Origin: Clostridium sp. BJN0013 | GTDB taxonomy: Bacteria > Bacillota > Clostridia > Clostridiales > Clostridiaceae | Direction of reading: 5' to 3' | Assembly: GCF_040939125.1 (NCBI RefSeq) | Contig: NZ_CP162495.1 | Coordinates: forward strand, 806,001 to 870,000 | Length of the DNA stretch: 64,000 nt | Shown: piece after piece, positions 1-64,000 of the stretch | Position numbering within the stretch: position 1 is the stretch's first letter | Layout of the letters: each line of letters begins with the position of its first letter | Notes under the pieces: generated by a model | Told to the model about the DNA's origin: nothing | What the model saw: only the letters and a program-made list of their open reading frames with translations | Databases searched by the model: none | Translations under genes and position numbers: made by a program

Positions 1-1488
1 ACAGGAATGATAGAGTTAAAAGGGGAATATATAAGAATATTTTCAGAGTCGGAAACTCCCCCGATATACATAAAGGAAAATCTGGATGCGGCTGAAAATA
101 TAAGGCTTAAGTATAGATATCTTGATTTAAGAAGACCGGATATGCAAAGAATATTTATGTTAAGGCATAAAACTGCCAAAGTTATAAGGGATTTTCTAGA
201 TGAACAGGGATTCTTGGAAATAGAAACTCCTATACTTGGGAAAAGTACTCCAGAAGGTGCCAGAGATTATCTTGTACCCAGCAGAAATTATAAGGGAAAA
301 TATTATGCCCTTCCTCAATCACCTCAGTTATTTAAACAGCTGTTAATGGTTTCCGGGTATGACAGATATTTTCAAATAGCAAAGTGTTTTAGAGATGAGG
401 ATTTAAGAGCCAACAGGCAGCCGGAATTTACTCAGGTAGACATGGAAATTTCCTTTGTAGACCAGGAAGAAGTAATGGAATTGAATGAGAGACTACTTCA
501 AAGGGTATTTAAACAGATATTGGATGTGGATATAAAACTTCCTATAGAAAGAATGACTTATAAGACTGCCATGGATAAATATGGAAGTGATAAGCCGGAT
601 TTGAGATTTGGCATGGAGATAAATGATATAAGTCAAATTGTTAAAGGTGTGGATTTTAAAGTATTCCAAAGTGCATTGGAAAAAGGAGGCTCTGTAAGGG
701 CCATAAAAGTTTCTGGTTCTGCTTCTATGGGAAGAAAACAAATAGATAAGCTGGTTGAATTTGTAAAAACCTATGGTGCCTCAGGACTTATATGGATGGC
801 ATATAAAAAAGAAGGAATTAAGTGCTCCATATCAAAGTTTTTGACAGAAGAAGATACCCGGAATATATTAAATAAAATGGAAGCGTCTGAAGGAGATTTA
901 ATATTAATAGTAGCAGATAAAAATAAAGTTGTACTTGAAAGCCTGGGTGCCCTTAGAATTCACATGGCTAAACAAACCGGCATACTGGAAGAAAATAATG
1001 ATTTTAAATTTGTATGGATAACAGAATTTCCTCTTTTATCTTATAATGAAGAGGAAAATAGATATCAGGCAGAACATCATCCTTTTGTCATGCCTATGGA
1101 CGAAGACATACAGTATCTGCAAAGTAACCCGGAAAAAGTAAGGGCCAAGGCCTATGACATAGTGTTAAATGGAGAAGAACTAGGTGGAGGAAGTATAAGA
1201 ATACATGATACAAAACTTCAGGAGAAAATGTTTCAGGCAATTGGTATTACAAAAGAGACTGCCTGGGATAAATTTGGATATTTCTTGGAAGCTCTTAAAT
1301 TTGGTCCACCACCTCATGGAGGACTTGCTTATGGATTTGACAGAATGATAATGTTTTTAGCTAAAACAGATAATATCAAAGATGTTATAGCTTTTCCTAA
1401 AAACCAAAATGCATTTTGTCCATTGACAGAAGCACCAAATGTAGTAGATAAATCCCAGTTAAAAGATTTAGGAATAGAAATATCATAA
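1..1488 (+). CDS. aspS: Aspartyl-tRNA synthetase, 5'-truncated by the window edge
   Basis: Charges tRNA-Asp with aspartate in the cytoplasm. The reading frame is open from base 1, so the N-terminal anticodon-binding OB domain lies mostly outside the window; the ATG at 7 is internal. Visible class II synthetase features are motif 2 (FRDEDLRANRQPEFTQVD), a bacterial-type GAD insertion in the middle of the visible part, and motif 3 near the end (GLAYGFDRMIMFL). The family is usually about 590 residues and about 495 are present here. A probable 6S RNA follows, the same neighbour order known downstream of aspS in Bacillus subtilis. Confidence 0.96.
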   Translation, partial: TGMIELKGEYIRIFSESETPPIYIKENLDAAENIRLKYRYLDLRRPDMQRIFMLRHKTAKVIRDFLDEQGFLEIETPILGKSTPEGARDYLVPSRNYKGKYYALPQSPQLFKQLLMVSGYDRYFQIAKCFRDEDLRANRQPEFTQVDMEISFVDQEEVMELNERLLQRVFKQILDVDIKLPIERMTYKTAMDKYGSDKPDLRFGMEINDISQIVKGVDFKVFQSALEKGGSVRAIKVSGSASMGRKQIDKLVEFVKTYGASGLIWMAYKKEGIKCSISKFLTEEDTRNILNKMEASEGDLILIVADKNKVVLESLGALRIHMAKQTGILEENNDFKFVWITEFPLLSYNEEENRYQAEHHPFVMPMDEDIQYLQSNPEKVRAKAYDIVLNGEELGGGSIRIHDTKLQEKMFQAIGITKETAWDKFGYFLEALKFGPPPHGGLAYGFDRMIMFLAKTDNIKDVIAFPKNQNAFCPLTEAPNVVDKSQLKDLGIEIS

Positions 1489-1626
1489 TACCAAAATATT
1501 TTTTAATTTACAGTTAAATTAATATACATACTAAAGATAAATTTAAAAAAATGTAGTATAATAGTATTATAAGATAACTTCTATTGTAGTTGAAAGTTGA
1601 AAATTTCATAAAAATATGTATTAATT

Positions 1627-1794
1627 TCCTACTGTGTACGGGGAATGAGTTAATGTTGGCTGAACATTTTATAAAGGGGAATCCAACTCTTTTTGTGGAA
1701 TGAAACTCAATTTATTTTGGGCACAAGAAGCAAAAAGGAGATGCCCACCTGTTAAGAGCGGGTTCAATATAACTTATTCTGCGGCATGGTGGGG
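1627..1794 (+). ncRNA. ssrS: Probable 6S RNA
   Basis: The stretch between aspS and the next gene folds into a long rod-like RNA. The ends TCCTACTGTGT (1627-1637) and GCATGGTGGGG (1784-1794) pair over 11 consecutive positions including G-U pairs, giving the closing stem of an RNA of about 168 nt, the usual size. 6S RNA binds the sigma-A RNA polymerase holoenzyme and mimics an open promoter. In B. subtilis one 6S gene (bsrA) also lies downstream of aspS. The call rests on closing stem, size and synteny; I could not run a covariance model. Confidence 0.6.
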
Positions 1795-1800
1795 TTTTAT

Positions 1801-1982
1801 TTTAGTTAAGAAGTAAGAGTTAAGAGTGAAAAGTGAAGGTGAATTTTTCTCTACTTTGTTATGAAAAATTCTAAATTAAGGTTTATTGAAGCAAAGTTTC
1901 AATAGTATTGCATAGGTTTTCCTCAGTTTTAACTGAAGAAAACCAACCATAACTTTTCACTTTTAACCCATAACTTTTAATA
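1801..1982. repeat. Intergenic palindromic element, copy 1
   Basis: AT-rich imperfect palindrome with outer arms of the type AAGAGTTAAGAGTGAAAAGT and their complement near 1950-1980, and inner motifs GAATTTTTCT / GAAAAATTC. It shares the inner GTTTATTGAAGCAAAGTTTC motif with the copy at 55040. It fills the gap between the 6S RNA and the ribosome site of the next gene and shows no coding potential. Confidence 0.6.
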
Positions 1983-1997
1983 AGAGGAGATGACAGC

Positions 1998-2960
1998 ATG
2001 GGATATCTGTATATTATTTTAGCTGCTATAACCTTCAGTACTATGGAAATAGCAGGTAAAGTAATTTCTAATGTTATAAATCCATTTCAGTTGAATTTTT
2101 TGAGATTTTTAATAGGTGGACTTATATTGTTACCATCTACCATTAAAATACTTAAAAATAAAGGTATAAAATTAAATAGAAAAGATTTTGGGTATTTTAT
2201 TATAACGGGACTTTTATGTGTTGTAATTAGCATGTCCTTTTTCCAGTTTGCTATAGTTTACACAAAAGCTTCCATTGTAGCTATAATATTTAGTACAAAC
2301 CCCATATTTACAATTCCTTTTGCCTATTTAATTTTAAAAGAAGATTTAAATAAAGCTACCATTGTTTCTTTAGTATTAAGTTTAATTGGAATAGTATGTA
2401 TTTTGAATCCTTTTCAAGCAGCACAGGGTGGAAATGTTACAGGAATAGTGTTGTGTGTAATAGCTGCCTTTACATTTTCAATATACAGTGTAGTAGGTAA
2501 AATGAAATCTTATAGATATGGAAGTATAGCCATGAACTGCATAACATTTTTAGTAGGAGACATGATAATGTTTATTCTAATATGTATTTCTAAACTTTCA
2601 ATATTTAAAAATGCAGTTTCAAATAGCAGTTTTCATATTTTTTCAGATATTCCACTATTTCAGGGCATAAACTCTTCAAATATATTTGTTATAATTTATT
2701 TAGGTGTAGTTGTAACCGGTCTTGGATATTTATTTTATTTTCTTGCCATGGACAATACTTCTGCATCCACTGCATCTGTGGTATTCTTTATAAAACCAGC
2801 TCTTGCTCCTATTCTTGCATTAATACTGTTAAAGGAGAGTATACCATTTAATACTGTAATGGGTATATTATTTATATTATTTGGTTCTCTTATGACATTT
2901 ACGCAAAAAAAGAATAAAAATCCAGTATGTATTGAAGAGAAAGTTAAAATAAATGATTGA
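1998..2960 (+). CDS. EamA/DMT-family transporter (drug/metabolite type)
   Basis: A 320-residue protein with about ten hydrophobic membrane segments arranged as two repeated EamA halves. The first half contains the typical FLRFLIGGLILLPS and IIFSTNPIFTIPFAYLILKE segments, the second FIKPALAPILALILLKES. Members export or import small metabolites; the substrate cannot be read from sequence. It stands alone, preceded by AGAGGAGATGACAGC as ribosome site and ending inside a bidirectional terminator hairpin. Confidence 0.9.
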   Translation: MGYLYIILAAITFSTMEIAGKVISNVINPFQLNFLRFLIGGLILLPSTIKILKNKGIKLNRKDFGYFIITGLLCVVISMSFFQFAIVYTKASIVAIIFSTNPIFTIPFAYLILKEDLNKATIVSLVLSLIGIVCILNPFQAAQGGNVTGIVLCVIAAFTFSIYSVVGKMKSYRYGSIAMNCITFLVGDMIMFILICISKLSIFKNAVSNSSFHIFSDIPLFQGINSSNIFVIIYLGVVVTGLGYLFYFLAMDNTSASTASVVFFIKPALAPILALILLKESIPFNTVMGILFILFGSLMTFTQKKNKNPVCIEEKVKIND

Positions 2961-2985
2961 AACCTTTTTAGGTCTCAATCATTTA
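2952..2985. terminator. Bidirectional terminator
   Basis: AAATGATTGAAACC (2952-2965) pairs with GGTCTCAATCATTT (2972-2985) with one mismatch. T-runs lie on both sides, so it can serve both the transporter, whose stop codon lies inside the stem, and the convergent gene ending at 2988. Confidence 0.85.
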
Positions 2986-2987
2986 TT

Positions 2988-3659
2988 TTATGTTGATCTT
3001 AATAATTTTTCATTTAAAGAATTCAATGACTCAATTATCTCTTCCCGGGGCAGATTACCTCTATTGAGTTCATCTTCACTTTTTAAAAGTAGATTGTGGT
3101 AAAATTTCAGGGCATTTTTTAGACATTTTTCAGAAAAATTACTGTCTTGCAGCATTTCATATAATATATTTTCGGCTTTATCATATATTCCAATTTTCAG
3201 GTAATATTCTATTAGTTTATTTTCAACATCTAGGGATAGTTTATAAGGGGAAATCTTAATTATAATGGGATCAATATCTGAAAAATAGTTTTCTAGATTA
3301 CAGTGATCATCTTTGATTAAATAGGCGTTTAAAAAAAGATTTAAAGATTTTTCATATATGTAAAAAGCATCTTCTGTCTTATGCTGGTTTTCTAAAATAT
3401 CTGCCTCTTCTTTTAATAATTTAGCCATCATTATATATTTATCCACATTTATGGTTCCATCACTTTTTATTATTTCAAGTAAGTTTTCTGTAGAAAAAGA
3501 ATTAAAAAATTTTATGCTAAGCCTGAATATATACTTAAAGGCATCATCTATCAAATTCATGGCCTTTGTATAATTTTCATTTTTTTTATTAAAAATTATT
3601 TGTTCTAACAATTCTTCAAATTTTTTAATCAATTCATCTGTTATGCTTCTTTTTAACAT
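2988..3659 (-). CDS. DUF6483-like helical protein (TPR-like)
   Basis: A 223-residue, cytoplasmic, all-helical protein without signal peptide or membrane segment. Paired helices with TPR-like spacing are visible (for example KTEDAFYIYEKSLNLFLNAY and GIYDKAENILYEMLQDS). It resembles the clostridial DUF6483 proteins of this length, from memory and not from a search. The start is ATG with an upstream GGAGGG site. It is convergent with the transporter and transcribed alone. Function unknown. Confidence 0.65.
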   Translation of the reverse strand: MLKRSITDELIKKFEELLEQIIFNKKNENYTKAMNLIDDAFKYIFRLSIKFFNSFSTENLLEIIKSDGTINVDKYIMMAKLLKEEADILENQHKTEDAFYIYEKSLNLFLNAYLIKDDHCNLENYFSDIDPIIIKISPYKLSLDVENKLIEYYLKIGIYDKAENILYEMLQDSNFSEKCLKNALKFYHNLLLKSEDELNRGNLPREEIIESLNSLNEKLLRST

Positions 3660-3866
3660 TATTAGACCCTCCTGGAATTTTCACAAGACATACATTAACA
3701 CATACATTATACTAAAAAATCAATTTATTTACTATAAGTATACAGTAAAAATTGATAACAAGTATTGAATATGAATATCTCATGTGATATTATTGTATAC
3801 AGTACATATAGTTTACAAAACTACATATAATAATATATATATTAAATTTTAAAGGAGTGGTTTCAT

Positions 3867-4517
3867 TTGTATAATGAAGTTAAATTATATACAAGAGGAG
3901 AGGAGATGGCAAATGCCATAACTCATGGCATAGCTACACTTTTGTCCATAGCAGCTATGGTCCTTTTAATTGTATTTTCAAGCAGGCTGGGTGATAAATG
4001 GTATGTTATAAGTTATACAATTTATGGAATCTCCATGTTCATATTATATCTGGGATCTACCTTATATCACAGCATAACCAACCCAAAAGCTAAGAGGGTT
4101 TTTAGAATAATTGACCATTCATCCATTTATCTTTTAATAGCTGGAACCTATACTCCCTTTACCCTGACAATTTTAAGAGATTCTGTAGGTTGGATACTAT
4201 TTTGGATAGTATGGATTATGGCAGTACTCGGAATAATAATGAAGGTATTCTGGGTAGGCAAATATGATGTTGCATCTACCTTGTTATATATATTCATGGG
4301 CTGGATGATAATTTTTGCCATAAAAATACTTTTAGTAAAGTTATCTTCTACAGCAATAGTTCTTTTAGTCTCAGGAGGAATTATATATACAGTAGGGGCT
4401 CTTTTATATATGTTTAATAAAATACCCTATAATCATGCTATATGGCACCTTTTTGTCATAGGAGGAACTGTATGTCATTTCTTTTGTATACTTTTATATT
4501 TATTTCCAAACCAATAA
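3867..4517 (+). CDS. Hemolysin III family (PAQR-type) membrane protein
   Basis: A 216-residue, seven-helix membrane protein. It shows the conserved family motifs: an N-terminal EMANAITHGIAT, STLYHSI, the helix HSSIYLLIAGTYTPF, and the C-terminal HAIWHLFVIGGTVCHFF, which together supply the conserved metal-site Ser/Asp/His residues. The start is TTG at 3867, chosen because AAAGGAGTGG lies seven bases upstream. Bacterial members are usually not true hemolysins; roles in membrane homeostasis have been proposed. Single gene. Confidence 0.92.
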   Translation: MYNEVKLYTRGEEMANAITHGIATLLSIAAMVLLIVFSSRLGDKWYVISYTIYGISMFILYLGSTLYHSITNPKAKRVFRIIDHSSIYLLIAGTYTPFTLTILRDSVGWILFWIVWIMAVLGIIMKVFWVGKYDVASTLLYIFMGWMIIFAIKILLVKLSSTAIVLLVSGGIIYTVGALLYMFNKIPYNHAIWHLFVIGGTVCHFFCILLYLFPNQ

Positions 4518-4695
4518 GCCAAAGTTTTACAGAAGGTAAGAATTTTTTATTTTTAAGTAAAAAAGTAATATAATTATTTTAGATAATATAGTGAAATTCA
4601 CATAAATAAAGAAATTTTACTAAATATTAAAAGGAGTATGATGTTATAGCATAGAATATATAAAACATAAGTTTAATTTATATTTATAGAGGGTA

Positions 4696-5262
4696 ATGAT
4701 TATGGATAAAAATAATATTTTTGGATTTCATTCTTCTTTTTATTATTTTGGGTTACAACATTTAGTTTTAAACATGTATAACTATATTAAAGATGGTATT
4801 GATAAGAATGAAAAAATATATGTGTGCATGGCTCCTGGAGTATATAGTGAATTAATAAAATATTTATCGGATATATGTGGATTTAGTTATATAAAAAATT
4901 TTAATGTACATAAGATGATTGATTATTACGACAAATTGGATTTAACTGAAATAAGAACAAAGCTTTCAAAGCATATAGATGAAATTATTGAAAATGGTTA
5001 TTCGGGAATCAGATTTATTATACAAACTGATTATGTAATTTTAAGCAGTTCCCGGGAATATTTCATAGACTTTAATAGATCCATATTGTATATAATCTCA
5101 GGATTGAAGGTTTCTTCTATGAGTCTATATGATTTTGAGGATTATTTAAAACACAAATATATAATAGATGATGAGATCATTTTAGAATCCTATAGAGTTC
5201 ATCCTTACAGATTGTATAATGGAAGTCTGCAAAATTGCTGTGGACTCTCTCATTCAAAATAA
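4696..5262 (+). CDS. MEDS (DcmR-sensory) domain protein
   Basis: A 188-residue soluble protein that looks like a stand-alone MEDS domain, a ligand-sensing module first noted in methanogens and in the regulator DcmR. The start FGFHSSFYYFGL.HLVLNMYNYIKDG and the following NEKIYVCMAPGVYSEL fit that domain. No DNA-binding or kinase domain is attached. The ATG at 4696 or the in-frame ATG at 4702 could be used. A terminator overlaps the stop codon, so it is monocistronic. Confidence 0.6.
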   Translation: MIMDKNNIFGFHSSFYYFGLQHLVLNMYNYIKDGIDKNEKIYVCMAPGVYSELIKYLSDICGFSYIKNFNVHKMIDYYDKLDLTEIRTKLSKHIDEIIENGYSGIRFIIQTDYVILSSSREYFIDFNRSILYIISGLKVSSMSLYDFEDYLKHKYIIDDEIILESYRVHPYRLYNGSLQNCCGLSHSK

Positions 5263-5289
5263 TCCTAGTTGTTCAACTAGGATTATTTT
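5256..5289 (+). terminator. Terminator after the MEDS gene
   Basis: Stem AATCCTAGTT/AACTAGGATT around loop GTTC, extended by A-T pairs, followed by ATTTTA. The TAA stop at 5260-5262 lies in the left arm. Confidence 0.85.
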
Positions 5290-5477
5290 AAATGAGGATT
5301 TCAAATAAAATTCATTAAATTTATGGAGTTATTACATATGGGAGTTATTATATTATCAAGGCATTATAAGTTTAACCGTAAATGATAAAAATTATGTATA
5401 AGATACTTAATATTCTAAAAATAAATATAGTAACATAATAAACATATTTTAATAGTATGTATTAATGGCATTTTAAA

Positions 5478-5514
5478 TCCTTTGTTTTTATATTACATAA
5501 AAACAAAGGAGGTG
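5478..5514 (+). promoter_or_regulatory. Hairpin covering the ribosome site of the kinase-like gene
   Basis: TCCTTTGTTTTTA (5478-5490) is a perfect 13-bp complement of TAAAAACAAAGGA (5498-5510), with a 7-base loop. The right arm contains the start of the Shine-Dalgarno sequence AAAGGAGGTG (5506 onwards) for the GTG start at 5520. No T-tract follows. The arrangement suggests control of translation by folding, for example by temperature or a bound factor; that role is inferred. Confidence 0.55.
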
Positions 5515-5519
5515 TTATT

Positions 5520-6074
5520 GTGAAAAATTCACAGGACCATTATGAAGGTATCCCAGTTGATTTAAGATCTTGCAAGTATTTAGGGGGAGGGCATAGTGGA
5601 CAAGTATATTTAATGCCAGACAAAAAAGTTTTAAAAATATTCAATAGTTCACACAGCTGTAAACGTGAATTTGATATATTAAAATCTGTAGAAGGAAGTC
5701 CTCACTTTCCTAGGGCTTATGAAATGGACAAGTATTATATGATTAGAGAATACGTGGGGGGAACTAATGTAAAAGATTATCTTATAAAGAATGGTTTAAG
5801 TAGGTCCTTTGTTATAAGAGTGATAGAGCTTATTGATGATATGAAGAAGCTGGGTTTTACAAAACTGGAAATGAGATTTCCTCATCTGTTTGTTCAAAAA
5901 GATGGGTCACTTATGCTAATAGATCCAAGAAAAAGCTATGTTCAAGATATACCTTATCCAAAATCTTTTTTAAGAAAGTTAAAAAAAATGGGGCTATTAC
6001 AAGAATTTATAAAAATATTGAATGAAGAGAGACCTGATATGGACTTTGGAGTTTATTCCCATAAAGTAATATAA
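5520..6074 (+). CDS. Small protein-kinase-like protein
   Basis: A 184-residue protein with the N-lobe of a Hanks-type or RIO-like kinase: glycine-rich loop LGGGHSGQVY (about residues 21-30), the ATP-binding lysine in KVLKIF, a candidate C-helix glutamate in KREFDIL, hinge-like YYMIREYVGG and a DFG-like LMLIDPR near residue 140. The catalytic HRD..N loop is not recognisable (MRFPHLFVQ instead), and the C-lobe is very short. It may be an atypical kinase or a pseudokinase. GTG start behind AAAGGAGGTG, under a strong hairpin. Single gene with its own terminator. Confidence 0.6.
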   Translation: MKNSQDHYEGIPVDLRSCKYLGGGHSGQVYLMPDKKVLKIFNSSHSCKREFDILKSVEGSPHFPRAYEMDKYYMIREYVGGTNVKDYLIKNGLSRSFVIRVIELIDDMKKLGFTKLEMRFPHLFVQKDGSLMLIDPRKSYVQDIPYPKSFLRKLKKMGLLQEFIKILNEERPDMDFGVYSHKVI

Positions 6075-6081
6075 AAGAAGA

Positions 6082-6118
6082 GAGCTTACAATGTTATTTA
6101 ACCATTGTAAGCTCCTTT
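6082..6118 (+). terminator. Terminator after the kinase-like gene
   Basis: GAGCTTACAATG (6082-6093) pairs with CATTGTAAGCTC (6103-6114) and is followed by CTTTTAAAT. Confidence 0.85.
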
Positions 6119-6304
6119 TAAATACTGATTAACATAACAATTCAATAAATTATAAGTAAATTATCAGAATAATCATTGACATTTTAATAAAATGGTAATA
6201 TTATTAATAAATAATAATAAATTTAATAATGTATTTAATTTATTGTTATGACATATCTCTTCTAGATAATACGACTCATAATATATCTCGAAAATTTGTT
6301 TAGG

Positions 6305-6345
6305 CGCCTTTATTTTGAAATTTTCAAAATAAAGGCGTTCTTTTA
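6305..6345 (+). terminator. Strong terminator-like hairpin in front of the PucR gene
   Basis: CGCCTTTATTTTGAAA and its complement form a stem of about 15 bp (6305-6337) followed by TTCTTTT. It lies about 40 bases upstream of the regulator start, while the previous gene already has its terminator at 6082. It therefore either ends an unannotated transcript from the AT-rich 6120-6300 stretch, where I see no gene, or acts as an attenuator for the regulator. Confidence 0.6.
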
Positions 6346-6384
6346 AAAAATGCTAAGAATAATATGAAGGTGTGTGGTGAAATT

Positions 6385-7596
6385 ATGATAATAAATTGTG
6401 AAAATATAAGGACTTTACCATATGCAAATAAATTAAAGATTGTAGCAGGAAAGAAAGGTATGGGAAGAATTATAAAATGGGTGCATTTTATGGAAAACCC
6501 GGGATATATACGTTGGCTAAAGGGAGGAGAATTGATTTTAATAACAGGAATACTTATAAAAGATGATATAAATATTCTTTACAAGTTAATTAAAGATTTA
6601 AATTCCAAGAATATAGCTGGACTTGTTATAAATATAGGCCCTTATATTTCAAGCACTCCCCAAAATATAATAGAACTTGCAGATTATCTTGATTTTCCAA
6701 TATTTGAATTACCCTTTGAAGTAAGATTAATAGACATAAGTCAAAGTATATGTAAAGCAATTTTTATGAATAAAATGGAACAGGAGTCAATGAATAGTTT
6801 CATAAGGAGTATTATTCTTGGAGATTTAAACTATAATGAAGATGAAGCAAATAAATCTAAATTTTATAAATACAACCCGGGCAAGACTTATTGTTCAATG
6901 GTAATATCCATAGATAATTTTATAAGCTTTGTCAAACAAGATGGAGTTTGGAATGAAGATTTAGAAACCAAAACAAGACAGCAGATTGAACAGATTATAT
7001 TTAATATAATGAATAAATTAAATAAAAAATCAATTAATATAATTGAAAATACTTTTGTTATAATTATTTTTCCTGTGGAAAAGGATGAAAAAGATAAAAT
7101 AGATTCAATTGCAGAAGATATTTTAAGTAATATAAATTTAAAAGTAGGAGAACTTGAAATAGGTATTGGTATAGGAAGTTTCTGGACAAAGCTTGAAGAA
7201 CTTAAAGATAGTGTAAATAAAGCACAAAATGCTTTAAAGATTTTAGGAGGAGGTAAAAATAAAATATGCAATTATAAAGATATGGGCATGTACAGGTTAT
7301 TGTTTGACCTGGACAAAAAAGATGAAATGAAGAGACTTCTTGAAGAAATATTAGGAGAACTTATAGAATATGACAATAAAAATTCTACAAGTTTAGTCGA
7401 AACTTTGCAGGTTTATATTAATGAAAATTGTAATTTGATACAGAGTGCAGAGGAACTTTTTATTCACAAGAATACCTTGAAATATAGAATAAAAAGAATA
7501 GAAGAGATATTAAACTGCAATCTTAGAAATATGGAACATTTATTTAAATTTGATATGGCTTTCAAAATAAAGAACTTCTTGACCTGTATAAAGTAA
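6385..7596 (+). CDS. PucR/CdaR-type transcriptional regulator
   Basis: About 403 residues with three recognisable parts: an N-terminal PucR sensory domain (about 1-130, including GRIIKWVHFMENPGYIRWLKGG), a central GGDEF-like region (about 150-280), and a C-terminal helix-turn-helix (NLIQSAEELFIHKNTLKYRIKRI) typical of PucR_2. Such proteins activate catabolic genes for purines, amino acids or related amines. The ATG at 6385 is preferred over 6364 because only it has a ribosome-site-like GGTG upstream. The following aminotransferase gene on the same strand is the obvious target; that is inference from position. Confidence 0.85.
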   Translation: MIINCENIRTLPYANKLKIVAGKKGMGRIIKWVHFMENPGYIRWLKGGELILITGILIKDDINILYKLIKDLNSKNIAGLVINIGPYISSTPQNIIELADYLDFPIFELPFEVRLIDISQSICKAIFMNKMEQESMNSFIRSIILGDLNYNEDEANKSKFYKYNPGKTYCSMVISIDNFISFVKQDGVWNEDLETKTRQQIEQIIFNIMNKLNKKSINIIENTFVIIIFPVEKDEKDKIDSIAEDILSNINLKVGELEIGIGIGSFWTKLEELKDSVNKAQNALKILGGGKNKICNYKDMGMYRLLFDLDKKDEMKRLLEEILGELIEYDNKNSTSLVETLQVYINENCNLIQSAEELFIHKNTLKYRIKRIEEILNCNLRNMEHLFKFDMAFKIKNFLTCIK

Positions 7597-7757
7597 ACAA
7601 ATGCTGTGTTATATAATTGTCCTTTTTATACATATGAATATGGATGATAATATGTTAAATTATATATAATATATTTATCAAATCAATAAATTATAAGTTT
7701 AAATATAAAAATATATTAATTTATTATGAAGTATGTATATGTATGGGGGCGTTAAAA

Positions 7758-9134
7758 ATGATTGAGGAAAAGAATGCAAAAATTATAACTGAAATACCAG
7801 GACCTAAGTCTAAGGAACTTATTAAAAAAAGAGAACAATATGTAGCTAAAGGAGTGGGATGCAGTGCACCTATATTTGTGGAAGAGGCTAAAGGTGCACT
7901 TATACAAGATATAGATGGAAATGTATTTGTTGATTTTGCAGGGGCTATAGGAGTCCAAAATGTAGGACATAGAGATGAGGGAGTAGTGGAAGCCGTAAAA
8001 GCCCAGCTTGATAAATATATACATCCTTGTTTTCATGTAAATATGTATGAGCCATATATTGCCCTGGCGGAAAAACTTGTAGAAATTACACCGGGCAGTT
8101 ATGAAAAAAAAGCTATGTTTGCCAATAGTGGTGCGGAGGCAGTGGAGAATGCCATCAAAATAGCTAGAGCCTATACTAAAAAATCAGGTATAATCTCCCT
8201 TTGGGGTTCTTTTCACGGCAGGACCAATATGACAATGTCTATAACAAGTAAATACAGGCCATATAAAGATGGATTTGGACCCTTTGCCTCACAAACTTAT
8301 AAGACAGAAGGTGCCTATTGTTATAGATGTGCCCTTGGATGCAAATATCCTGAATGTGGTATAGCCTGTGCTGAAAAACTTAGGACTATGTTGAAAACCG
8401 TAAATTCCAAGGATGAAATAGCTTGTTTAATAGCAGAGCCGGTACAAGGGGAAGGTGGATTCATAGTACCTCCAAAAGAGTATTTTAAAGTTATTCAACA
8501 AATATGCAATGAAAATGACATAGTATTTATTATTGATGAAGTACAAGCCGGCTTTGGAAGAACCGGAAAATTATTTGCCCATGAACATTTTGGAGTAGAA
8601 GCAGATATTATAACCATGTCAAAGTCAATTGCCAATGGATTTCCGTTAAGTGCAGTTGTAGGAAAGGCAGAAATTATGGATGCTGCTTGTGTAGGAGGTA
8701 TTGGAGGCACATATTCGGGAAGCCCTCTGGGATGTGTTGCAGCTCTTAAGGTTATAGAAAAGATAGATAAAGATGATCTTTGTAGTAGAGCCTTTAAAAT
8801 TGGGAAATATATTACAGCCAGGTTTCAGCACATGAGAGAAAAATATGATGTAATAGGTGATATAAGAGGCCTTGGAGCAATGATAGGAGTGGAATTTGTA
8901 AAAGACAGAAGCACAAAAGAAGCTTATGCAGAGCTGGTTAAAAAGGTTACACAATATTGTTTTAAAAGAGGAGTAGTAGTTTTAAATGCAGGATTGTTAA
9001 GTAATGTAATAAGATTCTTGCCGCCTCTTGTAATAACCCAGGAACAATTAAAATATGGCATTGATGTAATTGAAGAGGCAATAGAAAGTGAATTGGAAGT
9101 AAAGAGTCAGTTGGAATATAAAAGTATAGTTTAA
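7758..9134 (+). CDS. Class III PLP-dependent aminotransferase (4-aminobutyrate aminotransferase-like)
   Basis: A 458-residue fold-type I aminotransferase. Seen: the PLP-pocket sequence ANSGAEAVENAIKIAR, the aspartate motif FIIDEVQAGFGRTGK, and the Schiff-base lysine in ITMSKSIANGFPLSAV (Lys289). A Cys-rich insertion CYRCALGCKYPECGIAC is present, as in several firmicute relatives. It probably moves the amino group of GABA or another omega-amino acid to 2-oxoglutarate; the substrate is not certain. ATG 7758 follows GGGGGC at proper distance; an in-frame ATG at 7743 is less likely. It follows a PucR regulator and ends at a strong terminator. Confidence 0.88.
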   Translation: MIEEKNAKIITEIPGPKSKELIKKREQYVAKGVGCSAPIFVEEAKGALIQDIDGNVFVDFAGAIGVQNVGHRDEGVVEAVKAQLDKYIHPCFHVNMYEPYIALAEKLVEITPGSYEKKAMFANSGAEAVENAIKIARAYTKKSGIISLWGSFHGRTNMTMSITSKYRPYKDGFGPFASQTYKTEGAYCYRCALGCKYPECGIACAEKLRTMLKTVNSKDEIACLIAEPVQGEGGFIVPPKEYFKVIQQICNENDIVFIIDEVQAGFGRTGKLFAHEHFGVEADIITMSKSIANGFPLSAVVGKAEIMDAACVGGIGGTYSGSPLGCVAALKVIEKIDKDDLCSRAFKIGKYITARFQHMREKYDVIGDIRGLGAMIGVEFVKDRSTKEAYAELVKKVTQYCFKRGVVVLNAGLLSNVIRFLPPLVITQEQLKYGIDVIEEAIESELEVKSQLEYKSIV

Positions 9135-9186
9135 AGAACTTAGTATATATTAAAAACTGCTATCTAAAAAACTCTATATAATATAT

Positions 9187-9222
9187 AATAAAATGGTAGG
9201 TATAACCTACCATTTTATTTTT
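9187..9222 (+). terminator. Terminator after the aminotransferase gene
   Basis: Perfect 12-bp stem AAAATGGTAGGT / ACCTACCATTTT with loop ATA, extended by A-T pairs and followed by ATTTTTG. Confidence 0.9.
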
Positions 9223-9351
9223 GTAAAAAACTATATTAAAACACTAGCTTTCCTAATTTACGTTAAGAAAATTTTATAAATTTAAGTTATAACTTTAAAT
9301 ATTAATATGTTATAATAATTTAAAGTAAAATATGTAAAGGAGATTTTTATA

Positions 9352-11064
9352 ATGAATTGGTTCTCAGATTTAAAGATTTTTAAAAAATTAATGTTATCCT
9401 TTATTGTAATAACACTATTTACATGTTTAGTAGGAATCATATCTATAAATAAGATAGGAAATGTAAATGACAGTTTAAACAATATGTATAATATAAATTT
9501 AAGAAGTACAAACATTCTTCAAGAATTGAAGACAAATCTAATGGAAGGCAGATCAGATATGCTTGTTATCCTGGATCCAGTTAATAAAGATAGTTTAAAT
9601 GATATTATCAGTAACATTGATAAGTTAAAAGAAAAGGATGAAAAGCTCCAATCGGACTATAAATCTACCATAGTAACAGATAAAGACAAACAATTGTATG
9701 GAGAATTTCAACAATATTTAGAAGGCTGGAGAAGTGCTAGAGGAAATTACATAAAGTTTATACAACAGGGGGATTATGAAAATGGCAGAATACAATTTGA
9801 ACAAACAGAAAGCTATAGAACAAAAGTGTTTTCTGTACTTGATCAGTACATAGCTCTAAAAGTGAAAGCAGCTGAAAATGATTATAATAGTGGAATTGCC
9901 CAATATAGATCTTCTTTTATATTTTTAATTGTAATAATTCTGGCCAGTGCGGTTTTATCCCTAGTTCTTGGAATTATTACATCAAATAATATTAACAGAC
10001 CTATTTTAAAAATTAAAGAGCTGGCAGATAAGTTTTCAAATTTTGATTTTTCTTCAAATACAAATGTAAAGAGAAAAGATGAATTTGGACAAGTTGCACT
10101 ATCTCTTAACAAGGCACAAAAAAATATAGTGGATTTGGTGAAAAATATTATGGAAGACTCTGAAAATATGAGCAGTTCCAGCCAGGAGTTATCTGCAACT
10201 TCAGAGGAACTTTCATCTAAGGCCCAGAGTATAGACAGCTCATTAAAAAATGTGGCAAACAGTATACAGGAAACCAGTGCCGCATCTGAGCAGATAACTG
10301 CTTCCATAGAGGAAGTGGACTCAAGTGTAAATGAATTATCACAAAAGGCTATGGATGGAAGCAATAATTCCATGCATGCTAAAGAGAGAGCCACCAATGT
10401 AAGAAATACAGGAAAAACTGCCATGGAATATACTGAAAAAATATATGAAGAGAAAAAACAAAATACCTTAAAGGCCATTGAAGATGGCAAAGTAGTGGAA
10501 AATATAATACAAATGGCAGATACCATAGGAAGCATAGCAGAACAGACAAATTTACTGGCTCTTAATGCAGCTATAGAAGCTGCCAGGGCGGGAGAACATG
10601 GAAAAGGGTTCGCTGTAGTAGCAGAAGAGGTCGGAAAACTTGCTGAACAGTCCTCAGAAGCTGTTGTAGGTATTCAGGACACTATTGTAAAGGTTCAGGA
10701 AGCTTTTAAAAATATATCCAAAAGCAGTGAGGAAATATTGAATTTTATAAATGAGAAGGTAAATCTCCAATTTAAAACATTTGCAGGTATGGGCGTGGAA
10801 TATTATAACGATGCAGATTTTGTAAGCAAAATGTCAGAAGAGCTGGCATCCATGTCAGGAGAGTTGGCTGCAACCATAGGCCAGGTAAGTGAAGCGGCAC
10901 AAAGCATGTCTTCTACTGCACAAAAATCCTGGGAAAATACGGAGATAATACAAAATGGTATTGACGAAACTGTAAAAGCTGTTGCTCAGGTATCAATGAC
11001 AGCACAAAGTCAGGCAGAACTGGCTCAACAGTTGAATGGAATGGTGCAGAAATTTAAAATTTAA
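9352..11064 (+). CDS. Methyl-accepting chemotaxis protein
   Basis: A 570-residue receptor. Order: short cytoplasmic start, membrane helix (about residues 13-31), a four-helix-bundle ligand domain outside the membrane (about 32-187), second membrane helix (about 188-210), HAMP linker, and a long coiled-coil signalling domain. The conserved hairpin tip [20 protein letters not shown], which contacts CheA/CheW, is at about residues 395-415. It implies a motile cell. It has its own AAAGGAGA ribosome site and sits next to a convergent sensor kinase; the ligand is unknown. Confidence 0.95.
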
Positions 11065-11104
11065 ATAAAAGGGTTTGTAGTTTTTATTTAAGCTGCAAAC
11101 TCTT

Positions 11105-12958
11105 TTAATTTGAAAGGGAATATATATCAGAAAATTCTATATCTATTCTTTCCACATTTGTCTTGAATGGTGTGTTATTTTGGGATTCATCGTTATCAAT
11201 TATTTCCACAGGCAATTCTATGGAAAATTTACTTCCCTTTCCCTGTATACTGCTGACATCTATTTTTCCATTATGCATGGTTACAAAAGATTTTACAAGA
11301 TATAAACCTACTCCACTTCCCTCATGTTCCCTGGATAGAGAACGGTTGGCCTGGCCAAAGCGTTCAAATATAACCTGGAGTTTATCTTCAGGAATTCCAT
11401 CTCCATCGTCCTCTACAGTAATCAGTACTGTTTTACCTCTATCCTCTATATTTACATATATATGTCCTGTGGAGTAGGTGTATTTAAAAGCATTGGAAAG
11501 TAAATTCAGCATTATACGTTCCATTTTATCAGGGTCAAAAGCCATAATTTTTTCTTCTGTATTTGTATCAAATATTAAATCTATATTTTTAGAGTTTATA
11601 TGGGAAGCCACGGATTGGGTAATGTCCTCCACCACACTTACTATATCCATATTTTGTCTGTTAAGATTGATAAATCCGGAGTCCACCTTGGTTATATCTG
11701 TTATATTATTTATTAATCTTATCAGCCTTAAACAATTTTGTTTCATGGTTTTTAAATAAGATTTACATTTTTCCATATCTTCATTGTCGTATTTATTTAA
11801 ATATATCTCCATAGTTTGAATAGCTACAAATATAACATTTACAGGTGTTTTGATTTCATGGGACATATTTATAAAAAAGTCCATTATGAGGGTGTTGAAT
11901 TCTTTGGTTTCATTTAATAATTTTAAATTTTTTTCTGCAGTGTTTTTTAAAGTTTCCATTTGTTTTTGAGAGGTTAAATCCAGGAGAAAAGTGAGTATAA
12001 CAGGCTTTCCGTTATAAATAAAAAATGAAGAAGTATTTCTTATAGAAATAGTATTACCTTCACAGTCTAGTATATTTTCTTCATTTACAACTGTAGATAG
12101 TTTTTCATCTATAATATTTGTATATTTTTCTCTGAGGTCGGATATATCTTCAGGGTTATAGTGACTATACAATAATTTATCATTTAATTTTAGAGGGTTC
12201 TCATATCCCAAAAGTCTGGCGGCACTTTGGTTTGCATAAATTATCTTTCCCTTATCGTGGACTATAATGGAGTTTATGGAATCTTGAAATAACATATGAA
12301 AGCATACTTCATTTTTAAACAGTGAAAATTCAATATCTTTTCTTTTGATATTTTGTTCTTTTAATTTGCAGTTCAACAAGTCCAATTTGTTGTCCTTATT
12401 TCTATTATTTTCAGCTTCTATATCCACATAATAACCAAGTATCCAGGATATAAATATAAATATCCCCACCAGTATCAAATCCTTTTGGAAATATACATTT
12501 ACATCTTTTATGGTGGGGGCATATAGTAAATCCGCTCCCAGTATAAAAAAGGAAGAAAAAAAGGCAGTTATAATTCCATATCGAGAGCCATACTGTATTA
12601 CTGCAGCTATTATCAATAGTAGAAACAGGTATTTATATTCATTTTCGTAAGAATTAGACAGGTATATGGGCAAAGCAATCAATAATGTAAAAAATATTGT
12701 CTCTATGAGCCAGGATTTTCTGAATACATTTGAGGATCGCTCTATTTTAACGTTAATTATAAGCCACATTATATAAATTAGTGCTAGAATACCTGAGAGA
12801 AAAGCTGTAGTATATAAACTGAAATTAATATTTTCTTTTATATTTAAATATGTCCAGTAATTAGGCAGATTGATGTATATAATTAGTGAAATAAATATTA
12901 TTATGGCTATTTTTATCATGGACAGCATAACAGACATATCTCTTGTAACAGATTTCAC
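11105..12958 (-). CDS. Membrane sensor histidine kinase with PAS domain
   Basis: About 617 residues: six or more membrane helices (about 1-185), a PAS domain (about 215-330, SINSIIVHDKGKIIYANQSA), a HisKA domain with phospho-acceptor His367 in NMSHEIKTPVNVI, and a HATPase domain with N box LLSNAFKY and G box DDGDGIPEDKL. I place the start at the GTG at 12958 because GGAGGACTA lies seven bases upstream; the ATG at 12976 would put that site inside the gene. It is the next gene downstream of agrBD on the same strand. Its tail IDIEFSDIYSLSN resembles that of the kinase at 16140. No response regulator is nearby. Confidence 0.92.
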   Translation of the reverse strand: MKSVTRDMSVMLSMIKIAIIIFISLIIYINLPNYWTYLNIKENINFSLYTTAFLSGILALIYIMWLIINVKIERSSNVFRKSWLIETIFFTLLIALPIYLSNSYENEYKYLFLLLIIAAVIQYGSRYGIITAFFSSFFILGADLLYAPTIKDVNVYFQKDLILVGIFIFISWILGYYVDIEAENNRNKDNKLDLLNCKLKEQNIKRKDIEFSLFKNEVCFHMLFQDSINSIIVHDKGKIIYANQSAARLLGYENPLKLNDKLLYSHYNPEDISDLREKYTNIIDEKLSTVVNEENILDCEGNTISIRNTSSFFIYNGKPVILTFLLDLTSQKQMETLKNTAEKNLKLLNETKEFNTLIMDFFINMSHEIKTPVNVIFVAIQTMEIYLNKYDNEDMEKCKSYLKTMKQNCLRLIRLINNITDITKVDSGFINLNRQNMDIVSVVEDITQSVASHINSKNIDLIFDTNTEEKIMAFDPDKMERIMLNLLSNAFKYTYSTGHIYVNIEDRGKTVLITVEDDGDGIPEDKLQVIFERFGQANRSLSREHEGSGVGLYLVKSFVTMHNGKIDVSSIQGKGSKFSIELPVEIIDNDESQNNTPFKTNVERIDIEFSDIYSLSN

Positions 12959-13062
12959 AGATAGTCCTCCAATCATACAAATTATATTTGGTTTTTAAAA
13001 AGTAAAAATCACCAATTTCATAAATCAGTAATTTTTACTAAGAATATGCTCAGATTTTTTAT

Positions 13063-13197
13063 TTACTTTCTCAAACAATCAGGTTCTTCTGTTTGATAAA
13101 ATCCCCAATAACATGCTGAGGCAGAAACTGTAAAAGCCATTAATGTACATATTAATACGCATAAGGATAAAAATATTTTTATAAATTTACTTTTCAT
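13063..13197 (-). CDS. agrD: AgrD-like cyclic autoinducer peptide precursor
   Basis: A 44-residue ORF. It begins with a charged amphipathic leader MKSKFIKIFLSLC, has a hydrophobic middle, and ends ACYWGFYQTEEPDCLRK. This is the layout of AgrD: leader, core with a cysteine for thiolactone ring closure (Cys29), then an acidic tail. The ATG follows the agrB stop codon by two bases, with AAGGAG inside the end of agrB. AgrB should cut and cyclise it to a signal peptide. The ring boundary is not certain; a ring from Cys29 to Tyr33 or nearby would fit known five-residue rings. Confidence 0.82.
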   Translation of the reverse strand: MKSKFIKIFLSLCVLICTLMAFTVSASACYWGFYQTEEPDCLRK

Positions 13198-13199
13198 TA

Positions 13200-13859
13200 T
13201 TATAGACTCCTTCCAGTTATAAATTTTAAAGTAAAAGTAACTTTTTCAAAGGTTATTGTACATATTTTGGTTAAGGTAATAGACTGCCATAAAATACCTA
13301 GAATAATGCTGTAGATAATTTTCAAGTAACAAAGTTTAAAGGTAATTTTATAAATTATAGATAAGATTGCTATAATTATTGAAAATATCATTAATGTAAT
13401 AATAGAATTTTTTTTGAATTTTTTTTTCATATTTAAATCTGTAATGGGTTTTTTAATGCTGTCTATAGGGGCTTTTAGAATAACTATTATAAATGAAGCT
13501 GTTATGAAAAATATACCCATAGCTGTAGTGTTTATAAGAGAGAGACTGTAAGGAAATTTATCAATTACAAGTCCTGCAGCAGAGGATAAAACAGTACCTA
13601 TTATAATACATCTATTGGGAGAAGAAGCATGTACACCCCCAGAATATTTTCTTAAAATGCTTGCTGCAGTGGAAAATATAAGAGCTTCATAAAGTACTCC
13701 TAAAATAAATCCTGCAATTATAATCCATAAAATAGAAAATACAGTCTGCAGCAGATTAATTGCACCATATACTATAATTTGTTCTCTATTTTTGTCTATA
13801 TTTAAAAGTATTTTAGCTTTTTTCCCTAAAGAAACTGCCAGTTTTTCAGTCAGATACAT
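13200..13859 (-). CDS. agrB: AgrB-like peptide-processing membrane protease
   Basis: A 219-residue membrane protein of the accessory gene regulator B family. The active-site region RKYSGGVHASSPNRC places His77 and Cys84 at the same numbers as the catalytic pair of Staphylococcus aureus AgrB. About six membrane segments follow the soluble N-terminus. It removes the AgrD tail and forms the thiolactone. It overlaps the upstream membrane-protein gene by 14 bases and abuts agrD, so the genes are one translationally coupled operon. Confidence 0.93.
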   Translation of the reverse strand: MYLTEKLAVSLGKKAKILLNIDKNREQIIVYGAINLLQTVFSILWIIIAGFILGVLYEALIFSTAASILRKYSGGVHASSPNRCIIIGTVLSSAAGLVIDKFPYSLSLINTTAMGIFFITASFIIVILKAPIDSIKKPITDLNMKKKFKKNSIITLMIFSIIIAILSIIYKITFKLCYLKIIYSIILGILWQSITLTKICTITFEKVTFTLKFITGRSL

Positions 13860-14319
13860 TTTTTAGCTTTTCTCTCCTTTTTAATATATAATGGAGGATA
13901 ATAATTACTAAAAATAAAATTACTAGTGAAGGAATACCAAGTAGGCACTTTTTTAGGGGATTAATATTATTAATATTAATATTTGTATTTATATTAAAAA
14001 AGTTTAATATAAATATACTTAGAAATTCACTTGATGAAAGTATTAAGGACATAATTAATGTACCATATATGGAAGCAATTATAGGTATTCCTGCAATTAC
14101 CATGATAATTATAGTTAAAATAATTATTATTATGGTATGAACTCCAAAATATATAGGAAGATTTCTTACAGAAAATACAGCTAGTCCTGTTATAATACTT
14201 AAAAATATGTATTTTTTTACACTAAAAGATTTTTTAGCTAATGTAGCTATTCCCCAAATTACCAAAAACATTTCAGGAATAAGTCTTAAAAAAATTTCTA
14301 TCCAGTGAAGTTTCAACAT
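13846..14319 (-). CDS. AgrC-sensor-like small membrane protein, paralogue 1
   Basis: A 157-residue protein with five or six membrane segments, beginning MLKLHWIEIFLRLIPE and carrying the motif KKCLLGIPSL before the last helix. It is clearly related to the two genes upstream of it. The hydrophobic layout, and phrases such as LPIYFGVHTI, resemble the membrane sensor half of clostridial AgrC kinases, but there is no kinase domain. A peptide receptor, decoy or immunity role is possible; none is proven. It overlaps agrB. Ribosome site AGAAGGGA. Confidence 0.6.
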   Translation of the reverse strand: MLKLHWIEIFLRLIPEMFLVIWGIATLAKKSFSVKKYIFLSIITGLAVFSVRNLPIYFGVHTIIIIILTIIIMVIAGIPIIASIYGTLIMSLILSSSEFLSIFILNFFNINTNININNINPLKKCLLGIPSLVILFLVIIILHYILKRREKLKNVSD

Positions 14320-14449
14320 ATATTAAAATCCCTTCTGAATTTTATAATTTTATTTAAACAAGTTATATATGTGAAAATTCTACATAAAAAGTAAAATTCC
14401 TTCTTAAAATATTAAAATAAATGAAATTTTTAATATTTTAACAAGAAAA

Positions 14450-14923
14450 TTAAGTTTTTAATGGATTAATATGTTTATTTTTAAAATAATAAAGTATCAA
14501 TACAAACAAAAATACCATAATAAGGGAAGGAATTCCCAGTAAACATTTTTTAATAGAAGCACTGATAGAATCTATGTATAGCAAAGTTGTTTTGATATGA
14601 AAAATATTTAGTATTAATATATTTAGAACTTCACTTGTACTGAGTATTAAAAGCATACAAAATGTGCCACAAATAGAAGAGGTTAAAGGAATGCCTTGAA
14701 TAAACATAATACTTATTATTAAAATGATAAATATTAGTGTATGAATACCCCAATACATGGGAAGTCTTCTTATAAAAAAAATACAAAGACTCAGCAGGAT
14801 ACTTGAAATAATATAGTTTTTTATAGGAAGAAACTTTTCAGTTATTACACATATTCCTGCCAGCACTAAAAAACTTTCAGGAATACCTCTGAAAAAAATC
14901 TCTATCCAGTGAAGTTTAAGCAT
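14450..14923 (-). CDS. AgrC-sensor-like small membrane protein, paralogue 2
   Basis: A 157-residue multi-helix membrane protein that starts MLKLHWIEIFFRGIPESFL and has KKCLLGIPSL near the end, matching the paralogues on both sides along its whole length. There is no soluble domain beyond a short basic tail (KNKHINPLKT). The ribosome site AAAGGA precedes the ATG. A 130-base AT-rich gap separates it from paralogue 1. Function unknown; its place in the agr-like operon suggests interaction with the peptide signal or with AgrB. Confidence 0.6.
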   Translation of the reverse strand: MLKLHWIEIFFRGIPESFLVLAGICVITEKFLPIKNYIISSILLSLCIFFIRRLPMYWGIHTLIFIILIISIMFIQGIPLTSSICGTFCMLLILSTSEVLNILILNIFHIKTTLLYIDSISASIKKCLLGIPSLIMVFLFVLILYYFKNKHINPLKT

Positions 14924-14998
14924 AATTGTTGTGTCCTTTCGTTATATTTTTAAGAATGTTATTTAAATTAAAATTAAGTTTTCAAAAAATTGGTATTA

Positions 14999-15448
14999 TT
15001 ATTTTTTAAAATGTCGAATTAGTATAATAAATAAAAACATTATAATAAGAGAAGGAATTCCAAGCAAACATTTTCTAATAGAACCCATAATGGAATCTAT
15101 ATATGTTAAATTTATTTCAATGTTAAATATACTTAGTATTAAAATATTTAAAAATTCACTGAAGGAAAGAATTAAGAACATGCTCAATGTCCCGTATGTG
15201 GAAGCAATTAATGGAATACCTTGAATAAACATAACACTTATTATTAAAATTATAGCAATCAATGTATGTATACCCCAATATATGGGGAGTTCTCTTATAA
15301 AAAAACTACAAAAGCTTAGTCCAACAGTTAATATAATATAATTTTTTAAATTAAAAGATGTTTTATTTATTACATATATACCCCAAATTATTAAAAGAGT
15401 TTCAGGAATAAGTCTTAAAAAAATTTCTATCCAGTGAAGTTTAAGCAT
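14999..15448 (-). CDS. AgrC-sensor-like small membrane protein, paralogue 3
   Basis: The first gene of the agr-like operon, 149 residues from the ATG at 15448. This start is chosen because it aligns with MLKLHWIEIFLR of the two paralogues and has AAAGGA upstream; the ATG at 15469 would include the ribosome site. Membrane segments and the motif RKCLLGIPSL are as in the others. It ends in a very short basic tail (RHFKK). The three copies form a tandem array made by duplication, and their flanking AT-rich spacers are also partly alike. Confidence 0.6.
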   Translation of the reverse strand: MLKLHWIEIFLRLIPETLLIIWGIYVINKTSFNLKNYIILTVGLSFCSFFIRELPIYWGIHTLIAIILIISVMFIQGIPLIASTYGTLSMFLILSFSEFLNILILSIFNIEINLTYIDSIMGSIRKCLLGIPSLIIMFLFIILIRHFKK

Positions 15449-15496
15449 AGTTGCTATATCCTTTCCCAAGTGAGCATGGAAGCATTTTGATATTAA

Positions 15497-15557
15497 TCTA
15501 CAATTTTCTACAAATTCTACATTTATTTCATCTTATATTCTATGTATAAATTCTACA
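15497..15557 (-). promoter_or_regulatory. Direct TCTACA boxes upstream of the agr-like operon
   Basis: TCTACA (TGTAGA on the operon strand) occurs at 15497, 15507, 15516 and 15552; the first three are spaced 10 and 9 bases. A matching box lies upstream of paralogue 1 near 14377. Direct repeats at helical spacing are typical of response-regulator sites, and agr promoters are known to carry such repeats. The rest of 15560-16139 is AT-rich and holds no gene I can name; a 36-codon open stretch at 15957-16064 is described under findings. Confidence 0.35.
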
Positions 15558-16139
15558 AAAAAAAAAAAAATCCTTCTTAAAATTCTAGAGGAATTTAAAT
15601 AAATATTAAAAATTCATATTTTGTACCAGAGTAATTTTCAAAATTGTATTTATATAGAAAATAATGACTTTTTGATTTCATGTTAATTTTATACATAACA
15701 TTTAAAATATTCAAAAATATCCTTTTCAAATATTTATTTTTAATTGAATAAATGGTATAATTATTAGTAAACGTAAAGTTTTATTGCATTGTTCTGAAAT
15801 AACAATTTTAAAAATGTTCTCTAAAAGATTAAATTTATTTTACTTATTGTCTAATTGTTTATATCCAAATGTCAAGTTAAATGTAGTTCTTGCAAAAAGT
15901 TCTATAATAGGATAACTATCAATATAATTATCAATATAGTTACAGTGTTTTATGAAATCAAGTGATTCTAAGGTTCAGCTGGAGTTTGCCCATGAGGAAT
16001 GTTTTTCCATAAGAACCTTAGAAGAATTCATCCAGGGGCTCAGCAGTGCTTATTTCCCTTTTTGAAAAAAATGGGTGTCAGCAAAGTGGTAGCCTTCGGA
16101 TAAAAATACAATTATTGATACGGAAATGGGTGTGAAAAT

Positions 16140-17105
16140 ATGAATAGTTTTAGTGAACAAGGTAGAATCAATGATAAATTATTGGATGATTCCTCAAAAT
16201 TAGGTGTTTTTTGCGGCATGACCTTAGAAAAACAGGTTCAAAAACTTAAAAGCGACGTAAAGAGAAATACTGAACTTCTGAATGAAAGTCAAAAATTTAA
16301 TAAAAATATTACAGAATTTATATCTGATATATCCCATGAGTTAAAGACACCCTTAAATGTTATTTTTGCTGCAATACAAGTACTGGCTGAATGCAAAAAC
16401 TGTGAAGACCAGAAATGTATTGATAAGCAAGATGAGTATCTTAAAATAATGAAGGAAAACTGTTACAGGCTAATGAGGCTTATAAACAATTTATTGGATA
16501 TAAGCAAACTGGATTCTGGGTTTATAAAATTAAACTGTCATAATGAAAATATTGTGAATATAGTTGAGGATATTACGTTATCTTTAGTGCCTTATGTAGA
16601 AAGTAAAGATATAGAATTAATTTTTGATACAAATGTAGAAGAGAAAATAATGGCTGTGGATTCAGATAAGATGGAGAGAATAATTTTGAATTTACTATCT
16701 AATGCAGTGAAATTTACTCCGCCAAAAGGAAAAATATATGTAAATGTTCAATGTGATGATGAAAATGTATATATTACGGTAAAAGACACTGGAATAGGTA
16801 TACCAGAAGATAAACTGCAAATCATATTTGAAAGGTTTGGACAGGTAGGTAGCACTGCTGTAGAAAATAAAGGAAGTGGCATGGGTCTTTATCTGGCAAA
16901 ATCTTTTGCCAAGCTTCATGAAGGGGAAATCACTGTAAAAAGCAGTATGGGTGAAGGCAGTGAATTTACCGTAAGACTCCCTATAAAAATTATTGAAGAA
17001 AATTATATAGATAAAATTGATCATAGAGACAATAAAGAAATTATGTGTAAAAATAAAATAGATCAGATCAATATGGAGTTTACAGATATGTATTTTAAAA
17101 TTTAA
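16140..17105 (+). CDS. Soluble histidine kinase
   Basis: A 321-residue cytoplasmic kinase without membrane or PAS domain. A short N-terminal region with a coiled coil (KQVQKLKSDVKRNTELLNES) leads to a HisKA domain with His66 in DISHELKTPLNVI and a full HATPase domain (N box LLSNAVKFTPP, G box DTGIGIPEDKL, later GSGMGLYLAKSF). It is closely related to the catalytic half of the membrane kinase at 11105, sharing also the tail (INMEFTDMYFKI). The two flank the agr-like operon, which may therefore have arisen by insertion between duplicated kinases. No partner regulator is encoded here. Confidence 0.9.
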   Translation: MNSFSEQGRINDKLLDDSSKLGVFCGMTLEKQVQKLKSDVKRNTELLNESQKFNKNITEFISDISHELKTPLNVIFAAIQVLAECKNCEDQKCIDKQDEYLKIMKENCYRLMRLINNLLDISKLDSGFIKLNCHNENIVNIVEDITLSLVPYVESKDIELIFDTNVEEKIMAVDSDKMERIILNLLSNAVKFTPPKGKIYVNVQCDDENVYITVKDTGIGIPEDKLQIIFERFGQVGSTAVENKGSGMGLYLAKSFAKLHEGEITVKSSMGEGSEFTVRLPIKIIEENYIDKIDHRDNKEIMCKNKIDQINMEFTDMYFKI

Positions 17106-17183
17106 ATTTTACTATTGAAAAAGAGGCTTAAATCGGTAATACTATAAATGCTATAATGTTCTGGTAAAGAACGGAGTGATAAC

Positions 17184-18083
17184 GTGGATAAGATAAAAGG
17201 AACAGGATGTAAAATACAGGTTCCCTTTAATGAGAGAAAACCATTAAAAGAAATAGAACACAGTATTACGAAAAGATATAGAAAACGCATATGGTCAAAA
17301 TTTGTAAGGGCTATTAGTGAATTTAATCTGGTAGAAGAAGGAGACAGGGTGGCGGTAGCAGTATCTGGTGGTAAAGACAGCATGCTTATGGCTAAGTTAT
17401 TTCAGGAATTAAAAAAGCATTGGAAGGTAAATTTTCATATGGAATTTATTGCTATGGATCCAGGTTATCATGAAAGCAACAGAAAACTTTTAATGGAAAA
17501 CTGCAATTATTTAAATATTCCTCTACATATTTTTGAATCCCATATTTTTAATGTAATAGATAATATTGGAAAAGATTATCCCTGTTATATTTGTGCCAAA
17601 ATGAGAAGAGGAGCACTGTACTCTAAGGCACAGCAGTTGGGGTGCAATAAACTTGCACTGGGACACCATTTCAATGATGTAATAGAAACAACTCTTCTAA
17701 ACTTGTTTTATGGGGGAAGTTTTAAAACTATGCTGCCAAAGTTAAAATCTAAAAATTTTAAAAATATAGAACTTATAAGACCCCTTTATTTTGTAGAGGA
17801 AAGCAATATTGAAGCCTTTATGAAAAATGCAGGAATATCTCCCTTAAATTGTGGGTGTATAGTTGCAGCCAAAAGAACGAGCAGTAAACGATATGAGATT
17901 AAAGATATGATAAAAAAAATGAAAATTAATTTTAAAGATATAGACAAGTCAATTTTTCATGCGGCACAAAATGTGAACTTAGATGGGGTATTGGCTTGGA
18001 AGAAAGATGGACAGTTATATTCTTATTTGGAATTTTATAATAAAGAAAGAGAAAGTGCTGAAAATATATATAATAGAAGATAA
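17184..18083 (+). CDS. TtcA-like PP-loop ATPase (tRNA thiolation type)
   Basis: A 299-residue enzyme with the PP-loop SGGKDS (residues 61-66) that adenylates a nucleobase, a CYIC motif in the middle and CGC near residue 225, which can hold an iron-sulfur cluster as in TtcA/TtuA enzymes. It probably inserts sulfur into a tRNA base; s2C32 is the TtcA product, but firmicute relatives are less well studied. GTG start behind CGGAGTGAT. Ends at a good terminator. A single gene between the agr-like region and spore genes. Confidence 0.8.
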   Translation: MDKIKGTGCKIQVPFNERKPLKEIEHSITKRYRKRIWSKFVRAISEFNLVEEGDRVAVAVSGGKDSMLMAKLFQELKKHWKVNFHMEFIAMDPGYHESNRKLLMENCNYLNIPLHIFESHIFNVIDNIGKDYPCYICAKMRRGALYSKAQQLGCNKLALGHHFNDVIETTLLNLFYGGSFKTMLPKLKSKNFKNIELIRPLYFVEESNIEAFMKNAGISPLNCGCIVAAKRTSSKRYEIKDMIKKMKINFKDIDKSIFHAAQNVNLDGVLAWKKDGQLYSYLEFYNKERESAENIYNRR

Positions 18084-18088
18084 TTAAT

Positions 18089-18120
18089 AGACCAGCAACA
18101 GATGCTGGTCTAAATGTTTT
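18089..18120 (+). terminator. Terminator after the PP-loop gene
   Basis: AGACCAGCA / TGCTGGTCT stem around ACAGA, followed by AAATGTTTTTT. It may also serve the convergent gene ending at 18128. Confidence 0.88.
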
Positions 18121-18127
18121 TTATGGA

Positions 18128-18532
18128 CTAATCAAATATAACTACAAATTTTATAGAATATATGTCTGCCAGTTCTCTGCTATTTGTTTCTTCATTTCTA
18201 AGTATTATATAACTTATACCTACGCTTTCTAAAACACCAGTACGATCCTGAAGAGTTCCGGTACCCAGAAGGAAAGTTGCCCTTACTCTTTTTCCTATCT
18301 GTGTTCTTAAGTACCCTTGAGTGTAATTTATATCCTGATTTACAGGGGAGCCGGGAGCCATTTCAAAAGTAGAAGGTGGTGCAGGTGTAGGTGTAGGCGT
18401 GGTTTGTCTTAGATTATTATCTTTCAGTGTATCCTGTATAAATTCATCTTCTGATATTTCTTCACACATTTCCGGTGTAAATTCAGGAGTCATAGGCATA
18501 GTTCTAAAGTATTCAGGATAATTTGAAATCAT
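18128..18532 (-). CDS. GerQ-like spore coat protein
   Basis: A 134-residue protein: acidic N-terminal part rich in Met, Glu and Pro, a TTPTPTPAPP linker, and a compact C-terminal domain (about 70-134) with the GerQ-type pattern YLRTQIGKRVRATFLLGTG and SRELADIYSIKFVVIF. GerQ anchors the cortex hydrolase CwlJ in the spore coat of Bacillus. The gene upstream on the same strand is CwlJ-like, which supports the call. AGGTAT is the ribosome site before the ATG. Expected to be transcribed late in the mother cell. Confidence 0.78.
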   Translation of the reverse strand: MISNYPEYFRTMPMTPEFTPEMCEEISEDEFIQDTLKDNNLRQTTPTPTPAPPSTFEMAPGSPVNQDINYTQGYLRTQIGKRVRATFLLGTGTLQDRTGVLESVGISYIILRNEETNSRELADIYSIKFVVIFD

Positions 18533-18559
18533 TAAAATACCTCCATATTTATTATTAAT

Positions 18560-18618
18560 TAATTAAGAGTTAAAGGTTAATAGTGCATTGTAAATTGTGA
18601 ACTGTGCATTGTGCATTG
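18560..18618. repeat. Short tandem repeat remnant between cwlJ-like and gerQ-like genes
   Basis: Reiterated 7-8-mers of the type TGTGCATTG / GTAAATTGTG, like the arms of the palindromic intergenic elements elsewhere in the window but without their core. It appears to be a remnant of one such element. Confidence 0.4.
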
Positions 18619-18619
18619 T

Positions 18620-19060
18620 CTAAGTTTGTGCATAAAGTTCCGTTGGATTGTAAAAACAATGCTGCAGTATTTTTACCTGAAAAGAGCCTACGCCGTTAAA
18701 TGGAAAAATCCAGGGGCAGGGGGCATAGGGGTTGAAATACCAGAGGGAATAACCTATATTAAATAGTCTGTTACCTGCCAGTGCCCAGTCGGCTATGTCA
18801 TAATGTACTTGATCCGGAGGGTTCGCCCATATGGTCTGGGGATTAGTCACTCCCCTGATTTGTGAGCGCATGCAGTCAAACTGGCCTTCCTGATAAAGTA
18901 TTCGTCTTATATCTCCCTGGCCTATTCTATGATATTCTCCATAAGGAACACGTACTCTATTCATAATGGTAGTTGCCACGGCCCTCATGCCAACGTCTCC
19001 TTCTCCGCCCGCTTCGCACTTTATAATTCTTGCCAGAAGTTCTCTATCTGAGAATGCCAT
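18620..19060 (-). CDS. Spore cortex-lytic hydrolase, SleB/CwlJ family
   Basis: A 146-residue protein that is essentially one hydrolase-2 domain. The catalytic glutamate sits in LARIIKCEAGGEG at the start; further family motifs are AVATTIMNRVR, FDCM and the end WYFNPYAPCPWIFPF. It has no signal peptide and no peptidoglycan-binding domain, as in CwlJ rather than SleB. It degrades cortex peptidoglycan during germination. It lies upstream of the gerQ-like gene, the classic pairing. A good ribosome site (GAGGTGAAAAT) precedes the ATG. Confidence 0.9.
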   Translation of the reverse strand: MAFSDRELLARIIKCEAGGEGDVGMRAVATTIMNRVRVPYGEYHRIGQGDIRRILYQEGQFDCMRSQIRGVTNPQTIWANPPDQVHYDIADWALAGNRLFNIGYSLWYFNPYAPCPWIFPFNGVGSFQVKILQHCFYNPTELYAQT

Positions 19061-19260
19061 AGATTTTCACCTCGTCAATTTTGCTTACAATATTATTTTA
19101 TTTATAAGAACTTAAAAAGTTACAACTATTTCTATGATAAAAGAAAAAATTGGAATAAAGATCCGGTATAAAAATTGGATATTATCTATAAAAAAAATCA
19201 GTATTGTTATATAATAAAAATAATGTATATTTAATAATTAATTGGAGGAGAGGTAAACTG

Positions 19261-20310
19261 ATGGTAAACAAGAAAAGATTTTTAAGTTCCGTACTAACTG
19301 CACTGGTTTTATCAGCAGCACTGGGAAGCGGCAGTGTGTGTGCAGCTGCAGTAAAGAGAACAGATGGAGGTGATGGGGGAAGAATAGGTACTGCAAATCA
19401 AGTGGCTTTAGATTTGTTCAACAAGTGCGATAATATAATATTGGTAAATGGATATGGCTATGCGGATGCAGTAAGTGCCACACCACTGGCAAAACAGCTT
19501 GACGCACCTATACTTCTGACTCATGGACAAACCTTAGAAACAGAAGTTGCTTCAACTATAAAAAGTTTAGGTGCCACTAAAGTATACATAGTAGGGGGTA
19601 CAGGAGTAGTATCTGAAGATATAGAAAATACATTGGAGGACAGTTATGAAGTAGAACGTATAGCAGGAACTACTGATACCACCAGAATGGGAACTAATGC
19701 AGAAGTGGCTGAAAAAGTGCTTCAAATGAGCAATCAAAAAACTGCCATGCTGGTAAATGGACAAGACGGATATGCAGATTCTCTTTCCGTAGCTTCCATT
19801 GCAGCACAGAAGGGATATCCTGTATTATTTGCATCTACAAAAGAGGTAGCTCCTGTAGTCAAAGATATAATAACTTCAAAAAATCTAGAGATACAAGCTT
19901 TTGGAGGAGATGGGGTATTGCCTGAGTCTGTAGTAACTTCCGTAGGTGGAACCAAGGTAACCAGCAATACATCAGATAGATTTGAAACTAACCTGGCAGT
20001 ACTAAATTATTTTAAAGAAAATGGTGGACTGGACTTTACCAATATATATGTAGCCGCAGGAGGAGCCGCCCAGGATCAATTTGCAGATGCACTGGTAGCA
20101 TCAGCAGCTGCAGCTAAAACTGGTTCACCTCTTGTGCTCACAGGAGCAGGTGCAGGAAGTACCCAGGTAGCAAATGCCAATAGTTATATATTATCCAATG
20201 CAAAAGATGATTCCACTATAATAATAGTGGGTGGAACTTCCTCTGTTTCTTCAGAGGTAGAAGCAGTTCTTAAAAATAATGATGATTTAGAAATTATAGG
20301 CATTGAATAA
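19261..20310 (+). CDS. CWB2-repeat cell-surface protein
   Basis: A 349-residue exported protein made almost only of three CWB2 repeats, the domain that anchors proteins to anionic wall polymer in clostridia. It has a signal peptide (VNKKRFLSSVLTALVLSAAL, cleavage near VCAAA) and repeat signatures GYADAVSATPLAKQLDAPILL, YADSLSVASIAAQKGYPVLF and FADALVASAAAAKTGSPLVL. There is no second functional domain. The start is the ATG at 19261 behind GGAGGAGAGG; the upstream in-frame TTG at 19204 lacks a ribosome site. Confidence 0.88.
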   Translation: MVNKKRFLSSVLTALVLSAALGSGSVCAAAVKRTDGGDGGRIGTANQVALDLFNKCDNIILVNGYGYADAVSATPLAKQLDAPILLTHGQTLETEVASTIKSLGATKVYIVGGTGVVSEDIENTLEDSYEVERIAGTTDTTRMGTNAEVAEKVLQMSNQKTAMLVNGQDGYADSLSVASIAAQKGYPVLFASTKEVAPVVKDIITSKNLEIQAFGGDGVLPESVVTSVGGTKVTSNTSDRFETNLAVLNYFKENGGLDFTNIYVAAGGAAQDQFADALVASAAAAKTGSPLVLTGAGAGSTQVANANSYILSNAKDDSTIIIVGGTSSVSSEVEAVLKNNDDLEIIGIE

Positions 20311-20878
20311 AAGAGGATTTTTACAGGTTATGTAGAATAATATATCATTGACTTAAGTATAATTATATGTACTTTATTTTTTATGGGGTATATTTTAGGA
20401 ATATATTTCTTCTACGGCCTTAAATTACTATTAATTAAGGTATGGAAAAATTAGAAATGTTGTTGTATAATTGGAACATAGAGTATAAATTCTAATTAAT
20501 AAATTATTTATCATAGTATATAAACTGTAGAAATTATGGATTTATTATGCTATAATAAGGAATGAATTGTTAGAAATAACGTAAAAACGGTAGTTCTTTA
20601 TAAAAATTGGTTTAGTTTTACATGTAATTGATAGCATATATTATAAATTACATAATATAATTATTTTTGTTTCATAAATGTTGACCAGGCAGTATAGGTA
20701 TTAAATATATAAATTTAAAATTGTACATAGGTATGTGTTATATACTTATAGTACTTGGACATACATTTTAAGAAAGTATATATTTAAAAATATATATTAT
20801 ATATATTCAATAATCTTTTATTAAATAAAGAAAAAGAATTTTAATTAAAATTCACTTAATCGAGGAGGGTATTACAAT
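20311..20878 (+). other. AT-rich intergenic region in front of the major S-layer-like gene
   Basis: 568 bases without coding potential. It likely holds the promoter and a long leader for the large gene at 20879. A candidate is TTGACC at about 20680 followed 17 bases later by AATATA, which is only a modest match. Long leaders are common for S-layer genes and help mRNA stability. No riboswitch or terminator was recognised. Confidence 0.35.
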
Positions 20879-23800
20879 ATGAGTAAAAAGAGTACAAAGG
20901 CACTTGCAAGTGCTACACTTATGTCTTTAGTTTTAACTACAGCTTTATCAGCTGGTCCAGTTAAAGCAGCAGCAGGAGAAGTAACAAGGACAAGTGGTGC
21001 CGACAGATATGCAACAGCTGCCCAGGTTGCCAAGTCAAACTGGACAACTACTGATAATGTAGTATTAGTATCAGGAGAAGGGTATGCAGATTCAGTAAGT
21101 GCTTCTGCATTGGCTAAAAAATTGGACGCACCGATACTTTTAACTACACCAGATACACTTAGTTCAGATGCAGAAGGTGCAATAGAACAATTAAAACCAA
21201 AGAACATATATGTTATTGGTGGAAATGCATCAATTTCACAGAGCATAAGGAATAACTTAAAAACCGATTATAATTTGGTAGAGCTTGGTGGAGCCAACAG
21301 ATATGAAACTAATGCAAAAGTAGCTGAAAAATTAGTTGAATTAGGTGTTAGTGCCAGCGATGTATTGGTAGTTGGAGGAGAAGGATTCTCAGATGCACTG
21401 TCAGTGGCACCGGTTGCAGCAGCAAAAGGACAGATATTATTACTTGCAAACAACAATGAAAGCTCAATTCAATCAGTTATTGATTTTGTAAAAGACAATA
21501 GTTCAAAGGTTACAGTGGTTGGAACTAAAAATGTTATAAATGATACTATCTACAATGCTCTTGGAGCTAGCACCAGAGTAGATGGAGGACAAGATAGATT
21601 TGAAACTAACTTAAATGTATTAAATGAATTTAAAGACAGTTTGAAAAATGACAAATTATATGTGGCAAATGCAAGTCCTGCTACACCAGATAACTTATAT
21701 GCAGATGCTTTAGTTGCATCAGCATTAGCTGGAAAATATACTGCACCGCTTGTATTAGTTGATAAGGATAGTTCAGATGCAACAAAGAATGCTGTAGTGT
21801 ATATTGGAGATACTGCTTCAAAAACTACTGATTTAAATGTAATAGGAGGAGAGGGAGTTGTTTCAAATTCTATAGTTGATGCAATTAATAAGGCTGTAAA
21901 TCCAACTCCATCAGATGTTGATCCAGAAGTTTCATCTATAAGTGCTAATGGGTTAACTCAAATAAAAGTTGTGTTCAATCAGGAAGTTGATGAAGATACT
22001 GCTGAGGATGTAGCAAATTATGAGGTTGATGGAACCAAACTTACTGATGAGAAAGCAACTGCAAACTTGCAGGATGATAATAAAACTGTTTTAATAACTC
22101 TTGCCGAAAAACAAAAACAAAATGATGATGTTGATGTAACAGTTAAAAAAGGAATACTTACTGATGACAAGTCAGATACAGTTCCAGAATTCAGTCAGAC
22201 TATAACATTTGAAGATACCACGGCTCCTACGCTTGAATCAGTAGAAGTTAGAGGAAATAATAAGTTGGATATTAAATTTTCTGAACCTGTAAAAGCAAAG
22301 GGTTCAACTGAAGCTGCTGCACTTAAATCAGTAATATCCAAACTTAAGATAAACGATAAGAATTTATCTTCATTTTCAGTTAATTATGATGCTGATGATG
22401 GTGAACTTAGGTATTCTTCTTTAGATAATGCAATTAAAGCAGATGATAGTGATGCTGATGAATATTATTGGACTGATGAAGTTGAATTATATTTTGATTC
22501 AGATCTTAGTAGTGGAAATAATACATTAAGTGTTTCTGATGCAGATGATGATGCTCTTGAAGATGCTGCAGGTTTTCCTGTTGCAGATACAAGTGAAAAC
22601 TTTGATGTAGATGAGCTTAGTAGTGAACCTGAGATTACAAGCATAACAGCTGAAGATAGTGGAAAAGTATATATTAACTTTGACAGACCTATGGATGAAA
22701 AGACAGCTAAAAATAATAAATATTTCAAGATAAATAACGAAGAAATCGATAATGCCACAATTGAGCTTAAAAAAGATGATACTCAAATTAAAATAAGTGG
22801 TGTAAGCAGTTTATTAAATAAAAATTCCAATACCATATATATAGATGATAGTGTGGAAGATGCTTATGGAAATAATATACCAGATGACACTTATGAAACA
22901 TTTACATTGGATGAGGATACTACAAAGCCTGATGTAAGTTCCGTTTATGCACTTGATGAAGACACTATAAGAGTAAAATTCAGTAAAGATGTAGATGCAA
23001 CTTATGCAACTAATGTATCTAACTATACATTGGAAGATGGGGATGGACTTGATATCACTGATAATATACAGCCTATTAATGATAGTAGTAGTTCTTATCA
23101 AGAAAGCAATGGAATTACTATTCCAGGGAAAGGTTCCAGTTATGAAGTTAAAGATGGCGATACTACAGATGTAGTTGATTTACATGTAAGTGAAAATTTA
23201 ACAGATTCTGAGTATACACTGACTATAAAAAATATTCAAGATACTGCTTCAACTCCAAATATAATGGATGATAAAGTTATTGTATTTGATGGCTCTGAAG
23301 ATGTAAGTGCAACAGCGGAGGTTTATAAAGTTTCAGCTGATAAAGTTGTCTTTGTATTTAATAAAGCAATGGATGGGGGCACATTAAACGATACAGATAA
23401 TTATGAATATGTAAATGAAAAAGGACAAACTAAGACCCTTCCAAGTAGTGCAGATATTGATGTAAGTGATGACAATAAGAGTGCAGTTATCGACTTAAGT
23501 GATACATCAATAGTTGCTGATGGGTCAAAATCTTCTGAGTATAATATAAAATCAATTTATGCAACTGGTGTTAAAGATGAAGATGGAAATTCTTTAAGTA
23601 CTGGAAACAATGGAGGAACACTACAAGATTATGAAGGTAATACTACTGCTAAGAAAAACTCCTTAAAACTTTATTATGACGATGATGACTTAAAGGCTAA
23701 ATTAAGCTTTACTATGCCTATAGATAGTAGTGCTTCAGATGAAAAAACTAACTTTGAATTAAACGGAGAAACACCAGATTCAGTTATTGTAGATGGAAGT

Positions 23801-24658
23801 GAGGTAACTCTTACATTCTATGAAAGTGATGATGATACAAGTGATAGTACTACAAAGATTAATAAGATTAAAGCTGTAGGTAACGGTGCTAAATTAACTA
23901 TTTCAAATGTTAAGGATATATTGGGTGGAGATGTTACTGCTTCTTCAGTACCTATATACTCATATGATGCGGGTCCAAGGCTAATTACTGATAGAGATGG
24001 TAATGATATCGCTACCAATTGGGGTGAGAATGGAGAAGCAACTGCTAATGGTAATGAAGTAGATATAGCTGTTAAATTTGATACTCCAATTAGTAACAAC
24101 AGTCTTAGTACTTCAGATTTTACATTTAGTATATCAGGTGCTACTGTAGATGCTAGTGATGTTAGTGCAGATGGAACATCAGTAGTATTTAAGTTCCAAG
24201 ACGATGATCTACAGGATCTTAAAAAGGCAGTTGATAAATCATCAGGTGACAAAGTGAAAGTTAAAGTTACGCCTAAAGATTCTTCTAAAATTTCTACAGT
24301 TAAGGATGCATCCGGAGATTATGCATATTATGTGCCTACAGATGATGACAAAGACACTACTTATGTTTGGTTGACTAAAGAGGTTGTTAATGATGCGACT
24401 AGTGCAACTGATACAGCAGCAACTAATCAAACAGATGTTAATAATGAGATTTCAAAGGTAAATCCTTCATACACAACACCAGTAGGCACAGTTGATGTAG
24501 CAGCATATTTAAAAGAGCAAGTAACTACTGCCATTAATGATTCAGGAACTACAATTACTGTAGCTCAAAATACAGATGGTACTTATAAAGTTACTTTAAC
24601 TAAAGGTGAGGCAACAGCTTCAAAAGATAACATTGCTGTTTCAGTAGCGACTGAATAA
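20879..24658 (+). CDS. Large S-layer-like protein (CWB2 plus SbsA-type Ig-like domains)
   Basis: A 1259-residue exported protein. Signal peptide to about VKAAAGE; three CWB2 repeats to about residue 340; then a long array of Ig-like domains of SbsA type, each opening like SSISANGLTQIKVVFNQEVD or SVYALDEDTIRVKFSKDVD; a Thr/Ala/Asn-rich C-terminal part. I see no cysteine in it and it is strongly acidic, both usual for S-layer subunits. Ribosome site GAGGAGGG, long leader and a 24-bp terminator suggest high expression. It is the best candidate for the main S-layer subunit; that is inference. Confidence 0.85.
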   Translation: MSKKSTKALASATLMSLVLTTALSAGPVKAAAGEVTRTSGADRYATAAQVAKSNWTTTDNVVLVSGEGYADSVSASALAKKLDAPILLTTPDTLSSDAEGAIEQLKPKNIYVIGGNASISQSIRNNLKTDYNLVELGGANRYETNAKVAEKLVELGVSASDVLVVGGEGFSDALSVAPVAAAKGQILLLANNNESSIQSVIDFVKDNSSKVTVVGTKNVINDTIYNALGASTRVDGGQDRFETNLNVLNEFKDSLKNDKLYVANASPATPDNLYADALVASALAGKYTAPLVLVDKDSSDATKNAVVYIGDTASKTTDLNVIGGEGVVSNSIVDAINKAVNPTPSDVDPEVSSISANGLTQIKVVFNQEVDEDTAEDVANYEVDGTKLTDEKATANLQDDNKTVLITLAEKQKQNDDVDVTVKKGILTDDKSDTVPEFSQTITFEDTTAPTLESVEVRGNNKLDIKFSEPVKAKGSTEAAALKSVISKLKINDKNLSSFSVNYDADDGELRYSSLDNAIKADDSDADEYYWTDEVELYFDSDLSSGNNTLSVSDADDDALEDAAGFPVADTSENFDVDELSSEPEITSITAEDSGKVYINFDRPMDEKTAKNNKYFKINNEEIDNATIELKKDDTQIKISGVSSLLNKNSNTIYIDDSVEDAYGNNIPDDTYETFTLDEDTTKPDVSSVYALDEDTIRVKFSKDVDATYATNVSNYTLEDGDGLDITDNIQPINDSSSSYQESNGITIPGKGSSYEVKDGDTTDVVDLHVSENLTDSEYTLTIKNIQDTASTPNIMDDKVIVFDGSEDVSATAEVYKVSADKVVFVFNKAMDGGTLNDTDNYEYVNEKGQTKTLPSSADIDVSDDNKSAVIDLSDTSIVADGSKSSEYNIKSIYATGVKDEDGNSLSTGNNGGTLQDYEGNTTAKKNSLKLYYDDDDLKAKLSFTMPIDSSASDEKTNFELNGETPDSVIVDGSEVTLTFYESDDDTSDSTTKINKIKAVGNGAKLTISNVKDILGGDVTASSVPIYSYDAGPRLITDRDGNDIATNWGENGEATANGNEVDIAVKFDTPISNNSLSTSDFTFSISGATVDASDVSADGTSVVFKFQDDDLQDLKKAVDKSSGDKVKVKVTPKDSSKISTVKDASGDYAYYVPTDDDKDTTYVWLTKEVVNDATSATDTAATNQTDVNNEISKVNPSYTTPVGTVDVAAYLKEQVTTAINDSGTTITVAQNTDGTYKVTLTKGEATASKDNIAVSVATE

Positions 24659-24679
24659 TATTAGAGTCAGTTAACTTAA

Positions 24680-24735
24680 AATTGTAAATAAAAATGAGGG
24701 AAATGATTTTCCCTCATTTTTATTTACAATTATTT
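24680..24735 (+). terminator. Very strong terminator of the S-layer-like gene
   Basis: A perfect 24-bp inverted repeat: 24680-24703 (core AAAAATGAGGGAAA) with 24708-24731, loop TGAT. The T-rich right arm acts as the T-tract. Confidence 0.92.
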
Positions 24736-24850
24736 TAGTGATTAGTTCGTATTTGAGGTGGCTATTTTTTGTATAAATTTTGCCTAAAAAACTAGCATCT
24801 ATGGTACAATATTCATATAACACTAAAAAAGACTGGAGGTAGTAAATTTT

Positions 24851-27800
24851 ATGAATAGAAATACTCTTAGAACTATAGGAAGTACTGTTGTATTTTCACT
24901 TGTTATGTCTTCAGCGATTCCTGCAGCTACTGCAAAGGCTTCAGAAAATCAGTTGAATCAAGTAAGTGGATCTGATAGTTATGGCACTGCAGCAGCTGTT
25001 GCTGATTCCAATTGGACGAGCAGTGATAATGTGATCCTTGTATCCGGCGAAAGTTATGCAGATGCTATAAGTGCTGTTGTACTTTCTAAAAAACTTAATG
25101 CACCTATACTTTTAACTGGAAATTCTAGTTTAAACAGTACTACAAATGATGAAATAAGTAAATTAAAAGCTAAAAACATATATATATTAGGTGGCGATGG
25201 AGTAATATCCCAGAACATAAGAGAACAATTAAAAAGTGAAAATTATAACTTGATTGAACTTGGTGGTAAAAATAGGTACGAAACTAACGCAGCTGTGGCA
25301 GCGGAACTTGTTAAGCTTGGAGTAGATCCTTCCAACGTAATGATGACTGGAGGAAGTGGTTTTTCAGATGCCCTTTCTGCAGCACCTGTAGCTGCTGCTA
25401 AAGGGGAAATACTCCTTCTTGGTGAAAATGACAATAATGACATATCTTCCGTAGTTGCTTTTGTAAAGAACAACAATTCTAAGGTTACAGTAATAGGCAT
25501 AGATAACGTTATAAATGAAAGTACTTATAATGGTCTAGGGGCAGTTGAAAGAATAGATGGTGGTTTAGATAGATTCGAAACTAATTTAAATGTACTCAAG
25601 GCTTTTTCCAGCGATTTGAAATCCGATAAAATATATGTGGCAAATGCATCTGGAGATAGATATACAGATGCTCTCATAGCTGCATCTGTTGCAGGAATAA
25701 ACTCATCCCCTTTGGTACTTGTAAATGGAGAGGGGGATTCTGAAACTAAAGATGCACTAAATTATATTAAATCAAAGGCGGATTCTTCTACAGAATTGAA
25801 TGTAATATCAGAAGATGGTGCGATTTCAGATAGTACTGTTTCTGATATTAAAAATGCAGCTCAGGGAATTGTTAGTGATAGTGAGAGTAATACGGTAAAT
25901 TCTGTAACTGCAGTTGGGCTTAATCAGATAAAAGTTGTTTTTAATACTGATGTTGATGAAGATTCTGCAGAGAGAACTGCAAATTATGAGATAGATGGTG
26001 ATTATCTTGGAGTTGTATCTCAGACACAGGCTTCTGCACATCTTCAAGATGATGGTAGAACTGTAGTCATTACATTTAGAAATCCATTTTCTCAAGGGAA
26101 AAATGTTACTTTTAAAGTAAAGAACAATGTGCTTGCTGAAGACTCATCTTCCAGTATAACTGAATATGAGAAGGAAGTTAAATTTGAAGAAACTGGATCT
26201 CCTTCAATTGAATCAGTTACTGCAGTTGGAGGTAATAAACTGAAAGTAAAATTTTCAGAAGCCATAAGAATGGATGAAGATGATGTATACTCTATGAAGA
26301 TAAATCAGAGAAGTGTTAAAAACTATGGCCTTGATACTTCCTATACAGAACTTACAGATCAATGTGGAGATTGGGCAGATGGAGTAGACTTCTATTTTAA
26401 TTCTGCACTTCCTATAGGTAATAATACTTTTAGTGTATCTGATGGAACGTCACAAAGCAAATTTGATAATGCCGCCAATATTCCAATACAAAGCCAATCT
26501 AAAAATTTTACAGTTGAATCAGTAGCTGGAAGTCCGCAAGTTGAAGGTGTTACAAGCAACAATGCGGGAATCATATATATAAAGTATAATAGGGCCATGG
26601 ACACTCAAACTGCTCTCGAGCCTTCAAACTATAAAATAAATGGTACGACTCTAGATGTGGATGATTCCGATGTTACTTTTGATTCTGGTTCAGGAGATAG
26701 TGTAGTAAAGATAAAGAATGTAGGAAGCATGCTTGAGCAGGGTACAAATACAATTTTGGCTGAAAATGACATAATGGATACCTATGGAAATCCGATTAAT
26801 GATACAAATAGTACGCTCTATTATGGAAGTGATAGTGAAAAACCTACAGTTAAATCTGCAAATATTTTGAATGAAGAAACTATAAGAATTAAATTTAGCA
26901 AAGATGTTGTCAGGAGTTATGCAACAAATATTGGAAACTATACACTTAAGGATTCAGATGGAAATGATATAAGTTATAAGTTAAACAACGTAAATACTAT
27001 AACTGTAGATGGAAATAATAACACAACCTTTGATTTGAAATTTGGCGATGGCACCTTGAGTGATTCAAAATATACATTAACTGTAAAAAATGTTATAGAT
27101 ACTGAAGCGAAACCTAATGTAATGGATACCTATACTACTACTTTATCAGGTATGGATAGTGAAGGAGTTACCGTTACAGAGATAGTTAAAAGGGCCGATG
27201 ACGATCAGGGTGTTACAATGTTTTTTAATCATACTATGGATAATGATTCCATATCCAATAAATCAAACTATGTATACAGAGATGGAACTGGAAAGGTAAA
27301 AAGTCTTCCGGGAGGAGCTGATGTAACACCTTCCTATGATGATAAGAGTGTAACTATTGAATTTCCATCAAATTATACTATAGGTGATGGAACTACAGCT
27401 AGAGATGTAACTCAAGTTGGAGTTCAAAATGTGGTGGATGCAGATGGTACTTCAATTGATTTAGGTTCATATATAGGTGATATAAGTACAAGTAGCAGCA
27501 GCGGACCTAAGATTATAGCGGGTGGTGCTGATATGACTTTCAGCGGCAATAATATAATTGTTAGGGTTGCACTTTCAGCATCGCTAGAATCTCTTGATAT
27601 AGGTGATTTCAGGGTTGACGGATACAAGCCCGATAGTGGTAGTACAGAGGGGAATGATGTAATACTCATATATAAATCCGGTGTAGATGATGGCGAAAAG
27701 GTAGACGGTATAAAAGACTGTGGTGAAAGCACTACTGTAAGTGTGGTAAATAATGGTTCGGTTGATGCTGCAGGCCGTAATATAAGGACTGGTTCTACTA

Positions 27801-28171
27801 AGGTTTATATACCTCCTGTAACAAAATCTAGTGATTTTGAAGCAGTTAATGCTTCAAATGCAGATACTATAAATATAAAATTTAATCAGGATATAGATAA
27901 TGCTATACAAAATCTATATGGTGATGACTTTATATTTACGAATCAAACTACAGGGAAGACCCTTACCCCGAATGCTATAAGTATTGACGATGAAACTGTA
28001 GTTTATAGGTTCAGTTCAGCATCATTTGATAAAGGCGACAAAATCAAAGTAACTGCTAACAGTAATTCATCAAGCATAAATATAAGAAGTGAAGAACACG
28101 ATAATGCTGCTTATACCACATATTCACCTTCGAATGATGATTTAAATGGTTATACCATTACTGCAAAATAA
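24851..28171 (+). CDS. Second large S-layer-like protein (CWB2 plus Ig-like domains)
   Basis: A 1106-residue paralogue of the previous gene: signal peptide (cleaved near TAKASEN), three CWB2 repeats to about residue 345, then SbsA-type Ig-like domains (SVTAVGLNQIKVVFNTDVD, SANILNEETIRIKFSKDVV). It contains some cysteine, unlike its neighbour. The ribosome site is GGAGGTAG before ATG 24851, with a TGGTACAAT extended -10-like sequence about 45 bases upstream. It could be an alternative or minor coat protein. The pseudogene at 30142 is a copy of its C-terminal half. Confidence 0.88.
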   Translation: MNRNTLRTIGSTVVFSLVMSSAIPAATAKASENQLNQVSGSDSYGTAAAVADSNWTSSDNVILVSGESYADAISAVVLSKKLNAPILLTGNSSLNSTTNDEISKLKAKNIYILGGDGVISQNIREQLKSENYNLIELGGKNRYETNAAVAAELVKLGVDPSNVMMTGGSGFSDALSAAPVAAAKGEILLLGENDNNDISSVVAFVKNNNSKVTVIGIDNVINESTYNGLGAVERIDGGLDRFETNLNVLKAFSSDLKSDKIYVANASGDRYTDALIAASVAGINSSPLVLVNGEGDSETKDALNYIKSKADSSTELNVISEDGAISDSTVSDIKNAAQGIVSDSESNTVNSVTAVGLNQIKVVFNTDVDEDSAERTANYEIDGDYLGVVSQTQASAHLQDDGRTVVITFRNPFSQGKNVTFKVKNNVLAEDSSSSITEYEKEVKFEETGSPSIESVTAVGGNKLKVKFSEAIRMDEDDVYSMKINQRSVKNYGLDTSYTELTDQCGDWADGVDFYFNSALPIGNNTFSVSDGTSQSKFDNAANIPIQSQSKNFTVESVAGSPQVEGVTSNNAGIIYIKYNRAMDTQTALEPSNYKINGTTLDVDDSDVTFDSGSGDSVVKIKNVGSMLEQGTNTILAENDIMDTYGNPINDTNSTLYYGSDSEKPTVKSANILNEETIRIKFSKDVVRSYATNIGNYTLKDSDGNDISYKLNNVNTITVDGNNNTTFDLKFGDGTLSDSKYTLTVKNVIDTEAKPNVMDTYTTTLSGMDSEGVTVTEIVKRADDDQGVTMFFNHTMDNDSISNKSNYVYRDGTGKVKSLPGGADVTPSYDDKSVTIEFPSNYTIGDGTTARDVTQVGVQNVVDADGTSIDLGSYIGDISTSSSSGPKIIAGGADMTFSGNNIIVRVALSASLESLDIGDFRVDGYKPDSGSTEGNDVILIYKSGVDDGEKVDGIKDCGESTTVSVVNNGSVDAAGRNIRTGSTKVYIPPVTKSSDFEAVNASNADTINIKFNQDIDNAIQNLYGDDFIFTNQTTGKTLTPNAISIDDETVVYRFSSASFDKGDKIKVTANSNSSSINIRSEEHDNAAYTTYSPSNDDLNGYTITAK

Positions 28172-28247
28172 TATATAAATGGTTAAATTTATAGAATAAA
28201 ATTTAAATGACAAGTCATGACCACCCCTAGAATGAGGTTGTAATATA

Positions 28248-28290
28248 AAAGTAGACATAGGTATTAACCATCTGTTGTCTACTTTTTTTC
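28248..28290 (+). terminator. Terminator after the second S-layer-like gene
   Basis: AAAGTAGACA (28248-28257) pairs with TGTCTACTTT (28276-28285), followed by TTTT. The loop of 18 bases is long. Confidence 0.7.
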
Positions 28291-28329
28291 ATGTAAATAA
28301 ATACAAGCATATAGGAAAAGAAAATAAAA

Positions 28330-28492
28330 CTTATACTAATCTAGTAAAAAATCAATGGAATGCAAAAAACCGTTAGAAATTGTAGTATTTGATATGATGA
28401 AAATAGGTCAGGGCAACATAATGTATGAATGGACATATATTTTAGATACCTTTAACAACGAAATTATTTCTCATCATATTTCTACTAAATAA
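28330..28492 (+). pseudogene. Decayed IS3-type transposase fragment
   Basis: The translation around 28375-28490 reads IVVFDMMKIGQG...WTYILDTFNNEIISHHIS before a stop. This recalls the integrase core of IS3-family OrfB (a DxT...YL..V.DLFN.EII.Y pattern). There is no intact frame and no recognisable ends, so only a short relic is left between two genes. The match is by eye and weak. Confidence 0.4.
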
Positions 28493-28541
28493 TTAGTTAG
28501 TTTGATCTAAATAGTAAAAGCAATAGATATAGGAATTCAGC

Positions 28542-28925
28542 CTACCTTGTAATAGTGTCATAATTTGAATTTTTACCATCTATACTTATTATAAGTCTGT
28601 GGGGAAGGCATACGATGTTTTCCCCGGGTTCCGATATCCACCCTTTTTTTACGCATATTTTATCAGGGCAATTTGCATCTGTAATGCGAATCCTCCCTTT
28701 TTCCACCTTTATTTTATTAAAATCATTCTCCTTATATTTTATAATAAATTCCTCACTGTTTTTAACAGTATTTAAATTGATAGTCTTTATAAGTTTGCCA
28801 TCTTGTTTTATCAGGGCAATCCTACTGGAACTTTCCGTATGGTTTTTGTATATTAAAACTCCTGCAGTACTTATAACAAGCAGTATAATTATAATTAATG
28901 CAGCAATCTTATCTCCTTTTTTCAT
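28542..28925 (-). CDS. NusG-domain-II-like membrane-anchored protein
   Basis: A 127-residue protein with one N-terminal membrane helix (IAALIIIILLVISTAGVLIY) and an exported beta-rich domain of NusG_II type, including ITDANCPDKICVKKGWISEPGENIVCLPHRL with two conserved cysteines. This stand-alone form is common in Firmicutes and often accompanies flavin-transfer or Rnf genes, but none is next to it here. Function unknown. The ATG follows AAGGAGATAAG-like sequence. Confidence 0.8.
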   Translation of the reverse strand: MKKGDKIAALIIIILLVISTAGVLIYKNHTESSSRIALIKQDGKLIKTINLNTVKNSEEFIIKYKENDFNKIKVEKGRIRITDANCPDKICVKKGWISEPGENIVCLPHRLIISIDGKNSNYDTITR

Positions 28926-29129
28926 TTGGTTCTCCTCTGTATGGATTCTATATTTTTTATATAGAGAATTGTACTACATTTCAAGTACATTTACAACTTG
29001 ATAATTTAATCAAGTTGATTCTTAAATTTAAACATATCTTTAGTTTTTTAAAAAATATATTGCAAAAAAACTGTAAAAAGGTATACTTATGTTAAATTAA
29101 AATAAAGTATGAGTACTGGGGGAAAGATT

Positions 29130-30080
29130 ATGGAACACATAAATACTAAATATGGAACTTTGAAAGGTTTAAATTATGTAAAGTACTATGAGGATGGCAG
29201 TTTAAAGGAATGTACATTAGATAAATTAAATAAACTGGAAACTCCCTATGGACTTTTAATACCTAAGTACGAATATGGTGAAGAAAGGAGTAAATATATC
29301 CCTTCTGTTGCTTTTTACAATAGTGGAAGTTTAAAAAAAATTTATTTTGAAAAACAGACTGATGTTAACACTTCTATTGGTATGTTACCAGCTGAACTTA
29401 TCACATTTTATGAAGATGAAAGTATAAAGAGAATTTTCCCTTTAAATGGGAAAATAACAGGTTACTGGTCCGAAGAAGATGAATACAATCTGGCAGAAGA
29501 AATAGAGATTGATGCTTCCATAGGAAAATTAAAAGAGAAGATTATTTCAGTATATTTTTATAAAAGTGGAAGTATAAAGAGCATTACTTTCTGGAGTAAA
29601 AATGATATTAAAATAAATTCTCCTTTAGGAGATGTATTTGTGCGTATAGGAGTATCTTTTTATGAAGATGGGAAACTTAAGTCTTTTGAACCTGCAAAAC
29701 CTACAGATATCTCTACTGAAATAGGTACTATAATGGCTTATGATACCCAGGCTATGGGTATTTACGGAGATTCTAATTCTGTGAAATTTTCTAATGAGGG
29801 AAGAGTGGAATCACTTATGACTTCTACAGATACTATAGAAGTGATTAATATAGAAGGAGAAAAGAAATTATACAAACCTCTGTTAAAAGAAAGTGTAATT
29901 AATGAAAATTTTATGGAAATTGTACCCTTGAATATAGAATTCTATGAGGATAAAGTAAAATTCAGCAGTGGCATACACCATAAATTTCCTGCTCAATATA
30001 TTATTAATCAATATAATTTTCATATAAAAAGTTCACCTTTTGAGGGAAGTTCTCCCTGTTCATCCTGTACAGGCTATTAA
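29130..30080 (+). CDS. Repeat protein with YEDGSLK motifs (MORN-like)
   Basis: About 316 residues without signal peptide. It is built of repeated short beta motifs: VKYYEDGSLKECTL, VAFYNSGSLKKIYF, ITFYEDESIKRIFP, VYFYKSGSIKSITF, VSFYEDGKLKSFEP. This recalls MORN or YwqK-type repeats, which often serve as scaffolds. It ends with SSPCSSCTGY, which could bind metal. I chose the ATG at 29130, with GGGGGAAAG upstream, over the one at 29109. The family is known in anaerobes but I know no function for it. Confidence 0.6.
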   Translation: MEHINTKYGTLKGLNYVKYYEDGSLKECTLDKLNKLETPYGLLIPKYEYGEERSKYIPSVAFYNSGSLKKIYFEKQTDVNTSIGMLPAELITFYEDESIKRIFPLNGKITGYWSEEDEYNLAEEIEIDASIGKLKEKIISVYFYKSGSIKSITFWSKNDIKINSPLGDVFVRIGVSFYEDGKLKSFEPAKPTDISTEIGTIMAYDTQAMGIYGDSNSVKFSNEGRVESLMTSTDTIEVINIEGEKKLYKPLLKESVINENFMEIVPLNIEFYEDKVKFSSGIHHKFPAQYIINQYNFHIKSSPFEGSSPCSSCTGY

Positions 30081-30141
30081 AATCATGCTATAGTTCTGCT
30101 ATAATATTTCCCGTTTCTGTAAGGTCATAGCCCCCTATGCC

Positions 30142-31929
30142 CAGTGGAACTGTATTTTAATTCTCCGCTTCCTATAGGAGAAAATACTTTTACTGTGCCA
30201 AATGGAGCGGTAGGGAGTAATTTTGATAGTTCGGCGGGTTTTCCTTTAAGCGGTACTACTGAGAATTTTACAGTAAACTCTGTATCTGTAGATCCTAAAA
30301 TTCAAAGTATAATCAGTAATAATACAGATACCATTTATGTGGAGTATAACAGGGCTATGGATCAGCAGACAGCTCTTGAACCTACTAATTATACTGTAAA
30401 TGGAACTATATTAAATGTAGATTCTTCCTGCGTTACTTTTGATACAGGTTCTGATGATGCAGTGGTTGAAATTACTAATATAGGGAATTTGCTTAAATCA
30501 GGGAAAAATACAGTGGTGGTAAATGACAATATAGAAGATACCTTTGGAAACTGTCTTAGTCAGACAAGTATGGATTTTTATGTGGTAAAAGATGATGATA
30601 AGCCTGAGGTTAGCTCTGCTGTTATTTTTGACCAAGGAACTATAAGAATTCAGTTTAATAAACCTGTTTCTCAAAGCTGTGCTGTAAATAAAGAAAACTA
30701 TAATATACTGGATTCAAATGGAACAGATATAACTTCTAAAATTAATGATATATATGCAATAACTTTAGATGGAAATAGTAATAGATACTTTGATATTAAA
30801 TTTGATAAAGGTACATTGAGTGATTCTGGGTATATTCTAACGGTAAAAAATATTATTGATACAAATTCAACTCCAAATACAATGGACGACTACACAACTA
30901 CTCTTACTAGTGCAGAGGATGAAGGAGTAAATGTTACAGAAATAGTAAAGAGAAGTGATAAACCCCCAGGCTTTAGCTATATTTTTCAACAAAGTTATGG
31001 ATGAATCCTCTTTGAAAAAGGCTTCAAATTATGTATTTAAAGATGGCAATGGATACATAAGAAATCTCCCAACTAATGCCGTAGTTACTCCGAGCTTAGA
31101 TGATAAAAGTGTAATTATAGAATTTCCATCCAGTTTTACAATAGGATCTGGAAATGGAGGTACGGGTATTTGTCAGCTGGGAGTTAAAAATGTAAAGGAT
31201 ATAAATGGAAAATTATTAGAACTTGGATCCTATATTGGAAATATAAGTACCGGCTCCGGGGAGGGTCCTGAAATTATAAAAGATGAGGCACAGATTACAT
31301 GGGATGGTAATGATATAAAAGTGAAAGTTTCTCTCACAGCATCCCTTGATATACTGAGTCTAAATGATTTTAGAGTGGATGGGTATGCCCCTGATAGCGG
31401 CTATTGCAGCGGAAGTGATGTAATACTTTTATTTAAATCTGGAATCAAAAATAATGAGAAAATCGATGCCATAAAAGATTCGGGAAGCAGTATCAATCTC
31501 AGCGTAGTTAACAACAATTCTGTAGATTCTGCAGGGTGTAACATAAAATCTGGTTCCACGACAGTATATATTCCTCCGATAGCTATGCCTGATTTATGGT
31601 CTGCCAGCAGTTCAAATACAGATACTGTAACTGTAGTATTTAATCAAAATATTGATGATGAGATTAAAACTTCTTATGATGATGATTTCATATTCACGAA
31701 CAGCAGTACAGGAGAGGAATTAACTCCTACTACGGTAAGTATAAATGGAAAAAATGTTATCTACAAATTTAGTAGCGGATCACTAGAACAGGGAGATAAC
31801 ATTTCTATTTGTGCTAACAGCGATAGTTCTAAAATCAACATAAGAAGTGAACAGCATGGTGATTCTGGATATACACTTTATATTCCATCTAGTGATGATT
31901 TGGAAGGTAAAACTATTATAGTGGATTAA
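30142..31929 (+). pseudogene. Beheaded, frameshifted S-layer-like pseudogene
   Basis: Homologous to the C-terminal half of the gene at 24851, starting where that protein reads DFYFNSALPIGNNTF (about residue 518) and running to its end. The signal peptide and CWB2 part are absent and the left edge directly abuts unrelated sequence. A frameshift lies at a run of five C at about 30963-30967: upstream the frame reads VTEIVKRSDK, downstream it resumes one frame over with PQALAIFFNKVMDES. No ribosome site fits the remaining ATG codons. Still similar enough to recombine with the intact gene. Confidence 0.85.
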
Positions 31930-31946
31930 AGCAAATTTACAATTGT

Positions 31947-31985
31947 AAAAAAGCCTTTTCCTTACATAGGAAAGAGGCTTTTTTA
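31947..31985. terminator. Terminator between convergent surface genes
   Basis: AAAAAAGCCTTTTCC pairs with GGAAAGAGGCTTTTTT (one bulge), loop TTACATA. A-runs on the left and T-runs on the right make it usable from both sides. Confidence 0.85.
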
Positions 31986-31999
31986 ATTACTGTGACTTG

Positions 32000-33565
32000 T
32001 TATTTATTTTCGATACCTAAATTGTTTAAGGAAGTTGTAAGTCTGGTATATAAACTGTCTATTCCACTGCTTTCATTTGTAATATCTAAACTATCCTCTG
32101 TATCTTTGCTCAGCTCCTCAAGTTTATTAACTTCCGTATCTATTTTACCTAAATCTGAATTATCCACTGCATCTTTAAGAGAAATAAGTATATCTGTGCA
32201 ATTATTTGTATAATTCAAAGATGTATTTATAGTTCCAATTTCAACATCTATACTATCCAAATACTGTTTGTTTAAAGTTTCCAACCCTTCCGGTATTGAA
32301 AGGTTTGATACCTCATCTCTCAATGTAGTCAAATTATTTTTATAAGTGGATAGATAGGAGCTGCCCTGTTGAAATGACTGAATTAGTTGTTCAAGCTCCT
32401 GAGATACTTCATCAATACTGGATGCAGAATCCAAGTTTGTCATTATGGAAATAATATCATTATATACTTGGGTCAACTGGTTTGAAGCATTACTGTTTTC
32501 ACTTTTATAGGATTCACAGTGACTTTTTAAATTATTTATATAGTCCTTTTCAAGCTGTGGTACAGCTGACGGGTCTTTTAATAAATACTCCACAGGTAAA
32601 TCTATGGAACCTATGCCACCTAAAAGAATTATGTTTTTATATGCTTTTTCATCTATAAAAGTCTTTTGATTAGATATGTCACTGCCGTCTGTAAGAATTA
32701 CAGGTGCATTTAATTTAGAAGCCAGAGCACTTCCAGATAATGCATCGGGAAAGTTTGCACCGCTGGCCAGTACAGCTGTATCTGTATCCAAATTAAAATA
32801 TTTACATATATTTAGTGAAGTATCATATCTGGTTTGTCCATCTACTCTTATTATGTTGTTGTCTTTTAAAGATGGTACAAGAGATTTTAACTGGTTTATT
32901 ACTCCATCTTTTACAGAACCTTGTCCACCTATTATGTAAACATCACTAGGATTGATATCTGAAATAAGGCTTTTGGTTTCCTCTGGAAGATAAGCATCTC
33001 CTGTCATAAGTATAGGATATCCTCTTGAAGCGGCTACACTGGATATACTTAGGGCATCTGCAAATCCCCATCCATTTGCAATAACTATAGGAGTTCCCTT
33101 TTCCACTTTCATGGAATTTATTACAGATTTGTTGGTGTCAAATCTATTTTTTCCTCCAAGCCTTGTAATATTTTTGTAACCTGACTGTTTCATGTAGTTT
33201 AGGAATTCGTCACTTATTGATGCAGTGCCTCCTAAAGCGTATAGAGTTCCAGACTTATCTACATGGTTTTTTATGTACTCTATGGCGTCGGAATTTTCAC
33301 TTAAATCAGTATTTATAAGAAGTATGGGAGCATTATATTTTTTAGATAAAACACTTCCGCCTAATGCATCTGGAAAATCTCTTCCACTGGCAAGTATTAT
33401 ATTCTGCAAATTTCCCTGTTGAAAGTTGTTTGAAATTTTTAAAGAAGTTTTATATCTGTCCAAACCAGCAAATCTCGTCACATTGTATGTAGTTTTGGCA
33501 TAGGCAATATTGGACATACAAAACATCAAAGCTATTGACACAGCCAATCCTATTGCTTTTTTCAT
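32000..33565 (-). CDS. CWB2-repeat protein with helical C-terminal domain
   Basis: A 521-residue exported protein: signal peptide (MKKAIGLAVSIALMFCMSN, cleaved near AYAK), three CWB2 repeats (FPDALGGSVLSKKYNAPILL, FADALSISSVAASRGYPILM, FPDALSGSALASKLNAPVIL), then about 180 residues of predicted helix and coiled coil (EELIQSFQQGSSYLSTYKNN). The start is the ATG at 33565 behind GAGGGAGA; the longer frame from 33598 is not supported. It is divergent from the TolC-like pair and may share a control region with it. Confidence 0.86.
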   Translation of the reverse strand: MKKAIGLAVSIALMFCMSNIAYAKTTYNVTRFAGLDRYKTSLKISNNFQQGNLQNIILASGRDFPDALGGSVLSKKYNAPILLINTDLSENSDAIEYIKNHVDKSGTLYALGGTASISDEFLNYMKQSGYKNITRLGGKNRFDTNKSVINSMKVEKGTPIVIANGWGFADALSISSVAASRGYPILMTGDAYLPEETKSLISDINPSDVYIIGGQGSVKDGVINQLKSLVPSLKDNNIIRVDGQTRYDTSLNICKYFNLDTDTAVLASGANFPDALSGSALASKLNAPVILTDGSDISNQKTFIDEKAYKNIILLGGIGSIDLPVEYLLKDPSAVPQLEKDYINNLKSHCESYKSENSNASNQLTQVYNDIISIMTNLDSASSIDEVSQELEQLIQSFQQGSSYLSTYKNNLTTLRDEVSNLSIPEGLETLNKQYLDSIDVEIGTINTSLNYTNNCTDILISLKDAVDNSDLGKIDTEVNKLEELSKDTEDSLDITNESSGIDSLYTRLTTSLNNLGIENK

Positions 33566-33597
33566 AAAGTTTACATCTCCCTCAATAATAATGTACA

Positions 33598-33756
33598 TTT
33601 AAAGTCTATCATAAATATTTAAAATACTATATAAGTAAATTGTGGTAAAATATTTTTAATAATACAGTAATTAAAAATATTGTTGTAAGATTTTACATCA
33701 TGGCAATTATAATTTTAACTATGGAAAAATACATATAATTGTGGTAAAATCAGTTC
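33598..33756. promoter_or_regulatory. Divergent control region with repeated AATTGTGGTAAAAT
   Basis: AATTGTGGTAAAAT occurs twice on the + strand (about 33639 and 33736), each with a TGG-TAAAAT extended -10-like element pointing towards the TolC-like genes. The duplication may mean two promoters or a repeated operator between the divergent CWB2 and TolC-like genes. Confidence 0.4.
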
Positions 33757-33813
33757 ATGATTGAAATATTATATTTCTTAAGAAAATATTTTAACATATG
33801 GAAGGAGGAAAAT

Positions 33814-34941
33814 ATGAATAAGATTAAAATACTTGCTACTGCAGTTGTTCTGAGTTTTTGTACAAGTACTATGGCTTTTGCACAGGGAAATACCTTAGAT
33901 ATTGACAGTTTGATAAGTAACAATATTGACAGTACTTATAAAGTTAAAAATGCTGATATTTCAATACGGCAGGCCCAGAATTCTTATAATAAGGCTGTAA
34001 AGAATGCCGGCAGTTCTGGCAGTCAACTTAATGGAGATTTATCAAGTTCTGAAAGATATCAACTTATGAAAACTATAGCAAATGCCCCTAAGGAGGCTAA
34101 ATTTTCTATCTACAAATATACTAATGAAAAAGAAGTTGCTAAAAATGAAGTTAAATTAGCAGCTTATACAGAATATCAAACTGTTATGAATAGTAAAGAT
34201 AGCCTGGATTTACAGCAGCAAGAATTTAGTAATGCAGAGGAACAGTATAAAAGTGCACAGCTAAAATTAAATTTGGGAATTATGTCACAGGCAGATGTAA
34301 AACAGGCAGAGATATCTTATTATGATGCAAAAGCTCAGCTTAATAAAGCTCAAAGAGAATATGATCTTCAGATTATGAATTTAAATAAGGTGTTTGATAT
34401 AGATGTATATGTAAAATATGATGTACTTCTAAAGGATAAAATTACAGAATCCCCCTATATAAGAAGTTATGATGATTATGTAAATGATGCACTTAAAAAT
34501 AGGGCGGAAATTTTAAATAATCAGGAAAATATTAATTTACAAAAATTTGAATTTAATATTATAAGAGGAGTATATCCATCTAAATATGATGCTATGTATA
34601 AAATTGGACAGTATAATGTGGAGCAGGCAAATGACACTTTAGATTTGAACAAGATAACTATAACTACTGAGATAAATAACCTTTACAATGATTTGCAAGT
34701 TAAATCTAAAATGCTGGATTCTAAAAAAGATACTTTTGCATTAGCACAGAGAAATTATGATACTGCTCTGGCAAAGTACAATGCAGGAGTATTGAGTAAA
34801 ATAGATTTTGATTCACAGTCTGTAAATCTTAAATCTGCCCAAAATGACTTAAAATCACTTCAAAGAGATATATGGATGGCACAGTTTAAACTAAATCTTG
34901 CCTGCGGTATTGGAAGTGACACATCAAAAATTATTAATTGA
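33814..34941 (+). CDS. TolC-like secreted helical protein 1
   Basis: A 375-residue exported protein with a signal peptide (cleavage near MAFAQG) followed by long amphipathic helices in two related halves, as in the TolC/outer-membrane-efflux fold: SAQLKLNLGIMSQADVKQAEISYYDAKAQL and the second-half counterpart ALAKYNAGVLSKIDFDSQSVNLKSAQNDL. TolC is an outer-membrane channel in diderms, which clostridia are not, so here it is probably a wall-associated helical protein. ATG 33814 is preferred because of GGAAGGAGG upstream. It is followed after 13 bases by a paralogue. Confidence 0.75.
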   Translation: MNKIKILATAVVLSFCTSTMAFAQGNTLDIDSLISNNIDSTYKVKNADISIRQAQNSYNKAVKNAGSSGSQLNGDLSSSERYQLMKTIANAPKEAKFSIYKYTNEKEVAKNEVKLAAYTEYQTVMNSKDSLDLQQQEFSNAEEQYKSAQLKLNLGIMSQADVKQAEISYYDAKAQLNKAQREYDLQIMNLNKVFDIDVYVKYDVLLKDKITESPYIRSYDDYVNDALKNRAEILNNQENINLQKFEFNIIRGVYPSKYDAMYKIGQYNVEQANDTLDLNKITITTEINNLYNDLQVKSKMLDSKKDTFALAQRNYDTALAKYNAGVLSKIDFDSQSVNLKSAQNDLKSLQRDIWMAQFKLNLACGIGSDTSKIIN

Positions 34942-34954
34942 GGAGGTAAAAAAA

Positions 34955-36121
34955 TTGAAGAGAAAGTTATGTATAGTAATTGGACTTGCTGTATTTCTTA
35001 GTATAGGTACCACCAGCATGGCACAGGCTGATGTAACATCATCTACCAGTACAGCGGATACATCTTCGGCTGTTGGAAATGGTAGTGGAGTTGGTTTCAC
35101 TTTAGATGATTTGTTAAACAATATAGAAAAAAATAATATACAAATTCAAATGGATGACCAAAAAATACTTCTTTACCAAAGACAGTTTGATAGGGATAAA
35201 CAAAATGCATCCTTAAGTGATGATAAAAGTTCTATTAATTATCCTAACGGGCAATATGCTGCGGTAAAAATTATGATAGATGTTACACCTAAACTAGATG
35301 AACAAAATATTAAAAATGCACAATATGCTAGAGACGATGACTTGGAAAATATAAAGTTTTCTGTAAAGGGAAAGTATCTAGATGCAGTAAATTGTCAGCG
35401 TCAGATAAATATTATAAATGCTCAGATAGAAAACATAGATAAACAAATTGAGCAGGTAAATGCTAAAATACAGCAGGGTCAGTTGACTAGTGATGCCCTG
35501 CAGTCCCTTGAAGTTCAAAAAAGTAATTTTATAGCTTCACTTAATACGCCAAAAGCCCAGCTTCAGGAATATATGCTAAATATAAAACAGGCCGTAAATA
35601 TGGATTTAAATATAGATATAACCTTGCAGGAAGTAGAAAATCCATTTGTAGTATTTGACGACAGCAATATACAATCAAAAATTGATCAGGCAGTTAATAA
35701 CTCCTATGATATTGCTAAAATAACCAATAATATTGCTATACTTAAGATACAGGAAGATATATATAAACAATATTCATATAATGATGCAACAGGAGAAGTA
35801 AGTACAGGACTCCAAATACAGCAGGCTGAAAATAACATTTACACCACTCAGCTCCAGAAAAAAGTTGATTTATGGAACGATTATTATACACTTAAAAATA
35901 GTGAGGATTCTGTAAATACGGAGCAGATAAAGGTAGATAATGCAGAAATGAATTATAACAATGCCCTTGCAAAAGTTCAGGCAGGTGTTTTAACCAATGT
36001 TGAATTGGACTCCTATGCCCTTGCTCTTGAAAGTGAAAAAATAAATCTTAAAAATGCTCAAGACAACTATATGATACTATCAGAAAAATTTCAATATAAT
36101 CTAACTAAAGATCTGAAGTAA
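34955..36121 (+). CDS. TolC-like secreted helical protein 2
   Basis: A 388-residue paralogue of the preceding gene, probably translated from TTG at 34955 because AGGAGG lies at 34941-34946 and the following residues form the signal peptide (KRKLCIVIGLAVFLSIG, cleavage near MAQAD). A Ser/Thr-rich stretch precedes long helices with the paired repeats AKIQQGQLTSDALQSLEVQKS and ALAKVQAGVLTNVELDSYAL. Operon with the first TolC-like gene. The pair may form a hetero-oligomer at the wall; the job is unknown. Confidence 0.75.
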   Translation: MKRKLCIVIGLAVFLSIGTTSMAQADVTSSTSTADTSSAVGNGSGVGFTLDDLLNNIEKNNIQIQMDDQKILLYQRQFDRDKQNASLSDDKSSINYPNGQYAAVKIMIDVTPKLDEQNIKNAQYARDDDLENIKFSVKGKYLDAVNCQRQINIINAQIENIDKQIEQVNAKIQQGQLTSDALQSLEVQKSNFIASLNTPKAQLQEYMLNIKQAVNMDLNIDITLQEVENPFVVFDDSNIQSKIDQAVNNSYDIAKITNNIAILKIQEDIYKQYSYNDATGEVSTGLQIQQAENNIYTTQLQKKVDLWNDYYTLKNSEDSVNTEQIKVDNAEMNYNNALAKVQAGVLTNVELDSYALALESEKINLKNAQDNYMILSEKFQYNLTKDLK

Positions 36122-36134
36122 ATTTGCCATTTAA

Positions 36135-36180
36135 AGATATAGAGTTAGTGAAAGTTTTTTACTAATTCTATATCTTATAT
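36135..36180 (+). terminator. Terminator after the TolC-like pair
   Basis: AGATATAGAGTTAGT (36135-36149) pairs over 15 positions with ACTAATTCTATATCT (36161-36175); the T-run lies in the loop and after the stem is TATATTTTCTT. Confidence 0.7.
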
Positions 36181-36364
36181 TTTCTTAGAAAAAATTTCAT
36201 TAACTATTAACTTTTAGCTATTAATTCTTAACTTTTTATGAATAACCATCAGGATACCTGCTAAATTATAATAAGTATGATAGAATGTACTTGCTTATTT
36301 AATGTATAGTTTATAATTGGGAAAATATTGTTTTGTTGTTAATTGATTTAGGGAGGATGGGTTC

Positions 36365-36793
36365 ATGAAATATAAGCTTAAATTAATAAAAGATAAAATA
36401 ATGAAAAATAAAATTAAAGCACTAGGTTTAGTTGCAGTTATTGTAATAGTAATTGCTGGCTTAGGGTGGTATTTTTATCAAAATAAAACTGATAATTCCA
36501 AAAATCCTGCTCAGATTGAAGCCGTTAAGACGGATAAAAAGCTTAATATAACTGAAGATGAAAGTAACACTAAAAAACTTAAAAAGGAAAAAAACATATT
36601 AAATGGAAGAATATATACACAAAATAATAAAGTTATAGTAACTATGGTAATTAAAGATGGTATTAGTGATCAGGAAGTAAAGGAGCTGGCACAAAAATAT
36701 GCTGAAAACATGAAAAAGAAGTATAAAAATATGCCGGTTACTGTAATGGCTGTAAGAGACGATAAAAATGTAGCCAATATAACTATCAAATAA
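36365..36793 (+). CDS. Membrane-anchored hypothetical protein
   Basis: A 142-residue protein with one membrane helix near the start (about residues 19-38, ALGLVAVIVIVIAGLGWYF), a charged linker, and a small outer domain (about 75-142) of mixed beta and alpha structure (KVIVTMVIKDGISDQEVKELAQKYAENM) that resembles no family I can name. Ribosome site GGGAGGATGG before ATG 36365. It stands alone between terminators. Confidence 0.6.
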   Translation: MKYKLKLIKDKIMKNKIKALGLVAVIVIVIAGLGWYFYQNKTDNSKNPAQIEAVKTDKKLNITEDESNTKKLKKEKNILNGRIYTQNNKVIVTMVIKDGISDQEVKELAQKYAENMKKKYKNMPVTVMAVRDDKNVANITIK

Positions 36794-36896
36794 AATTCAG
36801 ATATGAATCCAAAATTAAGAGTTATAGGTGATTTTCTTCCGTGAAAACTATAGAAAATCCTCCTTAACTCTTGATTTTTCATTTTTAATTCTTAAT
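36794..36896. repeat. Intergenic palindromic element, copy 2
   Basis: Arms AATTAAGAGTTATAGG and CTCCTTAACTCTTG flank inner GATTTTCTTCCGTGAAAACT and GAAAATCC. It starts immediately at the stop codon of the preceding gene and ends at the convergent gene end. Confidence 0.55.
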
Positions 36897-38636
36897 TGAA
36901 AATGTGATTTTTATAATAGAGGGTTTTAAATCATTTCCATCCTTGTCACTGATATTGTATCTTCCATTGCTAAGTACGGTAATAGTATACCTCTCATTAA
37001 CTTCATAGCCTTCATAAGGTGGATTTATTACTATGGTATCAGGGCTTTCCAATGTAAAAGAAACATCTGCATAGTTTCCACTGCTGTCAGTAACTTTGAT
37101 GTTATCTGTCATGGTCATGTCTATATTGTTTATTACAGTGTCATCGCTATCATTGGTGATAGTTTTATCCCGTATTGATTTACTAAATTTTATTTTCCAG
37201 GCCTTAAAAGGGTCTGTTACAGTACTGTTTGGCATAAATTTTATATCGGGATTTTTTATAATACTGCATTTGTCATCTTTTAAGACCAGGGCAAAGCCGT
37301 TGTTAAAAGGGGAAGCACTGTCAAAATCATAAGGAATAAAATTAGAGCCTTGCCTGTCAATGTATCCCCATTTTATATATTTTTTTAACAGAGGTATATA
37401 ACTTGAATTTTCAATATTTGAAGGGCCGCTATTTTTCTCTACTGCCGCATAGCCTTCATTAAAATCAGAGGCGGCATTAAATATGGGCTCTATAACTACA
37501 TCTCCTTTAGAGTTTATAAAACCATACTTATTATCTTTTTTTACTTTTGCCATGCCTTCTCTGAAATCATATACCTTATCAAACTGAGATTCATATGTTA
37601 ATTCTCCTTTAGTGTCTATAAATCCATACTGATTATGGGATAATACAATAGCTTTTCCCTCCTGATAATTATTTATCCAGTCAAGTTCAGGTTTAACAAT
37701 TGTTTTTCCGTAAGTATTTATAACTCCATATTTTCCATTTTTATTTATTAGAGATAAACCTCCTTGGGTAGGGGTAATGCTGTCGTAGCTTGTATCTAAA
37801 ATTACACTACCTTTTTTATCAATGGCTCCATATTTATCTCCATTAGATACCTTAATTAAATTCTTATTTAAAGATGATATGCCTGTGTATTTAGGTTCTA
37901 AAATCATTTTACCACTCATGTCCGCAAGTCCCCACTTCCCATCTTTTTTTATAGGAACCAATCCTAAAATAGGAGATCTTATCTCATCAAAGTCAAAGGC
38001 GGTAAATTCTCCTGTTTTATCTACAAGTCCCCACAGTGTGCCTTTTTGAACAGCGGCATAATTTTCCTGAAAGTCATAGGCATTGTCATATTTACAATCT
38101 GAAATTACACTTCCACTATCATCTAAAAATCCATACTTGTTTTCTTTTCTTACTCTCATAAATCCATTTTGAAAATCGTATACAGCATCAAATTGTGGTT
38201 CAATAATAAGTTTACCTGTGTTGTTTACCAGTCCCCATTTAGAGCCTGTACTTACAGTTGCTACACCTTTTTCAGAAAAATCTCCTATGTCTTCAAATTC
38301 AGGCTGCACTATCACTTTTCCATCTGTGTTTACAATTCCAAGCTTGGATCCTTTGGAAAATTTCGCATATCCGTTTTTAAAGGATGATATGGAAGTAAAT
38401 TCAGGTTCCGATTTTACTGTACCTTTTTCATCCATTAACCCGTATAAATTGCCTTTTTTAAATTTTGCAAGTCCACTTTCAAAGGAGTATATATTGTCCG
38501 CAGATATATTCAGGTCTGAAATTGAATATTTTTTACTGTTTGCTGCCAACACCTGATGGGAATTTAGCTGTAAGCAGCCGAAGACAGACAGAGAAATCAA
38601 AATCAAACTAGAGCATTTTTTAAAAGCTTTTCTCAA
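36885..38636 (-). CDS. Secreted WG-repeat protein
   Basis: A 583-residue exported protein. A signal peptide (residues 1 to about 31) has a possible lipobox (SVFGC), otherwise a cleavage near VLAAN. Then come about 11-12 WG (KWG) repeats, each like GSKWGLVNNTGKLIIEPQF or NKYGFINSKGDVVIEPIF, to about residue 460. The last 110 residues form one SbsA-type Ig-like domain (AWKIKFSKSIRDKTI...), linking it to the surface proteins of this region. WG proteins are often exported binding proteins of unknown target. Confidence 0.85.
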   Translation of the reverse strand: MRKAFKKCSSLILISLSVFGCLQLNSHQVLAANSKKYSISDLNISADNIYSFESGLAKFKKGNLYGLMDEKGTVKSEPEFTSISSFKNGYAKFSKGSKLGIVNTDGKVIVQPEFEDIGDFSEKGVATVSTGSKWGLVNNTGKLIIEPQFDAVYDFQNGFMRVRKENKYGFLDDSGSVISDCKYDNAYDFQENYAAVQKGTLWGLVDKTGEFTAFDFDEIRSPILGLVPIKKDGKWGLADMSGKMILEPKYTGISSLNKNLIKVSNGDKYGAIDKKGSVILDTSYDSITPTQGGLSLINKNGKYGVINTYGKTIVKPELDWINNYQEGKAIVLSHNQYGFIDTKGELTYESQFDKVYDFREGMAKVKKDNKYGFINSKGDVVIEPIFNAASDFNEGYAAVEKNSGPSNIENSSYIPLLKKYIKWGYIDRQGSNFIPYDFDSASPFNNGFALVLKDDKCSIIKNPDIKFMPNSTVTDPFKAWKIKFSKSIRDKTITNDSDDTVINNIDMTMTDNIKVTDSSGNYADVSFTLESPDTIVINPPYEGYEVNERYTITVLSNGRYNISDKDGNDLKPSIIKITFSIKN

Positions 38637-38894
38637 ACTTTTTCCCTCCCAAATATGTTTTTAGGTTATTATACCATATTATTCATTGACAGGGTCTGTA
38701 ATCCAATATAATTTTTATCCAAATATATACCATAAATTATTCCCAATTATTAATTGTCATCTATTAGTTGCCAGCTGAAAAAATTACCATGGAAATTGCA
38801 TTTGATTTTATAAAATCCTTATGATATATTTAACTAAGATAATGAAGAGAGTTAGAAGCTAAATTCGTTATTATAAGAAATTGGGAGGTTAATC

Positions 38895-39779
38895 ATGGTA
38901 AGAAAAACAGAACAAAATAAAGAAAATACCAGCGAAGAATATGTTTCCACAGTTCTCTCACTTTTAGATGCAGAGGAAAATATAGTTTCAAATGTGCAAA
39001 AAGAGATTTTTGAAGATGAGATAAAAGAATTGCCCCCAATAAAAGAGGGAGAGCTTAATGTAACAGGTATGTATGTTTATGATGGGGAAGATAAACTTGA
39101 AGTTAAAATATATATAAGAAATGGTCTTTCATACAACTTGAACTTGGATATAATTCCTTTTGTAATTACAAACTCTAAAGGAAAAGTTTTAGCATCTCAG
39201 GAATTTAATCTGGCATCCCTTGGAACACTGCCTCCTCATTCAGCTAGGCCATTAAAACTTTACTTTGATAAGAAAAATGTTAAAGTGGACAAAATACCTG
39301 AAGATGACTGGCAGATTGCCTTAAATGGTAAATTTAATATAACTTCAAAAGTTAAACCTATATATGAGGGACTTCCAGAAGGTATAACTGTAAATGATAA
39401 GCTTGTTTTTGATAAGTTCTTAGATGAGTTGCCAGATCTGGAAGAGGGAGAGTTTTCTATATCCACTTTCAGTATAGGACTTCAAAAAAACGGCAACATA
39501 TTAGTTACGGCTGTAATGAGAAATTCTACAAATAAACCAATTACTATTGATAAAATACCTATGACAGTAGTAGATAATAAAAAAAGAGCTGTTAAGTCAG
39601 AAAAATTTGTGCTGGAGAATTTTACAGTAAGCCCTCATAGAGCCAGAATATGCAATTTTGCCTTTCCAACTAACGTATATCCGGAGGAAGATACTTCATT
39701 AAGTGACTGGTCTGTGATTTACAAGCTGGTAAAAATAAATGGAGGCAAAAATATTAAGGCTGTGAAACCCAAAAAATAA
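38895..39779 (+). CDS. SLAP-domain protein (S-layer assembly type), module copy 1
   Basis: A 294-residue protein without signal peptide. Two SLAP-like repeats are visible: the first about residues 55-150 (NLNLDIIPFVITNSKGKVLA, LGTLPPHSARPLKLYF, DDWQIALNGKF) and the second about 185-285 (ENFTVSPHRARICNFAFP, LSDWSVIYKL). Proteins with this repeat accompany the accessory SecA2 system and help S-layer export in Bacillus; no secA2 is in this window. It is the first gene of a four-gene module that recurs at 46327. Ribosome site GGGAGG. Confidence 0.72.
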   Translation: MVRKTEQNKENTSEEYVSTVLSLLDAEENIVSNVQKEIFEDEIKELPPIKEGELNVTGMYVYDGEDKLEVKIYIRNGLSYNLNLDIIPFVITNSKGKVLASQEFNLASLGTLPPHSARPLKLYFDKKNVKVDKIPEDDWQIALNGKFNITSKVKPIYEGLPEGITVNDKLVFDKFLDELPDLEEGEFSISTFSIGLQKNGNILVTAVMRNSTNKPITIDKIPMTVVDNKKRAVKSEKFVLENFTVSPHRARICNFAFPTNVYPEEDTSLSDWSVIYKLVKINGGKNIKAVKPKK

Positions 39780-39794
39780 AATTGAAAAATCAAG

Positions 39795-39836
39795 AGGTTA
39801 TCCTAAAGGTATTCATTTTAGGATAACCTTTTTTAT
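39795..39836 (+). terminator. Terminator after SLAP gene, copy 1
   Basis: AGGTTATCCTAAA (39795-39807) pairs perfectly with TTTAGGATAACCT (39817-39829), followed by TTTTTATTT. Confidence 0.92.
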
Positions 39837-39971
39837 TTCCAAATTTTAAGTAAATGCATTCGATGATATCTATTTCTTATATACATATTAAAAAAATTCA
39901 AAACTATACGACTATAAAATTATAAATATTTAGAAAATAATTATGTTTATGTATAAATTTTCTATAAATGG

Positions 39972-40000
39972 TTGGAAAACAATTATCTTTATAGTATAAT
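39972..40000 (+). promoter_or_regulatory. Sigma-A-type promoter of CWB2 gene, copy 1
   Basis: TTGGAA (39972-39977), 17 bases, TATAAT (39995-40000). The same -35 and spacing are kept in the second module copy at 47404, within a conserved leader that includes ATACGACTATAAAATTAT further upstream. Conservation between the copies supports function. Confidence 0.65.
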
Positions 40001-40095
40001 AATAGTGTAATTGTATCAAATTTGTGAAATAATAAATTATTCAATAAATATATTGAATTTTAAATTATAAAAAATATAAATAAGGAGGGAGCTAT

Positions 40096-41916
40096 GTGAA
40101 GAAAAAAGGTAAGAAAATTTTATCTGTGTGTAGTATAGCATCATTATTGATAGCTAGCTCAGCAGTCTCCACAGCTGTAGAAGCCGTGGATTCATCATCT
40201 ATTATAAGAATAGGTGGAACTGACAGGTATGAAACAGCTGCAAAAATTGCTGAAGCAGGATGGAGTTCTTCGAATTATGCAATAGTGGCAAATGGAGAAG
40301 GTTATGCAGATGCACTTTGTGCAGTTCCGCTGGCAAAAGCTAATGATGCACCTATATTACTTACCACAAGTAGCGATAGTTTAAATCAAAACACATTAAA
40401 TGAATTAAAAAGTTTAAAAGTTAACCATGTAATTGTAGTTGGTGGAACAGGGGTAGTATCCGACAGTGTAGTAGACAGCATAAAGACACAAGTTAAATCT
40501 GATGTAGAAAGATTAGGTGGACAAGATAGGTATGAAACCTCTGTAAAAATAGCCGAAAAGCTGGGCTCCACTAGTAAGATAGTTGTTGCCAGTGGAGAAG
40601 GATATGCAGATGCACTTTCAGCAGCTTCTGCTGCAGCTATAGAGGAAATGCCGATACTTTTGACGAGAAGTACCATTTTACCTGATGTAACATCAAATTA
40701 CATAACATCAAATTCTCAAATAACTAAAACTTATGTAATAGGTGGCACTGCTTCTGTAAGTGACTCAGTTGCAAACTCACTTAAATCTGTAGAGAGATTT
40801 GGCGGGGCTGATAGATATGAGACAAATGCAGATGTTATAGAAGGATTTGCTTCAGACTTTAAGTTCAACAATATTTATGCGGCACTTGGAAATGGACCGA
40901 TAGGCAATGAATTTGCAGATGCCCTTACAGGAGGAGCACTGGCTGCCAAGAACAAAAATCCTCTGGTTATAACTGGACAAACCTTAAGTTCCTCAACTAA
41001 GCAGCTTCTTAAAGGCAAGGTATATAAAAGTGCAACTATAACAGTAATAGGCGGAACTGCTAACATATCCGATACACTAGCACAGGAAATGAAAGATGCA
41101 TTTGGAGCATCATCATCTGGCGGCGGTGGCGGCGGTGGTGGCTCAAGTTCCAGCTATACAAATATTACTTCTAATCTTAAAAGTGGTAAAGGGATATTAG
41201 GGGCTAAGTATACTTCTTATAAAGAGAAAATAAACAATAATAGTAAATATAACAAGTACTTTAAAATAGATAGCAACGCATCAGATGATTCTAACTATAT
41301 AAATGTAGATTTACAAAGTAAGGGACAGGATATAAATAATTTATCAGATGTATTCAAAAAAGCTCAAAGTAGATACAGCATTGATGAAAATGGGAATATA
41401 ACTGATACTGCTAAATTTAATGCGGATATAGACAAAATTAATGATAAATTATCAGCTGGTTTTAACAATGTTACAATAAATGGTGATCCAATAACAACAT
41501 TTTTAGGAAGCCTTGGCTCACAATATTTTGATTCAAATGGAAACTTAGTGGCAGATAAAATTCAAGCTGTAATTGAGTCACATTCAGATGATATGGAAGA
41601 TGCATATGAGCAATTTAAAACAGATGTAAATAATCAGATAGATAAATATTTTACAGATAATGCCCAAGGTCAAGCATTGGCAAATAAAGATCCAGAATTG
41701 ACTTATGATGAGGATATACAAATAAATAGAATTGTCAAGGGTAATTCTAGTGAAGTATTTGATGCAAGTCAGGGCTATAAATTAGCAGTAGAAGAATTGG
41801 TAAATAAATTGGTGTTCCCAAGTTATGAAAGTGATGATTTTTATATAGACACATATAAAGTATATTTAACGGGCGGAGATTATATAAATATAAAAGTTAA
41901 TCCTTTTTCTGAATAA
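40096..41916 (+). CDS. CWB2-repeat surface protein with C-terminal effector domain, module copy 1
   Basis: 606 residues from a GTG at 40096 (behind AAGGAGGGAG). Signal peptide to about residue 32; three CWB2 repeats (YADALCAVPLAKANDAPILL, YADALSAASAAAIEEMPILL, FADALTGGALAAKNKNPLVI) to about 340; a Gly8-containing flexible linker; then a C-terminal domain of about 250 residues (TFLGSLGSQYFDSNGNLVAD) shared only with the copy at 47559 in this window. It lies between the SLAP gene and a second CWB2 gene. The role of the C-terminal domain is unknown. Confidence 0.86.
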   Translation: MKKKGKKILSVCSIASLLIASSAVSTAVEAVDSSSIIRIGGTDRYETAAKIAEAGWSSSNYAIVANGEGYADALCAVPLAKANDAPILLTTSSDSLNQNTLNELKSLKVNHVIVVGGTGVVSDSVVDSIKTQVKSDVERLGGQDRYETSVKIAEKLGSTSKIVVASGEGYADALSAASAAAIEEMPILLTRSTILPDVTSNYITSNSQITKTYVIGGTASVSDSVANSLKSVERFGGADRYETNADVIEGFASDFKFNNIYAALGNGPIGNEFADALTGGALAAKNKNPLVITGQTLSSSTKQLLKGKVYKSATITVIGGTANISDTLAQEMKDAFGASSSGGGGGGGGSSSSYTNITSNLKSGKGILGAKYTSYKEKINNNSKYNKYFKIDSNASDDSNYINVDLQSKGQDINNLSDVFKKAQSRYSIDENGNITDTAKFNADIDKINDKLSAGFNNVTINGDPITTFLGSLGSQYFDSNGNLVADKIQAVIESHSDDMEDAYEQFKTDVNNQIDKYFTDNAQGQALANKDPELTYDEDIQINRIVKGNSSEVFDASQGYKLAVEELVNKLVFPSYESDDFYIDTYKVYLTGGDYINIKVNPFSE

Positions 41917-41932
41917 TAGCATTTAAAGTAAC

Positions 41933-41964
41933 AATAGAACTCAGGCTAACCCCTGAGTTCTATT
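41933..41964 (+). promoter_or_regulatory. Hairpin between the two CWB2 genes of module copy 1
   Basis: AATAGAACTCAGG pairs perfectly with CCTGAGTTCTATT around CTAAC, with no T-tract after it. A matching hairpin (TATAGAACTCAG / CTGAGTTCTATA) stands in the same place in module copy 2 near 49292. It may be a partial terminator or an mRNA processing signal. Confidence 0.6.
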
Positions 41965-41982
41965 GATAGAAAGGAGTTACTT

Positions 41983-43335
41983 ATGGCTAAAAAAAGTAAA
42001 ATATTATTAAATAGCATATTAAGCATTTTTCTAGTGACATCAGTAAATATAATTTCACCTAAAACGGCATTTGCTACTTCTAAAAGGTTGTGGGGACAGA
42101 ATAGATATGAGACTTCTACAGCAGTGTCAAAAAGTGGATGGACAACTTCCGATTATGTAATTCTTGCCAGTGGTGAAGGCTATGCGGATGCTCTTTGTGC
42201 TGCCCCTATTGCAAAAAAGTACGGTGCACCGATACTTTTAACTGAAAGTGGCAATTTGGACCAGACAGTAAAGGAGGAAATAACAAGGTTAAAAGCCAAG
42301 TACATAATAGAAATAGGTGGAACGGCTTCCATATCACAATCTATTGAAGACCAATTGAAATCCATGTCACTGGATGTTCAGCGTTTAGGTGGACAGAATA
42401 GATTTGAAACCTCTGTAACTGTTGCAAAGGCACTTGGAACTATTGATAAGATAGTGATAACTTCGGGATATGGTTTTGCAGATGCCCTTTCCATAGCACC
42501 TATAGCTGCTAGCCAGAACATTCCAATACTTTTAACTGGAGCAGATTCTCTACCAGATGCAGTGCAGAGTTATATAGATAAAAATAAAGATTCCATAAAG
42601 GATTCTTACATAATAGGTGGACAGGGTGTTATAAGTGACAGTGCAATTTCAACATTACCTCAATCTGTCAGAATAAGTGGGCAAAATAGATTTGAGACTA
42701 ACGTAAAGGTACTGGATTATTTTAAAGGCAGTATTGATTTTGATAATTTATATATAGTTCAAGCTGACGGCCCTACAGGGAATGAATTTGCAGATGCCCT
42801 TTCTGGTTCTGCACTGGCAGCTAAAACTTCCTCCCCTATAATATTGACTTACAATAGTATGTATTCAGGAACAGAAGACTTTATAAAATCCAATGTATCA
42901 AAAGATGCCAGCATCACAGCTATTGGAGGAATAGCTGCAGTTCCAGAAAGCTTGGTAAGTTCACTTCAGCAGATTGTATCTCAAATTTCTACATCAGGCA
43001 GCAGCGGTAGTACTAGTGGCGGCAGCAGTGGAGGAGGATCTTCTTCTGGTTCGGATTCTGATTATGATACTTTGAGTTCAGCTTTGAGCAAACTTAAGAC
43101 TGTAGATACCTCAGGAATGAATGATACACAAAAAGAAATAATATCAGACACTATAACTGCTGTAAGTAAGTATTTAGCAGATACTAATTATGATTACAGT
43201 GAAGATGCAAAAAATATAAAAGCACTTTATAGCAGTCTTTCGGATTCTGATAGAAATGACCTTCAAGCTGCTGTAGTAAATTCAGGAATTAGTACTTCAG
43301 AAATTCTTATACTTAGTAGTAAATTTGGATTATAG
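41983..43335 (+). CDS. CWB2-repeat surface protein with C-terminal helical domain, module copy 1
   Basis: A 450-residue exported protein: signal peptide (cleavage near TAFATS), three CWB2 repeats (YADALCAAPIAKKYGAPILL, FADALSIAPIAASQNIPILL, FADALSGSALAAKTSSPIIL), a Ser/Gly linker at about 340-362, and an 85-residue helical end domain (YDYSEDAKNIKALYSSLSDS). That end domain also forms the end of the membrane protein encoded by the next module gene, best seen at 50030. ATG behind AAAGGAG. Confidence 0.86.
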   Translation: MAKKSKILLNSILSIFLVTSVNIISPKTAFATSKRLWGQNRYETSTAVSKSGWTTSDYVILASGEGYADALCAAPIAKKYGAPILLTESGNLDQTVKEEITRLKAKYIIEIGGTASISQSIEDQLKSMSLDVQRLGGQNRFETSVTVAKALGTIDKIVITSGYGFADALSIAPIAASQNIPILLTGADSLPDAVQSYIDKNKDSIKDSYIIGGQGVISDSAISTLPQSVRISGQNRFETNVKVLDYFKGSIDFDNLYIVQADGPTGNEFADALSGSALAAKTSSPIILTYNSMYSGTEDFIKSNVSKDASITAIGGIAAVPESLVSSLQQIVSQISTSGSSGSTSGGSSGGGSSSGSDSDYDTLSSALSKLKTVDTSGMNDTQKEIISDTITAVSKYLADTNYDYSEDAKNIKALYSSLSDSDRNDLQAAVVNSGISTSEILILSSKFGL

Positions 43336-43540
43336 GCTGAGCCATTTTTGTTAACAATTAGTGACAATTATAAATTTATAAATAAGTTATCTAAAATATG
43401 ATATAATAAATATGATATTTCTAGGTAACTTATAAATTTTTAAGCTTCATTTTAATATAGATATAAGTTTCATAGTATTTATACTAATTTAGACAATTTT
43501 AAAACACCGTCGTGGAATTTAAATTTTGGAGAGAAAAGAT

Positions 43541-43683
43541 ATGAAAAAATTAATAAAGAGTAAAAGAAATCTAGCTTTACTTATAAGTATACTTTTGATT
43601 TTGTTGGTGGCAATTTTTGTAAAACAGATTTTTTGGAATTCATCCTATAGTTCATCTGAGTATAAATTTTCGGTACAGCTTTT
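43541..43683 (+). pseudogene. Truncated YpmS-like membrane-protein gene, module copy 1
   Basis: The first 48 or so codons of the gene that is intact at 50030: MKKLIKSKRN, the membrane helix, then NSSYSSSEYKFSVQL. Homology stops at about 43683, inside the codon after QL, where unrelated minus-strand nif sequence begins. A few random codons run on to a stop at 43735. It marks the left edge of the inserted block between the module copies. Confidence 0.85.
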
Positions 43684-44225
43684 ATCTCTATTTGATTTTG
43701 AATTATCCTCCTCAATATCTAAAATAGGAAGATAGTAGTCATTATAAGCTTTTTCCCTGTAACTATTCTGAGTTATTTCCAACATGGCATTTGACACGGC
43801 ATCTATTAAAAATAAAGAACCATTGTATGCAGTTATCACCTGCCTTTGTCCTCCCACTCTGTCATGAATTGGAAAACCTGTCCTTATGAGCTTTACCCCA
43901 AGTTTCTTTGCCATTCTCCTTCCATCTGAATTGCCTATCATTAAATTGATATTAAATCTTTTAGCATAACTTTCCATAGTTTCAAAATCAGTATCATCAA
44001 GTACTATGGAATCCTCTTTCTGAGCCTTCAACTCCTCCTTAAGCATTTTCTTCAAAATAGGATTTCTAGAACCTGTACCTGCCACTTTCACAAGTATTCC
44101 ATTTTCCACACAAAGCCTTGCTGTAGAGAGTAAAAGTTCAGGTTCTCCATATAATACAACTCTTGCTTCTCCGGTATATTTATGATTGTCTATCATGGCA
44201 TCTAAATATCTTCCTTTCTTTAATC
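43684..44225 (-). pseudogene. Nitrogenase-cofactor protein fragment (NifN-like C-terminal half)
   Basis: About 180 codons of the C-terminal part of a nitrogenase component-1 family protein: GRYLDAMIDNHKY, VVLYGEPELL, IVLDDTDFETMESYAKR, LMIGNSDGRRMAKKLG and IRTGFPIHDRVGGQR. The IGNS.GR and R.GFPI.DR motifs fit NifN best, with NifK or NifE as alternatives. The N-terminal half is missing: its 5' end is fused out of frame to a modA fragment, and its 3' end runs into the truncated membrane-protein gene. No other nif gene is in the window. Confidence 0.75.
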
Positions 44226-44398
44226 TCATTCATGGAGTCCTTTAAACTTGCAGCAGCAGATATAGTTAAAGTTACTTTCTTTGTTGATGTGTCAGATTTC
44301 TTTGTGTCTGAGCTGCCGGTAGTATTGCCGCAGCCCACTGAAAAAAATACAATTAGTAAAAATAAAATTGAGGATAAAATTTTTTTAGTTCTGTTCAA
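44220..44398 (-). pseudogene. Molybdate-binding lipoprotein fragment (ModA N-terminus)
   Basis: Starts at TTG 44398 behind AAGGAGG. It encodes a lipoprotein signal (KKILSSILFLLIVFFSVGCG, lipobox FSVGC), a Thr/Lys-rich linker and VTLTISAAASLKDSMNEIK, the first strand and helix of ModA, where the AASLK residues bind molybdate. After NEIK the frame passes into NifN-like sequence one frame off. It is the 5' side of a deletion joining modA to nifN. Confidence 0.8.
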
Positions 44399-44444
44399 AT
44401 TAATGACCTCCTTAAATTTAAAAATTATATTACCATAACAAAAC

Positions 44445-44461
44445 ATAACATTACATGTTAT
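44445..44461. promoter_or_regulatory. Palindrome upstream of the modA fragment
   Basis: A perfect 7-3-7 inverted repeat ATAACATTACATGTTAT about 50 bases upstream of the modA start. It could be an operator of a molybdate regulator; that is inferred from position only. The rest of 44462-44735 is AT-rich and shows no gene. Confidence 0.35.
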
Positions 44462-44801
44462 AACTTAATTTACATCTATTTTTTTTAATGTAATATTATG
44501 TATCATAGCATACTTATGATTATATATTCAAATAAAGTGTTAATCAAGACTTTTTTGGACAACTTATTATTAAATTTGCAAAATAACATGTTCTAATTGT
44601 CAAATTGCAAAATAAATAGTCTTTTTAAAATCCGATTGGCAATTTGAAATCATTCTGGAAATGTGCTAAAATTTAAGAGTTATTATAAATCACGAGTGTT
44701 GATTATCCAAAATACGTAAATAAAAAGGTATGAAAATGAGGTCATCCTATGGTAATATTAATTTGCTGAGAAAAAATACTACTGTTTAGGAGAGTGACCT
44801 C

Positions 44802-44939
44802 ATGAGAAATAATACCACTATATTTGATATATTTCAAACACTTTTAAAAAAAGAAGAAGTAATTACAGTATGTGCGGTTTTAGGCTATAAGGATACATCA
44901 AGAAAATTCACAGTATATGATTTGTTTCAATTTTTTATA
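44802..44939 (+). pseudogene. IS4-like transposase, N-terminal fragment
   Basis: Begins MRNNTTIFDIFQTLLKKEE and continues to KFTVYDLFQFFIM, the usual start of IS4-group transposases (an N-terminal ..ITYDLLLFFI-like segment). A good ribosome site GGAGAG precedes the ATG. Homology ends at about 44938, where the IS110 sequence starts; only a few chance codons follow before TGA. Confidence 0.6.
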
Positions 44940-46008
44940 ATGATTGCCTTCTTGTGACCGCGACGTTTTCTTAAACGAAGATAGCGGTTGCGAATTTCAG
45001 GATGCTTTTCACTTTTTACCACAGAATTAGCGCATTGGACTAAAAGTGGTTTGATATAGCATCCGGCTTTGGAAACCCGGACAGATTTTTTCTTTCCTGC
45101 ACTTTCATTGTTGGTAGGTGTAAGACCAGCCCATGAGCATAAGTGTTTCGCCGAAGGAAAAGCCTCCATGTTGACACCAATCTCTGAAATGACAGTGATT
45201 GCAGAGAAAGGATTACTAAAAGATGGTGCGGTTAGAATTAGATCGAGTTCTTGCTGATAGGGACTGGCGAGCGCAAGAATCAGTTTTTCTAACTCTGCTT
45301 TCCGGGATTCCAAATCCTCAAAATGTCTTTTGATAATCTTTAATTTACCAGCCTGTTCTGGTGTAATAAACCCATCAATGGCGAGCTCCAATTCGGGAAT
45401 TTTGTTTCTCATAGAGCCATGAATTAAAGGTTCTAAATCAAAAGAAGTATCAAGAGGATTTTCGAGAATCTTATCCAGAATTTTTTTAGAACTTTTACCA
45501 AAAGTGTCCGAAACAACGTTTCCCAATTGAATGTTGGAAACCGTGAGACAGTTTTGGAGACGGTTCTTCTCACTGGACATAAAGCAGGTTAGTTTGTAAC
45601 GATAGCGCATAAGGTCACGAAGCTGACGGATATCAGCAGGAGGCATAAAGCTACCGGCAACAAGATCGTGCTTAAACAGGTCAGCAATCCATTTCGCATC
45701 TTTCTTGTCAGTTTTATTACCACGAATAGCCTTAACATATTTAGGATGTGCAAGTACAATAGAACACCATTTTCTAAAATATTGTAGGCTGGAATCCAGT
45801 ACTTACCAGTAGATTCCATGCAAACATCCTTACAATTGGAATCAAGCAGCCATTGTAACAGCTCTTTCAAACCTTTGGTATAGGTAGAAAAGCGATGGCT
45901 CTTGTAAGTGGTAACACCACAAGAATTAGTGCTTGCAATACAAGCAACTACAAAAGTTTTGTGGACATCAATACCACAACATGTTTTATAGATAATTTTT
46001 AAAGCCAT
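44938..46008 (-). pseudogene. IS110-family transposase, frameshifted and 3'-truncated
   Basis: The 5' part encodes MALKIIYKTCCGIDVHK with the first acidic residue of the DEDD (RuvC-like) site, and VCMESTGKYWIPAYNILENG. A single-base loss near 45763-45766 shifts the frame; the other frame continues LAHPKYVKAIRGNKTDKKDAKW and on through the C-terminal Tnp20 domain (FSAITVISEIGVNMEAF, SWAGLTPTNNESAGKK). The catalytic-serine region is followed by HPEIRNRYLRLRKRRGHKKAI, where the gene ends abruptly; about 50-60 residues are missing. Confidence 0.9.
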
Positions 46009-46270
46009 AGGGACTCCTTTCTGAACTAAAAAGTTCTAAAGAATAATAGGGGAAAACGGCATTGACTGATAGCCTAGCATTTAAACGAGATTGTTTAAAC
46101 AAAGATAAGGTTACGTGCTCAAAAGACACACTTATTTGTGCTTGAAAAGGCTATCTACACATATAATCATTCGGTCATCTGACAAATCAGACAGCCCACT
46201 CACCTCCCCGTGATTTGTAGCATACCGAAATCCCTATGACTTAATAATAGAATAGAAACTCGCTCAAAGC
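46009..46270 (-). ncRNA. Possible IS110 bridge-RNA region
   Basis: IS110 elements encode a bridge RNA in the non-coding end next to the transposase start, which guides target and donor choice. Here the 260 bases upstream of the transposase are GC-richer and foldable: GATAGCCT (46068-46075) and AGGCTATC (46148-46155) are perfect complements enclosing about 70 bases, and TCTGA / TCAGA form a small hairpin near 46180. No homology was tested, and the element is dead, so the RNA may not be functional. Confidence 0.35.
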
Positions 46271-46326
46271 CAGCATTTTTCATCACGTTTTGTGCCTTGA
46301 GCGAAGCGAAAGGAATGGATATAATC

Positions 46327-47201
46327 ATGGTAAAAAAACAGAATACAATAAAGAAAACACCAGTAAAGAGTATGTTTCCACAGTTCTCTCACTTTTAGAT
46401 GCAGAGGAAAATATAGTTTCAGATGTGCAAAAAGAGATTTTTGAAGATGAAATAAAAGAATTACCCCCTATAAAAAAAGGACATCTTAATGTATCGGGTG
46501 TATATGTTTATGAAGCAGAAGATAAGCTTGAAGTTAAAATATATGTAAGAAATGGTCTTTCACATAATCTGAACCTGACTAAAATACCTTTTGTAATTAG
46601 AAATTCTAAAGGAGATATTTTAGCATCCCAGGAATTCAATTTAGCATCTCTTGGAACACTGCCTCCTCGTTCAGCTAGACCATTGAAACTCTATTTTGAT
46701 AAGAAAAATGTTAAGGTAGATAAAATACCTGAGGATGATTGGCATATTGCTTTAAATGGTAAATTTGTTATAACTTCAAAAATCAGACCTATATATGAAG
46801 GCCTGTCAGAAGAAATAACTGTAAAAGACAAACTAGTTTTTGACAAATTCTTAGATGAGTTGCCAGAAATGGAAGAGGGACAATTTTCTATATCTACCTT
46901 CAGTATTGGGCTTCAAAAAAACGGCAATATACTTGTTACAGCTGTAATGAGAAATGCCACAAATAAACCAATTACTGTTGATAAAATACCTATGACCGTG
47001 GTGGATGCTAAAAAAAGAGCTGTTAAGTCGGAAAAATTTGTACTGGAGAATTTTACAGTAAACCCTTATAGAGCCAGAGTATGTAACTTTGCATTTCCAA
47101 CTAATGTACATCCTGAAGAAGATACAGCCTTAAACGACTGGTCAGTAGCTTACAAATTGGTAGATATAAATGGAGGGAAAAATATTAGAAGAAGAAAATA
47201 G
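46327..47201 (+). pseudogene. SLAP-domain protein, module copy 2 (start frameshifted)
   Basis: Very similar to the SLAP protein at 38895 through both repeats (SLGTLPPRSARPLKLYF; ENFTVNPYRARVCNFAFP). The original ATG at 46327 is followed by seven A (46332-46338) where copy 1 has GTAAGAAAAAC, one base longer; the loss shifts the frame after four codons. The rest of the gene, to the stop at 47201, is open and undamaged. Expression would need slippage on the A-run or the TTG at 46290 in foreign upstream sequence. Copy 1's ribosome site and promoter are not present upstream. Confidence 0.7.
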
Positions 47202-47238
47202 AGAAGTTGTAGATTAAATGAGTTTTTATAGATTTTTA

Positions 47239-47284
47239 ACAAAGGTTATCCTGAAATATTAATTTTGGGGTAACCTTTTTTATT
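47239..47284 (+). terminator. Terminator after SLAP gene, copy 2
   Basis: AAAGGTTATCCTGAAA pairs with TTTTGGGGTAACCTTT (G-U pairs included), followed by TTTATTTTTAG. It is the diverged counterpart of the hairpin at 39795. Confidence 0.85.
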
Positions 47285-47403
47285 TTTAGTTTTAAATAAA
47301 TACTATAAAAAAAAATTAAAACTATACGACTATAAAATTATGTATATATTCTATGCAGATTTGAGAAAATAATTATTTATATGTATAAATTTTCTGTGAA
47401 CAG

Positions 47404-47443
47404 TTGGAAAAGAAGCATCTTTATGGTATATTTATGGTATAAT
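47404..47443 (+). promoter_or_regulatory. Promoter of CWB2 gene, copy 2, with duplicated -10
   Basis: TTGGAA (47404-47409), 17 bases, TATATT (47427-47432), then a tandem duplication of 11 bases (TTTATGGTATA) that adds a second -10, TATAAT (47438-47443). The leader 47330-47400 keeps ATACGACTATAAAATTAT and ATAAATTTTCT from copy 1. The rest of 47285-47558 has no gene. Confidence 0.6.
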
Positions 47444-47558
47444 AATATATGTTAAATTTAAACTAAGAGTCTAAAGCTGTCATTTGGTGTGAATGGTTTA
47501 CTCACCTGACTGTAAGGAGGATGAGTTTCATTATAAAAATATAGTAGGAGGGATTTAT

Positions 47559-49250
47559 ATGAAGAAAAAAGGTAAAAAAATTTTATCTGCTTGCAGTATA
47601 GCATCATTATTAATAGCTAGTTCAACAGTTTCCATAAATGTAAAAGCTGCAGATCCATCATCTGATGGTGTAGACAGGCTGGGTGGTGCAGACAGGTATG
47701 AAACAGCAGCAAAGGTTGCACAGGCAGGGTGGCAGTCATCTGATTATGCAATACTGGCAAATGGAGAAGGGTATGCAGATGTCCTATGTGCTATTCCTCT
47801 GGCAAAAGCTAAGGATGCTCCGGTGCTGCTAACCACAGGAGGCAGTTTAAATGAAAATGCACTAAATGAATTAAAAAGCTTAGATGTTAAACATGTAATT
47901 GTAGTTGGAGGAACAGGGGTAGTATCAGATAATGTGATAAACAGCATAAAATCACAGGGAATATCTGATGTAGAAAGAATAGGTGGACAAGATAGGTATG
48001 AAACTTCTGTAAAAATAGCTGGGCGGCTAGGAGTTGTTACTAAGGCAACTATCGCCAACGGTGAAGGATATGCCGATGCACTTTCAGCAGGTCCTGCTGC
48101 AGCCATAGAAGGAATGCCAATACTTTTGACAAGAGGCACCAGTTTACCAGATGTAACAGTAAATTACATAAAATCACACTCTCAAATAACTAAAACTTAT
48201 GTAATAGGGGGGACTGCTTCTGTAAGTAATTCCATTGAAAATTCACTTCCATTTCCAAAGAGATTAGAAGGATCGGATAGATATGAAACAAATGTAGCAG
48301 TACTAACTGAATTTGCTTCAGATTTTAGTTTTAAAAATGTTTATATGGCGCTAGGAAATGGTCCAACAGGAAATGAATTTGCAGATGCCCTTATAGGAGG
48401 AGTTCTGGCAGCTAAGCTTAAAAATCCTCTCATAATAACTGGAAAAACTTTAAGTTCCTCTACCCTGAAGTTTATTGAGTCAAAAGGATATAAAGGATGT
48501 ACTCTTACAGTAATAGGTGGAACTGCTAATATACCTAATTCATTGGCTAATTATACAAATATTACTTCAATAGTAAAGGCTAACTCTTCTTATGAAGAAC
48601 TTGTAAGTAGTATAAATGGCAGTCAATACTTTACTATAGAGGATGATGACTCCAGTACTATAAATGTACAATTAAAGAAGGATAACGTAAATTCTATTGA
48701 AGGTATATTTGAAGAGGCTGAAGATAGATATAATAGTACAGGCAGTGTAGATGAACAGCAGATAAGAGACGATGTGGACAAAGTTAATGATAAATTGGAC
48801 ATACTATATAACAAAAATATAACAGTAAAAGTTGATGGAAGTACTAAAAGCTTAGCTGCATTTTTTGGAAGTTTGGGTTCTAGATATTTTGATAGTGAGG
48901 GTAAATTGGATGCAGATGCCATAGTAACTCAAATAGAGAAAAAGCTTGGAAGTACTTATGATTATAATGATTTTAGGACAGATTTGATTGAAAAAATAGA
49001 TTATTATTTTCATAATAATTCATCATCACCAGAAAGTTCATTAGATCTTAAAGTTATGGGATTTGAAGTAAATAGTATTAAAAAAGGAAATTCTGTTTTA
49101 TATAAATCTAACTACATTGCAAAAGTTGCTGCCAAAAAATTAGTACATTTATTGATGCCGGCTAAAGGAACCGATATTACAGGAACGTATACTATTTATG
49201 TAGATGGAAGTAGTTATGTTAGAGTAAAGGTTATTCCTAAAAGCAACTAA
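47559..49250 (+). CDS. CWB2-repeat surface protein, module copy 2
   Basis: 563 residues from ATG 47559 (AGGAGGGA upstream). Same plan as the gene at 40096: signal peptide, three CWB2 repeats (YADVLCAIPLAKAKDAPVLL, YADALSAGPAAAIEGMPILL, FADALIGGVLAAKLKNPLII), then the same C-terminal domain (AAFFGSLGSRYFDSEGKLDA). The Gly8 linker of copy 1 is absent; the domains join directly at LANYTNITS. The divergence shows the duplication is not recent. Function of the C-terminal domain unknown. Confidence 0.86.
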   Translation: MKKKGKKILSACSIASLLIASSTVSINVKAADPSSDGVDRLGGADRYETAAKVAQAGWQSSDYAILANGEGYADVLCAIPLAKAKDAPVLLTTGGSLNENALNELKSLDVKHVIVVGGTGVVSDNVINSIKSQGISDVERIGGQDRYETSVKIAGRLGVVTKATIANGEGYADALSAGPAAAIEGMPILLTRGTSLPDVTVNYIKSHSQITKTYVIGGTASVSNSIENSLPFPKRLEGSDRYETNVAVLTEFASDFSFKNVYMALGNGPTGNEFADALIGGVLAAKLKNPLIITGKTLSSSTLKFIESKGYKGCTLTVIGGTANIPNSLANYTNITSIVKANSSYEELVSSINGSQYFTIEDDDSSTINVQLKKDNVNSIEGIFEEAEDRYNSTGSVDEQQIRDDVDKVNDKLDILYNKNITVKVDGSTKSLAAFFGSLGSRYFDSEGKLDADAIVTQIEKKLGSTYDYNDFRTDLIEKIDYYFHNNSSSPESSLDLKVMGFEVNSIKKGNSVLYKSNYIAKVAAKKLVHLLMPAKGTDITGTYTIYVDGSSYVRVKVIPKSN

Positions 49251-49368
49251 ATAGGTACTAAATTATATATTAATTTAAGGTTAATTAAAGTATAGAACTC
49301 AGGTTTTTAATCTGAGTTCTATAATAAATTAGTTTAATAAAAAATTTTTAATAGAAAAGGAGTTATTC

Positions 49369-49876
49369 ATGATTAAAAAAATAAAATATTTTTAAATAGT
49401 GTACTAAGCATTTTTTAATAACATCAGTAAATGTGATTTTACCTAAAAGAGCATTTGCTGATTCTGAGAGGTTGTGGGGACAGGATAGATATGAAACTTC
49501 TGCAGCGGTATCAAAAAGTGGATGGACAACTTCCGATTATGTAATTCTTGCTAGTGGTGAAGATTATGCAGATGCTCTTTCCATAGCACCTATAGCTGCC
49601 AGTCAAAGTATTCCTATACTTTTAACTGTGGAAGAATCTCTTCCAGATGTAGTGAAGAGTTATATAAAAGAAATAATATCAGACGTTATAACAGTCGGGA
49701 ATAAATATTTGGAAGACTCCAGTTATGATTATAGTGAGGATGCGGAAAATATAAAGGCACTTTGTAACAGCCTTTCCAGTTCTGAAAAAGTTAGTCTTGA
49801 AAATGCTGTAATTGATGCTGGAATTAGTCTTTCAGATCTTATTACTCTAGCAGACAAATTAGGAATAAGTTTCTAA
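49369..49876 (+). pseudogene. CWB2 gene remnant, module copy 2 (second CWB2 gene)
   Basis: The counterpart of the gene at 41983, strongly decayed. One-base losses in the signal-peptide region produce an early stop (ATG 49369 reads to TAA). The body is open from about 49433, but two segments are gone: a fusion at YADAL joins the first CWB2 repeat to the second (ASGEDYADALSIAPIAASQ), and a second deletion joins KSYI to KEIISD, removing the third repeat and the linker. The helical end domain (YDYSEDAENIKALCNSLSSS) survives. Confidence 0.8.
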
Positions 49877-50029
49877 AAGTTATTGTACAAATATATGTTA
49901 TAATAAATAAGGAGTAATTAAAGATTTGTAATAAAAGTATGTGATTCAAAGGTGTTTGTAACTTTGCTTACAAATGAATTTAGATACTAGGATATGGTGG
50001 CAGAATTTTCAATTTTGGAGAGAAAAGAT

Positions 50030-51070
50030 ATGAAAAAATTAATAAAAAGTAAAAGAAATCTAGGCTTACTTATAATTATACTTTTAGCAGTGGCAATTTT
50101 TGCAAAACGTATTTTCTGGAATTCATCCTACAGTTCACCTGAGTACAAATTTTCAGTACAGCTTTTTGACAAAATAATTAAAGCCCAGAGTGAAGACTCT
50201 ACTGCAGAACTGACAAAAGATGAGGTAAATCAGATTATATGTCTGTACTTTAAAGAATATAGAAAAAATGATGTGGTAGTAAAATCAGTAGAGGCAGAAC
50301 TTGAAAATGACAGCATGAGGTTTTATGTACCTGTCAGCTATAAAGGACTAAATCTACTTTTGTGGTCTCAGGGCAGCATTTCCCTTGAAAATGATCATAT
50401 TAAATATACTCCTGCCTATTTTAAAGTAGGTAAAGTCACCCTGCCTAAATCCTATATTCTAAAAAAGTTGAGCCAAAAGTTAAAAAGTGGGGCAGATATT
50501 GAAGGAAACTCCATAGCAATTAATATTAAAGAACTTCCTGTAGGTATTAAGTCTATAAGTGTGAAAGATAAAAAGCTTCTGGTTACACTGGAAAAAAGAG
50601 AATTTAATATTGAAGATATATTAAAAGGAAAACTTAGTTCTATAAAAAATTTTATAGAGGATTCTTCTGCTATAAAGGAATCAAGTTCCTATACGAAAAT
50701 CAATAAAGGAAGTAATACTTCCAAAGTGAATAAAAAAAGCACAGAGAAAGATGCTGAAAGCAAAAATGATACTAGTGCATCAAGTCCAGTTTCTTCCCAA
50801 AAGCAGCAGGCACTTAATAGTGTAATAAGTGGATTAAATGCGGCTTCAGCTTCTGTCAGTACAGGGGCACAAAAGGCAGTTATATCACAGATGATATCTG
50901 TTGTAAGTAATATGAAAGACTCATCTTATAATCCATACTCAGAGGAAAGCAGTGTTAAGGCTGCTTATGGACAATTATCTCAAACTGAAAAAGCAGAATT
51001 AAAGGCTGCTGTATTTTCAAATGTAGACACGTCTCAGGTAAGTATACTGGCAGGTATGATAGGAAATTAA
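50030..51070 (+). CDS. YpmS-like membrane protein with CWB2-partner end domain
   Basis: 346 residues from ATG 50030 (GGAGAGAAAAG upstream). One N-terminal membrane helix (NLGLLIIILLAVAIFAKRIF), an outer domain of about 170 residues resembling YpmS/DUF2140 (PEYKFSVQLFDKII, LTKDEVNQIICLYFKEY, IKYTPAYFKVGKVTLPKS), a Ser/Lys linker, and an 83-residue helical end domain (YNPYSEESSVKAAYGQLSQT) that matches the end of the CWB2 proteins at 41983 and 49433. It is the last gene of the surface module and precedes the exopolysaccharide genes. Copy 1 of this gene is truncated at 43683. Confidence 0.65.
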   Translation: MKKLIKSKRNLGLLIIILLAVAIFAKRIFWNSSYSSPEYKFSVQLFDKIIKAQSEDSTAELTKDEVNQIICLYFKEYRKNDVVVKSVEAELENDSMRFYVPVSYKGLNLLLWSQGSISLENDHIKYTPAYFKVGKVTLPKSYILKKLSQKLKSGADIEGNSIAINIKELPVGIKSISVKDKKLLVTLEKREFNIEDILKGKLSSIKNFIEDSSAIKESSSYTKINKGSNTSKVNKKSTEKDAESKNDTSASSPVSSQKQQALNSVISGLNAASASVSTGAQKAVISQMISVVSNMKDSSYNPYSEESSVKAAYGQLSQTEKAELKAAVFSNVDTSQVSILAGMIGN

Positions 51071-51097
51071 TCAAAAATAAGGGGAGGAGATATACCC

Positions 51098-51784
51098 ATG
51101 CAGGAAGAAGAAATAACACTGGATCTTAGAGATTTTTACTATATATTAAAAAAGAGAAGGATGCTTATTGCAATAGTGACAGTGGTGTGTACTTTAGTGG
51201 CAGGTATTTTGAGTTTTTTCATAATAAAACCTACCTATGAGGCAACTACCACTATAATTATAGGAAAACCTGAAAGTGATGGAAAGGACAGCACTCAATA
51301 CAATGATGTAATGATGTATCAAAATTTAGTAAAAACCTATGCTAAAATTGCATCCTCCAATACTGTTATGGAAAGTACAAGCAATAAGCTGAAGGGTACT
51401 ATTGGAGTTGGGGAACTTAAGAAGAAGATTTCTGCTGCACCTCAGGAGGGTACTCAGATTTTACAAATAACGGGACAAAGTAAAGATCCTAAACAGGCTG
51501 TAAATATGGTAAATGCAGTAGTGCAGGCTTTTGTATCTGAATCTAAAAGAGTATTTCCTACAGGAGGAGATATACAGGTTATGGATAAGGTTCAATTTCC
51601 AGATAAACCTATAAAGCCTAAAAAGGCATTAAACATGGCTATTGCATTTTTTGTTGGATTGATGGCTTCTGTAGGGTTTTCCTTTATGCTGGAATGTATG
51701 GATAATACCATAAAGACAGAAGAAGATGTAGCAAGATATTTAGACATGCCTATAATAGGTATAATACCTAGAGGAGAAGTTTAG
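51098..51784 (+). CDS. Polysaccharide chain-length regulator / tyrosine-kinase modulator (Wzz, YveK type)
   Basis: A 228-residue membrane protein with two helices near the ends (about 23-44 and 180-202) and an outer domain between them. The proline-rich PDKPIKPKKALN before the second helix is the family hallmark. In firmicutes it is separate from, and activates, the cytoplasmic tyrosine kinase, which is encoded two genes on. Ribosome site GGGGAGGAGA. It opens the exopolysaccharide locus. Confidence 0.92.
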   Translation: MQEEEITLDLRDFYYILKKRRMLIAIVTVVCTLVAGILSFFIIKPTYEATTTIIIGKPESDGKDSTQYNDVMMYQNLVKTYAKIASSNTVMESTSNKLKGTIGVGELKKKISAAPQEGTQILQITGQSKDPKQAVNMVNAVVQAFVSESKRVFPTGGDIQVMDKVQFPDKPIKPKKALNMAIAFFVGLMASVGFSFMLECMDNTIKTEEDVARYLDMPIIGIIPRGEV

Positions 51785-51785
51785 A

Positions 51786-51893
51786 CAATTCACAATTGGC
51801 CATTCACAATGCACAATGAATGAAAGATGATTTTTCTACGAAAAATCTACATTAATTGTGAAATGTAAATTGTGAATTGTGAGTTGAAAAAGA
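51786..51893. repeat. Intergenic palindromic element, copy 3
   Basis: Arms built from ACAATTCACAATTGGCCATT-type repeats and the complementary AATTGTGAATTGTGAGTTG; core GATGATTTTTCTACGAAAAA. It fills the space between the stop of the preceding gene and the ribosome site (GAGGTGAAAG) of the next. Confidence 0.75.
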
Positions 51894-51906
51894 TTGAGGT
51901 GAAAGT

Positions 51907-52674
51907 ATGGTAGATATACACAGCCACATACTTCCAGGGGTAGATGATGGTTCAAAATCCATGGATGAAACCTTGAAAATGCTTAAACTTGCGGAATTGG
52001 ATGGAGTAAAAACCATAGTGGCAACTCCACATTTTTATAGGGGATACTATGAAAATAGTTACGAGGACATAATGAAGTTAGGTCAGCAGGTGAGAAGTGC
52101 AGCAAAGAAAGCAAATATAGCTGTAAATATTGTTTTGGGTCAGGAAGTATTTTTAGATAAATATATCCTGAAGGATTATAAATTGGGGAAAGTAGGATGT
52201 ATTGAAGGAACTGATTATATTCTGGTAGAGTTTCCTATGACTGTGCTGCTAAAGGATGCTTTAGATATTATATATGAACTTCAAGTTATGGGAATACGGC
52301 CAATTTTAGCTCATCCTGAAAGGTATAAGTATATTATAGATAAGCCTTCTAAAATAAATGAATTTTTAGATGAAAGATGTTTGTTACAAATAAATACCGG
52401 AAGCATAAAAGGGATTTTTGGAAAAAAAGTAAAAAGTACTGCAGAAATTTTAATAAGCAGCGGAGTTTGCAGTTTTATAGCTTCTGATGCTCATTCTACA
52501 ACAGGGAGAAGTCCGGGTATTAGTGAGGCCCTTAAAATTGCTGCTGAATTTAAAAGCGGTATATTTGAAATGCTACAAAGTAATTGTGAAAGATTGTTAA
52601 AAAATCAATTTATAGAATTTGTTAGTGAAAGAATAAAAGAAAGAAAAAGTATATTTAAGTTTTTAAAAAAATGA
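51907..52674 (+). CDS. Tyrosine-protein phosphatase, PHP type (CpsB/YwqE)
   Basis: A 255-residue metal-dependent phosphatase. PHP-fold metal ligands are visible in MVDIHSHILPGVDDG, ATPHFYRGYY, LGQEVFLD, PILAHPERYKYI and FIASDAHSTTGRSP. It removes phosphate from the tyrosine tail of the kinase encoded next, which regulates polysaccharide export. Ribosome site GAGGTGAAAG. Operon with the genes on either side. Confidence 0.93.
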   Translation: MVDIHSHILPGVDDGSKSMDETLKMLKLAELDGVKTIVATPHFYRGYYENSYEDIMKLGQQVRSAAKKANIAVNIVLGQEVFLDKYILKDYKLGKVGCIEGTDYILVEFPMTVLLKDALDIIYELQVMGIRPILAHPERYKYIIDKPSKINEFLDERCLLQINTGSIKGIFGKKVKSTAEILISSGVCSFIASDAHSTTGRSPGISEALKIAAEFKSGIFEMLQSNCERLLKNQFIEFVSERIKERKSIFKFLKK

Positions 52675-52708
52675 GAGTATTATTTGAGATATAAATGGAG
52701 TGAAGATA

Positions 52709-53434
52709 ATGGAAAAACCCGATATTGTTACCGTAAAGAATCCTAAAGTTCCTATTGCAGAAGCTTATAGAACTTTAAGAACCAATATTCAGTTCTCTTC
52801 TTTTGATAAGAAGATACAGACCATAATGCTGACAAGCTCCGTGCCGGGAGAAGGAAAATCTACAACCTGTTCTAATCTGGCAGTAGTTATGGCAGAGTCA
52901 GGTGCCAGAACTATTCTAGTAGACTGCGATGAGAGAAAGCCAAGGTTACATAAAATATTTTTTGTTTCAAATGAAAAAGGACTATCCGATGTTTTAGCAG
53001 GAAAAGTTGAATTTGAAGAGGTTGTCAAAGAAACTGTAATAGAAAATTTAAAGCTTTTAACTTCAGGGACACGTCCCCCAAACCCTTCGGAACTTTTGGC
53101 TTCTAAAAAAATGGAGACTTTTTTAGAAAGCTTAAAGGATAAATTTGAATACATAATAATAGACACCCCACCTGTAGTGGCGGTAACAGATGCCCAGCTT
53201 TTAGCGCGTTGTGCAGATGGATGTATTCTTGTAGTGGCATCTTCTCAGGTAGAAAGGGAGGCTGCAGTGCGGGCAAAAGAGCTTTTGTTAAAAGTAAATG
53301 CCAATATATTAGGTATTGTTTTAAATAAGCTGGAAGTAAGGGAAAAGGGTTATTATGGTTATTATTATCAGTACTACTATAATGATGGGCACAGTAAAAC
53401 TAATGACCATAAGAAGGAAAATAAAAAGAAATAA
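52709..53434 (+). CDS. Bacterial tyrosine kinase (CpsD/YwqD type)
   Basis: A 241-residue P-loop kinase: Walker A PGEGKSTTCSN, Walker A' RTILVDCDERKP, Walker B YIIIDTPPV, and a C-terminal tyrosine cluster (KGYYGYYYQYYYNDG) that is the autophosphorylation site. Together with the chain-length regulator and PHP phosphatase it forms the standard control triad of exopolysaccharide synthesis. ATG 52709 with TGGAG upstream is preferred over an in-frame GTG at 52700. A terminator follows. Confidence 0.93.
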   Translation: MEKPDIVTVKNPKVPIAEAYRTLRTNIQFSSFDKKIQTIMLTSSVPGEGKSTTCSNLAVVMAESGARTILVDCDERKPRLHKIFFVSNEKGLSDVLAGKVEFEEVVKETVIENLKLLTSGTRPPNPSELLASKKMETFLESLKDKFEYIIIDTPPVVAVTDAQLLARCADGCILVVASSQVEREAAVRAKELLLKVNANILGIVLNKLEVREKGYYGYYYQYYYNDGHSKTNDHKKENKKK

Positions 53435-53444
53435 TAATGCATGC

Positions 53445-53485
53445 AAAAAGGTAAAGGTTTTATTGTACTTTACCTTTTTTATTTT
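53445..53485 (+). terminator. Terminator after the tyrosine kinase gene
   Basis: AAAAAGGTAAAG pairs with CTTTACCTTTTT (53468-53479), followed by TATTTTTT. Confidence 0.9.
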
Positions 53486-53537
53486 TTGCCTATTTTTAAA
53501 AAGCTGCATATATACTATGTGAAGGGAGATGATTTAA

Positions 53538-53762
53538 ATGGCTGCAAGTTCAACCTTACTGGAAACTTCTATAATATTAAGCTACAATGACGGCCTAGAT
53601 GCACAGGGGAAAGAAATAATTAAGAAGCAAAGTTTTTCAAATGTAAAAATAACTGCTCCTATCCAGGATATCTACGATGTTGCTAAGGAAATAGAAAAGC
53701 TTCTTGGAAAGACAATAGATGAAATTGTAAGGCAGGATGAAAGTGCTATAACAAATGTTTAA
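53538..53762 (+). CDS. DUF1659 family small protein
   Basis: A 74-residue protein that fits DUF1659: NDGLDAQGKEIIKKQSFSNV followed by APIQDIYDVAKEIEKLLGK. These small proteins usually occur beside a DUF2922 protein, as here, and often near YvrJ and a sigma factor. Function unknown. Ribosome site AAGGGAGATG. Confidence 0.82.
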   Translation: MAASSTLLETSIILSYNDGLDAQGKEIIKKQSFSNVKITAPIQDIYDVAKEIEKLLGKTIDEIVRQDESAITNV

Positions 53763-53905
53763 TACAATGCACAATGCACAATTAACAATTCACAATTAAT
53801 GATGATTTTTCTCTGAAAAATCTATAATATAGATTTTCTGAAGCGTAGCGGAAGAAAATCCTCCACAATTGTGAATTGTGAATCGTAAACTGTGAATTGA
53901 AAAAA
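53763..53905. repeat. Intergenic palindromic element, copy 4
   Basis: Arms CAATGCACAATGCACAATTA and the complementary CACAATTGTGAATTGTGAAT; core TGATTTTTCTCTGAAAAATC, ATAGATTTTCTGAAGCG and GGAAGAAAATCCTCC. Begins directly after the stop of the DUF1659 gene and ends at the ribosome site of the DUF2922 gene. Confidence 0.8.
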
Positions 53906-53920
53906 AGGGTGGTGAAAATC

Positions 53921-54139
53921 ATGAGTAGGGCACTAGTTATGAGTTTCTTAACTGAAGAAGGCAAAAAGACTTCTATAAGGGTTTCTAATGTGAAAGACAA
54001 TTTAACGGACCAGGAAGTAAAAACTGCCATGGAAATAATTATTGCAAAAAATATATTTACCTCAAAGAATGGGGATTTACAAGCCATAGATTCAGCTCAT
54101 ATATTAGAAAGTTCAACTACGGAACTCGAAGTAAAATAA
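53921..54139 (+). CDS. DUF2922 family small protein
   Basis: A 72-residue protein starting MSRALVMSFLTEEGKKTSIR and containing VKDNLTDQEVKTAMEIIIAKNIF, as in DUF2922. It pairs with the DUF1659 gene upstream. The ATG at 53921 behind GGGTGGTG is preferred over an upstream in-frame TTG. Function unknown. Confidence 0.8.
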   Translation: MSRALVMSFLTEEGKKTSIRVSNVKDNLTDQEVKTAMEIIIAKNIFTSKNGDLQAIDSAHILESSTTELEVK

Positions 54140-54141
54140 TA

Positions 54142-54280
54142 TAATTGACAGTTGACAATTGAGAATTGACAATTGATGAGGATTTTTCTACGAAAAATCT
54201 ATATTATAGATTTTCTGGAGCACAGCGGAGGAAAATCCACCGAAATTGTCAATTGTACATTGTCAATTGTCAATTGAATA
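54142..54280. repeat. Intergenic palindromic element, copy 5
   Basis: Arms TTGACAGTTGACAATTGAGA and the complementary TTGTCAATTGTCAATTGAAT; core GAGGATTTTTCTACGAAAAA, TAGATTTTCTGGAGC and GGAGGAAAATCC. Nearly the same core as copy 4 but with different arms. Begins right after the DUF2922 stop codon. Confidence 0.8.
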
Positions 54281-54390
54281 AATATGCACAAAAATTGCAA
54301 TTTATAATACAATATTAGAAAACAAAAAATAGTTAAATGTAAAATTACTAAAGAATTCACAGGATATAAATTTTATGGGAGGACAAAATA

Positions 54391-55038
54391 ATGTGTGGTT
54401 TCAAAAGCGGAACTGTAATGGACAAACGCCATGAAATCAAAGAAAATACAAACTATAATTTACCCAAAATATCCCGCCTTGAAAATTTACTGAAGAAGGC
54501 AAAAAGTGGCGACAAAATCGCAGTAGAGGAAATTTGTAAAAAATTTAATGGAATGATTATAAGTCTATGCAGATTTATTTATATAAATGGATACACCATG
54601 GAAGACATGATACAAGAAGGAAGAGTTTCCCTTATAAAGGCAATTCACAGTTATGATTTAAATTCAAAATATCCTTTTCCTGCTTATGCTAAAAGTGCTG
54701 TAAAGAAAAATTTCCACTGGAAGATAAGGAATAATACAAGAAAACCCAGATGCTGCAGTATTCATAGTTGTAACAGCCAGGGAAATGAACTCTCAGACAT
54801 GATACCATCTACAGAAAATATTGAAGAGGATTTTATAAAAAAGCAGTATAAAATCAAGCTCCGGGAAGCCATTGAAAAGCTTCCTGAAGAAAAAAGAGAT
54901 ATAATAATCTGGTATCATATACTGGAAAAGGACTTAAAAGAATATGCGATAAGAAAGGGAATAGCTTATAGAACAGCAGTTTATAAAAAGAAAAAAGCTC
55001 TTGACAGTTTGAAGGAGTATTTAAAAGATTATGTATAG
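54391..55038 (+). CDS. Sigma-70-family RNA polymerase sigma factor
   Basis: A 215-residue sigma factor: region 2 about residues 30-110 (GYTMEDMIQEGRVSLIKAIHSYD is the -10 recognition and core-binding part) and a region 4 helix-turn-helix at the end (LEKDLKEYAIRKGIAYRTAVYKKKKAL). It is compact and lacks regions 1 and 3. The link with DUF1659/DUF2922 genes recurs in clostridia, but the regulon is unknown; the tandem promoters just downstream look like sigma-A, not a special class. Ribosome site GGGAGGAC. Confidence 0.88.
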   Translation: MCGFKSGTVMDKRHEIKENTNYNLPKISRLENLLKKAKSGDKIAVEEICKKFNGMIISLCRFIYINGYTMEDMIQEGRVSLIKAIHSYDLNSKYPFPAYAKSAVKKNFHWKIRNNTRKPRCCSIHSCNSQGNELSDMIPSTENIEEDFIKKQYKIKLREAIEKLPEEKRDIIIWYHILEKDLKEYAIRKGIAYRTAVYKKKKALDSLKEYLKDYV

Positions 55039-55039
55039 T

Positions 55040-55216
55040 TTTGGAAGTTGAGAGTTAAGAGTTAAAATTTAAGAGTAAATGAAGATTTTTCTACCAAAAA
55101 TCTAAAATTAAGAAGTATTGAAACAAAGTTTTCAATGCCTCTATATTTTTCCAAATTTTCTGGAGTACAGCTCGAGAAAATTATTCCATAATTGTAAATT
55201 GTAAACTGAATATAGT
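55040..55216. repeat. Intergenic palindromic element, copy 6
   Basis: Arms GAGAGTTAAGAGTTAAAATT and (diverged) ATAATTGTAAATTGTAAACT; core GAAGATTTTTCTACCAAAAA, GTATTGAAACAAAGTTTTCA, TTTTCTGGAGTACAGCTCGA. It begins two bases after the sigma-factor stop and shares the GAAACAAAGTTT insert with copy 1. Confidence 0.7.
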
Positions 55217-55285
55217 TGGTCTAAGTTACCAGATATCTTATTTATTAAAAAGCTTTAAGGTTGTTGGATAAAAGTATATAATAAA

Positions 55286-55725
55286 AACAATTATGATATT
55301 ATAATAATAACAATAAATATTACGTGAATATTGTAAAAAATATGGTTTTAATCTTGTTTATTATCAATTATGATATTATAATAATGACAATTAATATTAT
55401 GTGAATATTGTATAAAACATGATTTTAATTTTGTTTGTTAACAATTATGATATTATAATAATAATAATGAATATTATGTGAATATTGTAAAAAATATGGT
55501 TTTAATCTTGCTTATTACCAATTATGGTATTATAATAATGGCAATGAATTTATATGAATATTGTAAAAAATATGGTTTTAATCTTGCTTATTACCAATTA
55601 TGGTATTATAATAATGGCAATGAATATTATATAATATTGTAAAAAATATGGTTTTAATCTTGCTTATTACCAATTATGGTATTATAATAATGGCAATGAA
55701 TATTATGTGAATATTGCAAAAAATG
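55286..55725 (+). repeat. Six tandem 77-bp repeats carrying promoters
   Basis: The TATAAT hexamer recurs at 55300, 55377, 55454, 55531, 55607 and 55683, a period of 76-77 bases. Each unit continues AATATTGTAAAAAATATGGT and TTTAATCTTG. In units 2-6 TTGTTT or TTGCTT stands exactly 17 bases before TATAAT; in unit 1 that -35 is lost. The last three units are almost identical, so the array was recently expanded or homogenised. It is non-coding and leads directly into the exopolysaccharide biosynthesis genes. Confidence 0.9.
55660..55688 (+). promoter_or_regulatory. Sigma-A promoter nearest the sugar transferase gene
   Basis: TTGCTT (55660-55665), 17 bases, TATAAT (55683-55688), in the last unit of the tandem array. 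The -10 is consensus and carries an upstream TGG (TGGTATTATAAT). It is about 60 bases before the TTG start at 55747. Confidence 0.75.
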
Positions 55726-55746
55726 ATTTATTAGGAGGGATAACTA

Positions 55747-56415
55747 TTGACGGAACTGCAAAGTAGAGTTATTGAAGTATATGTAGAAAATATGGAAAAA
55801 TACAAAAAAGGTGTTATTTACATTTTTATTAAAAGAATGACAGATATAATATTTTCCATTTTGGGAATTATAGTATTTGCCCCTGTTATGATGATTATTG
55901 CAGTTGCTATTAAGCTGGATTCTAAAGGAGCTGTTATATTTTCTCAAGAAAGAGTGGGGTTAAATGGAAGGCTCTTTAAGATGTACAAGTTTAGGTCTAT
56001 GGTGGAAAATGCTGAGGATCTTTTGGACGAGCTTAAAGACAAAAATGAAATGACAGGTCCTATGTTTAAGATGAAAGAGGACCCCAGAGTTACCAGAGTA
56101 GGAAAATTTATAAGAAAGACAAGTCTTGATGAACTTCCCCAATTGTTTAATGTGATTAAAGGAGAGATGTCACTGGTAGGCCCAAGGCCTAACCTTCCCA
56201 GAGAAGTTGTAAAGTTTACCCGGAAGCAAAAGATTAAATTATTGGCCAAGCCTGGATTAACTTGTTACTGGCAGGTTATGGGCAGAAGCAATGTAGATTT
56301 CGAAAGATGGATGGAACTGGATATTAAATACATAGAAATGAGAAATACTTTGCTTGATTTTAAGCTTATCTTTAAAACTTTGGGAGTGTTTTTTGGGGAT
56401 GAGAATGCGGCGTAG
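55747..56415 (+). CDS. Undecaprenyl-phosphate sugar-1-phosphate transferase
   Basis: A 222-residue bacterial sugar transferase (WbaP/EpsL/PglC group) that puts the first sugar phosphate on the lipid carrier. One N-terminal membrane segment (FSILGIIVFAPVMMIIAVAI), then KLDSKGAVIFSQERVGLNG, KMYKFRSM, the catalytic region RKTSLDELPQLFNVIKGEMSLVGPRP and PGLTCYWQVMGR. TTG start at 55747 behind AGGAGGGATAACTA. First gene of the polysaccharide assembly operon, under the tandem promoters. Confidence 0.94.
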   Translation: MTELQSRVIEVYVENMEKYKKGVIYIFIKRMTDIIFSILGIIVFAPVMMIIAVAIKLDSKGAVIFSQERVGLNGRLFKMYKFRSMVENAEDLLDELKDKNEMTGPMFKMKEDPRVTRVGKFIRKTSLDELPQLFNVIKGEMSLVGPRPNLPREVVKFTRKQKIKLLAKPGLTCYWQVMGRSNVDFERWMELDIKYIEMRNTLLDFKLIFKTLGVFFGDENAA

Positions 56416-56542
56416 CATGCGCTTTGTATGATATTGGTGTGGAATTGAAAATGAAAATGTGGAAAATTGCACTCGAAACTTTTATTGAAAGAATACGGAT
56501 GTAAGTAGTTAAAAATAATTTCAAGGTTGAAAGGGTGTAAAA

Positions 56543-57895
56543 ATGATGAAAATTGTAATTGCAGGAACTGGTTATGTGGGCTTAGTAACAGCTGCTTGTT
56601 TATCTCATTTAGGTCATAATATAACTTGTGTTGACATAGATAAAAAAAAGGTTGAACTTATGAGACAAGGAATATGTCCAATATATGAACCTGGGTTAGA
56701 GGAAATACTTAAAAAAAATTATGAAGAAGGCAGATTAAATTTTACAATTGATTGTAAATCAGCATATAAAGATGCCGATATAATATTTATAGGGGTGAGT
56801 ACCCCAGAAAGAGAAGATGGTTCGGCTAATTTAGATTATGTATATGATGTAGCAGAACAAATAGCTGAAAATGTAGAGAAAAATTGTTTGGTTGTTGTTA
56901 AGTCAACAGTTCCAATAGGAACTAATGATAAAGTAGAAGAATTTTTAAGGGAGCATCTAAAAAATGATGTTTACATAGAAGTGGCTTCAAATCCAGAATT
57001 TTTAGCTCAAGGAACAGCAGTCAAAGATACATTATATGCTAATAGAATAGTAATAGGAGTTGAATCAAATAAAGCTAGAATTATTCTAGAAAAGGTATAT
57101 GAGAGATTTAATCAACCAATAGTTGTAACTAATAGGAGAAGTGCTGAGATGATAAAGTATGCTTCTAATGACTTTTTAGCATTAAAGATATCATTTATAA
57201 ATGAAATTGCCAATTTTTGCGAAATTGTTGGAGCAGATATTGAGGATGTAACAAAAGGAATGAGCTATGATCCAAGAATAGGAGATAAATTTTTAAAAGC
57301 AGGTATCGGGTATGGCGGTTCCTGTTTCCCAAAGGATACTAAAGCACTTCACTGGCTTGCAAATGATAACGGGTATGAACTAAAGACAATAAAGGCAACC
57401 ATAGAAGTAAACCAAAACCAAAAATATAAACTCTTTAGAGCAGCCAAGCAGAGATTTGGAAGTTTAAAAGGACTAAAGGCAGCGGTACTTGGATTGACTT
57501 TTAAACCGGGAACAGACGATTTAAGAGAGGCAGCTTCCATACCTAATGTAAGAAGGCTGCTAGAAGAAGGAGCAGAAATTGCTGCATATGATCCTGTTGG
57601 AGAAAAAAATTTTAAAAAATTATTTCCAAGTAAAATCATATATGGGAAAACTGTAGAAGAAACTTTAAAAGATGCAGATGTAGCGTTTATATTCACTGAA
57701 TGGGATGAAATTAAGTCTTTAGACTTAAGTGTATATGAGAAATTAATGAATATCCCTATTATATTTGATGGGAGAAATTGTTATAAAATTAGTGAAGTAG
57801 AAAAAAAAGCTGTAGAATATCATTCTGTTGGAAGAGAAGCTGTTTTGAATTTAGTGAAAGATGTTAAAAGTGAAGTGGCAGCTACGATTATTTAA
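56543..57895 (+). CDS. UDP-glucose 6-dehydrogenase
   Basis: A 450-residue NAD-dependent enzyme that makes UDP-glucuronate. N-terminal Rossmann motif GTGYVGLVTAACLSHLGH, catalytic Cys261 in GIGYGGSCFPKDTKAL, and the C-terminal UDP-binding domain (VLGLTFKPGTDDLREAAS). Full length for the family. Ribosome site AAAGGGTG; ATG 56543 or 56546. A remnant of another such gene lies at 62412. Supplies an acidic sugar for the polysaccharide. Confidence 0.94.
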   Translation: MMKIVIAGTGYVGLVTAACLSHLGHNITCVDIDKKKVELMRQGICPIYEPGLEEILKKNYEEGRLNFTIDCKSAYKDADIIFIGVSTPEREDGSANLDYVYDVAEQIAENVEKNCLVVVKSTVPIGTNDKVEEFLREHLKNDVYIEVASNPEFLAQGTAVKDTLYANRIVIGVESNKARIILEKVYERFNQPIVVTNRRSAEMIKYASNDFLALKISFINEIANFCEIVGADIEDVTKGMSYDPRIGDKFLKAGIGYGGSCFPKDTKALHWLANDNGYELKTIKATIEVNQNQKYKLFRAAKQRFGSLKGLKAAVLGLTFKPGTDDLREAASIPNVRRLLEEGAEIAAYDPVGEKNFKKLFPSKIIYGKTVEETLKDADVAFIFTEWDEIKSLDLSVYEKLMNIPIIFDGRNCYKISEVEKKAVEYHSVGREAVLNLVKDVKSEVAATII

Positions 57896-57929
57896 AATAA
57901 ATTCGGTTTAGAGTGTAAAGAAGGGATGA

Positions 57930-59018
57930 ATGATTTTGAAAAAGGTATTAATAACTGGAATAACGGGACAGGATGGTTCCTATTTAACAGAATTTTTACT
58001 AGAAAAGGGATATGAAGTACATGGAATAATTAGAAGAGCTAGTACCTTCAATACTAAGAGAATAGACCATCTATTTGAAAATCCTGAAATAGGAAATAGA
58101 CATCTTTTTCTTCATCATGGTGATCTAACGGATTCAAGTAACTTAAATAGATTAATAGAAAAAGTTCAGCCAGATGAAATATACAATTTAGCAGCTCAAA
58201 GTCATGTACAGGTTTCCTTTGAAATTCCAGAGTATACTGCCGAAACAGATGGCATAGGTACACTGAGAATACTTGATGCTATAAAGGAAAGTGGACTAAA
58301 GTGTAAGTTTTATCAGGCATCTACTTCAGAACTATTTGGAGGACTTCCAGAAACAGTACCCCAAAGTGAAAAAACTCCTTTTTATCCCAAAAGTCCTTAT
58401 GGAGCAGCTAAACTTTACTCTTACTGGATCACAGTTAATTATAGAGAAGCTTATAACCTATTTGCATGTAATGGAATATTATTTAATCACGAATCTCCAA
58501 GAAGAGGAGAAACCTTTGTTACAAGAAAAATAACAAGGGCAGTAGCTAGTATAATGGCAGGAAAGCAGGAAAAATTGTCATTAGGGAGCTTAGATGCTAA
58601 AAGAGATTGGGGATATGCAGGGGATTATGTAGAGGCTATGTGGCTTATACTTCAGCAGGATAAACCCCAGGATTACGTTATAGCTACCAATGAAACTCAT
58701 ACTGTAAGAGAGTTTGTAGAATTGTCTTTTAAAGAAGTAGGAATAGATATTGAATGGGGAGGTACTAAAGTTGAGGAAAAAGGTTACGATAAAGCTACTG
58801 GAAAAGTTTTAGTTGATATAAATCCAAAATATTTTAGACCTGCAGAAGTTGATCTTTTATGGGGAGATTGTTCAAAGGCTGAAAGAGAACTTGGATGGGA
58901 AAGAAAAGTTGATTTTCCTGAGTTAGTAAAAATGATGGTAGATGCTGATATGAGACAAATTGCTGGGGTAAGCACTGAAGAATTCTTAGCACAAGATGAA
59001 GTTGCAATAACAAAATAA
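57930..59018 (+). CDS. gmd: GDP-mannose 4,6-dehydratase
   Basis: A 362-residue short-chain-dehydrogenase-type enzyme that turns GDP-mannose into GDP-4-keto-6-deoxymannose. NADP-binding [24 protein letters not shown], the active-site STSELFG and [10 protein letters not shown] (YxxxK), and the hallmark [19 protein letters not shown] are all present. It is the first step to GDP-fucose; the second, Fcl, is two genes downstream. Start ATG 57930, with TTG 57936 as an alternative. Confidence 0.95.
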
Positions 59019-59020
59019 CA

Positions 59021-60097
59021 ATGAAAACTATAGCATTTTATATATCTAATCATGGTTTTGGACATGCATCTAGAAATATACCCATTATTCATGAATTATT
59101 AACTAAATCTAGAGAAATAGAGATTATTATAAAAAGCGGTAAAAATCAAATTCATTTTATGCAGCAACTTTTAGAGGAATTTTCTCCCAGAGTTGCTTTC
59201 TATGAAAAAGATGTAGATTTAGGGTTAATTTTAAAAAAAGGTAAAATAGAAGTAGATAAAATTAAATTACAATATGAGTTAGAAAAGTTCATAAATTCAT
59301 GGGATGATAAGATAAGAAAAGAAAATACTTTTTTAATAAATAATGGAGTGAATTTAGTAATTTCAGATATAGCTTCTTGGATATTTAAATGTTGTAAGGG
59401 GCTAAGTATTAAATCCATCCTTATATCCAACTTTACATGGGTTGAAATATATAAGGAATTATTTAATAATGATATATATAAAACATATTTACAATATTAT
59501 AAGATGGCTGATGAAGTTTGGTTTTATCCTTTGTATGGATATGTAAAAGATTATATAGAAAATCCAAAATATCTAGGATTATGTTGTAGAGAATTTAATG
59601 ATGAAAATGTACAATCCATAAAAAGAGTGCATAAGCAGCCTATAGTTTTTGTAAGCGTAGGTAGATCAGTACATTTAAAGGAGGCTATAGATATAGAAGG
59701 ATTACCTTATGATTTTATTTATACAGAAGGTGTAAATCTAAAAGGTAAAAATGCATACAAGCTTTCAATAGATACATTAAATACCCAAGATTACATTAAG
59801 GCATCGGACTATGTCATTACTAAAGCAGGTTGGGGAACAGTAGCAGAAGCTATATGTGCCAAGAAACCAATGTTAGTTATAGAAAGAAATGAAATTGCAG
59901 AGGATAGAAAAACATTAGAAAATTTAATAAAGCTAGATATAGTCTTGCCTATTAAACAAGGTGAGTTTAATAAAGATAATATTGGTACGCTATTAGCAAG
60001 GGTAAAAGAAAAGGCGTTTAATTATAATAATTTACCTAAAATATATAATAATTCAGTACATTATATAGCCAGTGACATATTAAGGTGTTTGTCTTAA
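59021..60097 (+). CDS. GT-B-type glycosyltransferase (MurG-like)
   Basis: A 358-residue enzyme with an N-terminal motif FYISNHGFGHASRN and a C-terminal nucleotide-sugar site ASDYVITKAGWGTVAEAICAKKPMLVI, as in MurG/GT28-like transferases. It starts two bases after the gmd stop with no clear ribosome site of its own, so it is likely translated by coupling. Donor and acceptor are unknown; its place between gmd and the GDP-fucose synthase gene makes a deoxyhexose donor possible. Confidence 0.75.
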   Translation: MKTIAFYISNHGFGHASRNIPIIHELLTKSREIEIIIKSGKNQIHFMQQLLEEFSPRVAFYEKDVDLGLILKKGKIEVDKIKLQYELEKFINSWDDKIRKENTFLINNGVNLVISDIASWIFKCCKGLSIKSILISNFTWVEIYKELFNNDIYKTYLQYYKMADEVWFYPLYGYVKDYIENPKYLGLCCREFNDENVQSIKRVHKQPIVFVSVGRSVHLKEAIDIEGLPYDFIYTEGVNLKGKNAYKLSIDTLNTQDYIKASDYVITKAGWGTVAEAICAKKPMLVIERNEIAEDRKTLENLIKLDIVLPIKQGEFNKDNIGTLLARVKEKAFNYNNLPKIYNNSVHYIASDILRCLS

Positions 60098-60115
60098 CTT
60101 TAAGGGGTGAAGAAA

Positions 60116-61051
60116 GTGAAAAAGGACAGTAAAATATATGTAGCAGGACATAGAGGATTGGTTGGTTCTGCTATAGTTAGAAAGTTAAAAGAAAAGGGTT
60201 ATACAAATATAATTAGGAAGACTCACAGTGAACTTGATTTAACAAACTCCACTGAAGTTGAAGAATTTTTTAAAATAGAAAGACCAGAATATGTATTCTT
60301 AGCAGCAGCTAAAGTAGGAGGAATTCTTGCAAATAGTACTTATCCAGCAGATTTTATATATGAAAACTTACAAATACAAAATAATGTCATAGGAATGGCT
60401 CATAAGTATGAAGTGAAGAAGTTGATGTTCCTTGGAAGTTCATGCATTTATCCTAAAATGTGTCCACAACCTATAAAGGAAGAGTATCTGCTTTCAGGAT
60501 ATTTGGAAGAAACAAATGAAGCCTATGCATTGGCTAAAATATCTGGACTTAAAATGTGTCAATTCTTTAATAAACAGTATGGTACAAACTATATAAGTGT
60601 AATGCCTACAAATTTATATGGACCTTATGATAACTTTCACTTGGAAAATTCTCATGTAATGCCAGCATTAATTAGAAGATTTCATGAAGCAAAAGAAAAC
60701 AATGCTCCAGAAGTTGTAGTATGGGGAAGTGGAACTCCGCTAAGAGAGTTCTTATATTCTGAGGATATGGCAGATGCATGTATTTATTTGATGGAAACAT
60801 ATGAAGGAAATGATTTCTTTAATATAGGCACTGGTAAGGAGATTAGTATAAGAGGGCTCGCAGAACTGGTTAAGGAAGTTATGAGGTATGAGGGAAAATT
60901 GGTATTTGATACTAGTAAACCAGATGGAACTCCTAGAAAGCTTCTTGATGTAAGCAGACTTGAGGCAGCAGGATGGACTTATAAGACTGAGCTTAGAAAT
61001 GGGGTCGAGAAGGCTTATAAGTGGTTTAGAGAGAACTATATTAATAAGTAG
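60116..61051 (+). CDS. fcl: GDP-L-fucose synthase
   Basis: A 311-residue epimerase/reductase that completes GDP-L-fucose from the Gmd product. NADP motif [23 protein letters not shown], active-site GSSCIYPK and the Tyr/Lys pair in [15 protein letters not shown], then [16 protein letters not shown] start at 60116 with AAGGGGTG upstream is preferred over the GTG at 60107, which overlaps that site. With Gmd it shows the polymer or a side group contains fucose or a related deoxyhexose. Confidence 0.95.
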
Positions 61052-61063
61052 AAGGGATTACCT

Positions 61064-62317
61064 ATGAAGGATGTAAAGAAAAAGCTATTAGTATATGCTC
61101 ATTATTATTACCCTGATGTTGCTTCAACTGGTCAGATATTAAAGGAATTATGTGAAGGTATGAAGGATAAATTTGATATTACAGTAATTTGTGTAGTACC
61201 TAGTTACAGTGGAAAAATAGATGAGAAATATAAAGTAGATAAATACTACTACGAGAATATTAGTGGGGTAAAAGTTATAAGGGTAAGAGTGCCTGAATTT
61301 ACTAAAGATAATAAAAAGAGTAGAATTAAAAATCTTTTAGCATATTCCTTTAGAGCAGTATGGGCAACATTTAAAGTTAAAGAACAAGACTATATTTTTA
61401 CAATATCCCAGCCTCCAATAATCGGTGGAGTTTTGGGTACAATTGGAAAATGGTTTAAGGGTGGAAAGTTAATTTACAATATACAAGACTTTAATCCAGA
61501 GCAAACAATAGCAGTAGGATATAGTAAAAATAAAATTATACTTAATATGGCAATGTGGGTAGATAGATTTTCTTGCAGAAGATCAGATAAAATAATAGTA
61601 GTTGGAAGAGATATGCAAAAAACTTTAAGGGATAGATTTAAAAATAGAAATGTTCCAAAGAATGTTTTTATCAACAACTGGGTTGATGAAAAAGAAATAT
61701 ATCCTTTACCAGATGATAATGAAAAGGTATTGGCTTTTAAAAAGAACTATGGTTTAGAAAACAGAATAGTAGTAATGTATTCAGGAAATATAGGACTTTA
61801 CTATGATTTAGAAAATTTGATTAAGGTTATTGGAAGATTTAAAGATAGAACTGATGTAGTTTTTGCTTTTGTGGGAGATGGAAGTAAAAAGAAAGATATA
61901 GAAGATTACGTTATTGAACATAAGCTGACAAATGTTGTATTTATTCCGTATCAGGACAAAGCTGATCTGATTTACAGTCTTAATGCGGCTGATTGCCAGT
62001 GGTGTGTGAATGCTAAGGGGATTAAGGGTGTTTCCGTTCCTTCTAAGCTATATGGTATTATGGCAGTGGGCAAGCTGGTCATCGGTGTTATGGAAGAAGG
62101 TGCTGAAGCAAGACTCATTATGGAAGAGACACAGTGCGGTTTAGTATGCGAACCGGGAGATTATGCGGCTGTAGAAGCCAATTTACGATGGTTTATCGAC
62201 CACGCGGGGGATCCTAGGCAGAAGGCCATGGGCATGCGTGGACACGAGTATCTGATCAAAAATTTGACCAAGGATGTCAGTGTCAAGAAGTACATAGATG
62301 AGATTTTGAGCTGCTGA
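61064..62317 (+). CDS. Family 4 glycosyltransferase (WcaI-like), mosaic
   Basis: A 417-residue GT-B enzyme: N-terminal YAHYYYPDVASTGQILKELC, middle VVMYSGNIGLYYDLENL, and donor-site VPSKLYGIMAVGKLVIGV followed by EEGAEARLIMEETQCG. From about 61950 to the stop the base composition and codon choice change abruptly to more G/C (for example GACCACGCGGGGGATCCTAG near 62198), while the first 880 bases match the AT-rich neighbours. The frame is intact, so the gene looks like a recombination chimera whose 3' end came with the downstream DNA. Confidence 0.87.
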   Translation: MKDVKKKLLVYAHYYYPDVASTGQILKELCEGMKDKFDITVICVVPSYSGKIDEKYKVDKYYYENISGVKVIRVRVPEFTKDNKKSRIKNLLAYSFRAVWATFKVKEQDYIFTISQPPIIGGVLGTIGKWFKGGKLIYNIQDFNPEQTIAVGYSKNKIILNMAMWVDRFSCRRSDKIIVVGRDMQKTLRDRFKNRNVPKNVFINNWVDEKEIYPLPDDNEKVLAFKKNYGLENRIVVMYSGNIGLYYDLENLIKVIGRFKDRTDVVFAFVGDGSKKKDIEDYVIEHKLTNVVFIPYQDKADLIYSLNAADCQWCVNAKGIKGVSVPSKLYGIMAVGKLVIGVMEEGAEARLIMEETQCGLVCEPGDYAAVEANLRWFIDHAGDPRQKAMGMRGHEYLIKNLTKDVSVKKYIDEILSC

Positions 62318-62411
62318 TCCTGTGGTCAAGGCAAGTAGGTTTAAAGGACTAGAACAACGGTAGGTTACCTTAGATGTTTGGAATATACCCTGAAAATCGG
62401 CAAAACATGAT

Positions 62412-62551
62412 ATTGGCAAAAAGGGTAAGGTTGTTAACGAGATGGAGGTATTTAAGTCTACTTTCGATGTTATTGTGGCAACTGCTTCAATGTAGAACTG
62501 GCAGATGTTATGGATAAGGTTTATACTAGAGATTTGTATTTCAGAGATTAA
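62412..62551 (+). pseudogene. UDP-glucose dehydrogenase 3' remnant
   Basis: The translation IGKKGKVVNEMEVFKSTFDV then, one frame over, ELADVMDKVYTRDLYFRD-stop matches the usual C-terminus of a second UDP-glucose dehydrogenase type (..DVI.ANR....L.DV.DKVYTRDLF.RD). A frameshift lies at about 62490-62500 and the upstream part of the gene is missing. The intact dehydrogenase at 56543 has a different C-terminus, so this came from another locus or strain. The rest of 62318-62571 has no gene. Confidence 0.65.
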
Positions 62552-62571
62552 AGGAAGTTAAGGGGAACTGG

Positions 62572-63702
62572 ATGATGGATTTGTATACATATAAAAAGAA
62601 TTGTTCAGGATGTACTGCATGCGTGAATGTTTGCCCACAAAATGCAATAGTGATGCAAAAGGATTCAGAAGGATTTCTATATCCAGAAATTGTTTGGGAT
62701 AAATGCATGAATTGTAGGCTTTGTCAGAAAGTTTGTGGGTTTAAAACACCGTCTGAAAAGTATCCGCTGAAGTTTTATGCGGTTAAAAATAAAAGCACGG
62801 AGATTATACACACTAGCTCTTCGGGTGGCATGTTTTCAGCAATTTCTGATTATATCTTAAATTTGGGCGGTGTTGTATGTGGTGCTGCTTATAACTATGA
62901 GCAGCATATTGTTGAACATGTGTTTTGTAGGACGCGAGAAGAGCGGGACAGACTGAAAGGTTCTAAATATCTGCAGAGTGAATTACATGATTCGTTTGCT
63001 CAGATTGAAAACTGTTTAAAAGCAGGAGAAACAGTACTCTTTGTTGGTACTCCATGCCAGGTATCTGGCCTTCTGAATTTTTTAGAACAAAAACGCTTAG
63101 ATTTGACAACACTTTATACTTGTGACCTTGTTTGTCATGGTGTACCAAGTCCAAAAATCTGGAAAGACTATATTACAGCAATTGAGAAAAAACAGCATAT
63201 AAAAGTAGATTATGTGACATTTAAAGATAAAAGAAACGGTTGGGAACACCCGGTAATAATTGTAAAAAATGGGTCGCGAGAAATCCAACTGGATGCTATT
63301 AAGAGGGTCTTGTTCGGCGATGTAGCTATGAGGCCATCGTGCCATAATTGCAAATTCACAAATCTTAATCGTGTTGGAGATATAACAATCGGTGATTTTT
63401 GGGGAATAAGAGGTAAACATCCAGAGTTCTATGATAAAAATGGTGTTTCTCTTGTTTTAGTCAATACTGGACAAGGAATGGAATTATTTCAAAAAATTAG
63501 AAATTATATTGATATTTGTGAAAGCAATGAAGCAGAATGTGAGCAACCAAATTTGAAATCGCCTACGAAAATGTCAGATAGACGTCAAATATTTTGGAAA
63601 GATTATGAGAATACACAAATTTGTAAATTGATTAATAAATACGGATGCATTTTTTTGGCAGATTTACTTTGTTTAAAGGTTAAAAAAATTTTAAAAAGAT
63701 AA
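62572..63702 (+). CDS. Ferredoxin-like / coenzyme F420 hydrogenase beta-subunit-type protein of polysaccharide clusters
   Basis: A 376-residue protein with two N-terminal 4Fe-4S motifs (CSGCTACVNVCP and CMNCRLCQKVC), then the FrhB-type N- and C-terminal domains (SSSGGMFSAISDYIL, GTPCQVSGLLNFL, CHGVPSPKIWKDYI, RVGDITIGDFWGI). Such proteins occur often in polysaccharide loci next to pyruvyl transferases; the redox reaction is unknown. F420 itself is not implied. It follows the ugd remnant and belongs to the compositionally different right-hand segment. Confidence 0.85.
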   Translation: MMDLYTYKKNCSGCTACVNVCPQNAIVMQKDSEGFLYPEIVWDKCMNCRLCQKVCGFKTPSEKYPLKFYAVKNKSTEIIHTSSSGGMFSAISDYILNLGGVVCGAAYNYEQHIVEHVFCRTREERDRLKGSKYLQSELHDSFAQIENCLKAGETVLFVGTPCQVSGLLNFLEQKRLDLTTLYTCDLVCHGVPSPKIWKDYITAIEKKQHIKVDYVTFKDKRNGWEHPVIIVKNGSREIQLDAIKRVLFGDVAMRPSCHNCKFTNLNRVGDITIGDFWGIRGKHPEFYDKNGVSLVLVNTGQGMELFQKIRNYIDICESNEAECEQPNLKSPTKMSDRRQIFWKDYENTQICKLINKYGCIFLADLLCLKVKKILKR

Positions 63703-63723
63703 GGCAATATAAGGGAGAACATC

Positions 63724-64000
63724 ATGGTTGATTTAACGGTTGTCATTCTCACAAAGAATGAAGAAAAGAATCTTGAAAAGTGTATACAGTCATTTAAGGG
63801 AATTGCAAAGCACTTTGTGATCATCGACAGCTTTAGTACAGATGAGACTTTGAATATTGCAGAATCCTTTGGGGCAGATGTTATTCAGCATAAATTTGAA
63901 AACCATGCAGCACAGTTTAACTGGGGAATTGCAAACGCCAATATTACTACAACCTGGACAATGAAAATAGATGCGGATGAGGAATTGACTACGGAACTTG
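63724..64000 (+). CDS. Family 2 glycosyltransferase, cut by the window edge
   Basis: The first 92 codons of a GT-A enzyme: MVDLTVVILTKNEEKNLEKC (nucleotide-binding strand), VIIDSFSTDETLNIA and WTMKIDADEEL, where the DAD is the metal-binding motif. Ribosome site AAGGGAGAAC. It continues the polysaccharide operon beyond the window. Confidence 0.9.
   Translation, partial: MVDLTVVILTKNEEKNLEKCIQSFKGIAKHFVIIDSFSTDETLNIAESFGADVIQHKFENHAAQFNWGIANANITTTWTMKIDADEELTTEL

Follow-up and report, generated by a model that had tools for sequence, protein, structure and literature searches.

The tandem repeat at 55288-55724 of the window (the whole 64-kb stretch of DNA analyzed here, 806,001-870,000 in the 4.10-Mb single-contig genome of Clostridium sp. 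BJN0013) is, in our judgment, likely a promoter tandem repeat, whose number of units would set the transcription of the polysaccharide genes that follow it; we infer the links that lead from the sequence to transcription and variation. The array is possibly phase-variable, a property deduced from repeat homology, because it is known from one genome only (the collection searched has one genome per species). In the proposed mechanism, an ordinary sigma-A-type promoter, which precedes the sugar-transferase/polysaccharide genes of the genus, would have been duplicated in tandem in one lineage. Each 77-bp unit would comprise (i) an A/T-rich upstream stretch, (ii) a −35 element, (iii) a 17-bp spacer, (iv) a −10 element, and (v) approximately the first 25 transcribed bases. 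Transcription towards the gene at 55747 would begin in several units. These multiple initiation sites would add up, with output increasing as units are added until it levels off, and the unit number would be altered by RecA-type recombination or by replication slippage among the last units, which are nearly identical.

Units and promoter cores of the array

Tandem Repeats Finder described the array with a period of 77, 5.7 copies, 91% matches, and a score of 692; the second-best tandem array in the window scored just 60. The first-pass annotation had reported six direct repeats of 76-77 bp on the same strand, each with a TATAAT, and this was borne out: the TATAAT hexamers start at 55300, 55377, 55454, 55531, 55607, and 55683, with spacings of 77, 77, 77, 76, and 76 bp. 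Measured from −35 to −35, the unit lengths are 77, 77, 77, 76, and 76 bp, and then 77 bp for the last, which was measured to the ribosome-binding site.

All of the units lie on the + strand. Unit 1 (55288-55353) has its TATAAT at 55300 and lacks a correctly spaced −35 element, the place of which is occupied by the flanking TATAATAAAA, including another TATAAT (55277). Units 2 (55354-55430) and 3 (55431-55507) read TTGTTT-N17-TATAAT; units 4 (55508-55583) and 5 (55584-55659), of 76 bp each, and unit 6 (55660-55736) read TTGCTT-N17-TATAAT. Unit 6 takes in leader sequence and the first bases of the AGGAGG ribosome-binding site; the repeat proper stops at 55724, 22 bp before the transferase start codon at 55747. 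On the other side, the left flank (55200-55287, + strand), with the extra TATAAT at 55277, is similar in the relative G004, which has no array; the local alignment matches in 207 of 302 columns over 55200-55479 and is, by eye, densest before ~55290. By sequence, TTG-N17-TATAAT cores are thus present in five of the six units, namely units 2-6, where TTGTTT or TTGCTT stands exactly 17 bp 5' of TATAAT, as the earlier count of five had it; their promoter activity is predicted, and unit 1 fails this test for a complete promoter.

The same annotation called these promoters near-consensus, which overstates the match. Set against the sigma-A pattern of TTGACA and TATAAT 16-18 bp apart, the −10 element matches at 6/6 positions with a spacing of 17, but the −35 element matches TTGACA at only 3/6 positions and falls below the promoter-scan threshold. 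Because of this half match, a scan asking for 4/6 cannot report the array sites; it found 96 sites, compared with 84.4 expected from shuffles, and among the 60 matches listed of these 96, eight on the minus strand and one on the plus strand lie inside the array. In several units, minus-strand promoter-like matches outscore the plus-strand cores (10 vs 9 of 12), and a minus-strand motif built from the array matches occurred in 12/79 of the relatives' upstream regions vs 6/79 when that motif was counted on the opposite strand. Given these scores and counts, the array may also carry a minus-strand signal. Since the −35 element is only half a match, we tested the promoter by comparison with relatives.

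Identity among units 1-3 is 82-88%, as it is between units 1-3 and units 4-5, and units 4 and 5 share 97%. Unit 6 differs from each of units 4 and 5 at two positions in the first 57 columns (counted on the alignment), in agreement with the earlier description of the last three units as almost identical; its full-length identity is only 86%, because it runs into the ribosome-binding site. By eye, the repeat is still faintly visible towards that site, and promoter and leader may therefore have been amplified as one piece. Copies one unit apart share an exact run of up to 74 bases (offset 76), and copies two units apart share one of up to 69 bases (offset 152); such runs between the last units make the slippage or recombination proposed by the first-pass annotation plausible. 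From these identities, the array looks like an older one with a young expansion at its gene-proximal end. It is not wholly recent or freely turning over, because the older units differ by 12-18%.

This divergence of 12-18% is also what a neutral expansion would allow, in which slippage duplicated AT-rich DNA, unit 6 alone works, and the rest form a passive minisatellite; the G+C content of the array, 17.6%, likewise fits this explanation, which we nonetheless consider unlikely. Against it, TTG, TATAAT, and the 17-bp distance between them are unchanged throughout units 2-6, where 0/9 columns of the two motifs vary vs 22/77 columns overall, although the statistics are weak (probability by chance, 0.04; 0.13 when unit 6 is left out). 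There is no indel between the −35 and −10 elements, both indel columns lying 3' of the −10 element.

Helical phasing, spacer dyads, and leader folding

Another possibility is that the repeats are regulator-binding sites (predicted), with only the gene-adjacent promoter mattering for transcription. One example of a candidate operator element is a short spacer dyad, which reads ACCA-ATTA-TGGT in units 4-6 and ATCA-ATTA-TGAT in unit 2; another is ATGTGAATATTG. In favor of this explanation, both arms of the dyad differ, by eye, between unit 2 and units 4-6, and spacer dyads of other sequence are found, also by eye, in G008 (ACCG/CGGT) and G005 (GCAAT/ATTGC). However, one of the four dyad pairs is broken in units 1 and 3, no such dyad was seen by eye in the other six promoters of the genus, and short dyads are expected at this G+C content. 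The operator argument of the first-pass annotation, that the period is close to whole helical turns, did not hold: 76-77 bp correspond to 7.2-7.5 turns (at 10.3-10.6 bp per turn), and helical phasing fails. The candidate dyad therefore does not supply the conserved, helically phased motif in each unit that characterizes an operator or iteron array, and we regard an operator array as distinctly improbable.

The repeats could instead act in RNA, as a structured leader or a small-RNA array working through hairpins, attenuation, or mRNA stability. Imperfect inverted repeats 3' of the −10 element are visible by eye in the units, and the unit 2 leader has a somewhat better fold than its shuffled versions (z −1.63). 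In contrast, folding did not exceed that of shuffled sequences for the leaders of the other five units (z 0.21 to 0.81) or for the entire 436-nt leader (z 0.23), and an Rfam search over 50000-60000 gave two matches only (E 0.38 and 0.97), both to eukaryotic families, outside the array, and rejected. An action in RNA is thus very improbable.

A single putative promoter precedes the transferase gene in relatives

For the favored reading, that of a duplicated promoter, we turned to the loci of relatives, for which the best 80 of 278 relatives were kept. In the promoter count, 91 loci, less four that were too short and seven duplicates, gave 80 with the window and 79 without it (locus L074 was retained despite a failed frame check). 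The genus set, as grouped, contained 13 genomes, including that of the window, and takes in C. ljungdahlii, C. ragsdalei, C. luticellarii, and C. tyrobutyricum.

The transferase was matched at E≤1e-60 in 8/13 genus genomes, the window's included. In all seven of the other transferase-bearing genomes, exactly one TTG-N17-TATAAT lies within 420 bases 5' of the matched stretch, at a distance of 68 to 371 bases, and GGTATTATAAT is common to G007, G009, G010, G011, and units 4-6. The second transferase copies in G006, G007, and G009 have TTGTTT-N17-TATTAT instead. At L137, L138, and L139 (G007, G009, and G006, respectively), the transferase promoter lies ~370 bases upstream, and the resulting long leader is similar in appearance in all three.

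Over the 79 nonredundant loci, some of which come from close relatives and are therefore not independent, the spacing between TTG and TATAAT was 17 bp in 16, 16 bp in four, and 18 bp in two; the 21 other spacings had a mean of 1.6 and a maximum of 3 over the same loci, and the minus strand gave one locus (1/79) at 17 bp. Because of this peak and the single promoter in the relatives, a plus-strand promoter is, as far as these sequences indicate, a common feature of transferase loci, with one copy as the usual state where it is found. On the same two grounds, a conserved promoter seems to have been amplified in this lineage specifically to give the array. The claim of the first-pass annotation that the promoter units lie on the coding strand before polysaccharide genes stood up in our comparison, with a putative single-copy promoter in the relatives.

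No tandem repeat with a period of at least 30 and with promoter matches in two or more units was found at the other transferase loci, an absence that a neutral expansion would also accommodate. Among the candidates that we rejected as promoter arrays, L022 has a 282-bp repeat far 5' of the transferase with only one promoter match, and the repeats at L050 and L067 are without any promoter match.

Genes around the array

The genes on the + strand begin with those for two CWB2 (S-layer-like) proteins (47493 and 49433) and for a protein with a DUF2140 match below the cut-off, and continue with Wzz, CpsB/CapC, a tyrosine autokinase, DUF2922, a sigma-70-family factor, the array, and the sugar transferase (55747). 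The gene of the sigma-70-family factor (54391-55038, + strand; 215 aa; Pfam and NCBIfam), directly upstream of the array, has HTH_16 and Sigma70_r2 domains above the Pfam cut-off and Sigma70_r4_2 just under it, and it is matched at E≤1e-10 in 13/13 genus genomes, its own included. The first gene 3' of the array (55747-56415, + strand) encodes a bacterial sugar transferase (Bac_transf; Pfam 1.1e-68); its start codon is TTG, and the C. ljungdahlii match (L015) begins at residue 1. The codirectional genes downstream (56543-63702, + strand) encode UDP-glucose/GDP-mannose dehydrogenase, GDP-mannose dehydratase, glycosyltransferases, an NAD-dependent epimerase, and an FrhB-like protein. The polysaccharide genes run past the end of the window, ~6.9 kb further, to a Polysacc_synt (flippase-like) protein (L147:6438-7856), with more genes beyond. 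In a terminator scan, none was found on the + strand between the sigma gene and the array, and the three + strand matches 3' of the array all lie inside open reading frames.

Three further features of this region were observed. At 47404-47432, 5' of the S-layer-like gene at 47493, there is a promoter-like TTGGAA-N17-TATATT with a TG before the −10 element, and its TTGGAA is the same hexamer as in an array of another genome, G001. Between the DUF2922 and sigma genes (54143-54276), two short 7-bp tandem repeats (AATTGAC and AATTGTC) are complementary and could form a long hairpin. Downstream of the window, within the polysaccharide region, a group II intron reverse transcriptase-like protein was recognized by eye (L147 10663-12144).

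Arrays in this and other genomes

The array appears to be the only one in its genome: of 151 first-look candidates, 40 were scored, and a single match reached E≤0.001. A genome-wide pattern scan found five exact promoter sites, all within the array, and eight more with three mismatches each; the control gave two. There was no match to the array in the plasmid and phage collections and, for one 30-base piece of it, no exact match in the viral contigs. A DNA search across the genus returned 13 weak matches (E 5e-5 to 9e-4; 28-83 bases) in 10/12 other genomes; these AT-rich matches were not taken as homologs.

We surveyed further genomes for sets of three promoters in phase, the TATAAT period being 51-81 bp. 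This pattern occurred in 14/206 genomes of the family, where the backward-read control gave four matches in four genomes, and in 11/391 genomes of a class sample, nine of them new, where the control gave six matches in three genomes; the two surveys share 19 genomes, for a total of 578, of which 23 have the pattern. Four overlapping matches were found in the window genome only, compared with at most two in any other genome of the family. Clearly repeated units occur in four genomes: the window genome, G001, G337, and G381. In the family survey, unit identity was 0.88 in G000 (the window genome) and 0.82 in G001; the other 12 family matches (0.64-0.74) were read as unrelated neighboring promoters or chance, among which G087 (0.74) is borderline, because it overlaps a 32-bp tandem repeat of 2.7 copies. 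In the class sample, the matches in G337 (0.99) and G381 (0.89) are genuine tandem repeats with a candidate promoter role only, and the other seven new matches have unit identities of 0.58-0.70. The G337 repeat (L167), of 66 bp and 8.5 copies, has a long inner dyad, with TTG-N17-TATAAT in phase in some units, and is probably not a promoter array.

The G001 array (L146 10226-10335, minus strand; L155), a second promoter array within the genus, has three TATAAT exactly 52 bp apart, two of them with TTGGAA-N17, and lies directly after the best match of the sigma gene (37% identity) and before a gene that was judged S-layer-like by eye. The presence of another promoter array at such a position argues against a neutral expansion. 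That two arrays lie 3' of the best matches of the sigma gene in 13 genomes, a pattern noticed after the fact and counting two cases, is suggestive. It could be taken further: the interval 3' of the sigma gene would be a hot spot of promoter amplification for cell-surface genes, where a six-unit array upstream of polysaccharide genes and a three-unit array upstream of an S-layer gene arose independently, and the number of units would be a heritable, reversible, sigma-linked dial on coat output. We hold this extension to be rather unlikely.

Comparison with known systems

In searches of an open-licence library, we found no earlier description of a clostridial promoter array. The closest parallels are the promoter tandem repeats of M. 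tuberculosis, including dop (57 bp), lpdA-glpD2 (58 bp), and cysG-efpA (54-56 bp); across 93 clinical isolates and laboratory strains, the dop, lpdA, and cysG repeats differ in copy number, those of dop and lpdA vary within one culture, and LpdA is, as cited there, up 12.5-fold with four promoter copies vs one (PMC12817950). Like the present array, these repeats consist of promoter segments of 50-80 bp, copied head to tail immediately 5' of a gene; their copy number is proposed to set transcription, as we propose here, and one of them is linked to biofilm (PMC12817950). Unlike them, the array is known from one genome, of a different phylum; it consists of six units, each longer than theirs and with AT-rich cores of sigma-A type, and polysaccharide genes follow it. 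As judged by its sequence, the array probably adds one more case to the known promoter tandem repeats exemplified by dop, lpdA, and cysG.

Within our own surveys, the G001 array is similar in that tandem TTG-N17-TATAAT units lie directly 3' of the best sigma match and before a surface gene; it differs in promoter sequence, period, and gene and consists of two full promoters and a third TATAAT. The E. coli kps capsule cluster is alike in having three serial promoters before capsule genes (PMC5738388). In our reading, those are probably distinct promoters, not repeat copies. In the synthetic MCPtac promoter clusters of E. coli, which likewise place tandem core promoters on one gene, output climbs stepwise up to five copies, the count of −35-bearing units in the array; MCPtac is engineered, whereas the array is natural, with diverged units (PMC3293061). 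The array would thus be a natural, unit-countable counterpart of engineered multicore promoters, its five −35-bearing cores falling where the synthetic series levels off. If our reading is true, phase variation by promoter copy number, as established for M. tuberculosis, would reach the AT-rich clostridia and extracellular polysaccharide.
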